Source of the DNA: a virus
Length of the DNA stretch: 36,906 bases
Virus record (IMG/VR): IMGVR_UViG_3300032236_001561
Location: 1-36,906 of that record
Reading direction: 5' to 3' (one strand)
Positions 1-36,906 of the stretch are shown in pieces. Under the pieces are notes generated by a model. It had not been told where the DNA came from, searched no databases, and saw only the letters and a program-made list of their open reading frames with translations. How positions within the stretch are numbered: position 1 is the stretch's first letter; each line of letters opens with the position of its first letter. A program made the position numbers and the translations under genes.

Positions 1-123
1 AAGCTCAAGATTTACACCGGCAGCGCTCCGGGTGTTGGCAACAGTGCCACCGGCACGCTGCTTTCCACGATCTCGCTCCCCTCCACGGCATGGACGGTGG
101 CAAGCGGCGTGGCCACCCTCAGT
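1..123. repeat. Terminal direct repeat, left copy (circular junction)
   Basis: These 123 bases are identical to the last 123 bases of the window (36784-36906). A reading frame continues unbroken from the right end into the left end, so the repeat marks where a circular sequence was opened. It may be an assembly overlap rather than a physical terminal repeat of the virion DNA. Confidence 0.95.
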
Positions 124-318
124 GGCACCTGGCAAGACACCAGCGCGGCGGCAAGTGGCACACCGGGCTACTGGCGAATCACCGACAGCACGGGTGCCAC
201 CGTGTACGCCGAAGGGACGGCTGGCGTGAGTAGTGGCGAGCTGTCGTTCACCACCACGATCAGCCTTGGCGGCACCGTAACCGTGACCGCTTTCACACTT
301 ACCGAGGGGAACGCCTAA
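1..318 (+). CDS. Small virion-region protein, 3' part of a gene crossing the circular junction
   Basis: This is the C-terminal part of a 128-residue protein whose TTG start lies at 36715; frame 1 is open from base 1 to the TAA at 316-318. The protein is rich in Thr, Ser, Gly and Ala with alternating polar and hydrophobic residues, so it is probably a beta-rich virion component. I do not recognise the family. It sits between the large beta-helix protein (34388-36706) and two further small genes, within the late operon. The next ATG at 320 follows one base after the stop. Confidence 0.8.
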   Translation, partial: KLKIYTGSAPGVGNSATGTLLSTISLPSTAWTVASGVATLSGTWQDTSAAASGTPGYWRITDSTGATVYAEGTAGVSSGELSFTTTISLGGTVTVTAFTLTEGNA

Positions 319-319
319 C

Positions 320-613
320 ATGCCAGACGCAAACATTGACACAGGGCCGATTCAGATCATTGGCTCGGTTGAGTGCGTGGCCCGCCCTGGCGCTGTGAGC
401 CTTGACGCTTTTCCCCTTCTGGCGTTTGCGCCCGAACAATATGGGGCTGGCATTCGCACCGAGGATAAAGGCGTGAGCGTGGCCGACATTGCGACCGCGT
501 ACGCCACCAATCCCGATGCCAACGCAATTGCGGCCCAGTTTGCTACCAGCGCCGCACACATTGCCGATGCCATCCGTTACGCCATTGCTACCGCCTTTGC
601 ACAAGGAGCCTAA
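320..613 (+). CDS. Hypothetical small late protein (97 aa)
   Basis: The ATG at 320 follows the previous stop by one base. The N-terminal half looks beta-rich, and the C-terminal half is an Ala-rich helix (ADIATAYATNPDANAIAAQF and onward). I see no signal peptide or membrane segment. Its place in a tight series of late genes between two beta-helix proteins suggests a virion or virion-assembly protein, possibly a chaperone or cap for the neighbouring fibres. No family recognised; function not assigned. Confidence 0.75.
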   Translation: MPDANIDTGPIQIIGSVECVARPGAVSLDAFPLLAFAPEQYGAGIRTEDKGVSVADIATAYATNPDANAIAAQFATSAAHIADAIRYAIATAFAQGA

Positions 614-616
614 CAC

Positions 617-958
617 ATGGCAGACATCACAGATCCACAGGTGGTATCGTTCGCCAATCAGCGAGCCCGCACAATTGCCGATAAAATTGTGGCTCTTCAA
701 TATGCTCTCACAGCGTACCAGGCCGACTACGCGGCTCAAGGCATCTCGGCCAAGATCACAGCAGCGGGCACGACCGGAAACGTCGCGGACGGTGCGGCCA
801 ACGATGGCAGGTCGATCATTACTGGCACGCAAGTAATTAACCAAAAAGCGGCGGTCGATGCGTTGATTACGGCGATTGGCACCACGCTGGTGAGTGGCGT
901 GGGTGCTAGTGCCCTGGCGATCAACAACGGTATTCAGGTCAACGGCTCGCCTCGCTAA
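617..958 (+). CDS. Hypothetical small late protein (113 aa)
   Basis: The ATG at 617 has an AAGGAG ribosome-binding site at 603-608. The first half is a likely helix (residues about 8-45, VSFANQRARTIADKIVALQY). The second half is Ala/Gly/Thr-rich, with a short hydrophobic stretch near residues 85-105. It has no signal peptide. It belongs to the late operon directly upstream of the GTG-started beta-helix protein. Family not recognised; a structural or assembly role is inferred from position only. Confidence 0.75.
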   Translation: MADITDPQVVSFANQRARTIADKIVALQYALTAYQADYAAQGISAKITAAGTTGNVADGAANDGRSIITGTQVINQKAAVDALITAIGTTLVSGVGASALAINNGIQVNGSPR

Positions 959-968
959 GGAGTAGCCC

Positions 969-2375
969 GTGCCACTGCTTGAGCTGTACATGCAGACGAC
1001 CGGTTCGGACCTCAACGCGGGCACCGATAACACCACCACGCCCATCGATATTCTGCCCAGCTATTGCACGGTCACAGCCGGCACAATCACATTCACGGCC
1101 GCAACCGGCACGCCATTCAGCGGAGCAACAGCGGGATCGACCTGGGTTAGCTTCTATAACAGCACAGACACGGCAACCCGGTTCACAGGCCTGATCAACT
1201 CGATCACCGGCGGCGGCTCGACGATCACCGTTCTGTACAACAGCGGAACCGGGTACAGCACCACGGGACTCGGCCTTGCCACAGGATTGACGGGGACCGT
1301 CTATTGCCGCATCGGCGGGGCATGGGCCAGTTTAGCGATCACCGGCTCGGGCAGCGCCATGAACGCACCGACCAGTTCCGGGGCTTGGTCCACGTACAAC
1401 GGGCTTCGCGTTAACGTCAAAGCGGGAACGTACACCTCTACTTCCGCGATCACGTTCCCGGCCGGCACGGCCGCCAAGCCAATCTGGTGGCGTGGCTATT
1501 ACAGCACGCTGACCGGCACGCCAGGTTCAGCCGCCGGTTTCACGTCCGATCTCGACAATTGCGCCAACGTCGCTGGCACCATCGTAGGAGGTCCGACAGG
1601 CGCAACCCGACCACAGTTTACGAATAGCGTTGTTAATGCGACTAGCTTTACGCTCGGTAGCTGGGTGATTTATGAAAACATGGAATTTACCAGCACCGCA
1701 AGCACTGGCAACGGCCAGGCTGTGAATGTCGGAGGATCAAACGTCCAAGCTCGTCTGATTCGCTGCCGATTTTCCGGCAACTCCGGCGGCGGCACAACCG
1801 CAGGAATTAACGGATTCGTTCATGCAGTTGGATGCTATTTTTACGCAGCGACCTATTTTAACATTAACGCAAACGGCGGCAATCATTCGTTCATTGGCTG
1901 CACGCTTAGAGGTGGTTCGCAAGGAGTTTACCTGCAAAGCGGCGGCACGCTGACGATAGCTTTTTCCATTCTGGAATCGTCTACTTACGCTCTCTATTGC
2001 GTTTCGACTTCAGCGGCAGCAGTGAACGCCATCAATAACGTGTTCAGCTCTTGCATAAACGCGATTTATACAAGCAGCACATCACTACATCATATTTTGG
2101 GTGCCAACAACTATATCACGAATTGCACGAACGCCATCAGCATCAACGGCACGACCAATCTCTGGCCGTGCGACCTGCTAAATAGCGGATTCTTCAGCAA
2201 CACCAACCCGTTGACCGGTGTGTGGGAATCTTACCAGCGAAGCGCACAGACAGACACGACGGCGAATCTCAGCCCGTACACGTCGCCGTTCGTCAGCACG
2301 TCAACGCATGACTTCACGCTTGTGTCTACGTCATACGCCAGGAAAAACGGGTTCCCCGGCCAGCTTGAGGTATAA
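969..2375 (+). CDS. Beta-helix virion protein (fibre/spike candidate, 468 aa)
   Basis: GTG start at 969 after AAGGAG at 957-962. Residues about 150-430 show the short turn-strand pattern of right-handed parallel beta-helices (repeats of the kind NVQARLIRCRFSGNSGGG, HSFIGCTLRGGSQGVYLQSG, AINNVFSSCINAIY). This fold is common in pectate-lyase-like enzymes and phage tailspikes. The N-terminal 130 residues are Thr/Ser/Gly-rich and may be a particle-binding or oligomerisation domain. I see no catalytic triad I can name, so enzymatic activity is open. It lies upstream of the connector and tail genes, not next to the tail-tip genes, and a second, larger beta-helix protein is encoded at 34388-36706. 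Either could bind or cut host surface polysaccharide. Confidence 0.75.
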   Translation: MPLLELYMQTTGSDLNAGTDNTTTPIDILPSYCTVTAGTITFTAATGTPFSGATAGSTWVSFYNSTDTATRFTGLINSITGGGSTITVLYNSGTGYSTTGLGLATGLTGTVYCRIGGAWASLAITGSGSAMNAPTSSGAWSTYNGLRVNVKAGTYTSTSAITFPAGTAAKPIWWRGYYSTLTGTPGSAAGFTSDLDNCANVAGTIVGGPTGATRPQFTNSVVNATSFTLGSWVIYENMEFTSTASTGNGQAVNVGGSNVQARLIRCRFSGNSGGGTTAGINGFVHAVGCYFYAATYFNINANGGNHSFIGCTLRGGSQGVYLQSGGTLTIAFSILESSTYALYCVSTSAAAVNAINNVFSSCINAIYTSSTSLHHILGANNYITNCTNAISINGTTNLWPCDLLNSGFFSNTNPLTGVWESYQRSAQTDTTANLSPYTSPFVSTSTHDFTLVSTSYARKNGFPGQLEV

Positions 2376-2377
2376 CC

Positions 2378-2917
2378 GTGCCAAGTCAAAGCTACCTCTC
2401 GATCGGTGCGGTACAGCCGGGCACGTCCACGGGCACCAGCAATGGCTTTGTGTCTATTGGTGCGGTGCAGCCACAGGTTAACCTGTCCACCGCCACGCTT
2501 ACCGTCACCCTGAACGGTGTGTCAGTCACCGGCAGCGGCACAGCAACCACACCCACGCCAACCACTGGCGGGCTTAACCTCACGCTGGGCAGCCTCACGA
2601 CCAAGGCCACGGCCACAGCGGCGGTACCCACTCCAACCAGTGGCGGGCTAACGGTCACGCTGGCGAGCCTGGGAGTAGCAGGCACGGTTACGGCGGCAGC
2701 ACCAACGCCAAGCACTGCTAGTCTGGCTGTTACGCTGGGCAGCCTCACGCCAACCGCCTCCGCTCTGGCTCTGCTCGCCACGCGTTGGATCTTCGCCAGT
2801 GAATCCAGCGGCTGGTCCGCGACAGAGTCCACCGCGGCGGTCGGCTCCGCCACCGAAAGTCAGCCCAGAAACAAGATCGGCGTCGATTCGTCGAATACCA
2901 GCGAAGGAGGCTACTGA
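2378..2917 (+). CDS. Low-complexity repeat protein of the virion region (179 aa)
   Basis: GTG start at 2378, two bases after the previous stop. An SIGAVQPG-type motif occurs twice near the N-terminus (residues about 8-15 and 27-33). Residues about 40-138 form roughly four degenerate 25-residue repeats of the pattern LxVTLxSLxxxxTxAxPTPT. Repeats rich in Thr, Ala and Pro with alternating beta residues suggest an extended surface or linker protein. The C-terminal 40 residues are Ser-rich and polar. The stop overlaps the next ATG (TGATG). Family not recognised. Confidence 0.7.
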   Translation: MPSQSYLSIGAVQPGTSTGTSNGFVSIGAVQPQVNLSTATLTVTLNGVSVTGSGTATTPTPTTGGLNLTLGSLTTKATATAAVPTPTSGGLTVTLASLGVAGTVTAAAPTPSTASLAVTLGSLTPTASALALLATRWIFASESSGWSATESTAAVGSATESQPRNKIGVDSSNTSEGGY

Positions 2918-3744
2918 TGCTCGGGCCGCAATCGACCAACACAACCAAGGCGTACAGCCTCACCCTGAACGGCTACCAGGGCGCGTCGCTGGCGGGATAT
3001 TTCACCGGATCGGAAACGATCCAGGCCACGCTCTGGCCGGGTGATGATCAGTCCAACTCGCTCACGCTTACGGCTATCTGGGATTCGTCGATCTCCGGCA
3101 ACCCAGCATCGGTCACAAATCCTGTGGTCAAGCTGACGGTGAATTCCAGCGTGATCTCGGACCTGCCGGCGGGGATCTACTGGTATCAGGTGTTGATCAA
3201 CCCGGCCACCGACAAGATCGAGGCGGCACGCGGGCGGATCAGTCTCCGGGTGGCGACAGGCGCGTCGGCATCACTGCCGGTCTATTGCACGTTCGCCGAT
3301 ATGACGCGGATCGTCCCTTGGGTCGCGACGTTGATGAGTGATGAGGACCAGGCCGGGTTCGCGGAGCAGCGCAACAGCGCCCGGGTGTGGTTTGAAAATA
3401 TCCTCTTTGCCCACGATCGCGGCCAGGCCGAACGGGCCTACTTTGAGGGCGGCTGGCTCACTCCGGTCTTGGGTCGCTCGGTATGGCTCCAACAGCAGCT
3501 CGCCGCCGGGAAGCTCATGTTGAGGCCGGATATCGTCCGGGCGAATGCTCTGTATGCACTGGGCGAAGTCCTACAGGATCAGATCGGCACGCGGGACGGA
3601 ACACCATACCAGGCCCTCGCGGGACACTACCGAGGCCAGGCCGAAGCGATTGCCAAGAGCGTAATCGCCGAACTCGACACCAATGATGATGGGTACGGCG
3701 ACTACGTGATCGACTGTACGCAAATCAAAGTCAGGCGGGCGTGA
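2917..3744 (+). CDS. Head-tail connector candidate with N-terminal beta domain (275 aa)
   Basis: ATG at 2917 follows AAGGAGG at 2904-2910 and overlaps the previous TGA. Residues 1-118 resemble an Ig-like or BppU-like beta domain (YSLTLNGY, IQATLWPGDD, GIYWYQVLI). Residues 120-275 are mainly helical, beginning YCTFADMTR, similar in style to siphophage head-tail connector and adaptor proteins. Residues 254-262 (DTNDDGYGD) look like a calcium-binding loop. The position between fibre-like genes and the tail-terminator candidate supports a neck role. The fusion of a beta domain to a connector-like domain is unusual. Function is inferred from pattern and position. Confidence 0.5.
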   Translation: MLGPQSTNTTKAYSLTLNGYQGASLAGYFTGSETIQATLWPGDDQSNSLTLTAIWDSSISGNPASVTNPVVKLTVNSSVISDLPAGIYWYQVLINPATDKIEAARGRISLRVATGASASLPVYCTFADMTRIVPWVATLMSDEDQAGFAEQRNSARVWFENILFAHDRGQAERAYFEGGWLTPVLGRSVWLQQQLAAGKLMLRPDIVRANALYALGEVLQDQIGTRDGTPYQALAGHYRGQAEAIAKSVIAELDTNDDGYGDYVIDCTQIKVRRA

Positions 3745-4529
3745 TGGCTCTCCCGGGTGCAAGCTATGGATTCTGGCTGCTGGCGGAGGATATCGAGCCC
3801 CGCGACGATCCCGCCTGGGCCGGGGCGACAGACGGACTCCGCGCCTGGTTCTGGCGGGAAGCCGTCCGTCTGGCCTCCGCCGCGTATGACCGCAGCCGGG
3901 AACGCGGGCTCGACAGGTTCGACCGGCCCCTGGCAGCGATCACAGACAAGACGCGGAAGTACCGCCGGTCGGCCATGGGCACCGCCGATCCTGACGCCCC
4001 TCCGCTCACGCCGGCCTGGGGCCTCTCGCGTACTCGGTCACTGGTCAGGTATCGGATTGTGGCCGGCCAAGGGGCATGGTTCTGGCACATCCACGGGCCG
4101 CAGAAGGGGCCAGCGTGGGGCCAGATTCTGGCCTGGCACGCCGCCGGAGCCGTCAACGGCGGCAAAGTCCGCGACGTGCTGGGGTTCAGTCCTCGCAACC
4201 TGGCCGAGGTCCGCGACAAGATGAGGGGGTGGTGGATCGCTCGCCGAGGCCACGCCGCACAATCGGTAGGCGTGATCCCAACCAAAGCACCACAGCCGAT
4301 CGAGATCACAATCCAGCTCCCCAAGCCGGTGCTTCCGAGGAGCCAGCGGAAGGAAATCTTTGGCGACTGGTGGAAGGGCCAAACAGAGGAGCGAGTCGTG
4401 GCACAAAAGCACGTCGAGACCATGAGCGGCGAACAACGCGGACCCGGCACCGTGGGCGTGATCTTCCGCGCTCCGCCAACCCGGCCGCGTACCCTCCGCC
4501 TCCCGCCCCTGATCGGAGCTGGACGATGA
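3744..4529 (+). CDS. Hypothetical connector/neck-region protein (261 aa)
   Basis: The ATG at 3744 overlaps the previous TGA (TGATG), so translational coupling is likely. The protein is basic and rich in Trp and Arg, with a helical N-terminal 100 residues (LRAWFWREAVRLASAAYDRS). A Gly/His/Trp segment follows (GAWFWHIHGPQKGPAWGQIL), then a Pro/Arg-rich tail. No family recognised. Its place among connector-type genes suggests a virion or assembly protein. The ATGA overlap with the next gene at 4526 continues the coupled string. Confidence 0.7.
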   Translation: MALPGASYGFWLLAEDIEPRDDPAWAGATDGLRAWFWREAVRLASAAYDRSRERGLDRFDRPLAAITDKTRKYRRSAMGTADPDAPPLTPAWGLSRTRSLVRYRIVAGQGAWFWHIHGPQKGPAWGQILAWHAAGAVNGGKVRDVLGFSPRNLAEVRDKMRGWWIARRGHAAQSVGVIPTKAPQPIEITIQLPKPVLPRSQRKEIFGDWWKGQTEERVVAQKHVETMSGEQRGPGTVGVIFRAPPTRPRTLRLPPLIGAGR

Positions 4530-5131
4530 GCGTTGACACAGACCCGATCAAGCGGATTACGCTCAAGCTCGCCAAGATCGCGAACCTTGAGAAACAGGAC
4601 GTCGCCGACCTTGGCCAAGGCTGCCAGCGGGCGATCATCGAAGACAATCGCCGCGGCGTGCTCAGTGGATTCGACAAAGATGGCAACTACGCGCCGCCCC
4701 TGAAATACAGGAACGGCCAAGGCTCGCCCACAGTCGGCCGGCCCTTGCGCTCGGCGGCGTTCGGGACCACGCGGGGGAACTTCAAGGGAGTCAGCTCTAG
4801 GCAGACGCGGAACGTCCTTCCGAATAACAACCTCCCCACGCGGATTTACAAAAAGCTCAACGGGCCACGGCTGGCACCACGTAAGGAAGCAAGCCGAGTC
4901 ATCACGAATCTGGTCGCTCTGCCGGTCCAGGTCGAGAACGATTCGATTCAAATCACGTGCGCCTGGTTCGACGTGATCTCCGCCAAGGACCGGCCGTTCC
5001 TGAAGTATCACTTTGACGGTGAGGGGCGGAACCCCAAGTACGACCTCCGGGGAATCCGGCCTTATGGGATGATGCTGATCCGTGAAATTACCCAGCTCTG
5101 GATTCGCTCACTGATCACGGGGAAAAGCTGA
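4526..5131 (+). CDS. Hypothetical neck/tail completion-region protein (201 aa)
   Basis: The ATG at 4526 overlaps the previous stop (ATGA). A longer in-frame extension upstream to 4076 would lie on top of the preceding gene and is not used. The start MSVDTDPIKRITLKLAKI is followed by a basic protein with KYHFDGEGRNPKYDLRGIRP near the C-terminus. The size and place between connector candidates and the tail-terminator candidate fit a virion morphogenesis protein. I do not recognise the family with certainty. Confidence 0.75.
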   Translation: MSVDTDPIKRITLKLAKIANLEKQDVADLGQGCQRAIIEDNRRGVLSGFDKDGNYAPPLKYRNGQGSPTVGRPLRSAAFGTTRGNFKGVSSRQTRNVLPNNNLPTRIYKKLNGPRLAPRKEASRVITNLVALPVQVENDSIQITCAWFDVISAKDRPFLKYHFDGEGRNPKYDLRGIRPYGMMLIREITQLWIRSLITGKS

Positions 5132-5631
5132 TGGCCACCCAAGCCTACGGACTGACGCCGGCCCCTCACCGCAAGGTGTTCCGCGCCTTATGCGACGTGC
5201 TCAAACAAGATCCAACGCTCAGCCGGGTCATCCGTACCTGGAGTGTGTTCGACGGCTCGCCGATCGACACCCAGGATTTCACGGTCTCGCATACGCCAGG
5301 GCTCAGGATGATCCCGAGCGAAGGTCCGGATGGCTGGTATGGCCCGAACGGACTCCTGGGTCCGCTCGTCGTGGACGTGGAAATCTGCCTGAGAGGGTCA
5401 GACTTCGATGACGCCCTCGACGTGTATCACGCCGTCCGGAGGGCCATCTATCCGCCGGCCGACGCTGACCGCGTAAGAATCCACCAGGCTCTCGTCGCCG
5501 CCGGTGCCGAAGCTATGTTCGTTCTCGAGTGTTCTCAGGGTTCCTTCGCCCCTCGCGTGATGGTCGATGGTCCCTTGCTGGAAGTGACCGGGAGACTCTC
5601 GGTCAGAGTTAGACAGGACCTCAACGCATGA
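5131..5631 (+). CDS. Tail terminator / neck protein candidate (166 aa)
   Basis: TGATG overlap with the preceding gene. N-terminal helix (HRKVFRALCDVLKQDPTLSR), a central strand followed by LVVDVEICLRGSDFDDALDV and the helix YHAVRRAIYP, then a C-terminal strand SVRVRQDLNA. A helix, mixed strands and a position just before the tail tube are typical of siphophage tail terminator or completion proteins, which cap the tail tube and join it to the head. No firm motif exists for this group, so the call rests on size, layout and predicted fold. Confidence 0.5.
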   Translation: MATQAYGLTPAPHRKVFRALCDVLKQDPTLSRVIRTWSVFDGSPIDTQDFTVSHTPGLRMIPSEGPDGWYGPNGLLGPLVVDVEICLRGSDFDDALDVYHAVRRAIYPPADADRVRIHQALVAAGAEAMFVLECSQGSFAPRVMVDGPLLEVTGRLSVRVRQDLNA

Positions 5632-5795
5632 TCGAATTTTTATGGGGCGGAGTCGTCACGACCGCCACGATCCAAGATGGACAGTGGGTCCACGGCCTTC
5701 CGGAGGTTGTGGCCATGCTCAGTCGGTTCGACCCGACCGACCCTGATTCTCTCGATAAAGCGGCTGCCCATTTGGGCGGATCCGTCGTTCGCTGA
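5628..5795 (+). CDS. Small hypothetical protein (55 aa)
   Basis: An ATGA overlap places its ATG inside the stop of the preceding gene. It reads MIEFLWGGVVTTATIQDGQW and onward to a TGA at 5793-5795. It is neutral to acidic, with one helix around residues 26-50 (EVVAMLSRFDPTDPDSLDKA). It has no membrane segment. The start overlap and the close fit of the gap between tail terminator and tail tube argue that it is real. Function unknown; in this slot small tail assembly factors are common. Confidence 0.65.
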   Translation: MIEFLWGGVVTTATIQDGQWVHGLPEVVAMLSRFDPTDPDSLDKAAAHLGGSVVR

Positions 5796-5829
5796 TCTTT
5801 CCTTCTCGCCCTGAAACGGAGTCCAGTCC

Positions 5830-6837
5830 ATGGCAGCCAGACAAATACTGATGGCGGTGATCGAATCGAGCTACGGCACCGCCAAGACCTCGCCCACGCT
5901 GGGCACTGATTCGTTTTATCTCAGGCTCGACCAGGATAACGCCTTCACGATGGAAGCCGATCCGGTCCAGCAGCCGATCAGCTACGGTGGCGGCCTGGAG
6001 ATCGAGGGAGACGTGGTTGCCGACCTGGTCGAATGCAAGGGGGCGTTCAGCTTCACGCTCTGGCCGGGGGTCTGGTCCAGTGTCCTGCTCAACTGGGCAC
6101 TCACCACAATCAACAGCGGCCGGACGGCTCCGTGGACGACGACCGACGCGAACAACGTCATGCCCGTGGGAGACCTCGCCAGCCTCAGCTTCTACCACGC
6201 CTACCTGACCGAGGATGGAAGCACGTACAAGCGCACCAGGTACGCCGGATGCAAGGCCGAGAATATCACGCTTGCGGCATCCGAGACCGGCCAGGGGCGT
6301 ATCTGGAAGCTCAGCGGCAACGTCACGGGCATCAAACCCGTGGGCAACCCCTGGGATAGCTCGACCGACCCGACCTCGACCGAGTTCCCGCTCCCGGCCG
6401 AAACCAATTACCCGACCGGGCCGTACACGTTCGGCCACCTGGGATCGGGCACGGGGACGGTGACGGTCGGCACCAACCGTGCGGCGTCTTGCATGTCGCT
6501 CAGCCTCAGCGTGAAGAACACCCTTACGCCGAACTACTACGCCAGCCGGTTCCTTTCGACCCACCGGTTCGTCGGTCGCCAGACGACGGCCGATCTGACG
6601 CTCCTGTACAAGTCCACGCCAGACGACCGGGGCAGTTACCGCAGCCTCTCGCCCCTGGCGACTTCGTTTAAGATCGACAACGGCGTGAACTCGATCGCAC
6701 TCTCGTTCAACGGCAAGAACGTGATCCGGCCCTGGAAGCGGGCGTTGCCGAACGCGCAGCAGTACCAGCAGCAGCTCACCATCGCGAACAGGTGGGATCC
6801 CAGTGCCGCGACGGACATCACGCTGACTACGGCATAG
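5830..6837 (+). CDS. Major tail tube protein (335 aa)
   Basis: ATG at 5830. Beta-rich protein with typical tail-tube features: a start MAARQILMAVIESSYGTAKT, then DSFYLRLDQDNAFTMEADPV, alternating strands and a C-terminal region resembling siphophage tube proteins that stack as hexamers around the tape measure. Length is at the upper end for the group, so an extra beta domain in residues about 190-300 may decorate the tube. It lies between the terminator candidate and the tape measure, the conserved position. Its 3' end overlaps an oppositely oriented membrane gene by 11 bp. Confidence 0.7.
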   Translation: MAARQILMAVIESSYGTAKTSPTLGTDSFYLRLDQDNAFTMEADPVQQPISYGGGLEIEGDVVADLVECKGAFSFTLWPGVWSSVLLNWALTTINSGRTAPWTTTDANNVMPVGDLASLSFYHAYLTEDGSTYKRTRYAGCKAENITLAASETGQGRIWKLSGNVTGIKPVGNPWDSSTDPTSTEFPLPAETNYPTGPYTFGHLGSGTGTVTVGTNRAASCMSLSLSVKNTLTPNYYASRFLSTHRFVGRQTTADLTLLYKSTPDDRGSYRSLSPLATSFKIDNGVNSIALSFNGKNVIRPWKRALPNAQQYQQQLTIANRWDPSAATDITLTTA

Positions 6838-7207
6838 GCGTGAGGTTGCGATCGAAGGTGAACATCGCCTGGCCCCGGTGTTCGCCTTCCAGCACGTTGA
6901 TGAGTGACGCCTTGGATTTCAGGTCGGTCGAACCAACGGGCAGGAACTTCTGGTCGATCGCAACCACGCGAACCTTGGTACCGTCGGCCATCAAATGCCC
7001 GTTGCACCGATCCGTGTCGCGTTTCTCTCGGCACTCCCAGGCGTTTTTGTGCCAGGCGATTCCCCTGGCCATGTATTCCTTGCCGGGAGTTGGGGCGCTC
7101 GAAGTGAGTCGAATGTCTGAAGTGAGATACGCCATGAACGCCAAGGCGAGCCCAACAGGCAACAGCAAAGGCAGCGGAAACTTCTCGGTCTTGATTTCAT
7201 TGTCCAT
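6827..7207 (-). CDS. Minus-strand single-pass membrane protein inside the tail operon (126 aa)
   Basis: Start ATG at 7205-7207, preceded on the minus strand by AAGGGGCC. An upstream in-frame extension to 7237 exists but overlaps the tape measure start. Residues 1-10 are charged, and residues about 11-28 (FPLPLLLPVGLALAFMAYLT) form one hydrophobic segment. A roughly 95-residue soluble domain follows with one Cys pair (CREKRDTDRC). Topology suggests an anchored protein with an outside domain. It faces against the whole late operon and fills the place where siphophages usually encode tail chaperones, so it may be a prophage-expressed moron such as an exclusion factor. Family not recognised; function inferred from topology and orientation. 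Confidence 0.65.
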   Translation of the reverse strand: MDNEIKTEKFPLPLLLPVGLALAFMAYLTSDIRLTSSAPTPGKEYMARGIAWHKNAWECREKRDTDRCNGHLMADGTKVRVVAIDQKFLPVGSTDLKSKASLINVLEGEHRGQAMFTFDRNLTPMP

Positions 7208-7230
7208 CTCTGGCCCCTTGTGAGTGAACC

Positions 7231-8871
7231 GTGACAAACGAAGAACTGATCAAACTGATCGTCATGATCAAGGGTACCGACGACGTCAAAGAGCTGAAAG
7301 ACGGGCTCGATAAACTTGAGTCCGCACTCAAGCGCACGGGCGAAGCGGCCGACGCCACGGGCGACGAAACGAAAGAGGCATTAGGCAAGGCCGCGTCCGC
7401 CGGAAAAGACCTTGGAGCAGCAGCTGCCAAGGCCATCGGAGGCGATGCGTCGGCGGCGTTTGAGCGACTGACCGACGCCGCGTCTGGTGTGGCCGTTGCC
7501 CTGGGTGCCGGGGTCGGAGTTCTGGCGGCGTTCAAGGCCCTGGAAATCGCGGCTCCAGTCCTGGGAGAAGCACTCCAGCGGGCATTCAAGCCTGAAGAGC
7601 CGAAAGCCTACGCCGATAGCGTGAAGGGCATTCAGGACAGGATCAAAGAGCTGGAAGAAAAGCCGCTCCGGCTCAGGACCGATTTTGCCGAGCTGAACTT
7701 ACTCAAGAAAAAGTTGGAAAGCCTGCAGGACGACGCCAAGAAACTCAACGCTCTTCTGGGCAAACAGTCTGAGGCTGAAAAACAATCCGGCGAGCAAGTG
7801 TCAGAAATCCTTGGCGACGTCAACGCTCGCCCGGCCGTGGAAAAATTCAGACGCGACTTTGTCACCTCGCGGGCACAAACGCAGGTCGCACTGGCGACCG
7901 ACGACAAAGGCAATATCATTCAGGACGAGATCGACAAGGCCAGGCAAGATATCGCCGTCATTCGCGCCAGCGGACAGGGTCGCCTTGAAGATATCCAGGC
8001 CATCGGCAAGCTCAACGAAAAAATCGTGGGTCTGCAAAAGAAGCTCAACGAAGCCGCAGAAGCGGCCGTGAAAGACGCGAATACAGCACTCTCGGAACTG
8101 CTCGAACGCGCTACTGATGGAGTTGGCCGGGAACAGAAGCAAGCCCAGGAGCAAATCGCGGCCGGGCTCGGCAAGCGCGGCAACCAGCGAATGGTCGAGA
8201 ACCTGCAACGCTCCACACCAGAAGGAGTCGAAGCTCAATGGATGGTTGAGAAAGACCAGCAGAAAGGCGAAGAGCTTCTCAAGGCTCGGAAGAAGCGCGA
8301 CGAAGAAGCCGAGAAGTCGGTGGAGATGGAAAAAGAAGCGGGCAAGATGAAGTCCGAGTTCCAGAAGGAACAGGAAAAGCAGGCTCGCGAAGAGGAGCGG
8401 AAAGCCCGCGAAGAGCAGCGAGAACAGGAGAAGCAAGACCGCGAACTGGAACGCGTACAGAAAGCGCAGGAACGCGAAGAGGAGAGGAAACAGCGTGAAG
8501 CCGAACGTCAGGCCAAAGAGTTGGCACGCGACCGGCCAGACCTCGCCCTGGGCGTCAAAGGGATGCTTTTCCAGGGCGGCAATTCAGACCAAGCCCAGAA
8601 CCTGGCACGTCAGGGACTGGAGAACCAGGGCGTTCCCCGCGCGACGGCGGGCGAGATGGTCGGCCAGCAAAGCAAGGAACTGGCGGATCAGTTCAACACG
8701 GCCCTGAGTGTCACCGGCGACGTCAACGCCGCCAATCTGTCAATTCAACGTGAGTTGATGCAACAGAATCAGAAACTCCTGGAACAGGTGCTTGACCTCC
8801 GCCGGCAGCAGCAAGAGTTACAGCAACAAATGCGGGGCTTTAATACGCCACTACAGAGAATGGGAAGCTAA
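7231..8871 (+). CDS. Tape measure protein (546 aa)
   Basis: GTG start at 7231. Almost entirely helical: an N-terminal coiled coil (VKELKDGLDKLESALKRTG), a hydrophobic Ala/Gly/Val stretch near residues 85-115, then long charged coiled coils (residues about 125-430) dominated by E, K, R and Q, and a Gln-rich C-terminus. A hydrophobic patch inside a long coiled coil, placed after the tail tube and before the hub, is typical of tape measures, which set tail length. At about 0.15 nm per residue this would give a tail near 80 nm; that is an estimate. No lytic or peptidase domain is visible. Confidence 0.75.
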   Translation: MTNEELIKLIVMIKGTDDVKELKDGLDKLESALKRTGEAADATGDETKEALGKAASAGKDLGAAAAKAIGGDASAAFERLTDAASGVAVALGAGVGVLAAFKALEIAAPVLGEALQRAFKPEEPKAYADSVKGIQDRIKELEEKPLRLRTDFAELNLLKKKLESLQDDAKKLNALLGKQSEAEKQSGEQVSEILGDVNARPAVEKFRRDFVTSRAQTQVALATDDKGNIIQDEIDKARQDIAVIRASGQGRLEDIQAIGKLNEKIVGLQKKLNEAAEAAVKDANTALSELLERATDGVGREQKQAQEQIAAGLGKRGNQRMVENLQRSTPEGVEAQWMVEKDQQKGEELLKARKKRDEEAEKSVEMEKEAGKMKSEFQKEQEKQAREEERKAREEQREQEKQDRELERVQKAQEREEERKQREAERQAKELARDRPDLALGVKGMLFQGGNSDQAQNLARQGLENQGVPRATAGEMVGQQSKELADQFNTALSVTGDVNAANLSIQRELMQQNQKLLEQVLDLRRQQQELQQQMRGFNTPLQRMGS

Positions 8872-11616
8872 ATGCCAAGCGCCACAGATCCCGCCTGGAG
8901 GTTCAAGGTCGGCGGCTCCACGTTCGCCTTGCCTCACCCGAATCTCCGCCTGACCAACTGGCTCGTCTTCAACCAGAACGGGAACAGTTCGCTCTCCTGG
9001 AGCTGGCAGGGCGGAGCATTTCCCACGCGATCCGGCGATCCATTCGTGGGCAAGACGATCACCCTGGAGATGGACACCGGAAGCGGGTTCGTGCTCGTGT
9101 TCTCTGGCGCGTGCCAGAGTATGCCCGTGGCCAAGGGCGGGTTCGGATGGCAGCGGACCTACACGGCCGACGGCCTGGCCACGCTCGCGGACTATGTCCC
9201 GATCACAAACAGCAACACCAACGCCGATCGGTTCGTCTTCAACGCCGACCCTGACGACACGATCAACTACAACGCGGCCCGGGCCGGAAGGACCGTCGGT
9301 CAGATCCTGCTGGCCGTGTTGACCGATGCGACCATGGCGACGCAGCTCGGGGCCCTGGGCGTCGGTGGCTACACCAGCTCGGGGACGGGCGGCTCGGCCC
9401 ACGCCACCGTCTCGACTGGTTCGGTGACGGCCATCGCCGTCGATACGGGCGGCGACGGCTACACGGCAGCCCCGACCGTGTACCTCTCCGGCGGCGGCGG
9501 TTCTGGAGCGACGGCCACAGCCACCGTCAGCGGCGGAGCCATCACCGGAATCTCGGTCACGGCCGGCGGCACTGGGTACACCTCAGCCCCTACGGTCTGG
9601 ATTGCTCCCTTACCCTTGGCCACGATCAGAGACCTTGCCAGCTTCACGGTGATCCCGCCTTTCCAGGTCGACGTCTCGGGCGAGCATAGCTTGACGGTAT
9701 TACAGCAGACGCTCAAGCAGATCGAGCCGAACGCCTGGCTCCAGGTCCAGGCCGACGGGACGATCCGCGTCTGGGATCTACGACAGTTCGGCTCGGGTAA
9801 TTCACCTTATCCTGGCGCTACGACAGTTCAGATGGACCCGGATTCGACCGGGGCCAACCCCGACCTAGTCGACGTCGGCGGGCTCCAGTGGACGCTCGAC
9901 ACCCGAGGTCAGGCCAGCCGGATCGTGGTCAGGGGCGAAGACTACTCCGAGATGAGGTTGTATCAGACGTCCGACGGTTCGCTCATGGAGTTCTTCGGCC
10001 ATGACGGGCTCAGCAACAGCCAGGCGAAAACAGCCTGGAAGCCGACCGACTGGAACGGCTCCAGCCTGAACGCCGGCCAGGCCACGGCAACCTGTACGCT
10101 CAGCTCTGGGGCCGTGGGGACGATCACCCTGGGTTACGGCGGGTACGGATACTCGAGCGCCCCGACGGTGATCTTCACTCCCACGGCGGCGGGATCCGGG
10201 GCCACGGGTCACACCTCGATCAGCGGCGGAGCGGTCTCGGCCGTCACGCTCGACTCAGGCGGCTCTGGCTATACCTCCGGGGCAACGGTCAGCATCGTGG
10301 GCGGAGGCGGCACAGGGGCCACGGCAACGGCCACCGTCAGCGGAGGCGTAGTCACAGCCCTGACGTTGACGTCCGGCGGCTCCGGGTACTACTCGGCTCC
10401 CACCCTGGTCATCACCGGAACCGGGGCCGGCTCAGGCGCAGCAGCCACGGCCACCATCAGCGGAGGCGTGGTTACCAGCATCACCAAGACGTCCTCCGGC
10501 TCCGGGTACACCACGGCCCCCAGTATCACCCTCACGGCGCCGTTCGGGGGCAACGGAGACGCGGGGACGTGCGTATGTGGAGACACCCTTCACGTCACCC
10601 TGTTCCCAGCCAGCTCGTCGAAGACCTGGCCGGCGAACTACTGGGATCAGAGCGCGACGGGGAAACAGGCGATTATCTGTCTGCACTCGGCAGTGAACAG
10701 CGGGATCACGCTCTCGGTAACGCGGAAGATTGTCGCCAATACGGCGCTTTCCGCCGGCGGCTCCTGCACGGTCACGTTCGACCGGGCCATCCCGAACACT
10801 CAGTACGACAGCTACGTGATCCGGGGGCTCAGTAACTCCGGGGCCATTACCTGGCGGCGGTACAAGCCGAGCGACCCCGTACTGGCGGCCCGGCTCAGGC
10901 CCCGGGCCTCGTTCCCCAGCCCGCTAACGAACGCCAACGGCAACTCAGCTCAGAGCACGTCCACCCCGCTCTGTGAGATCGACTGGTCCAGCTCAGGGTC
11001 GGCCCCTTACTACACGGCCACGATGGGGATCTCGGTCGACTCGGTCGACGGGTGGGTGGACGTGGAGAAGCCCGTGGTCATGGTGTACGGAACGCAGGCC
11101 TCCAGCTACAGCGACGGAGTGCCGGCCAACGTGCGGATGTTCCTCCCGACGCGCACGGACTCGCTCCAGGTTCAGGCCCCGGCCGACGTGGCGGGCGCGC
11201 CTCAGTATTCGGGCAGCCTATACTCGATCGAGGGGATCAGCCGCACGTACACCGTGACGGTCCCGCAGTGGCGTGATCCTGGCAACTCCGGCAATATCCA
11301 GGCGTATGCCCAGAGCTTGCTTGATGCGATGAGCAACACGATCATCGAGGCGACGATCCCGTTCGCCAAGCTCGACACGCGCTGGCTCACACCGGGGCAG
11401 GCAATCCAGCTCACCGGCGGCACGTATACCACCGGGTACGAGGCCGTGAAGGTCCCCGTGGTCGAGTGCCAGATCGAGTTCAGTCAACCGGGGCGCGGGT
11501 GCAGGTACCGGACGACGATCCGGGCGAGCAACCGACGCGGGGCATACACGGCAGCAATCTACGAGCGGCCATCACGCGAGCCGATGCTTTTCGGCCTTCA
11601 AGGGGGATCACAATGA
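8872..11616 (+). CDS. Tail hub/tip protein with inserted repeat modules (914 aa)
   Basis: ATG at 8872 immediately follows the tape measure stop. Residues 1-173 and 250-403 look like hub or distal tail domains ([35 protein letters not shown]), and residues about 560-914 form the C-terminal tail-tip part. Two blocks of Gly/Thr-rich repeats are inserted at residues about 174-247 (two units) and 404-557 (about four units), with the pattern GGxVTxIxxTxGGSGYTSAP. Such repeats form small beta modules in phage and cell-surface proteins. The interrupted hub sequence suggests the modules were inserted into a pre-existing hub and may protrude to bind the host. Next gene overlaps by ATGA. Confidence 0.65.
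9391..9612 (+). repeat. First block of GSGYTSAP-type repeats in the hub gene
   Basis: Encodes two units of about 37 residues ending [11 protein letters not shown] and [11 protein letters not shown] (hub residues about 174-247). The flanking hub sequence reads as continuous if the block is removed. Confidence 0.8.
10081..10542 (+). repeat. Second block of GSGYTSAP-type repeats in the hub gene
   Basis: Encodes about four units related to the first block ([39 protein letters not shown]; hub residues about 404-557). The units also share runs such as ATATVSGG at DNA level, so unequal exchange between copies is likely. Confidence 0.8.
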
Positions 11617-11750
11617 GTAGCCTCATCTCGTGGGCTCAGCGGCTCTGGATGGGCGAGTCTCGCCTTGAGCAACTCCTCCGCCGGGTCGCCGATCTGGAGG
11701 TCAGGGTCCGGGCTCTTGAGGAGTCGCTCCGGAGGCTCAGAGGCTTATGA
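11613..11750 (+). CDS. Small coiled-coil protein (45 aa)
   Basis: ATGA overlap with the hub stop, and AAGGGGG at 11600-11606. The sequence is one amphipathic helix with heptad spacing of Leu/Val ([20 protein letters not shown]). It resembles the N-terminal helix of the following fibre (QWENRLQAADRRIRDLELRG), so the two may be related by duplication or may assemble in one coiled coil at the tail tip. The stop overlaps the fibre ATG at 11747. Function unknown; a trimerisation or linker peptide is a reasonable inference. Confidence 0.7.
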
Positions 11751-12805
11751 ACTGGTCCCAATTTGGGCAGCGGATTTCACAGTGGGAGAACCGACTCCAG
11801 GCAGCCGATCGCCGAATCAGGGACCTCGAACTCCGGGGCGTTCTCCTTGAACAAGGGGCACTCCAGGCGGAAGCGAGCTCGGGAGGGGCGGCGGCAGGAC
11901 AGCCGACCCAGCTCTTCTGGACGACCGCGACGGGTTGCTATGGCGTGATTCTTTCGTCGGAACCCGTTCTCTCGCGGCTCGCGTGGATGCAAATTTATGG
12001 ACCTTCGGGCTACGTGACAACTTACCAGGTAGCAGACAGTACACTAGACCAATACCTGACAACAGATCCCAACGGGTATGTTCAGTGGAACGCAGTGTAC
12101 CCAACGTGGACGACCCCAGGCGGTGCTCAACTCACCGTCAACAGCCGTTACAACCTCTCTAAATCTGGCTCAAACTATTACTATGACCCGTCTGGATCGT
12201 ATTACGGATGGCTGACGCAAACGCTTACCACAACGGCTACCCAGTCCGCAAACGGCTATTCTGGCGCGGCCGGCGTAAACACTGGGAGTTATTCGTATTG
12301 TTTGCCTGGAAGTAACGGCTGGTCTAAGGACACACCGCTATATCCATATTTGTGCTGGCCTAACGCTGGACCACGGCCGTGGTCTGCAAATACCCTCGCC
12401 CCTAGTAGCGGGGGAGGCAACGTCTTTTTTACAGCCTCGACCTCTTCTGGGTCGGGTTACTCAAAGACAGGGACACGCAATGGGAACACGTGGGCCTGGA
12501 ATGGCAGTTCATGGTCCGGAAATATGTCCGGGACTTACGAAGTCGCCTGGACTTTAGACTACTCGGATTATTCGACGGTGAAGGGGCTTTCTTGCGCCAT
12601 CTATCACGTATCGCTGTTCGGCGCAGATGCTCCGTGTCAGGTAGGAAGCGAACACCCTTATGGCGCAAGCCCTGCCCCCACTCTTTTGACTGTTACAAAG
12701 CTTCCGTCGGTCACGCTTTCGCCGTTCAAGGCCACCTACGATTTTACTGGCACAGCAATTCAGACCCTGACCGGTATCACCACGGTCACAATCAAGGAGC
12801 CTTGA
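11747..12805 (+). CDS. Tail fibre / receptor-binding candidate, last late gene (352 aa)
   Basis: ATG at 11747 overlaps the previous TGA. An N-terminal coiled coil (residues about 10-40) is followed by an Ala/Gly linker and a long Tyr/Ser/Thr/Gly/Trp-rich beta domain (residues about 50-352). That pattern fits a trimeric fibre with a distal receptor-binding head. Codon use from about 11990 to 12700 looks less GC-rich and more variable than the neighbouring tail genes, as expected for an exchanged host-range module. It is the last rightward gene; opposing genes begin to overlap its 3' end at 12792. Confidence 0.65.
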   Translation: MNWSQFGQRISQWENRLQAADRRIRDLELRGVLLEQGALQAEASSGGAAAGQPTQLFWTTATGCYGVILSSEPVLSRLAWMQIYGPSGYVTTYQVADSTLDQYLTTDPNGYVQWNAVYPTWTTPGGAQLTVNSRYNLSKSGSNYYYDPSGSYYGWLTQTLTTTATQSANGYSGAAGVNTGSYSYCLPGSNGWSKDTPLYPYLCWPNAGPRPWSANTLAPSSGGGNVFFTASTSSGSGYSKTGTRNGNTWAWNGSSWSGNMSGTYEVAWTLDYSDYSTVKGLSCAIYHVSLFGADAPCQVGSEHPYGASPAPTLLTVTKLPSVTLSPFKATYDFTGTAIQTLTGITTVTIKEP

Positions 12806-12920
12806 TTCCAACAAAAAAACCCGGCCCAACGAGGACCGGGTCCCGCGTCCAATACGCGAACGCGTGGGAAGCAATCACGCCAAGGATTAGAAACCAGAAC
12901 CAAAGCTCGTCGCTGGTCAT
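12792..12920 (-). CDS. Possible small membrane protein (42 aa), last gene of leftward operon
   Basis: ATG at 12918-12920 overlaps the stop of the preceding minus-strand gene (ATGA), with AGGGGG just upstream. Residues 5-23 (ELWFWFLILGVIASHAFAY) form one hydrophobic segment. Against it: a strong minus-strand terminator (12813-12841) lies inside codons 27-36 of this frame, so most transcripts would end before the stop codon. Its end also overlaps the fibre gene by 14 bp. It is either a dispensable remnant or a small protein made only from read-through transcripts. Confidence 0.35.
   Translation of the reverse strand: MTSDELWFWFLILGVIASHAFAYWTRDPVLVGPGFFVGIKAP
12813..12841 (-). terminator. Intrinsic terminator of the leftward operon
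   Basis: On the minus strand a 9-bp stem (ACCCGGTCC with GGGCCGGGT, one G-T pair) closes a 5-base loop (TCGTT) and is followed by a run of seven T. No T run follows in the plus direction, so it acts mainly on leftward transcription. Confidence 0.85.
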
Positions 12921-13123
12921 TGCTCCCCCTGGTCCCGATCAACCAGCCACTGGATCACCCCGGCCACGCTGGGCACGGGGCCGGTGAAGAGCTGCTCGCG
13001 TTCGGCAATGGTAGCCAACCGGTCGAACAGCTCAGGGCGAATGTGTACGTGACGCCCAGGCGGCTGCCGGCCCTCTGGCTTGGGGGGCCTGCCACGCTTG
13101 CGGGGGGTGGTGGGTGTGGTCAC
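12917..13123 (-). CDS. AT-hook plus RHH-like DNA-binding protein (68 aa)
   Basis: The GTG at 13121-13123 overlaps the preceding stop (GTGA); upstream in-frame sequence is shadow of the neighbouring gene and is not used. The N-terminus carries an AT-hook (RKRGRPPKPEGR, residues about 8-19). Residues about 24-62 (HVHIRPELFDRLATIAEREQ) look like a ribbon-helix-helix or similar small DNA-binding domain. It is probably a regulator expressed with the other small leftward genes. The exact family is not certain. Confidence 0.65.
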   Translation of the reverse strand: MTTPTTPRKRGRPPKPEGRQPPGRHVHIRPELFDRLATIAEREQLFTGPVPSVAGVIQWLVDRDQGEQ

Positions 13124-13350
13124 GCTTCCACCTCGTCCAGAATCCATTGCAGCCGCTCGCGGTCGGCGTCGGTAATGCGGGGGTCGGTGTCTTTCAGGAC
13201 TTCCCATTCGCTGGCGATGCCAAGACCACCAGGCCAAGTCTGATCGTCGTCTTGGATCGAAAAGCCCCAACGATTATTGTCGGGAATCTGTAGCAGTATC
13301 GTGCCCGTGTCTGTAATCACGTAGCCCGTGTGAATCTTTGTGCTGCTCAT
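13120..13350 (-). CDS. Hypothetical small leftward protein (76 aa)
   Basis: ATG at 13348-13350 with AAGGGAG upstream on the minus strand. Acidic, N-terminal strands (IHTGYVITDTGTILLQIPDN) and a C-terminal helix (DADRERLQWILDEVEA). No membrane segment. It is preceded by the leader module shared by the other small genes of this operon. Function unknown; leftward early genes in temperate phages often act on host functions or defence. Confidence 0.7.
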   Translation of the reverse strand: MSSTKIHTGYVITDTGTILLQIPDNNRWGFSIQDDDQTWPGGLGIASEWEVLKDTDPRITDADRERLQWILDEVEA

Positions 13351-13390
13351 CGTCTTGCTCCCTTGCTTGCGGTTGTGAAGGGTGCCGCGA

Positions 13391-13416
13391 AGTGCAGCCC
13401 CCGTGATGGTGGTTAG
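13391..13416 (-). repeat. 26-bp intergenic direct repeat, copy 1
   Basis: Exact 26-base match to 13974-13999. In the leftward direction it holds a stop codon followed by the same 3' flank in both places. Homologous exchange between the two copies would delete or duplicate the intervening genes. Confidence 0.85.
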
Positions 13417-13637
13417 ACTGTTGCAGCCAAAGATTCCCGCACGGATTCTAGCGAGCCAAACCGCCGTTGGTATTCCACGCTGAGCTTGAGCCCCTCATTG
13501 TAGTTTGAGTTTTTGGCATCAACCACGTAGTTGGGTTTTTGTTTGTTCACGGCATCATAATCAGCCCAAATTTCTACGCACGACCATCCGGCGGCCATCA
13601 GCATCTTTTGGGCTTGAATTGCATCTCGCTTGCTCAT
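13413..13637 (-). CDS. Hypothetical small leftward protein (74 aa)
   Basis: ATG at 13635-13637 with AAAGGAG upstream. Starts MSKRDAIQAQKMLMAAGWSC; helix first, then a Tyr/Asn-rich middle and a C-terminal helix. Soluble. The stop lies inside the 26-bp repeat that also ends the gene at 13996. Function unknown. Confidence 0.65.
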   Translation of the reverse strand: MSKRDAIQAQKMLMAAGWSCVEIWADYDAVNKQKPNYVVDAKNSNYNEGLKLSVEYQRRFGSLESVRESLAATV

Positions 13638-13671
13638 GATCTTGCTCCTTTGCGGTGGTGGTTGTGGTGGA

Positions 13672-13935
13672 TCAAAGACTCAACTCGGCAGCGTGGATGC
13701 TATCGACGTGGCAGTCGCAAATCTCGGCCAGTGCAACCTGAGTGTCCCAGTCTACTGGCGTGCCTTCAGCCGTCAGCCATTCCGCCCGTTGATCGTTGCA
13801 AGCCTGAAACGTGCCAAGCATGCAGCCTTCGGCAAGATCGACCATTTTGCCGTTGCGGACTCGAATGGCCATCACGTCGCATCCGTCGGGATGAATCTGG
13901 TACACGCCGTCGCTGATTTTGGTTGTGTTGCTCAT
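13672..13935 (-). CDS. Hypothetical small leftward protein (87 aa)
   Basis: The ATG at 13933-13935 is six bases beyond GGGAG and is preferred over the ATG at 13941, which touches the ribosome-binding site. Acidic, with several Cys (GCDVMAIRV, AEGCMLGTFQAC, EICDCH), suggesting possible metal binding, though no standard finger pattern is visible. Preceded by the shared leader. Function unknown. Confidence 0.65.
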   Translation of the reverse strand: MSNTTKISDGVYQIHPDGCDVMAIRVRNGKMVDLAEGCMLGTFQACNDQRAEWLTAEGTPVDWDTQVALAEICDCHVDSIHAAELSL

Positions 13936-13963
13936 CGTCATCTCCCTTTGCGGTGGTGGTTGT

Positions 13964-13985
13964 GGGGGCTGCGAGTGCAGCCCCC
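13964..13985. other. Perfect 9-bp hairpin between leftward genes
   Basis: GGGGGCTGC and GCAGCCCCC flank the loop GAGT. No T run follows on either strand, so it is not a standard terminator. In leftward mRNA it would protect or separate the coding units on either side. The related spacer near 13381-13405 holds a degenerate form. Confidence 0.7.
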
Positions 13986-13999
13986 GTGATGGTGGTTAG
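13974..13999 (-). repeat. 26-bp intergenic direct repeat, copy 2
   Basis: Exact match to 13391-13416; overlaps the right half of the hairpin at 13964-13985 and the TAA of the gene at 13996. Confidence 0.85.
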
Positions 14000-14235
14000 T
14001 CTAATTCAATTTCATCGAGCACCAAAAGGACTACCGGGCGAACATCAGAGGGGTCGGCGTAATAGCCTCGTTCGCGATCAGTGCGAGCAATTGCGGCCAA
14101 AGCACCACCCTGCGTCATTTCCCACTCCCGTGATTTTCGTTCGCCCACCTTTTTTGCCACTGCCGTCATTACGCATGCATGGAATTGTTCTCGGGTTAAG
14201 CTAATGAACTTGCTAGGCTTGATTGCGGCCATCAT
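13996..14235 (-). CDS. Hypothetical first leftward protein (79 aa)
   Basis: Two adjacent ATGs (14235 and 14232) follow AAGGGAG; either may be used. Basic first half (AIKPSKFISLTREQFHACVM) and acidic C-terminus (VLLVLDEIELD). Soluble. It is the first gene after the leftward promoter at 14284-14311, a place that in lambda-like phages holds early regulators such as antiterminators. No motif supports a specific role. Confidence 0.65.
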   Translation of the reverse strand: MMAAIKPSKFISLTREQFHACVMTAVAKKVGERKSREWEMTQGGALAAIARTDRERGYYADPSDVRPVVLLVLDEIELD

Positions 14236-14283
14236 CTCATCTCCCTTGCTTGCGGTTTGAGGTTTGTTGCGGCTGACAGGTAT

Positions 14284-14311
14284 ATACTAGCCGACGATTT
14301 ATATTAGTCAA
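14284..14311 (-). promoter_or_regulatory. Leftward early promoter (PL-like)
   Basis: On the minus strand TTGACT, a 16-base spacer and TAGTAT lie in an AT-rich stretch, with an A/T-rich upstream flank. The layout matches the rightward promoter at 15457-15484 (same -35 core, same spacer length, CTAG at the same place). It lies just beyond the end of the repressor gene at 14351 and about 50 bases before the first leftward gene. Confidence 0.6.
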
Positions 14312-14350
14312 GAATAATTTCTGCTTGATGTTTAGTTTTTTGCACAAGAC

Positions 14351-14710
14351 CTATTTCTTGGCCTGTTCTTGCTCGGGATTATTCGCGGAATCCGGCAACC
14401 CGAGAAGCCTGGACGCCGCCTTGGTGCCCACCAATCGCAAGAGCTGGCGGGTCAACCGCTCGTCTTCCAGCGACTCCTCGCGGGCCGGATCAATTAGCCA
14501 ATCAAGGGAGATGTCCAGGGCTTTCGCGATCATCAAGAGCCTATCAAAAGCAGGATAGGCAACCCCGCGTTCCCAGCGGCTCACCGACTGCTGTTCGGCC
14601 TCAACCTCGATGGCGAGCTCCGCCTGGCTCAGGCCCTTGCTCTTTCTGGCCTGGGCCAGCTTCTCGTTCCACGCGGGCTTTTCCAGGTACTTCAGTTTGA
14701 TTGTGAGCAT
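14351..14710 (-). CDS. XRE-family repressor 1 (119 aa)
   Basis: Start taken at the ATG at 14708-14710. A longer TTG-started frame to 14764 adds 18 residues unlike the family. Residues about 12-68 form an HTH_3 domain (EKLAQARKSKGLSQAELAIE, QQSVSRWERGVAYPAFDRLL, AKALDISLDWLI). The C-terminal 45 residues are helical and have no peptidase motif, so RecA-dependent self-cleavage is not expected. It is paralogous to the gene at 14857. With that gene it lies between two outward promoters, as cI does in lambda. Probably maintains lysogeny by binding one or both promoter regions. Confidence 0.8.
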   Translation of the reverse strand: MLTIKLKYLEKPAWNEKLAQARKSKGLSQAELAIEVEAEQQSVSRWERGVAYPAFDRLLMIAKALDISLDWLIDPAREESLEDERLTRQLLRLVGTKAASRLLGLPDSANNPEQEQAKK

Positions 14711-14856
14711 TTTTTCCACGCACCTATTGCCGTCGGGGTGGTGTTCGGTCGTATAGTGATTCAACCACTGATGAGGTAGGCGTCTTGAGCTAGAAAGCGA
14801 CTCAGGTCATGAGGGTCCAGGCACCAAAAAAGCAAGCCCCGCAAGTAAAAACGCGA

Positions 14857-15378
14857 CTACCGCTTGCCCTTCGGACGCGGTACAGGGTCCCGGTTCGAGG
14901 GCAGATCCTGGAGCTGGATTTCTGGTGGATGACCGCCATCGCCTGGGACCGGAGAGGGCTCGGGGACGAGTGGACGCCGTGGAGGGTCGGGCCGTTTGTA
15001 TTGGCGTGGCGGCTCTTCGGATAAATGCGTCGTCTCAATTGGTCGCCTATTGATCGGGACGTCGTCCAGCATGTCCAGGACGGTCCTAGCTCCCAGCGAC
15101 TTGAGCCGGCGTTCAAACAGCACGCGAGCGGCCGATTCTTCGGGATCGGGCGGGCTTGGCATCTCATCGGGCAACTGATCCGAAAAGAGCCAGGAAAGAT
15201 CCACGTCCAGTGCCTGGGCGATCTTTATGAGGGTGTCGAGCTTGGGATAAGACTTCCCGGACTCGCAACCGCTCACCGTGCCCTGGCGGACCTGCGCTAT
15301 CTCGCCAACCTCGATCTGTCCGAGCCCTCTCGACCGCCGAGCAAGAGCAAGTTTTTCACGCCATCCCATGTGCTGCAT
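14857..15378 (-). CDS. XRE-family repressor 2 (173 aa)
   Basis: ATG at 15376-15378 with GGGGA five bases upstream. An HTH_3 domain at residues about 6-65 (WREKLALARRSRGLGQIEVG, TLIKIAQALDVDLSWLF) aligns with repressor 1. A second matching region at about 85-110 (LFERRLKSLGARTVLDML) aligns with LTRQLLRLVGTKAASRLLGL of repressor 1. The final 60 residues are Pro/Arg-rich and unstructured, absent from repressor 1. No LexA/CI-like peptidase domain is visible, so release from repression probably works through another protein. Lies upstream of repressor 1 on the same strand, with a 146-base gap between their starts and stops; one transcript could carry both. Confidence 0.8.
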   Translation of the reverse strand: MQHMGWREKLALARRSRGLGQIEVGEIAQVRQGTVSGCESGKSYPKLDTLIKIAQALDVDLSWLFSDQLPDEMPSPPDPEESAARVLFERRLKSLGARTVLDMLDDVPINRRPIETTHLSEEPPRQYKRPDPPRRPLVPEPSPVPGDGGHPPEIQLQDLPSNRDPVPRPKGKR

Positions 15379-15420
15379 CGTCTTCCCCTATACGCTGTTA
15401 CGCAATATCAAAACACGTCT

Positions 15421-15431
15421 ATCCAATGGAT
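15421..15431. promoter_or_regulatory. Short palindrome, possible operator
   Basis: ATCCAATGGAT is a perfect 5-bp inverted repeat around one base. It lies in the AT-rich gap between repressor 2 and the rightward promoter, 26 bases before the -35. A binding site for a repressor dimer is possible; no second copy is seen at the leftward promoter. Confidence 0.4.
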
Positions 15432-15456
15432 TGATAAAAAATTTCAGGCAACCCAC

Positions 15457-15484
15457 TTGACCTATACGGTTGACCGACTAGACT
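15457..15484 (+). promoter_or_regulatory. Rightward early promoter (PR-like) with repeated TTGACC
   Basis: TTGACC at 15457-15462, a 16-base spacer and TAGACT at 15479-15484. A second TTGACC lies inside the spacer (15470-15475), and GACC...GGTC ends frame the -10 region (15472-15488). It precedes the early operon starting at 15546. Similarity to the leftward promoter suggests common control by the two repressors. Confidence 0.6.
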
Positions 15485-15545
15485 GGTCTTCAGTGACGCA
15501 AGAACTCGCGGAGCAACAAACGCAACTAACAAAGGGGACCAGATC

Positions 15546-15719
15546 ATGACCGTGACCCAAGAAGACCGCCAGCAGTACCAGGCTTTGATGAAGTCCATGT
15601 TCGACACCCACGGGACCGCCGCCGTTCGGGCGGTTCGTGCTCAGATGATCGCGATCATCAAGAAGTACCCCAAGGGGCAGCGGATCCAGGCCAACCTTCA
15701 ACTCATGAGGACCGAATGA
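15546..15719 (+). CDS. Small first early protein (57 aa)
   Basis: ATG at 15546 after AAAGGGGACC. Reads MTVTQEDRQQYQALMKSMFD and onward to TGA at 15717-15719. Helical and basic in its second half (AQMIAIIKKYPKGQR). First gene after the rightward promoter, the place of cro in lambda, but no HTH or RHH is evident. ATGA overlap with the next gene. Function unknown. Confidence 0.7.
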   Translation: MTVTQEDRQQYQALMKSMFDTHGTAAVRAVRAQMIAIIKKYPKGQRIQANLQLMRTE

Positions 15720-15892
15720 AAAGGCACGATCTCACCGACACGGTCAAGGCTTCCGTGAATCTCCCCCGGGAGGTTCACGGAGAAGCTGCGGAGATCGCAA
15801 AGAACGAGGGCATGTCGCTTAACCTGCTTCTCGTCGAAATCGTCAGAGAAGCAATACGCAAGCGACGAAGACCCCGCAAACAGCCCGCCTAA
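15716..15892 (+). CDS. Arc-like ribbon-helix-helix regulator (58 aa)
   Basis: ATGA overlap with the gene before. Pattern of an Arc/MetJ RHH protein: a strand (KASVNLPREV, residues about 11-20), helix A (HGEAAEIAKNEG) and helix B (SLNLLLVEIVREAIRKR), then a basic tail (RRRPRKQPA). Such proteins bind DNA as dimers through the N-terminal strand. As the second gene of the early operon it is a good candidate for an early repressor working in the cro position. Confidence 0.75.
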   Translation: MKRHDLTDTVKASVNLPREVHGEAAEIAKNEGMSLNLLLVEIVREAIRKRRRPRKQPA

Positions 15893-15984
15893 TTCTTAGA
15901 GCGCGGCACCGGACAACAACCCGTTGACCACATTTACCCACACGATTGATGCGTGCCGTGAAAGGTACGCGCGGAGATGATGCG

Positions 15985-16353
15985 ATGAGCAAACGAAACG
16001 CTTACAGATTGTTTGAAAAGCTCGCCACCGTAAGAGCAAGTCGCGAAACCCGGCGCCGGGAAGACATGGCCGACAGCCTTTTGGAGGCCAAGCTCCTGGA
16101 CGAGCTGCAACAGATCGACATGGCCGGCCGCGACTCGATCCATTGCCGGATCGACTGGCCGCGCCGGTGCAACGTCTACGTCGGCCGCGACACTCGCCAC
16201 GGCAGCGGGCGGCTGTTTTGCGATATCTCGCCCGTGATTGCTCCCGGCGACGTGTTGATGCTCGATCAGGACGACGACGCGGATACGTCCATCGAAGACG
16301 TCAGCCTCGTTCAGTCGTGGGCCAAACACTCCGTTGAAACCGGCGTGAGCTGA
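15985..16353 (+). CDS. Hypothetical early protein (122 aa)
   Basis: Start chosen at the ATG at 15985 with GGAG at 15972-15975; an upstream in-frame ATG at 15946 would add 13 residues. N-terminal basic helix (MSKRNAYRLFEKLATVRASR), then a mixed region with IDWPRRCNVYVGRD and an acidic C-terminal segment (LMLDQDDDADTSIEDVSLVQ). Soluble. Family unknown. Confidence 0.65.
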   Translation: MSKRNAYRLFEKLATVRASRETRRREDMADSLLEAKLLDELQQIDMAGRDSIHCRIDWPRRCNVYVGRDTRHGSGRLFCDISPVIAPGDVLMLDQDDDADTSIEDVSLVQSWAKHSVETGVS

Positions 16354-16362
16354 GAGGGACAC

Positions 16363-16641
16363 ATGCGAGTCAGCCCTGCCCGGATCGTATCCGACCTGTA
16401 CGCAGCCGATTTCCGGCTCAAGCTCAGTCCCCGCCATCCCGAGCTACGCGCCGAAGTCAAGCGGCTCCTGGCCGACCTGGTTTCACTCTCGGGATGGGAA
16501 GGCCGTGAGCGTCACTTCTTCGTGCCGTCGATGCCTTATCTCGTCGTTCGTGTTACGCGGACACTGTTCGGCCCGCGTTACAAGATCGTCGCCATTGACG
16601 ACGCTCGCTGGGCCGACCTGCCAGAACGAAAGGCTGCATGA
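16363..16641 (+). CDS. Hypothetical early protein (92 aa)
   Basis: ATG at 16363 after AGAGGGAC. A basic protein with a helical middle (LRAEVKRLLADLVSLSGWEG) and beta-rich end (MPYLVVRVTRTLFGPRYKIV). No recognised motif. The stop overlaps the next start, so it is part of the coupled run leading to the recombination genes. Confidence 0.65.
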   Translation: MRVSPARIVSDLYAADFRLKLSPRHPELRAEVKRLLADLVSLSGWEGRERHFFVPSMPYLVVRVTRTLFGPRYKIVAIDDARWADLPERKAA

Positions 16642-16811
16642 TGGCCGACGTTATCGCCACCGCGTTTTACGTGACCGCCGGCGTGTTCGGCCTCTTCATC
16701 GCCTGGATGATCTGGCACGAGCACAGCCTGGAAATGAAACGCGAAGACCAACGTAAACGTGAGCTTTTTTGCCAGTATTTTGACAGCCAACGCAACCCGG
16801 AGGATCAATGA
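16641..16811 (+). CDS. Small membrane protein (56 aa)
   Basis: Two adjacent ATGs (16638, 16641); the second is better spaced from AAAGG, while the first gives an ATGA overlap with the previous stop. Residues about 4-24 (VIATAFYVTAGVFGLFIAWM) make one transmembrane segment, followed by a charged tail (EMKREDQRKRELF). A likely inner-membrane protein with the tail inside. Its stop overlaps the exonuclease start (ATGA). A membrane peptide just before recombination genes could be a host-effect or exclusion factor; function not shown. Confidence 0.7.
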   Translation: MADVIATAFYVTAGVFGLFIAWMIWHEHSLEMKREDQRKRELFCQYFDSQRNPEDQ

Positions 16812-17713
16812 CAACCGCAACGCTCAGTCCAGTGACAGACAAAGAGGCTTGGCTTCAGGCCCGGCTTGAAACGATTGGAGCCAGCGAGGCCGGCTCGGTG
16901 CTCGGTGTGTCCGATGCCTACGAGACCCCGCTCCAGGTGTGGGGCCGCAAGGTCGGCAAGATCCCGCTCCAGAGCGAAACGACCGAGGCGATGGAGTGGG
17001 GACTTCGCCTGGAGTCTGCCCTGGCCGACGCCTACCAGGAGAAGAGTGGCAAGAAGATCGTCGCCCAGCAAGTGTACTGCCGGGCCGGGTTTCTCTCCGC
17101 CACGCTGGACGCGATCGACGACGAGGGCGGACTCGTCGAGTTGAAGACGATCAGCGAGCGCTGCGCCGCCCAGGTTCTCGGTGACGAGGGTACGTCCGAC
17201 GTCCCGATGACCTGGATTCTCCAGGCTCATCAACAGATGTTCGTTCACAAGCTCGCACACGACGAGACCGTCGACCGCGTGACGTTCGCTTGCCTGATCG
17301 GTGGCAATCAGTATCGGACTTACGAAGTCGCCTGGAACGAACGGCTCTGGAACAACGCCCTTCCGCGCCTGAACGATTTTTGGACCGACCATGTCGTTCT
17401 CCGCGTACCCCCGCCAATCGTCGGCTCGGCCGACGTCGCCACGCTGGGCAAGATCTTTGGCGAGGCACACGGCACCGTGTACCTGCCTGACGAGATCGCA
17501 CAGGCCGCGTATGAGTGGGACGAGCTGGGCCGCCAGATCTCGGATCTCAACAAGGTTCGCGACCTGGCCAAGGCCCGCGTCCTTGAAGCGATGGAGAGCT
17601 ACTCCGTGGGCGTTCTGCCCGACGGCCGCAAGCTCAAGCGGTCGATCTGTGTCACCAAAGAACACACCGTGAAGGGTTCTCAGTACGTCCGTCTCTCTCT
17701 CAGCAAGGGTTAA
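16808..17713 (+). CDS. YqaJ-family recombination exonuclease (301 aa)
   Basis: ATGA overlap at the start. Typical YqaJ/lambda-exonuclease fold: WLQARLETIGASEAGSVLGV (residues 15-34), YETPLQVWGRKVG, E63/E69 in MEWGLRLESALADAYQ, then the PD-(D/E)XK core with D101 and E111-x-K113 (TLDAIDDEGGLVELKT), and Q142/Q143 in LQAHQQMFV. It degrades one strand from duplex ends to make 3' single-stranded tails for the annealase encoded next. The pair resembles Red alpha/beta and supports recombination-dependent growth and circularisation or repair. Confidence 0.9.
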   Translation: MTTATLSPVTDKEAWLQARLETIGASEAGSVLGVSDAYETPLQVWGRKVGKIPLQSETTEAMEWGLRLESALADAYQEKSGKKIVAQQVYCRAGFLSATLDAIDDEGGLVELKTISERCAAQVLGDEGTSDVPMTWILQAHQQMFVHKLAHDETVDRVTFACLIGGNQYRTYEVAWNERLWNNALPRLNDFWTDHVVLRVPPPIVGSADVATLGKIFGEAHGTVYLPDEIAQAAYEWDELGRQISDLNKVRDLAKARVLEAMESYSVGVLPDGRKLKRSICVTKEHTVKGSQYVRLSLSKG

Positions 17714-17717
17714 TTCC

Positions 17718-18563
17718 ATGGCCTCAGCACCGTCACGATATCAAGGCGCAGCCCCGGCTCAGAAACGCGAGTTTCTTGAGCTGCTCGACCTGGCCCGGCC
17801 TCAGATCCAGCAACTGCTCCCGGCTCACGTGGGCGTCGATCGCGTGATCCGCGTTGCTCGCTCGGCCTATCTGGCCGATGTAAAGTTACAGAATTGCAAC
17901 CCCGCGTCCCTGCTCCGCTCGGTCATGTCCGCGTGCGAACTGGGCCTGGAACCAGGCGGAGCCCGAAAGCATTGCTACCTCGTTCCGTTCAAAGGTGAGG
18001 TTCAACTGATCCTTGGGTTCACCGGCTGCCTTGAGTTGGCCAGAAGGTCTGGCCAGTACAAGTCGATCGAGACCCGCGTGGTCTACGAGAACGACGAGTT
18101 CGAGCTGAAGTACACGCCGGAGCCGGTCTTCATGCACCGGCCGGCGTTCGACCAGGCCGGAGCCGAGAAGCTCGTCTACGCCTACGCTCGGTTGACCTCC
18201 GGGGAGATGGCGTTCGAGGTGATGACTCGGGCCGAGGTCGAAGGGATCCGCCGCCGCCTCCCTGAGTTCCAGGCGAATAGTCCGGCCTGGAAGAACTTCT
18301 GGGGCGAAATGGCCCGGAAGGTCGTGCTCAAGCGGCTGCTCAAGCGGCTGCCGAACAGTATCGAACTGGCCGACGCCCTGGAGCGGGACAACGAAATCGA
18401 GACCACGGCCGTCCAGCTTGAAGACGCCGCACCCGTGCAACGCAAGATCGACCGCTCCGAGGAGCTGGCCGACCGCCTGGCCCTGCCCGTTGACATGCCG
18501 GCCGAGCCTGAAGTCGTCGAAGCGACTGTTATCAACGAAGACGCCGACCCTGATCTTCCGTGA
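17718..18563 (+). CDS. recT: RecT-family single-strand annealing protein (281 aa)
   Basis: ATG at 17718, four bases after the exonuclease stop. RecT signatures: SLLRSVMSACELGLEPGG (residues about 65-82), HCYLVPFKGEVQLILGFTG and ELARRSGQYKSIETRVVYEN, EMARKVVLKRLLKRLPNS. Binds single-stranded DNA and anneals complementary strands, working with the upstream exonuclease. The C-terminal 60 residues are acidic and low-complexity, often a site for host SSB contact in this group. Full length for the family. Confidence 0.92.
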   Translation: MASAPSRYQGAAPAQKREFLELLDLARPQIQQLLPAHVGVDRVIRVARSAYLADVKLQNCNPASLLRSVMSACELGLEPGGARKHCYLVPFKGEVQLILGFTGCLELARRSGQYKSIETRVVYENDEFELKYTPEPVFMHRPAFDQAGAEKLVYAYARLTSGEMAFEVMTRAEVEGIRRRLPEFQANSPAWKNFWGEMARKVVLKRLLKRLPNSIELADALERDNEIETTAVQLEDAAPVQRKIDRSEELADRLALPVDMPAEPEVVEATVINEDADPDLP

Positions 18564-18574
18564 AAGGAAACACT

Positions 18575-18931
18575 ATGAGTATCAAAGCTCTGACGCTCGA
18601 CAGTCTGAAAGACTTGGATATGGGCAAGGCGTTCGTCGCCTTCCAACAACACTTGACCCGTGCCGCCGCCGACTGTATCGACAGGCCGGGCGACGGCAAG
18701 GCCCGCTCCGTAAAGCTGGAGATTGCCCTGGTTCCAGTGATCGAGCCCGACGGCACTTGCGAAGAGGTCCGCGCACAAATCGCGGTCTCCAGCAAGGTGC
18801 CGATCCACAAGACCAAGGTGTACTCGTTCGGCGTTCGTTCTAACGGCGCCGTGACGTTCAATCCCGATAGCCCGGACAACGTGTCCCAGGGCACATTCTC
18901 AATGGAAGGCGACGAGGACAACAATGATTAA
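18575..18931 (+). CDS. Hypothetical recombination-cluster protein (118 aa)
   Basis: ATG at 18575 with AAAGGAAA upstream; an in-frame ATG at 18560 would add five residues. Mixed fold with DIAVSS-like strands (VKLEIALVPVIEPDGTCEEV) and an acidic C-terminus (MEGDEDNND). Lies between RecT and a DUF2303-like gene, with an overlap of eight bases into the next. The acidic tail is like those on single-strand DNA-binding proteins, but nothing else supports that role. Confidence 0.7.
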   Translation: MSIKALTLDSLKDLDMGKAFVAFQQHLTRAAADCIDRPGDGKARSVKLEIALVPVIEPDGTCEEVRAQIAVSSKVPIHKTKVYSFGVRSNGAVTFNPDSPDNVSQGTFSMEGDEDNND

Positions 18932-19694
18932 GGAAGCACTTGCCTGGCTGGAAGCCAACGTAAAACAGGCCCAAAACGTCCAGCCGATCATCACGTCCGA
19001 TTACACGACCGACCGGTTCTCTATTGCCGGTGAGGTCCACGAATTTGACGTTCCGCCGCCGGCCCGAGCCCACGCGTTCAACGACCTGGACGACCTGCTC
19101 GCGTTTGTTGACGGGTACCCGCTCAGCGAGTCAGACGAGCCGGCCGTGGTCATCTGGTTCAGCGCGGGCCGTATTGTCGCGGTACTCGATAATGAGTCCT
19201 ACAGACGCAATACGGCTCACATGAACATCGAACCGACCGACGAATGGACAACGGTTGAAAACCTCAAAGAGTGGCTCGACCAGAAGGCTTTTATCCGTTT
19301 GCTCCGGTTCGACCTGGGGTCAGTCCTACCGCCGTCCGCGCTGCTCGACAAGGTCCGCAAGATCCGGTTCGAGAATGGCGTGGTCACGAGCCAGGTCACA
19401 CAGAAGGACCGTGAGTCGATGGGCCGGGAGATCACCAGCCGACTGACGGCAGAAACGGAGCTACCCGAGGAAATCCTGGTCAGTCTCCAACCGGCGGTCA
19501 TTCCTGGTCTTGAGGCCAGGGAGTACGTGATCCGCCTTGTTCTTGAGGTCGATTCGGCTCGTGGAATGTTCCGGCTCTTGCCTGCCCCCGGCGAGCTTGA
19601 ACGTGCCGAACGCCAATGGGTCCGCCACCTGGGCCGCCACATGCGTGAGACCCTGCCAAATATCCCCGTCTACAACGGCCGGCCTGAAGCCTGA
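18924..19694 (+). CDS. DUF2303/YfdQ-like phage protein (256 aa)
   Basis: ATG at 18924 overlaps the preceding gene. Size, the central FNDLDDLLAFVDGYPLSESD and VVIWFSAGRIVAVLDNESYR segment, and the place beside RecT resemble the DUF2303 (YfdQ) proteins found in early operons of lambdoid phages. Their biochemical role is unknown. Assignment is by resemblance and context and could be wrong; a profile search would settle it. Confidence 0.5.
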   Translation: MIKEALAWLEANVKQAQNVQPIITSDYTTDRFSIAGEVHEFDVPPPARAHAFNDLDDLLAFVDGYPLSESDEPAVVIWFSAGRIVAVLDNESYRRNTAHMNIEPTDEWTTVENLKEWLDQKAFIRLLRFDLGSVLPPSALLDKVRKIRFENGVVTSQVTQKDRESMGREITSRLTAETELPEEILVSLQPAVIPGLEAREYVIRLVLEVDSARGMFRLLPAPGELERAERQWVRHLGRHMRETLPNIPVYNGRPEA

Positions 19695-19710
19695 GTAAGG
19701 GGATATCAAC

Positions 19711-20577
19711 GTGGCCCGACCTGATACGAGTGACGGTTTCTTGATGATCGCCCTGGAGCTGTTCCCGGCTCTTATGCTGGCGGACTTTCCGCGATACCAA
19801 TGGATCGTCCTCGTGTCGGTGCTCGGCTCCTCGTTTGGGCCTCAGAAAAAGGTGTGGCACAAGCTGAAACCAGGCGAACTTGGTCGCCTTGCAAACGTCG
19901 ATCCTTCTAACATTCGGGCTGCCATGCGTGCGTTAACTGAACGAAAAGTGCTGATCAAGAACAACGAGGGCCTGTACAGGTTCAACAAGGCTTTCAATGC
20001 CTGGAACCCCGGCTTGAACCCGACGGCCCAACGGTTCGTCGATCATGCTCTCGGCCTCTGGACTGACTGGCCGTCAGATAAACATACGTTGCAGTCCAGG
20101 GAAACCCGAAACGGGTTCAACGAAACCCGGTGTATCGACACCCGAAACGGGTTCAACGAAACCCGAAACGGGTTTATCCAAACCGGTGTATCGAAACCCG
20201 CCCAGCCGCCTACCCCCCCAAACCCCCCTATAGAAGACTCGCGCGCGTCAGAAGACTTAGGATTTAAGAAAGACAAAGAAAACCCCCCTAATCCCCCCAA
20301 GGGGGGAGGAGCGGGAGTAATCCCGTTCTCGCGAAGAGATCGGACCCGGCAAACCTCCGCCGATCGCCGGCGGGCGAAGGTCGAGGAGACGCTTTCCCAA
20401 CTCCAGGCGGAACACGACGCCATGAGCCCGGAGGAACTGGAGGCCGAACGGCAACTGGAGATCGAGGCGGTTCGCCGCCGGTTTGGCCAGGCCGGAGTAG
20501 ATCGATACTTGGCCGACGAAGCACGCGACCGCGAGAAGGCCCAACGGCTAAAGGGGGCAACCCATGGCGGTCGGTGA
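19711..20577 (+). CDS. Replication initiator, lambda-O-like, gene carries the origin (288 aa)
   Basis: GTG start at 19711 with AAGGGG upstream. Residues about 10-105 form a winged-helix-like DNA-binding domain with PKLKPGELGRLANVDPSNIR and MRALTERKVLIKNNEGLYRF, as in phage replication O proteins. Residues about 128-160 are encoded by iterated DNA repeats (ETRNGF repeated), followed by a Pro-rich linker and a charged C-terminal helix (residues about 220-285) that could bind a helicase loader. As in lambda, the DNA for the middle of the protein probably serves as the origin. The following gene overlaps by 14 bases. Confidence 0.75.
   Translation: MARPDTSDGFLMIALELFPALMLADFPRYQWIVLVSVLGSSFGPQKKVWHKLKPGELGRLANVDPSNIRAAMRALTERKVLIKNNEGLYRFNKAFNAWNPGLNPTAQRFVDHALGLWTDWPSDKHTLQSRETRNGFNETRCIDTRNGFNETRNGFIQTGVSKPAQPPTPPNPPIEDSRASEDLGFKKDKENPPNPPKGGGAGVIPFSRRDRTRQTSADRRRAKVEETLSQLQAEHDAMSPEELEAERQLEIEAVRRRFGQAGVDRYLADEARDREKAQRLKGATHGGR
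20101..20284 (+). other. Putative replication origin: iterons plus unwinding region
   Basis: GAAACCCG occurs at 20101, 20122, 20158 and 20193. The palindromic unit ACCCGAAACGGGTT occurs at 20104-20117, 20140-20153 and 20161-20174, and the block ending GGTGTATCGA appears twice. These are followed by a C-rich run and an A-rich stretch (20256-20284). Iterons inside an initiator gene next to an easily opened strand-biased region are the lambda origin layout. Confidence 0.7.
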
Positions 20578-21142
20578 ATGGTACCCCGCGTTCCTCAAGG
20601 TCCACCTGGCACGCATGGCCAGGAAAGACCTCTCCGAAGCCGCCGGTGAGTTCTGGAAGCTGCTCAAGCAAGAGCTGGTTCGGTCTGGCATCGGCAAAGA
20701 GGCAGCGAACCACGCGTCGAAAGAGATCGCGATCGAACAACCCGAGCACGTGAGCCAGCATCACAAGCGGTTCCTTGAGCTGGCGAAGCGATACCAGGCC
20801 GAGCTCCACGTCGGCAATCCCGTCGAAGATCGAGCCACAGCGATGGCTCAGGCGCTGAACTGCGAATGGTGCTCTGGCAACGGCCTGGCTCTTGTCGAGC
20901 GTGCAGACGGCGAACCGTTCGAGGTCGCCACAGCGGCCGGCATGGAATACGAGACGTACACCCTCGTCACGCTCTGCAAATGCTCGATGGCCTCATGGCT
21001 CAGGCCAAGGAACAAATTCAAGTTCACTGAATTGGGCGACCTGATCGGGCGATACGTTCCGGTGATCCCCGCCAACACTTACGGCCTTGATGAAATCGAG
21101 GTCTATGAACCCATGCAACGCCTGATCGAGGCAACCCAATGA
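20564..21142 (+). CDS. Zinc-motif protein in the lambda P position (192 aa)
   Basis: ATG at 20564 overlaps the initiator gene. Residues 1-95 are helical and basic (LKVHLARMARKDLSEAAGEF). A zinc-binding set follows: CEWCSGNG (near residue 105) paired with LCKCSMA (near residue 137), similar to a DnaJ-type zinc ribbon. No ATPase motif is present, so it is not a DnaC-like AAA+ loader. Its place after the initiator suggests a helicase loader or adaptor, an inference by position. The stop overlaps the next start (ATGA). Confidence 0.6.
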   Translation: MAVGEWYPAFLKVHLARMARKDLSEAAGEFWKLLKQELVRSGIGKEAANHASKEIAIEQPEHVSQHHKRFLELAKRYQAELHVGNPVEDRATAMAQALNCEWCSGNGLALVERADGEPFEVATAAGMEYETYTLVTLCKCSMASWLRPRNKFKFTELGDLIGRYVPVIPANTYGLDEIEVYEPMQRLIEATQ

Positions 21143-21327
21143 GCACACGACCAACCGCCGAGGAACTGGCCAAACAAGCCCTTCTCGTTCTCGACCGCCA
21201 GAAGGCGTTCTTCAAGGAACGTCCTGGCTCCGAACAAAAAGCCGCAGCGCTGGCGCTTTCAAAGTCGGCCGAAGCCCAGCTCCGCAAGATGGCCGACTCT
21301 ATCCTTAGCCCTTCACTCTTTGACTGA
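21139..21327 (+). CDS. Hypothetical small early protein (62 aa)
   Basis: ATGA overlap with the zinc-motif gene. All-helical, basic (EELAKQALLVLDRQKAFFKE, SAEAQLRKMADSIL). No motif. Coupled to the replication genes, so an accessory role there is possible. Confidence 0.65.
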   Translation: MSTRPTAEELAKQALLVLDRQKAFFKERPGSEQKAAALALSKSAEAQLRKMADSILSPSLFD

Positions 21328-21340
21328 CCGAGGCAAAACA

Positions 21341-21826
21341 ATGCGACACAAACGACACTTCGCCCCCACCGTCAACGCACTCGAAAACCGTGAATCACTC
21401 TCTGGCCTGCACCACAAGCCAGTACACGCACCACGGCACGCACACGTTCGCCCGATGGCAGACCGTGCACCACATGAGGCTGCCCAGGCTCACCACACGG
21501 GAACGCTGGTGAAGGGTGTGGTCACGCTTGACGCGCCAACGCCCACCGTTAACAGCGTGGTCACGACGCAGACGGGCACCGGCTCGCTTGCGATTGGCGG
21601 CACCCGCTACACCGTGGACGTGGCCCTGATCACGCAGGGGCAAGCGGGGACGCTGACGATCAGTGAGAACAACGGCAGCACGATCACGGCGAACGTGGAG
21701 ACACTGCCAGACGGCAGCGTGGGCAACTACCAGATCATAAACGCCACCGGCGACTTCGCTGGCGTGGCTGGGACCGGGATGTACACGGTGAGCAGCGGCG
21801 TAGTTGTGTTCAACGCACACGAGTGA
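21341..21826 (+). CDS. Cargo protein with planctomycete-type extracellular N-terminal tag (161 aa)
   Basis: Start at the ATG at 21341; a short upstream extension to 21320 is less likely. The first 25 residues read RHFAPTVNALENRESLSG, matching the LExRxLL-type N-terminal signature of planctomycete extracellular proteins. A His/Ala/Arg-rich linker follows (residues about 25-55). The rest is a beta domain with NYQIINATGDFAGVAGTGMY and Thr/Gly-rich strands. No classical hydrophobic signal peptide is visible. It looks like a host-surface or exported protein carried as a moron. It is the main sequence evidence for a planctomycete host. Confidence 0.65.
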   Translation: MRHKRHFAPTVNALENRESLSGLHHKPVHAPRHAHVRPMADRAPHEAAQAHHTGTLVKGVVTLDAPTPTVNSVVTTQTGTGSLAIGGTRYTVDVALITQGQAGTLTISENNGSTITANVETLPDGSVGNYQIINATGDFAGVAGTGMYTVSSGVVVFNAHE

Positions 21827-21842
21827 TTCACTAACACACACC

Positions 21843-21861
21843 GGGGCGGGACGAACGCCCC
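21843..21861 (+). other. Leader hairpin with GGA in the loop
   Basis: GGGGCG and CGCCCC flank a loop of GGACGAA, three bases before the AAGGAG of the next gene. CsrA proteins prefer GGA in hairpin loops, and this operon encodes CsrA 340 bases downstream, so self-control of the operon is conceivable. The match to the CsrA consensus is only partial. Confidence 0.4.
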
Positions 21862-21879
21862 ACAAGGAGCGAGAGAGCC

Positions 21880-22164
21880 ATGACACAGATTCTGACGCGC
21901 ATCAAGGCGACATTTTGCCGATCAAAACCCGTCCAACGGAACCCTCAAGAAGCGCCGACGATTGAGCGACCAACATGTGGAACCTGCGCTTATTGGGACG
22001 CAAGGGGCCTAGTTGGCGTCTGCCGCAGGTGTATTCCCGTGTACGACGAAGATGCCGGTGCGGTGTTTCCTAAGACCCACACGACCGATTGGTGTGGTCA
22101 ACACCCTCAGTTTGCTGAGTGGCTTGAGACGCAAAAGAAAACCGACACCACCACCAACGACTAA
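21880..22164 (+). CDS. Cys-rich probable zinc-binding protein (94 aa)
   Basis: ATG at 21880 after AAGGAG at 21864-21869. Two Cys pairs, CGTCAYWD (near residue 33) and GVCRRC (near residue 46), and a later DWCGQHP (near residue 71), in a pattern seen in short phage zinc-binding proteins of unknown role. The C-terminal tail is Thr/Lys-rich. Soluble. Lies one gene upstream of CsrA in the early operon. Confidence 0.65.
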   Translation: MTQILTRIKATFCRSKPVQRNPQEAPTIERPTCGTCAYWDARGLVGVCRRCIPVYDEDAGAVFPKTHTTDWCGQHPQFAEWLETQKKTDTTTND

Positions 22165-22202
22165 CACGCACGCACGACACACACACCAGGAAGGGCAGCA
22201 CA

Positions 22203-22403
22203 ATGCTTGTACTGTCGAGACACCGCGAAGAGTCGATCATGATCGGCGATGACATCTGTATCACCGTGGTTGAAATCCACGGCAACAAAGTACGCCTCGG
22301 GATTACCGCTCCGAGGGACGTCAGCGTTCACCGCTGGGAACTCTGGGCAACACTCAAGGGTTTGATCACCGCACCGGTACGCAAGTTCGTAAAAGGGACG
22401 TGA
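22203..22403 (+). CDS. csrA: Phage-encoded CsrA/RsmA translational regulator (66 aa)
   Basis: Close match along the whole length to the CsrA consensus: MLVLSRHREESIMIGDDICI, then VEIHGNKVRLGITAPRDVSV and HRWELW (the conserved HRxE segment that contacts RNA). About 15 residues beyond this end extend past the usual length. CsrA dimers bind GGA motifs near ribosome-binding sites and block or change translation. In a phage it could rewire host carbon storage and motility, or time phage mRNAs. ATG at 22203 after AGGAAGG; it is one base before the next gene. Confidence 0.92.
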   Translation: MLVLSRHREESIMIGDDICITVVEIHGNKVRLGITAPRDVSVHRWELWATLKGLITAPVRKFVKGT

Positions 22404-22404
22404 C

Positions 22405-22644
22405 ATGGATCAGTTTCGTCAAATCATCAGCCGAGCCGTGTTCCTGGCCAGAGACCGAGCTGGTCTTTCCCAGATTGATCTAGCGAAAGCGGTTGGCATC
22501 GACCGAAGCACGTTGAGCGACATCGAAAAGGGCGTCAGGGGCTGCTCGCTGGAAAACGCCTGCCGGATTGCCCAGGCGTGCGGAACCAAACTGACGACGC
22601 TGTTTCGAGAACTCGACGAACTGGAGTGGAACAGTGGCAAGTGA
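22405..22644 (+). CDS. XRE-type HTH regulator (79 aa)
   Basis: ATG at 22405, one base after the csrA stop. HTH_3 domain (residues about 12-66): RDRAGLSQIDLAKAVGIDRS, LSDIEKGVRGCSLENACRIA. The whole protein is one HTH domain with a short acidic tail, as in Cro-like or small control proteins. Probably regulates early or late phage transcription; unlike the two repressors it is expressed with the early operon. Confidence 0.8.
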   Translation: MDQFRQIISRAVFLARDRAGLSQIDLAKAVGIDRSTLSDIEKGVRGCSLENACRIAQACGTKLTTLFRELDELEWNSGK

Positions 22645-23008
22645 AAATGAAAAGCCTCGCGATCAATACAAGGAGTACCGCAGGCCCGGCGAACTCCTCG
22701 CCAGCGAAGTAGCCCGAACGATCGGCGTGAGTATCACGACGATTCAGAAATGGACCAGGCTTGGCTACATCAAAGCGCGGGCGGTTCAGGTTAAGGGCCG
22801 TCCCAATGGCGTTAATTTCTACACGCACGAAGACGTTAAAGCCGCGCTGAAACTCAGGGAGGGCGACAAGATCAAATACTCAAGCAAGCCACCGTCCGAG
22901 TGGGGCAGGATCTACGCGCTCAAGCACCACCCAGGACCAACAAACGAAGCGATTGACTATTACCGTCGCGAGTGGAAAGCGCTCGCCAGACACAGGATCA
23001 CGGCATGA
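22634..23008 (+). CDS. MerR-like HTH protein (124 aa)
   Basis: GTG at 22634 after GGAG at 22623; it overlaps the XRE gene by 11 bases. Residues about 18-60 (LLASEVARTIGVSITTIQKW, TRLGYIKARAVQVKGRPN) match a MerR/excisionase-type winged HTH, followed by a basic helical C-terminus. A DNA-binding regulator or terminase-like accessory is possible. Its stop overlaps the resolvase start (ATGA). Confidence 0.65.
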   Translation: MASENEKPRDQYKEYRRPGELLASEVARTIGVSITTIQKWTRLGYIKARAVQVKGRPNGVNFYTHEDVKAALKLREGDKIKYSSKPPSEWGRIYALKHHPGPTNEAIDYYRREWKALARHRITA

Positions 23009-23526
23009 GCAAGGAACAGATCGTCGTCGGCATCGACCCCGGCAAGAACGGCGCTATTGCAATTCTCCCGGCCAAGGGGTTTATCCCTGACGGCCCCTGG
23101 ATGATGCCCGTAAGCACATTCGGCCAACGTGAACACGTTTGTCCTCACGGGCTGCTGAAAATCTTTGAGCACCTGAACGCGGAGTACGAAGTTCTCAACG
23201 TCGCCATCGAGAACGTCCAGCCGTGGCCCAAAGAATCCGCACTCTCAGGATTCTCGATCGGCCGTGGCCTGGGAGCTATGCTTGGCCTGTTAACCGCGCT
23301 CAGGATCTCGCACTCGATCATCCCTGTTCGCGAATGGAAAGCCGAAATCTTACGCGGCACCACGAAGGACAAAGACGCGGCGATCGCGTTCGTCAGCCAG
23401 CGTTATCCGCTGATAAACCTCACCCCGCCGCCCAAACGCAAGCCACACGACGGCATAGCCGACGCCGTTTGCCTGGCTGAGTATTCCCGGCGGCAAGTCT
23501 TTGGAGCCAAGGAGTCCGCAGCGTGA
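23005..23526 (+). CDS. RuvC-like Holliday junction resolvase (173 aa)
   Basis: Start at the ATG at 23005 overlapping the previous stop; an upstream extension is not used. RNase-H-like fold with the RuvC set: D11 in VVGIDPGKNGAIAIL, E69 in VAIENVQPWP, H148-D149 and D153 in HDGIADAVCLAEY. It cuts branched DNA, which would help recombination-dependent replication and clear junctions before packaging. Length is near that of bacterial RuvC. The product of the YqaJ/RecT pair is a plausible substrate. Confidence 0.88.
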   Translation: MSKEQIVVGIDPGKNGAIAILPAKGFIPDGPWMMPVSTFGQREHVCPHGLLKIFEHLNAEYEVLNVAIENVQPWPKESALSGFSIGRGLGAMLGLLTALRISHSIIPVREWKAEILRGTTKDKDAAIAFVSQRYPLINLTPPPKRKPHDGIADAVCLAEYSRRQVFGAKESAA

Positions 23527-23792
23527 AACGTCTCACCGTGCCCCAGGTCGCCGAGTTCCTGGGGATCTCGACCGACTCCGTTTATCAGCTCGTCGCCGAT
23601 CGCAAGATCGAGTTCTTACGCGTCGGTCCCGGCCGTGGCAAGATTCAGTTCAGGCCCGAGGCCGTGACAGACTATCTCGACCGTTGCACAATTCCGGCCA
23701 AGGCCCAAGGCGTCACGCAACCGCCGAAAGCCCGGCCGAACTGGCGGAAGGATCTCATCGCCGCCAGTACGCCTGATAATGTCAGTAACTGA
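23523..23792 (+). CDS. Excisionase candidate, MerR-like HTH (89 aa)
   Basis: GTG at 23523 overlapping the resolvase stop (GTGA). HTH_17/excisionase pattern: KRLTVPQVAEFLGISTDSVY, QLVADRKIEFLRVGPGRGKI, FRPEAVTDYLDR. Such proteins bend DNA at attachment sites and steer the integrase toward excision. It lies beside the convergently oriented integrase and is the last gene before the early terminator, so it would be made only when the early operon runs, as expected for a directionality factor. Confidence 0.75.
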   Translation: MKRLTVPQVAEFLGISTDSVYQLVADRKIEFLRVGPGRGKIQFRPEAVTDYLDRCTIPAKAQGVTQPPKARPNWRKDLIAASTPDNVSN

Positions 23793-23884
23793 TCGCACGG
23801 CGCGAGAGTGATCAGCCCACGTTCGTTTTTCCGTGTGATCCGCGTCAGCCGCATCAACTGCGCTTCACGGTTGATGAGCGGTAG

Positions 23885-23920
23885 GGGGAGCCCTGACCCT
23901 TGGGCTCCCCTTTCTTTTTT
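23885..23920 (+). terminator. Strong terminator of the rightward early operon
   Basis: A 9-bp stem (GGGGAGCCC with GGGCTCCCC), 8-base loop, and TTTCTTTTTT. It separates the early operon from the convergent integrase. It would also stop read-through from the early operon into the integrase region. Confidence 0.9.
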
Positions 23921-23921
23921 G

Positions 23922-24974
23922 TCACCGACTCAACTCGGCACGCATCAGGTCCACGGCCTGGTCCAAGTGCGAATAGATCCGGCTCGTGATCGTGCTCGAC
24001 GCGTGGCCAACGATGGCTGACACCACAGCCAGCGGCGTTCCTTTCGCGAGCAGGTCAGTTACGCACCGGTGACGAAGCGCGTAGGCCACGACGTCCGAAC
24101 CGAGGCCGGCACGCTCGCGACACCTCCGAAACGCGTGACCGATTGCATCCTTGGTCCACGGGTTACCCCGGCTGTTCACGAACAGGTGCCCGCCCGGCCG
24201 CGCCTTGATCGTCGCCTCGATGCGCGGGATCCAACCCGTCGGCAAAACGATCTGCCGCTTCTGCCCCGTTCGATGTGTACTCTTGCCCGGCAGCACGATC
24301 GAGCCAGAACCCGGCCGATAGTCTCCAGCACGTGCCCGAGCTGCCTCACCAGGCCGGCAGCCCGTGGCCAGGATAAACTCGTACAGTTCGCGGAGTTCCG
24401 AGATCTTAATCTCCGCCGCGAATCGTTCGAGATCGGCTGTTGAAGGGATCGACTCCCGACTGATCGACCGACGCGGCAATCTCAGGGGGTCCAGGGGGTT
24501 TGAATGGATGAGCCCCTCACGTTGAGCCCACCGGAACGCGAGCTTGATCGTCGCGGTTGCGTCGTGCTTCCTGGTCTGGCCCCAGCCCTGGCTCTCGACC
24601 CAAGCGCGAACCGCCGCCGGCCGGAGCTTGGCAACTGGCGTGTCTCCCAGCTCGTCAGGCAGGGACTTGAGCCGGTCGGAGTACGACCGCCAGGTGATCT
24701 CCGCCAGGTCGCCAGACTTGACCCGAGCTTTCTGGTGGTCGAGCCACTGGGCCACGACCTGACCGGTTAGCAACCCGGACGCTTCGACCGCCTCAGAGCC
24801 CGCCCTGGACGTCGCCAGCGGCTCAGCCTCATATCCGGCCGACAGACGGGCGAACTCCGCCTGGGCGTCACGCTGGGTGCCTTCCGGCCCCGTTAGACGA
24901 ACCTTCCGTCCCCGGACGTGCGCGTACCACGATCCTCGATCGCCCCGTCTCCAGGGCTTGCCGTACTGGCCCAT
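23922..24974 (-). CDS. int: Tyrosine recombinase integrase (350 aa)
   Basis: ATG at 24972-24974 with AAAAGGG upstream. Core-binding domain at residues about 68-165 and catalytic domain at 175-345: R207 in TGCRPGEA, K231/K239 region, YALRH (Y298, R301; the usual first His of HxxR is Tyr here), H324 in IVGHAS and nucleophile Y334 in RIYSHL. The N-terminal 60 residues could form an arm-binding domain. Arm repeats and a tRNA fragment lie just upstream, giving a complete integration module. The Tyr in place of His is a tolerated variant in some families; activity is likely but not proven. Confidence 0.93.
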   Translation of the reverse strand: MGQYGKPWRRGDRGSWYAHVRGRKVRLTGPEGTQRDAQAEFARLSAGYEAEPLATSRAGSEAVEASGLLTGQVVAQWLDHQKARVKSGDLAEITWRSYSDRLKSLPDELGDTPVAKLRPAAVRAWVESQGWGQTRKHDATATIKLAFRWAQREGLIHSNPLDPLRLPRRSISRESIPSTADLERFAAEIKISELRELYEFILATGCRPGEAARARAGDYRPGSGSIVLPGKSTHRTGQKRQIVLPTGWIPRIEATIKARPGGHLFVNSRGNPWTKDAIGHAFRRCRERAGLGSDVVAYALRHRCVTDLLAKGTPLAVVSAIVGHASSTITSRIYSHLDQAVDLMRAELSR

Positions 24975-25010
24975 GTGTATACCGACCCTTTTCTGTTCCG
25001 GAACCGTTGC

Positions 25011-25248
25011 GGAACCATTCCGGAACCATCGACCGACGCTGAACGCTTCCGCGTTCGCAAACGCCTTATTTTTAGTGGAGCGGAAGGGGATCGAACCCTC
25101 AACCTCAGCATTGCGAACGCGACGAACAAGACCGCGTGATTTACGGAAATCACTGGAAAACAGGCTTGCAACTCACTTGTACGCTATCGGCTAAAGTTGC
25201 GAAAGTCGGGTTCTTTCGGGTTATTCAGGAACCATTCCGGAACCATCG
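25011..25248. other. attP region with integrase arm repeats
   Basis: A 21-bp direct repeat (ending GGAACCATCG) occurs at 25011-25031 and 25228-25248, on both sides of the tRNA-like core. Each is built of two related GGAACC units; a further CGGAACCGTTG lies at 24999-25009. A separate inverted pair (CGCGTTCGCAA at 25050-25060 and its complement at 25111-25121) brackets the core. No gene lies between 24975 and 25321. Confidence 0.75.
25076..25117 (-). other. attP core: 3' half of a tRNA-Ala(CGC) gene
   Basis: On the minus strand the sequence runs from the anticodon loop TTCGCAA (anticodon CGC) through TGCTG, the variable loop AGGTT, a T-arm (GAGGG TTCGATC CCCTT) and CCGCTCC plus A. Position 70 is T and position 73 is A, as in tRNA-Ala with its G3-U70 pair. 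No matching 5' half (GGAGCGG) is present, so it is not a working tRNA. It is the kind of segment that restores a host tRNA gene on integration. Confidence 0.75.
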
Positions 25249-25321
25249 GAAACGCCGAATAAGTGTACAGGTACGCTCGTCAAGTGTGGTACTAATCTGG
25301 GTGACTCCTGGAGACCACGCC

Positions 25322-25879
25322 ATGGTTCGCCGACTCAACGACCAGCAACGCGAACTCGTCACGAAGCACCTGGACTTTGCACTCTGGGTCTCCCGGTCCA
25401 CCGTGGCCCGGTTCCCGAACGAGGTCGAAGAGATCCACGCCGTGGCCCGGCTGGAGTTGGTCGAGTCCGCCGCCCGGTTCGACCCCTCGCTCGGGTTCCG
25501 ATTCACGACCTACGCGGACCGCCGGATCCGCTGGAAGCTCCACGAATGGGTCACGACGCAGCGCCGCAACGATTCGGTCGGCCTCCGTGCCGACGATGAG
25601 AGTGACCCTCTTGGGCTCGTTCCTGATCCCGCCGCTGATCACCAGGTCGTCGACGTGATCCGGTCGCTCTGTACGCCCCGTCAGGCCGACGTTCTGGTTT
25701 TGCTGGTGGTCGAAGGGCTCTCAACCCGAGGGGCCGCCAACCGCCTGGGAGTCAGGCAGCAGACCGTCGAAGTTCTGGCCGGGCGGGCGAAGCGACGGGT
25801 CCAAGAAAAACTCGGGTTCCACCCCGAGCCGACAGACACACCCGAAAAAAATTCCGGAGGCCGACGCCGTGCCAGCTAA
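25322..25879 (+). CDS. Sigma-70 family factor at the head of the late operon (185 aa)
   Basis: Start at the ATG at 25322 with GGAG upstream; a longer in-frame extension to 25136 crosses attP and is unlikely. Region 2 signature at residues about 45-75: ESAARFDPSLGFRFTTYADR, RIRWKLHEW. Region 4 HTH at about 125-160 (LSTRGAANRLGVRQQTVEVL). The factor probably redirects host RNA polymerase to phage late genes, which start downstream. No region 1 or 3 is clear. A consensus promoter upstream is not obvious. The next gene overlaps by 11 bases. Confidence 0.85.
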   Translation: MVRRLNDQQRELVTKHLDFALWVSRSTVARFPNEVEEIHAVARLELVESAARFDPSLGFRFTTYADRRIRWKLHEWVTTQRRNDSVGLRADDESDPLGLVPDPAADHQVVDVIRSLCTPRQADVLVLLVVEGLSTRGAANRLGVRQQTVEVLAGRAKRRVQEKLGFHPEPTDTPEKNSGGRRRAS

Positions 25880-26234
25880 CCAGTACACGCCGTTCCGCGC
25901 AGACTTCCCCGGGTTCGCCCTGCTCGACGCCCTGGCCGTGATCAAGGACCAGGCCGCGAACACCCCGGCCGGGCGGGTCCAGCTGGCCCACTCGGCTTAC
26001 GAGCTGCTCGGCTGGGGTGCTCACGCCACCCTGGAGGCGAGCGAGAAGGGTCACTTCTTCGGTGAATCCCCCGCCCCGCTCACGGACGATGAGGCGTTGT
26101 CCCTTCTGGAACAGGCCAACGAACCGCCTGACGGCATGAAGGCCGCGTTCTGCCCGATCACTCCTGGCACCGCCTTGAAGCTCGCCGGGTGGCTGCTCAA
26201 GGCGGCGGAGATCATCTTGCCGGTGCTCCTGTGA
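25869..26234 (+). CDS. Hypothetical late protein with hydrophobic C-terminus (121 aa)
   Basis: GTG at 25869 with GGAGG before it. Acidic N-terminal helices, then a C-terminal hydrophobic or amphipathic helix (residues about 100-121, ALKLAGWLLKAAEIILPVLL). A tail-anchored membrane association is possible. Being next to membrane and peptidase genes suggests a lysis or envelope role, possibly holin-like; nothing specific confirms it. GTGA overlap with the next gene. Confidence 0.6.
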   Translation: MPANQYTPFRADFPGFALLDALAVIKDQAANTPAGRVQLAHSAYELLGWGAHATLEASEKGHFFGESPAPLTDDEALSLLEQANEPPDGMKAAFCPITPGTALKLAGWLLKAAEIILPVLL

Positions 26235-26554
26235 GCCTGTCGTACTACGTGCTCGCAGGGATCGCCGGCCTTGCCGTGACGATCCTTTTTCTGGACTTGC
26301 TCGACCCCGCAAAGAACGCCACCACCTACGAGGCACCGATGACCGTTAGCCAAAAGCTCACCGAACTGACAGCGGCCGTCAACAACGTGACCGCCACCGT
26401 TCAGGCTCAGTCCGCTCAGATCGTGGACCTGAAGGCCCAGATTCAAGCCGCGCAGGCCGACAAGGCTCAAGCCGAGGCCGACGTCGCCACGATCCAGGCC
26501 CAGATCGACGCGCTCAACGCCCTGGCCGTTCCGGTCGCCCCTCCTGCTCAGTGA
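26231..26554 (+). CDS. Membrane-anchored coiled-coil protein (107 aa)
   Basis: GTG at 26231 within the previous stop (GTGA). Residues about 2-22 (SLSYYVLAGIAGLAVTILFL) form one transmembrane segment. Residues about 45-95 form a long coiled coil (VNNVTATVQAQSAQIVDLKA, QAEADVATIQAQID). An N-terminal anchor with a periplasmic coiled coil resembles spanin- or holin-associated proteins. Part of the presumed lysis cassette. Confidence 0.6.
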   Translation: MSLSYYVLAGIAGLAVTILFLDLLDPAKNATTYEAPMTVSQKLTELTAAVNNVTATVQAQSAQIVDLKAQIQAAQADKAQAEADVATIQAQIDALNALAVPVAPPAQ

Positions 26555-27063
26555 GGCCCGCCGTGCTTCTCGCTCTTCTGCTCACGCTCGCTCTCGACAT
26601 TCCCCACGTTCAGGTAATCGACCTGGACGGCGGGGAACCTCGCCATCTGGTTGTCGTGATCGACGGCGAGCCGTACAAGATCGTCTCGATCCCGGCGGGC
26701 TCAGGGCCAAGTCCAATCCCTGGACCTGGTCCCGTTCCGCCGCCAGCTCCGCCAGTTCCGCCGCCGAGCCCTATCGACGGTACGCTCTGGGTCACGTACA
26801 TCGTGCCCGACGCGCCCAGCGTGGCCGACGCTGCCGTTACCTCTCACGCCCCGCTCAGAGCCAGGATCGACGGCAAGTCGGTCTCGTGGCGACTCCAATC
26901 GGCCAGTGATGCCGAGATCACCCGGCGGCACTTTGAAGAGCACGCCAAGGCCGCGCCTATTGCCGTATTTCAGGACGCGAGCGGCAAAGTGTTAAAGACC
27001 GTGAAGGGCAACGACCCGGCCGCGATCCTGGACACGATCCGCGCGTACAAAGGGGGCAACTGA
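26551..27063 (+). CDS. Secreted Pro-rich protein (170 aa)
   Basis: GTG at 26551 inside the previous stop. Residues 1-16 (MRPAVLLALLLTLALD) look like a cleavable signal peptide or short anchor. A Pro/Gly-rich linker (residues about 50-75) leads to a mixed domain of about 90 residues (DAEITRRHFEEHAKAAPIAV). Probably exported to the envelope. It overlaps the peptidase start (TGATG), so the two may act together. A spanin-type or inhibitor role is open. Confidence 0.65.
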   Translation: MRPAVLLALLLTLALDIPHVQVIDLDGGEPRHLVVVIDGEPYKIVSIPAGSGPSPIPGPGPVPPPAPPVPPPSPIDGTLWVTYIVPDAPSVADAAVTSHAPLRARIDGKSVSWRLQSASDAEITRRHFEEHAKAAPIAVFQDASGKVLKTVKGNDPAAILDTIRAYKGGN

Positions 27064-27884
27064 TGCAGCCTCAATTTCCGCTCCCCTTCCACAAAGACAC
27101 CACCGGCCATTATCGCCCGCTCGGCCTGGTTCCGCCGCTCATGGGCTCGATGCCGCCTGTTTGCGAGTTCGCGGTCCCGGTCATCCCGGAATCTCAGTGG
27201 CAAGAGTTCGACCTGACGACCGAGCCAGGGTTCCCGCTGGTGGTGAAAGACCAGAACGGCAAGGGGGCCTGTAACGGCCACGCCACGGCTACGGCCATGG
27301 AACTGTCGCGCTGGCTGCACGGTCAGCCGCACGTGCCGTTGAGCGGCTGGTTCCCCTACGCCATCCTTTGCGGCGGCTGGGATCGTGGCTCAAGCATCGG
27401 TGAAGCTCTGGCGCTGATTCAGAAGACCGGGCTGGCTCCGGAGTCACAAGTCCAGTACGGCACGATCAACCCGACCAGGCTCTCTAAGGACGCCTACGAT
27501 GTCGCCACGAATTACAAGGCGGAGGTCGGTATTCCGCTTGATTCGTGGGAAGAGATCATGTCGGCCGTCCAACTGCGCACGGGCGGCGTGAATGTGTCGA
27601 TCCGCTGCCCAAATCTCCAGCCGTGGGGCACGGACTCCAGCGGATCACTCCCGGTCATTCCCGGCCAAGGGAACCACGCGATCTGTATTGGCCTGGGAGC
27701 GCGAAAAGGTCCGCGCGGCTGGGAAATCAAATGGCAAAACTCATGGACGGACAAGTGGGGCCAGAACGGCTACGCCTGGTACAGCCAAGGACACTGGGAG
27801 AAACAGAACGGCCGTGAAGCGTGGGTGATCCGCACGCCGATTGAAAACCCAAGAGATGACTCCAACCCGCCCGTCGGGGCGTAG
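27063..27884 (+). CDS. Papain-fold (C1-like) cysteine peptidase (273 aa)
   Basis: Catalytic layout of papain: Q64 (VKDQNGKGAC) six residues before C70, H205 (GQGNHAICIGLG) and N226 (KWQNSWTDKWGQNGYAW, equal to the NSWGxxWGxxGY box). Spacing and motifs match family C1. No signal peptide and no clear inhibitory propeptide are seen, so it would be made in the cytosol in mature form. It sits among membrane and secreted proteins before the terminase genes, where an endolysin is expected, and no lysozyme or amidase was found elsewhere. It may cut envelope protein or peptide cross-links at lysis, or act on phage or host proteins. Confidence 0.85.
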   Translation: MQPQFPLPFHKDTTGHYRPLGLVPPLMGSMPPVCEFAVPVIPESQWQEFDLTTEPGFPLVVKDQNGKGACNGHATATAMELSRWLHGQPHVPLSGWFPYAILCGGWDRGSSIGEALALIQKTGLAPESQVQYGTINPTRLSKDAYDVATNYKAEVGIPLDSWEEIMSAVQLRTGGVNVSIRCPNLQPWGTDSSGSLPVIPGQGNHAICIGLGARKGPRGWEIKWQNSWTDKWGQNGYAWYSQGHWEKQNGREAWVIRTPIENPRDDSNPPVGA

Positions 27885-27895
27885 AAACACCACCC

Positions 27896-28177
27896 GTGAC
27901 AATTGAGCAACTGGTCGGAGTGTTGGCGTCAAACGGGCTAAGTGTCGCGCTTGTGGTGTTCTGGGCCTGGAAAGCAGCCGATAGAGAAAACCTTCTGAAC
28001 GAGCGAATTCAAAGACTGGAAGAGACTGTTAGCGGGTCGCTCCAAACGCAACTCAAGGAATCGACGCTCGCGATCCTCAAAGTTACAGAAGCCCTAGGTC
28101 GTCATGAAGACGTTGTCGAAGAGGTGTTAACGGAACTTCGTGCAACGCGAGCAAGCAATGAGCGAAACGCCCGATGA
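27896..28177 (+). CDS. Holin/spanin-like membrane protein with coiled coil (93 aa)
   Basis: GTG at 27896. A hydrophobic segment (residues about 5-26, LVGVLASNGLSVALVVFWAW) is followed by a charged coiled coil (NERIQRLEETVSGSLQTQLK). Small, one pass, and next to the peptidase, so a holin or spanin role is plausible. The second such protein in the cassette is at 26231. It overlaps the small terminase start by 20 bases. Confidence 0.6.
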   Translation: MTIEQLVGVLASNGLSVALVVFWAWKAADRENLLNERIQRLEETVSGSLQTQLKESTLAILKVTEALGRHEDVVEEVLTELRATRASNERNAR

Positions 28178-28508
28178 AAAAGATGGTTCGCTGAGTCCAC
28201 GGAAGGACCAGCGGGTCATTCAACGGGCACTCAAAGAGCGTTGGCCGATCCCGGAAAGCATCCGGGCAAAGTTGCTCCAGAAAGCCGTCGACCTGGTCGA
28301 CGAAGAGACTGAGATCGGAGCCAAGTATGCCGGCAAGCCGCGCGTGATACTGGCGGCCCTGAAGACGATTCAGGGTTTTGACCGCTTGAGCCTGGACGAA
28401 CGCCGGCTAGAGATCCTGGAAGCGGCCAAGAAGGAGACGGTGGACGAGATCACCGTCGACGTGATCGCACAGGCGAAAGCGATCCGGGAGAAACGCCGTG
28501 GCGTCTGA
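28158..28508 (+). CDS. Terminase small subunit candidate (116 aa)
   Basis: Start chosen at the ATG at 28158; a longer frame starts at 28140. Helical and charged (RVIQRALKERWPIPESIRAK, VDEITVDVIAQAKAIREKRR). Size, helix content and the position just before TerL fit a small terminase subunit, which picks the packaging site. No clear HTH is seen, so the call is mainly by context. It overlaps TerL by 11 bases. Confidence 0.6.
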   Translation: MSETPDEKDGSLSPRKDQRVIQRALKERWPIPESIRAKLLQKAVDLVDEETEIGAKYAGKPRVILAALKTIQGFDRLSLDERRLEILEAAKKETVDEITVDVIAQAKAIREKRRGV

Positions 28509-29991
28509 CCTGGCCGAACTCCTGGCCGACTGTTACGACGATCCTGGGCTGTTCCATGAGGCGATTTTGGGCCGGTCGCCACTGCACGCAAAACAGGAAG
28601 CGATCGCCCGGAGCGTACAGACAACGCCGATCACCGTCGTTCCGGCGGCTCACGCGGTCGGCAAGAGCTGGGTCGCGGCGACGATCGCGCTCCACTGGAT
28701 TGTGACCAGGCCCGGCGCGAAGATCGTCACGACGTCAGTGTCGAACAACCAGCTCGTGAACGTGCTCTGGTCGAGTATCAAGGCGGCTCACCGGTCAGCA
28801 CGAATCAAGCTCCCCGGCCGCGCGTCCGAGGGGTACGCGATTCCGCAGAGGCTCGATATGGGGCCGGACTGGTTCGCGGTGGGATGGAGCGCGAAACGGT
28901 CGGAGTCGTTCGCGGGCGTCCACGGTGAGGACGTGCTGGTGATCGTCGACGAGGCGAGCGGCGTCGACCAGGCCATCTTCGACGCGATCGAGTCGCTCGG
29001 TTACACCCGGCTCCTCGTGCTCGGGAATCCGATCCGCGCCACCGGTCACTTCCGGGCGTTGTACGATCAGGCCCGGGCCGGCCAACCTGGGTACGCAAGC
29101 CACCACCTCACCGCGTTCGACTCGCCTTATGCAGACCTGACGGACGAGGAGGTCCGCGAGCGAGGCTTGCCGTTTGGGCTCACGACGAAGACCTGGATTG
29201 AGCGCGTTCGACGGCTCTACGGTGAATCGTCGCTGTACTGGCTCACCCGCGTTCTGGCGAAGTTCCCCGAAGAGGATCACGACCAGCTTATTCCAGACGC
29301 CTGGGTCGACCGGGCTTACCTGGCTCCTCGGGGACGCGAGTTCCCGGGCCTTCGCGGCTTAGCCGTCGATATCTCCAAGGGCACCGGCCGCGATAGGTCG
29401 GTTCTGATCGTGGGTGACGACCTGGGTCTTATCGATCTAGAAGCCAGTAACACGATATCGCTCCCGGCCGTGGCTAACTTGGTGGCTCAGAAGTGTGCCC
29501 GGTTCGGCATCCCACAGGACCGGATTGTCTATGACGCGGGCGGCTGGGCTGGCTCAGACTTTGGCCGGTACCTGGAGGCCGTGGGCATCACCGAAGCCAT
29601 CCCCTACCACGGCTCCGGCAAGGGCGGGAAGTGGTACGCGAACCGCCGCTCGAAATGCGCCTGGATCCTCCGCCGGCGGCTCGATCCTGATCGTCAGATT
29701 CTCGTGGAGCCGATCCCTAACCCGACCGGCGACGTGTACCCGGCCATTGCCCGGAGCAAGCCAGACAAACCCGTGGAGACGAGCCGCATTCAACCGCCGT
29801 ACTCGATCCCCGCTCACGTGGTCGGTTCTCACTGGGGAGACTTGCGGGAGGAGCTGCTGGCGCTCAAGTACAGCCACACCGAAGCGAAGATCGCACTCGA
29901 ACCCAAGGCCGACCTGGTTGAGCGGCTGGGACGGTCTCCAGACATCGCGGACACGATGATCATGTTAGTGTCGCTCTGGCCGGATCTTTGA
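28498..29991 (+). CDS. terL: Terminase large subunit (497 aa)
   Basis: GTG at 28498. ATPase: Walker A AAHAVGKSW (A51-W58), Walker B VLVIVDEAS (146-154, D151/E152) and a coupling motif LGNPIRATGHF. C-terminal RNase-H-like nuclease: D291 (LAVDISKGTGRDRS), D346 (YDAGGWAG) and the late PDIADTMIM segment. It pumps DNA into the prohead and cuts it. The circular permutation of the assembled genome is compatible with headful packaging, but that is not proven. Confidence 0.9.
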   Translation: MASDLAELLADCYDDPGLFHEAILGRSPLHAKQEAIARSVQTTPITVVPAAHAVGKSWVAATIALHWIVTRPGAKIVTTSVSNNQLVNVLWSSIKAAHRSARIKLPGRASEGYAIPQRLDMGPDWFAVGWSAKRSESFAGVHGEDVLVIVDEASGVDQAIFDAIESLGYTRLLVLGNPIRATGHFRALYDQARAGQPGYASHHLTAFDSPYADLTDEEVRERGLPFGLTTKTWIERVRRLYGESSLYWLTRVLAKFPEEDHDQLIPDAWVDRAYLAPRGREFPGLRGLAVDISKGTGRDRSVLIVGDDLGLIDLEASNTISLPAVANLVAQKCARFGIPQDRIVYDAGGWAGSDFGRYLEAVGITEAIPYHGSGKGGKWYANRRSKCAWILRRRLDPDRQILVEPIPNPTGDVYPAIARSKPDKPVETSRIQPPYSIPAHVVGSHWGDLREELLALKYSHTEAKIALEPKADLVERLGRSPDIADTMIMLVSLWPDL

Positions 29992-30030
29992 TCCAAGGTG
30001 GTCAGGCGACAGGGAGGGGGGTGATCCAAG

Positions 30031-30135
30031 TTGGGCGCGTTCTCTGATCTCGCGATCTCCTGGGACGATCCGCTCGCAACGGTGGTACTTACCGTTCACC
30101 CGCGCGGCGTTCCCTATCTGACGGTGACGACATGA
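30031..30135 (+). CDS. Very small ORF between terminase and portal (34 aa)
   Basis: TTG at 30031 with AGGGAGGGGGG at 30011-30020, and its TGA overlaps the portal ATG (ATGA). Reads GAFSDLAISWDDPLATVVLT and onward. Very short and with a weak start, but it fills the gap exactly and ends in the coupled overlap used all over this genome. It may couple translation to the portal or be a small virion peptide. Confidence 0.5.
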   Translation: MGAFSDLAISWDDPLATVVLTVHPRGVPYLTVTT

Positions 30136-31733
30136 TCACAATCCTCTCGGCCGAATCCGTTGACTCGATCCCCAGCCTCGACACCGTCGAGAAGCAGATC
30201 CTGGAGGGACTGCCGGCCGACGCGCACCGGATCCAGGAAGCTCAGGCGGCGGAAGACTTCTACCAGTTCCGGAACTTCAAACACCTCCGACCACGCCGGG
30301 AAGAATCCCAGGCAGACTTCCAGGCCCGGCCCAAGCGGTACAGCAGGATCACGCGGACGATCGTTCGCAAGCTCACGGAACCGCTCTACAGCAACGGTCC
30401 GTCTCGCACCTGGGACGGAGACCCGACGCGTACCGAGTGGCTGGAGGAGATTTACGCCCAGGCGGAAGCGAACTCCCGGCTCATGTCGGCCGACCGCGCG
30501 TCGACGCTGGCTCACGTGGCCGCTCTCCAGGTGGAGGCGACAGGCGACCCCGCGCGGCCGATCCGGTTCTGGGTCTGGAAGGGCCACGAACTGGCCGTGT
30601 TCGTCAGGGACAACAACCCGATCGAACCGTGGGCCGTGGTCACAATCGAAAGGGTTCCGACAGACACGATCGGCCGGGTGAAGACCCGCTACCGCGTCTG
30701 GTCGGCGTTCGAGCGACGGACGTACTTGACCGACGAGCACCTTCCGGACTCCAACCCAGGCAAGTCGGCCCAACTGATCGCAAGCGAGTCCGGGCCGTCG
30801 CCCTATTCGGGTGTTCTGCCGTTTGTGTTTGTGCGGCATGAGCCGGCCGATAGTGCGTTCTGGGAAGGCGGAATTGGCAAGGCGCTGGTTGAAGCCAACG
30901 CCGAAGCCGACCGCCGGCAGTGTGACCTGGCCGAACATATGAGCCGGTACCTGAACCCGTTCGGGTACGCCCGGAATATCCCGGCGACAGCCTCGTTCAC
31001 GAACAAACCAGGCGGGTTCACCCACCTGCAAGCCGACCCCGCCGTGAAGACCGGCGACCAGGCCGGCCAGCCCGAGCTCGGGTACCTGCAGGCCCAGCTC
31101 GGGGTCCAGGATGCGTGGGCCGATCTCCGGGCGTTCCTCGATTCGACGTGCGAAGAGCTGGAGATCCCGATCACGGTCATTCGGTCGGACTCTTCGACCG
31201 ACCTCAGCGGCGTGGCCATCGTCGCCAAACAGATGCCATTGATCGACCGGACGCGGGCAAGGCAGGTCCAGTTTGCCGAGACGGAGAAGGACCTCGCGGC
31301 GACCGTGCTGGCAGTCTATGGCACGTGGTACGGAGACGAGTCGTGTCTCCAGGCCGCGCGAGAGTCTCAGCTTTGCGTGGTCTGGCCAGAGCCGAAGATC
31401 CCGCTCCCGACTCCAGACCGCGACCTGGCCGACGCTTGGGAACTGGACCAGGGACTCACCGACCCGATCGAAGTTCTGGCCAGGCGGAGGGGTATCACCT
31501 TGGCGCAAGCCCTGGAACTGGCGGAGCAGATCGCCGAACGGCGGAAGCAATGGCAAGCGATCTTCGCCACCGGCGAAGAGGACCCCAACGAGAAGCCGGA
31601 CGACCAACCGCCCGAGGGTGAGGAATACCCAGTCGAGAAGGAATCGCAGACCGAGCCCGATGATGGAAAGAGTCAGGACGCCTCGCGTCCCCAAGGCGGT
31701 AGACAAGTTCCCGACGGTCCGGAGTCGAGCTAA
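30132..31733 (+). CDS. Portal protein (533 aa)
   Basis: ATG at 30132. Position between TerL and scaffold, size near 530 residues, and the stem-and-wing pattern (ADDRRQ-type helices, RHEPADSAFWEGGIGKALVE, AIVAKQMPLIDRTRARQVQF) match siphophage portals of the SPP1/HK97-like group. It forms the dodecameric ring through which DNA passes. The C-terminal 60 residues are acidic and flexible. Overlaps the next gene's ATG (TAATG). Confidence 0.8.
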   Translation: MITILSAESVDSIPSLDTVEKQILEGLPADAHRIQEAQAAEDFYQFRNFKHLRPRREESQADFQARPKRYSRITRTIVRKLTEPLYSNGPSRTWDGDPTRTEWLEEIYAQAEANSRLMSADRASTLAHVAALQVEATGDPARPIRFWVWKGHELAVFVRDNNPIEPWAVVTIERVPTDTIGRVKTRYRVWSAFERRTYLTDEHLPDSNPGKSAQLIASESGPSPYSGVLPFVFVRHEPADSAFWEGGIGKALVEANAEADRRQCDLAEHMSRYLNPFGYARNIPATASFTNKPGGFTHLQADPAVKTGDQAGQPELGYLQAQLGVQDAWADLRAFLDSTCEELEIPITVIRSDSSTDLSGVAIVAKQMPLIDRTRARQVQFAETEKDLAATVLAVYGTWYGDESCLQAARESQLCVVWPEPKIPLPTPDRDLADAWELDQGLTDPIEVLARRRGITLAQALELAEQIAERRKQWQAIFATGEEDPNEKPDDQPPEGEEYPVEKESQTEPDDGKSQDASRPQGGRQVPDGPESS

Positions 31734-32071
31734 TGCCTCTCAAAGACGAAACGACGCCAACACCCGTTCCCACGCCAACACCAACGCCGTTACCCGCTCC
31801 GGCTCCCGCAGCTCCGGCCGCTCCGCCTGAGATGGGGATCAATCGGCTGGAGACCTGGATCGCAAACAGGACGGCCGAGAACGAGAAGCTCGCCGTCGAG
31901 CTGCTCAATCGTTGCGGGGAACTAGTTGTTGAAGGCGTGCTGTACCGAGTCGAATCGGCCAACGGAGTCACCAAGATCCTGGGCATCCCGCGCGAGTTCC
32001 TGGGGATCGACCGGGCCAAGCTCGCCACGGGAATTGACAAGATGGTGGTTGATAACAATCCCAGCGTTTAA
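31733..32071 (+). CDS. Pro-rich head-region protein (112 aa)
   Basis: ATG at 31733 in a TAATG overlap with the portal. The first 35 residues are Pro/Thr/Ala repeats (TPTPVPTPTPTPLPAPAPAA), followed by a compact domain (ETWIANRTAENEKLAVELLN, ESANGVTKILGIPREFLGID). Lies between portal and scaffold, the usual place of head-assembly proteins. Family not recognised. Confidence 0.7.
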   Translation: MPLKDETTPTPVPTPTPTPLPAPAPAAPAAPPEMGINRLETWIANRTAENEKLAVELLNRCGELVVEGVLYRVESANGVTKILGIPREFLGIDRAKLATGIDKMVVDNNPSV

Positions 32072-32079
32072 GGGTCCAC

Positions 32080-32814
32080 ATGAGCGAAGCGACAATCGCC
32101 ATACTCACCGAACAGCTGAAACAGTCTCAGGCCCTTGTCAGTGCCCAGAAGGCAGCCAAGAACAAGGCTCTTGAGCAGTTCCGCGCCGCTCAAGCCAAGA
32201 TCGCCGAACTGGAGAAAGCCCAGGCCGATCTCACGACCGATCGCGACGGCTGGAAGACCAAAGCCGAAGCCGCTCCCGTCGATCTCGAAAAGCAGTTCGG
32301 CGACCTCCGCGCGCAGATCAGGACCAGAGACCACAGAGACGCATTCGCCCAGGCCATCGGCCAGGAACTCCAGGACGGAGTACCGGTCGAGGATGTCTGG
32401 GCGAAGATCGGGTTCGACCCTTCCGCCGTCGAGGCGGTTCCGACTCCCGATCAAATCGCGGCACTCGTAGCACCGGCTCGCGAAAAGGCCGGCTACCTGT
32501 TCCGCCCGGCCGCCAGTTCGGCCACACCCGCCAGTTCGGGAACGCCTGCTAGTTCAGGCAACGCCGCCAGTTCGGCCACACCCGCCAGTTCGGGAACGCC
32601 TGCTAGTTCAGGCAACGCCGCTAGTTCGGCAACCCAGGCCCGACAGGTCAACCAGACCAGTCCCCCGCCTGGCACCGGTCGCGCCCCCGGCGTGACCAAT
32701 GTGTCCCGGTACCGGTACTCCGAAAAGGACGTACAGACGCCGGGGTGGCAAACGAAAAACCCCGCCCTTGCCGAGGCGCTCCGTAACGGAACCGCCGAAT
32801 GCATTGACGGATAA
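32080..32814 (+). CDS. Scaffolding protein candidate (244 aa)
   Basis: ATG at 32080. Residues about 5-70 form a coiled coil (LKQSQALVSAQKAAKNKALE), followed by an acidic helical part and an Ala/Ser/Thr/Pro tandem repeat (residues about 145-180), and a C-terminal conserved-looking end. A coiled-coil, acidic, low-complexity protein just before the major capsid gene is typical of scaffolds, which guide prohead assembly. Confirmed only by position and composition. Confidence 0.65.
   Translation: MSEATIAILTEQLKQSQALVSAQKAAKNKALEQFRAAQAKIAELEKAQADLTTDRDGWKTKAEAAPVDLEKQFGDLRAQIRTRDHRDAFAQAIGQELQDGVPVEDVWAKIGFDPSAVEAVPTPDQIAALVAPAREKAGYLFRPAASSATPASSGTPASSGNAASSATPASSGTPASSGNAASSATQARQVNQTSPPPGTGRAPGVTNVSRYRYSEKDVQTPGWQTKNPALAEALRNGTAECIDG
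32509..32616 (+). repeat. 54-bp tandem repeat in the scaffold gene
   Basis: Two exact copies of a 54-base unit (32509-32562 and 32563-32616) plus a partial third, encoding an 18-residue Ala/Ser/Thr/Pro unit twice. In frame, so copy number could vary without a frameshift. Confidence 0.88.
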
Positions 32815-32828
32815 GTCAGGACTGAGAC

Positions 32829-33761
32829 ATGGCCAATACAGTAACGGGCATTTTCCAGACCCTGGTTCTCCCAGGTTTGTCGATGCTCAAGCAGCCGACC
32901 GCGCTCCGCAACTCGATGTTGAGCAAGGTGTACATTCAGAATCAGCCTCTGGCCGGCACCGTGGGCCAGACGGTCAACGTCAACATTCCGACCGTGGCCG
33001 AGAACGACGTGATTGATATCGGCAACGGCCCGGTTCAGATCACGGACCAGGACCACACGTCGGTCCAGTTGATCGTGAACAACAACAAATCCAAGGCTCT
33101 CCGAATCCCTGACTTCGACGATATCAGGAGCGCGGAGAACCTGGTCCAGTTCTACATGCAGCCCGCGATCGAGAGTCTTTCCCGGAAGATCAACCGCTCG
33201 ATCTGCAACCTGGTCACCAGTACGAACTTCAACTCGTACACCAGCATCACCGGCGGAACGAAGGTTCATACGAGGTTGAACATCAGCAACGCGTGGTCTA
33301 ACCTTCGCGGCACTGGTGCTCCCGACGAAGTCGAGAATCAGTTCCTGGTTGTGGGACACGTGCCCTACGCCAACATGATCGGCGACTCGACCCAGAACTT
33401 CCTCCAGCAGTACGTTGTGGGCGATGAGGCAGCAACGGCCGCGCAGCAGCGGGCCGTGTTCATGCCTCAGTTCAACGCCACGGTTGATTACGATCCGATG
33501 ATGCCTCAGCCGTCGGCTGCAACCACATACGCGGGTCTGTACTTCCACCGGGCGGCATTCGCACTCATCCCGATCGCTCCGCCGATCGGCGACAAGCCGA
33601 ACGTGAAAGAGACCTATTACCAGGTACCTGGAAGCGGCCTCAACTACCGCGTCCAGCTCTGGTATGACCCACGTGAACAAGCCTGGATCCTACACATCCA
33701 CGCCGTTTACGCTCTGGCCGTGGTTCGCCCGAGTTTCGGGTCGTATCTCGTTACCGCCTGA
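32829..33761 (+). CDS. Major capsid protein, P22-coat-like / HK97 fold (310 aa)
   Basis: ATG at 32829. The N-terminal helix and E-loop-like region (TLVLPGLSMLKQPTALRNSM, VGQTVNVNIPTVAEND), a DFDDIRSAENLVQFYMQPAI segment and a beta-rich C-terminal part resemble the P22 coat-protein family with the HK97 fold. It follows the scaffold, the standard order. It forms the capsid shell. Length is typical. Confidence 0.8.
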   Translation: MANTVTGIFQTLVLPGLSMLKQPTALRNSMLSKVYIQNQPLAGTVGQTVNVNIPTVAENDVIDIGNGPVQITDQDHTSVQLIVNNNKSKALRIPDFDDIRSAENLVQFYMQPAIESLSRKINRSICNLVTSTNFNSYTSITGGTKVHTRLNISNAWSNLRGTGAPDEVENQFLVVGHVPYANMIGDSTQNFLQQYVVGDEAATAAQQRAVFMPQFNATVDYDPMMPQPSAATTYAGLYFHRAAFALIPIAPPIGDKPNVKETYYQVPGSGLNYRVQLWYDPREQAWILHIHAVYALAVVRPSFGSYLVTA

Positions 33762-33816
33762 TCGGCCTGATCAATAACCTTCATTCTTTTCATACGATTA
33801 TCCGGAGGAGATTGAC

Positions 33817-34332
33817 ATGGCCGGTGAGTACGTAGATTCGATTCGACCTCGCGACCTGTTCCGCCTCAATGGCGCGCCGATCAACATGATCGACCACGTG
33901 ACCCGTGGTTCGATGGGCGCGGCTCGACTGCTCAAGAGCGACAACAAGGGGTATACCTTTCGGTGTACCCTGCCCGGTAACTGGACTTACAGCACGGGCT
34001 TGACGTTCAACTTCGACCTGACGGACGACGGGGCCGACGCCAACGACCTTGGCGCTGGTGTTCGGTTGGGCGTCACGATCAAGAAAATCAACGGCGGCTC
34101 TGAGACGACCGACATTGCCGTGAATGCCGGTACCGAACAGAACGTCACGGTGACTCTGTCGAGCACCACCAACACGATCGTGAGCGGCTCGCTCGCAATC
34201 GCCAACGCCAACCTGGATTCGGCCGGGGCCGGGGATACGATCCTCGTTCGCGTTCGCCGAATCGGCACGGATGCCGCAGACACCGCGCCGGGACCGGTCT
34301 TGTTCCTTGGTGGCTACATCAAGAACACCTGA
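33817..34332 (+). CDS. Capsid decoration protein candidate (171 aa)
   Basis: ATG at 33817 behind a strong CGGAGGAG. All-beta (NWTYSTGLTFNFDLTDDGAD, TEQNVTVTLSSTTNTIVSGS, TILVRVRRIGTDAADTAPGP). A beta protein with a strong ribosome-binding site placed directly after the capsid gene is likely an abundant decoration or head-surface protein. No family firmly recognised. Confidence 0.6.
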   Translation: MAGEYVDSIRPRDLFRLNGAPINMIDHVTRGSMGAARLLKSDNKGYTFRCTLPGNWTYSTGLTFNFDLTDDGADANDLGAGVRLGVTIKKINGGSETTDIAVNAGTEQNVTVTLSSTTNTIVSGSLAIANANLDSAGAGDTILVRVRRIGTDAADTAPGPVLFLGGYIKNT

Positions 34333-34340
34333 TCGAAAGC

Positions 34341-34373
34341 GCCGCCCTGGAGGATCCGGGGCGGCTCTCTTTT
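34341..34373 (+). terminator. Likely terminator after the capsid genes
   Basis: GCCGCCC and GGGCGGC form a 7-bp stem around an 11-base loop, followed by TCTCTTTT. It would end or reduce transcription after the abundant capsid genes before the downstream beta-helix gene. The T tract is imperfect, so partial read-through is expected. Confidence 0.65.
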
Positions 34374-34387
34374 CCAAGGGTCAAACC

Positions 34388-36706
34388 GTGCTCAAGCTCA
34401 CTTCTGCCCAGGTGCTCCAGGATGGCCTGGCCGTTCGCCTCAAGTTCGAGGGCGGTCTGGCCGTCGGTCAACCCGCGCTGAACCGACTGGCGGATTGTGG
34501 CGAGTGGAGCTGGCGACCCGGGCTCGATGACGGTGCTCTCGTCGCCGTCAACGGCCAGGCGGCGGAGGTGGTCGGACTCCAGGCCGAAGACTGGAACATG
34601 GCCTTACCCTGGATCGACGAGCCTGAAACGGGCGGCTCGATCCCCGCCGGGCAATACGTGTTCCTTCTGGCGGTCGCGGACCAGGTCGGTAACGAGATCC
34701 GCACAAGCCCGCCGATCTTCGGGTACAGCAACGAAACCGGGACCACAATTCCCGACGGCGGCAAGGTCCGGTTGCACTGGCGGGGCATTATCCCGCGTGG
34801 CTACTCGCTCAGGATCTACGCCGCGACCCAGAGCCCGGTCGCCTCGAATTTTCGACTCGTGGCCAACGTGCCGGCCGCTCAGCTCGACAGCCCCACCTCG
34901 TACACGCTCGCAACGCTCGGGATTAGTGACGCAACCTGGAAGCCCAGTTCGGTCGCCGTGACTATCACGTGTCTGGTCTCTACGCCGGTCCCGCCTTTGG
35001 TCCCCGTGAGGATCACCGCAACGCGGGGCCTGGTGTGTGACGACACCGGAATCCAGACCGAGGCCGCGATCAACCGCAAGGCCGAGAATCTCTCGCTCGT
35101 CAACGGGACCGGGTTCCTGGCCACTGGCGCGATGACGTTCGCCCGGTCGGTCTACCTCAGCTCAAGCCATGGCAGCGACGAGACCGGCACCGGCTCGATG
35201 GATCAGCCGTTCCGGACGATGGCCAGGGCCAGCAAGGAAGTCGGCAGCGACCAGGCGAACGTCCGGTTCGCGTTCTTGCGCGGGGATATCTTCTCGTATG
35301 AACCCTGGACCGTGGCCCACTGGGGGACAGGCCCGCTCACGCCCTGCCTTCATGAAAGCTATTGGAACCCGGCTTATGGACCGGATCCGGGGCGGCGTCC
35401 CGTTCTGATGGACTCGCCCGAACCTAAGCCGAGTTCGCCCTGGTTCCAGCAAGGGGACAGTCGAACCGGCCGCGCTCGTCACGGTGACTGGCCTTATCAG
35501 TATTTCCGGGGTCTTGCGTTCGTGCGAAACGCGAACCTGGCCGTGAGCGGCCCAGCCTGGCCGGCGGCAATGGCGAACGACTGGGTGATCGTGAGCGACT
35601 GCACGTTCGAGAACGTCTTTCTCTCTGGCTCGTATGGCGTACCTCAGTTCATTGCTCCGGTCGGCTGCATGGTCCACCGATGCGTTGTTCAGAATGCCAG
35701 GGGCGGAGCCGAGCCAGACGATCCGCACGTCCAGGGCTTGTTCGTGGCTCATTGCGGGAACTGGCTGTTTAGCCAGTCCGCGTTCATCCACAACGGTTGG
35801 CGGGGCGACGACGCGAGCCAGAACGACCAGTTCAACCACAACGTCTACCTTTCGGCGATGTGCAGGGATGCCGTGATCCATTCGAGTTGGTTTATTGATG
35901 GCTGCCTCTCCGGGCTCCAGATGCGTGGCGGCGGCGTGGCGGCGTACAACGTGTTCAAGGACAACCCGTCACACCTCAGCAGTAACGACGGCCACACGTT
36001 CTACCGCAACGCATTCCAGGGCGTTGGCCTGTATTCGCACATCGCCAGCGGAACGCACTCGTTCGGGCCGGTCGCGATCCACGACTCGAATATCACGTTC
36101 GGGGTCACTAGCATCGACCAGACGCGGACGGTGGTGAACACGTCGGACGGGCTCTATGCCGTCCATCATGACTCGACGGGGCCCTACGTCTATTCGGCAA
36201 TCGCGTTCATGCATGAAACAGCCATCAATGCCGGGGCGATCTCGATCGGCAATCAGCTCCCCTCGCGGCGGCTAAGGGTGACTCACAACCTGGTCGTGAA
36301 CGATCCAACCAAGGCCACGGACAAGAACGGCGAGGGTCTCCGCTCGGCCGTGCTCAAACCGGTTCGCGTTGAGCAGTCGCCGCGTACCACCTGGGACCGC
36401 AACGCCTACGTCGTCAGCTCGTCGCGTTCGGCGTTCGAGTGGCAGGGCAAGACGTATGCCTTCCCGGCTTGGCGAATGCTCGGCGAAACGAACAGTGTGG
36501 CCGTGGATACGGTCCAGGTCGGAGTGATCCCCGAGCGGTATATCGACCAGTGTGTCGCCGTGCTGCGAGCCAGGCCGGCGGGAGCATGGTCCAGCCTGTC
36601 CGACGGGCGGTCGTGTTTCGCAAACATCGCCTACAGCCTTACACCTACGAACCTGTCGCCAGCTCAAGATGGCAGTTATTACGGCGCGGCTGACTACCGC
36701 CAATAG
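34388..36706 (+). CDS. Large beta-helix virion protein (spike or capsid fibre, 772 aa)
   Basis: GTG at 34388 with AAGGG before it; an upstream extension to 34271 crosses the decoration gene and the terminator and is not used. Residues about 1-240 are beta-rich (Ig-like: VGLQAEDWNMALPWIDEPET, SIPAGQYVFLLAVADQVGNE). Residues about 260-640 show a right-handed parallel beta-helix (DQPFRTMARASKEVGSDQAN, WVIVSDCTFENVFLSGSYGV, GCMVHRCVVQNARGGAEPD). Such proteins bind or cleave polysaccharide. No catalytic set can be assigned by eye. It follows the capsid and decoration genes, so it could be a head fibre as well as a tail spike. Confidence 0.8.
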   Translation: MLKLTSAQVLQDGLAVRLKFEGGLAVGQPALNRLADCGEWSWRPGLDDGALVAVNGQAAEVVGLQAEDWNMALPWIDEPETGGSIPAGQYVFLLAVADQVGNEIRTSPPIFGYSNETGTTIPDGGKVRLHWRGIIPRGYSLRIYAATQSPVASNFRLVANVPAAQLDSPTSYTLATLGISDATWKPSSVAVTITCLVSTPVPPLVPVRITATRGLVCDDTGIQTEAAINRKAENLSLVNGTGFLATGAMTFARSVYLSSSHGSDETGTGSMDQPFRTMARASKEVGSDQANVRFAFLRGDIFSYEPWTVAHWGTGPLTPCLHESYWNPAYGPDPGRRPVLMDSPEPKPSSPWFQQGDSRTGRARHGDWPYQYFRGLAFVRNANLAVSGPAWPAAMANDWVIVSDCTFENVFLSGSYGVPQFIAPVGCMVHRCVVQNARGGAEPDDPHVQGLFVAHCGNWLFSQSAFIHNGWRGDDASQNDQFNHNVYLSAMCRDAVIHSSWFIDGCLSGLQMRGGGVAAYNVFKDNPSHLSSNDGHTFYRNAFQGVGLYSHIASGTHSFGPVAIHDSNITFGVTSIDQTRTVVNTSDGLYAVHHDSTGPYVYSAIAFMHETAINAGAISIGNQLPSRRLRVTHNLVVNDPTKATDKNGEGLRSAVLKPVRVEQSPRTTWDRNAYVVSSSRSAFEWQGKTYAFPAWRMLGETNSVAVDTVQVGVIPERYIDQCVAVLRARPAGAWSSLSDGRSCFANIAYSLTPTNLSPAQDGSYYGAADYRQ

Positions 36707-36714
36707 GAGTACCC

Positions 36715-36906
36715 TTGCAACTCTCGACAACACAGCGAAACAACCGGCTGAACAACCTGGTCTCGAACATCGGCACCGGCGCCAAGCTCAAGATTTACAC
36801 CGGCAGCGCTCCGGGTGTTGGCAACAGTGCCACCGGCACGCTGCTTTCCACGATCTCGCTCCCCTCCACGGCATGGACGGTGGCAAGCGGCGTGGCCACC
36901 CTCAGT
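36715..36906 (+). CDS. Small virion-region protein, 5' part (continues at base 1)
   Basis: TTG start at 36715 with AGGAG at 36705-36709, a close-set ribosome-binding site. Reads MQLSTTQRNNRLNNLVSNIG, then runs into the terminal repeat and continues at base 1 to the TAA at 316-318. Full length 128 residues. Basic N-terminus, then beta-rich sequence. Family not recognised. Confidence 0.8.
   Translation, partial: MQLSTTQRNNRLNNLVSNIGTGAKLKIYTGSAPGVGNSATGTLLSTISLPSTAWTVASGVATLS
36784..36906. repeat. Terminal direct repeat, right copy (circular junction)
   Basis: Identical over 123 bases to 1-123. Together with the junction-spanning gene it shows the molecule or assembly is circular, with 36,783 unique bases. 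Confidence 0.95.

Follow-up and report, generated by a model that had tools for sequence, protein, structure and literature searches.

The sequence analysed here (the window) is the whole of IMG/VR virus record IMGVR_UViG_3300032236_001561, 36,906 nucleotides in length. Genes were called with a simple script, which was checked against the open reading frames of the window. A direct repeat of 123 nt is found at the two ends and makes a complete genome very probable, so that truncation would not account for the lack of an endolysin discussed below. The genes of interest run in the order integrase, sigma-like gene, three small genes for proteins with a hydrophobic helix or a signal peptide, papain-type peptidase, transmembrane (TM) protein gene, TerS-like gene, large terminase subunit (TerL), portal and capsid. 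The upstream landmark is the integrase-like protein of a temperate phage (23922-24974, minus strand), which clusters with integrase-like proteins and occupies the same place in relatives. Beside it, at 24877-25194, the frames give VERKGIEPSTSALRTRRT and GAEGDRTLNLSIANATN, which is characteristic of tRNA ends when translated; no whole tRNA was detected there by ARAGORN, and the segment is likely the attachment-site remnant of a tRNA gene. An RNA polymerase sigma-factor-like protein (25322-25879, plus strand; phrog_351, E = 2.4e-10) is encoded immediately upstream of the cassette, where a late regulator would be expected, and the downstream landmark is TerL (28498-29991, plus strand; phrog_2, E = 4.1e-25), preceded by the small terminase-like (TerS-like) gene at 28140-28508. 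The arrangement matches that of phage lambda, in which a late regulator is followed by the lysis genes and the terminase. Short proteins that begin with MLVLSR and resemble by eye CsrA, a host RNA-binding regulator, were also noticed in the window (22203-22403) and in the related genomes G013 (11359-11553) and G009 (22795-22995).

The gene at 27063-27884 (plus strand) is an open reading frame with an ATG start, encoding a protein of 273 amino acids that we regard as the candidate lysis enzyme. Its sole Pfam match is Peptidase_C1 (PF00112; E = 3.7e-9, 37.4 bits against a cut-off of 20.7), and no peptidoglycan hydrolase domain was recognised in it. The catalytic residues Q64, C70, H205 and N226, which lie in papain order as the earlier note had stated, are invariant in 16 of 16 family representatives and in 18 of 18 diverse homologues, the copies of a megaphage and of a Paludisphaera prophage included. 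The comparison of a predicted structure with C1 peptidases, proposed in the same note, gave a confident AlphaFold2 model (pLDDT 82.6) whose best solved match in Foldseek is xylellain (3ois; E = 2.8e-11; VIA Z 22.7, rmsd 3.1 over 232 residues), with cathepsins next, so that model and match agree with the papain fold that defines Peptidase C1. By profile, catalytic set and predicted fold, the product is thus a genuine papain-family (C1) peptidase, and this assignment is far above chance because of the Pfam score, the invariant catalytic residues and the structure matches. The phage peptidase shares with xylellain and the C1A enzymes (PF00112) the fold, the Q-C-H-N order and an NSW...WG..G motif, but it differs from them in being phage-borne, in lacking a signal peptide (none was found in the window protein or in the relatives checked) and in having no propeptide domain in Pfam. 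It is also, unlike C1A enzymes, nearly always paired with an exported partner, and its identity to xylellain is only ~22%.

This partner, c1, is encoded directly upstream (26551-27063, plus strand), and its stop overlaps the start of the peptidase gene. The 170-residue protein starts with a signal peptide and a small beta-hairpin module, which a proline-rich linker joins to a C-terminal domain that AlphaFold2 and Foldseek assign to the thioredoxin fold. Members of the family mostly have 155-180 amino acids with the same succession of hairpin module, proline-rich linker and C-terminal domain, and an N-terminal hydrophobic segment is present in 62 of 67. With thioredoxins the partner has in common the beta-alpha-beta-alpha-beta-beta-alpha order and a conserved proline at the cis-Pro position, but the CxxC redox motif is absent from all 17 aligned members, and the signal peptide, the linker and the N-terminal hairpin are additions. 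No Pfam or NCBIfam family scored above cut-off for the protein, and a scan with the single sequence returned only the closest relative already known.

Three further small proteins adjoin the pair, all encoded on the plus strand. The first (25869-26234, 121 aa, family c27) has a C-terminal hydrophobic or amphipathic helix without any family match and is a candidate holin-like component. The second (26231-26554, 107 aa), with an N-terminal TM helix and a coiled coil, is a candidate holin or inner-membrane spanin with weak Rz-like matches (phrog_214, E = 1.6e-3; phrog_739, E = 3.5e-4 for the protein of a relative), and no lipoprotein partner (o-spanin) for it was seen in the window. The third (27896-28177, 93 aa), another candidate holin-like component, has an N-terminal TM helix and an amphipathic tail, and it matches phrog_1009, of unknown function (E = 2.9e-3). 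Together with the partner, these proteins confirm that, as had been claimed from the sequence, the peptidase gene lies among genes for membrane or secreted proteins before the terminase. No family model identified a holin among the small TM proteins beside the peptidase.

A profile scan of IMG/VR yielded 90 relatives of the peptidase, of which 80 were kept. The partner family lies directly upstream of the peptidase in about 74 of 81 loci, the pair recurs in about 75 IMG/VR loci, the two genes overlap by 4 nt in 44 of the 65 loci measured, and the partner was present in all 20 peptidase-bearing records searched; c1 thus looks like the obligate half of a two-gene unit, which the earlier note, in proposing a lysis enzyme, had overlooked. 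In many other relatives tail fibre genes and then small TM genes precede the partner and the peptidase, and the genes for a MuF-type protein, the S78 prohead protease and the capsid come after them in that order. The pair is also carried by the 595-kb megaphage LR756511.1, where it sits outside any evident late structural block and the peptidase is only 31% identical. A protein encoded near the megaphage pair (L085:13173-13769) bears a CAQCH...GRMPPKD motif as in planctomycete cytochrome-type domains, which hints at a planctomycete host.

The earlier note had suggested looking for relatives beside holin genes in other planctomycete phages; the pair does occur in planctomycete prophages, and no holin was recognised by a family model. 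In the prophage of Paludisphaera soli JC670, whose genome we traced via locus L138, an integrase gene is followed by the partner, the peptidase (E = 1e-33), three genes for membrane proteins, TerL, the portal and the capsid protein (MCP). Among 45 genomes of the same order, the phage-type peptidase was found in two more, G460 (a prophage) and G435 (two phage contigs). In G460 the pair occupies one end of the prophage, and no TM gene adjoins it. The location in a lysis cassette beside membrane proteins is evident in the window, the P. soli prophage and the main IMG/VR group, and weaker in G460. Hits in G306, G101, G163 and G026 were set aside as cellular C1 proteins, being longer or xylellain-like with no partner gene seen. 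Homologues of staphylococcal nuclease, often bearing signal peptides, turn up repeatedly within or close to the cassette (IMG/VR clusters c14 and c21, e.g. L019 and L280:2318-2671), and the P. soli prophage encodes one at its end (G024:C114:118196-118678, equivalent to L260:13196-13678; Pfam match 1.4e-23); it is possible that they are exported nucleases clearing DNA at lysis.

Loci found by means of the peptidase are biased towards it, and we therefore drew a sample of 80 loci by way of another gene, located upstream of the cassette; 60 of these loci had enough downstream sequence. In this independent sample and DISPLACEMENT, a peptidase of the type described above (the first type) was present in 41 of 60 loci. 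A second type of C1 peptidase takes the same slot in another 14 and overlaps the partner gene where inspected; the two types never occur together, and five loci have neither. A papain of either type thus fills the slot in 55 of 60 loci. The second type, of ~300 aa, has its own Q, C, H and N and matches Pfam at 1e-6 to 1e-4 (28.5 and 22.6 bits), and it has almost no sequence similarity to the first. The N-terminal module of the partner is kept with both enzymes (44-52% identity over ~55-65 residues), whereas the C-terminal module is a thioredoxin domain in partners of the first type; with the second type another module, apparently helical, takes its place. Such a pattern suggests a common task at the envelope for the N-module and a C-module fitted to the enzyme; alternatively, C-module and enzyme could have been exchanged together in one recombination whose breakpoint fell in the linker. 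In records L339-L341 (e.g. L339:3085-4740 and L340:7572-9227) a thioredoxin-like partner is kept with a MuF-type protein directly after it, which may point to an independent function of the partner; no papain was found in these records with a profile that is blind to the second type and had no positive control in that set.

Peptidoglycan (PG) hydrolases were sought in three batches of scans, which took in nearly all protein families of at least 75 aa in eight complete genomes, each through a single representative. None of the Pfam families of such enzymes was among the matches listed for the window and seven other complete relatives, in lists that leave out a few families at E values of ~3e-5 to 1e-3, and the earlier statement that the window has no lysozyme, amidase or transglycosylase holds among those matches. 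A six-frame search for Amidase_2 was negative in all 20 records. For the P. soli prophage, where the scan took in each of the 33 called proteins and the output lists every one of the 13 matched Pfam families, Peptidase_C1 was the only candidate and no PG hydrolase was found. The protein at 6827-7207 (minus strand) was considered as a 3D/RlpA-type wall enzyme or endolysin and rejected, as the full motif is missing and no homologue occurs in any fetched relative; it is an orphan 126-aa membrane protein encoded between the tail tube and tape-measure genes, possibly a moron. G023 (L125/L126), a 40.5-kb relative by TerL, has neither papain nor partner nor recognised PG hydrolase. As a possible case of displacement of one enzyme by the other it speaks neither for nor against, and because of this papain-less relative the missing endolysin alone proves nothing. 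G023 also carries ParA/ParB and resolvase genes and is probably a phage-plasmid.

Compared with the window one protein at a time, the phage contigs of G435 show identities that mostly fall at 65-87% (86.5% for the tail tube, 68% for the peptidase), and for this reason the window phage most likely infects planctomycetes of the same order as P. soli (Isosphaerales, according to the P. soli record). At 21320-21826 of the window, an N-terminal ALENRESLS motif resembles a planctomycete-specific signal sequence and fits such a host. Most Planctomycetales have no genes for PG synthesis and possess cysteine-rich YTV wall proteins (PMC8567305). P. soli, G460 and G435 have no MraY above cut-off, whereas G101 and G306 do. 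MurG is undetectable in P. soli (best 20 bits against a cut-off of 250), the one genome with the pair or a close phage that this comparison covers. The YTV wall-protein repeats gave 13 matches in P. soli and none in G101 and G306, both planctomycetes with MurG. Judging from these gene contents, synthesis of standard PG appears to be beyond the genomes holding the pair, in which case an endolysin directed at PG would find little substrate.

Taken as an explanation of the whole locus, the best-supported reading is that the protease is the envelope-degrading lysis enzyme, as the earlier note had proposed. The planctomycete host, the missing mraY, the missing murG and the YTV repeats of P. soli, the failure to find a PG hydrolase in complete relatives and the papain in 55 of 60 slots favour that proposal, but G023, without papain, likewise shows no visible endolysin. 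Also against it count the uncertain holin, the G460 pair with no adjoining TM gene, the partners of L339-L341 with no papain found by the profile used, and the PG demonstrated in some planctomycetes. We consider it fairly probable that, in the lysis module of this temperate planctomycete phage, a papain-type protease and a dedicated exported partner replace the PG-cutting endolysin. Late in infection, the partner would be exported by Sec to the periplasm or wall, and the small membrane proteins (25869-26234, 26231-26554 and 27896-28177) would act like holins and open the inner membrane. The protease could then leave the cytoplasm, join the partner via the C-terminal module of the latter and cut the proteins that give the envelope its strength, for which the cysteine-rich YTV-repeat wall proteins are the best candidates, until the cell bursts. 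We would give about an even chance to the wider proposition that a papain-family protease cuts the structural protein wall of PG-poor hosts under the guidance of a secreted two-module adaptor, with a constant N-module for the envelope and an exchangeable C-module fitted to the enzyme. Lysis without the peptidase-partner unit may occur in G023.

Enzymes adapted to a non-standard wall have a precedent in the pseudomurein endoisopeptidases (C71, PeiW/PeiP) of methanogen phages, cysteine peptidases fitted to the wall of their hosts. The analogy is functional, as PeiW and PeiP belong to a different peptidase family and their substrate is a cross-linked sugar-peptide polymer. The endolysins of the CHAP and NlpC/P60 families, which belong to the papain superfamily, resemble the phage peptidase in being Cys-His enzymes in the lysis slot without a signal peptide; they are, however, PG amidases or peptidases of other families, whereas the phage peptidase has no such domain and its hosts lack MraY or MurG. 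Searches of open-licence papers brought up neither papain-type lysins from planctomycete phages nor lysis by proteolysis of a protein wall.

Three other roles have to be weighed against a function in lysis. The peptidase might attack or take over the host by degrading an envelope, periplasmic, defence or regulatory protein, for instance in superinfection exclusion or shut-off, with lysis left to unrecognised proteins. The mobility of the module, which extends to a megaphage outside any late structural block, would suit such a role, as would G023. Nevertheless, a single late-gene slot that is filled in 55 of 60 loci, by one or the other of two C1 types, looks more like the place of an essential function than of an accessory one, and the gene lies among late genes rather than early or lysogeny genes, so that we regard host attack as unlikely. 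Even less favoured is a protease of the virion, which would mature phage proteins or digest the envelope at entry from the particle. In several groups the pair does come after tail-fibre genes or before head genes, and the window itself has no separate prohead protease that could be recognised. Many relatives, however, encode a dedicated S78 prohead protease next to the pair and separate from the papain, which argues against head maturation, and we do not class the peptidase as a head maturation protease; the signal peptide of the partner and the overlap of the two genes, moreover, fit the periplasm and not the virion.

It is also conceivable that the C1 fold has turned into a PG peptidase, as in CHAP and NlpC/P60 enzymes of the same superfamily, making the protein a true PG endolysin. 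Its structural relatives include phage C1 proteins annotated as muramidase or peptidoglycan-binding. Several planctomycetes are disrupted by lysozyme and PG has been demonstrated in some species (PMC4432640), and thus some hosts do have PG. Nevertheless, the hosts tested lack MurG or MraY, the nearest solved relatives are protein-cutting C1A enzymes, and the 81 relatives span 191-297 aa, leaving no room for a fused cell-wall-binding domain; a PG endolysin is accordingly, in our estimate, very improbable.

The reading as a lysis protease bears on how phages escape from bacteria that lack most genes for PG synthesis, and the peptidase-partner unit could also yield lysis tools for planctomycetes. 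As the pair occurs in the cultured P. soli JC670, the question is testable at once. The load-bearing component of the planctomycete envelope has been disputed for decades, and a phage enzyme that breaks the envelope would point directly to that component.
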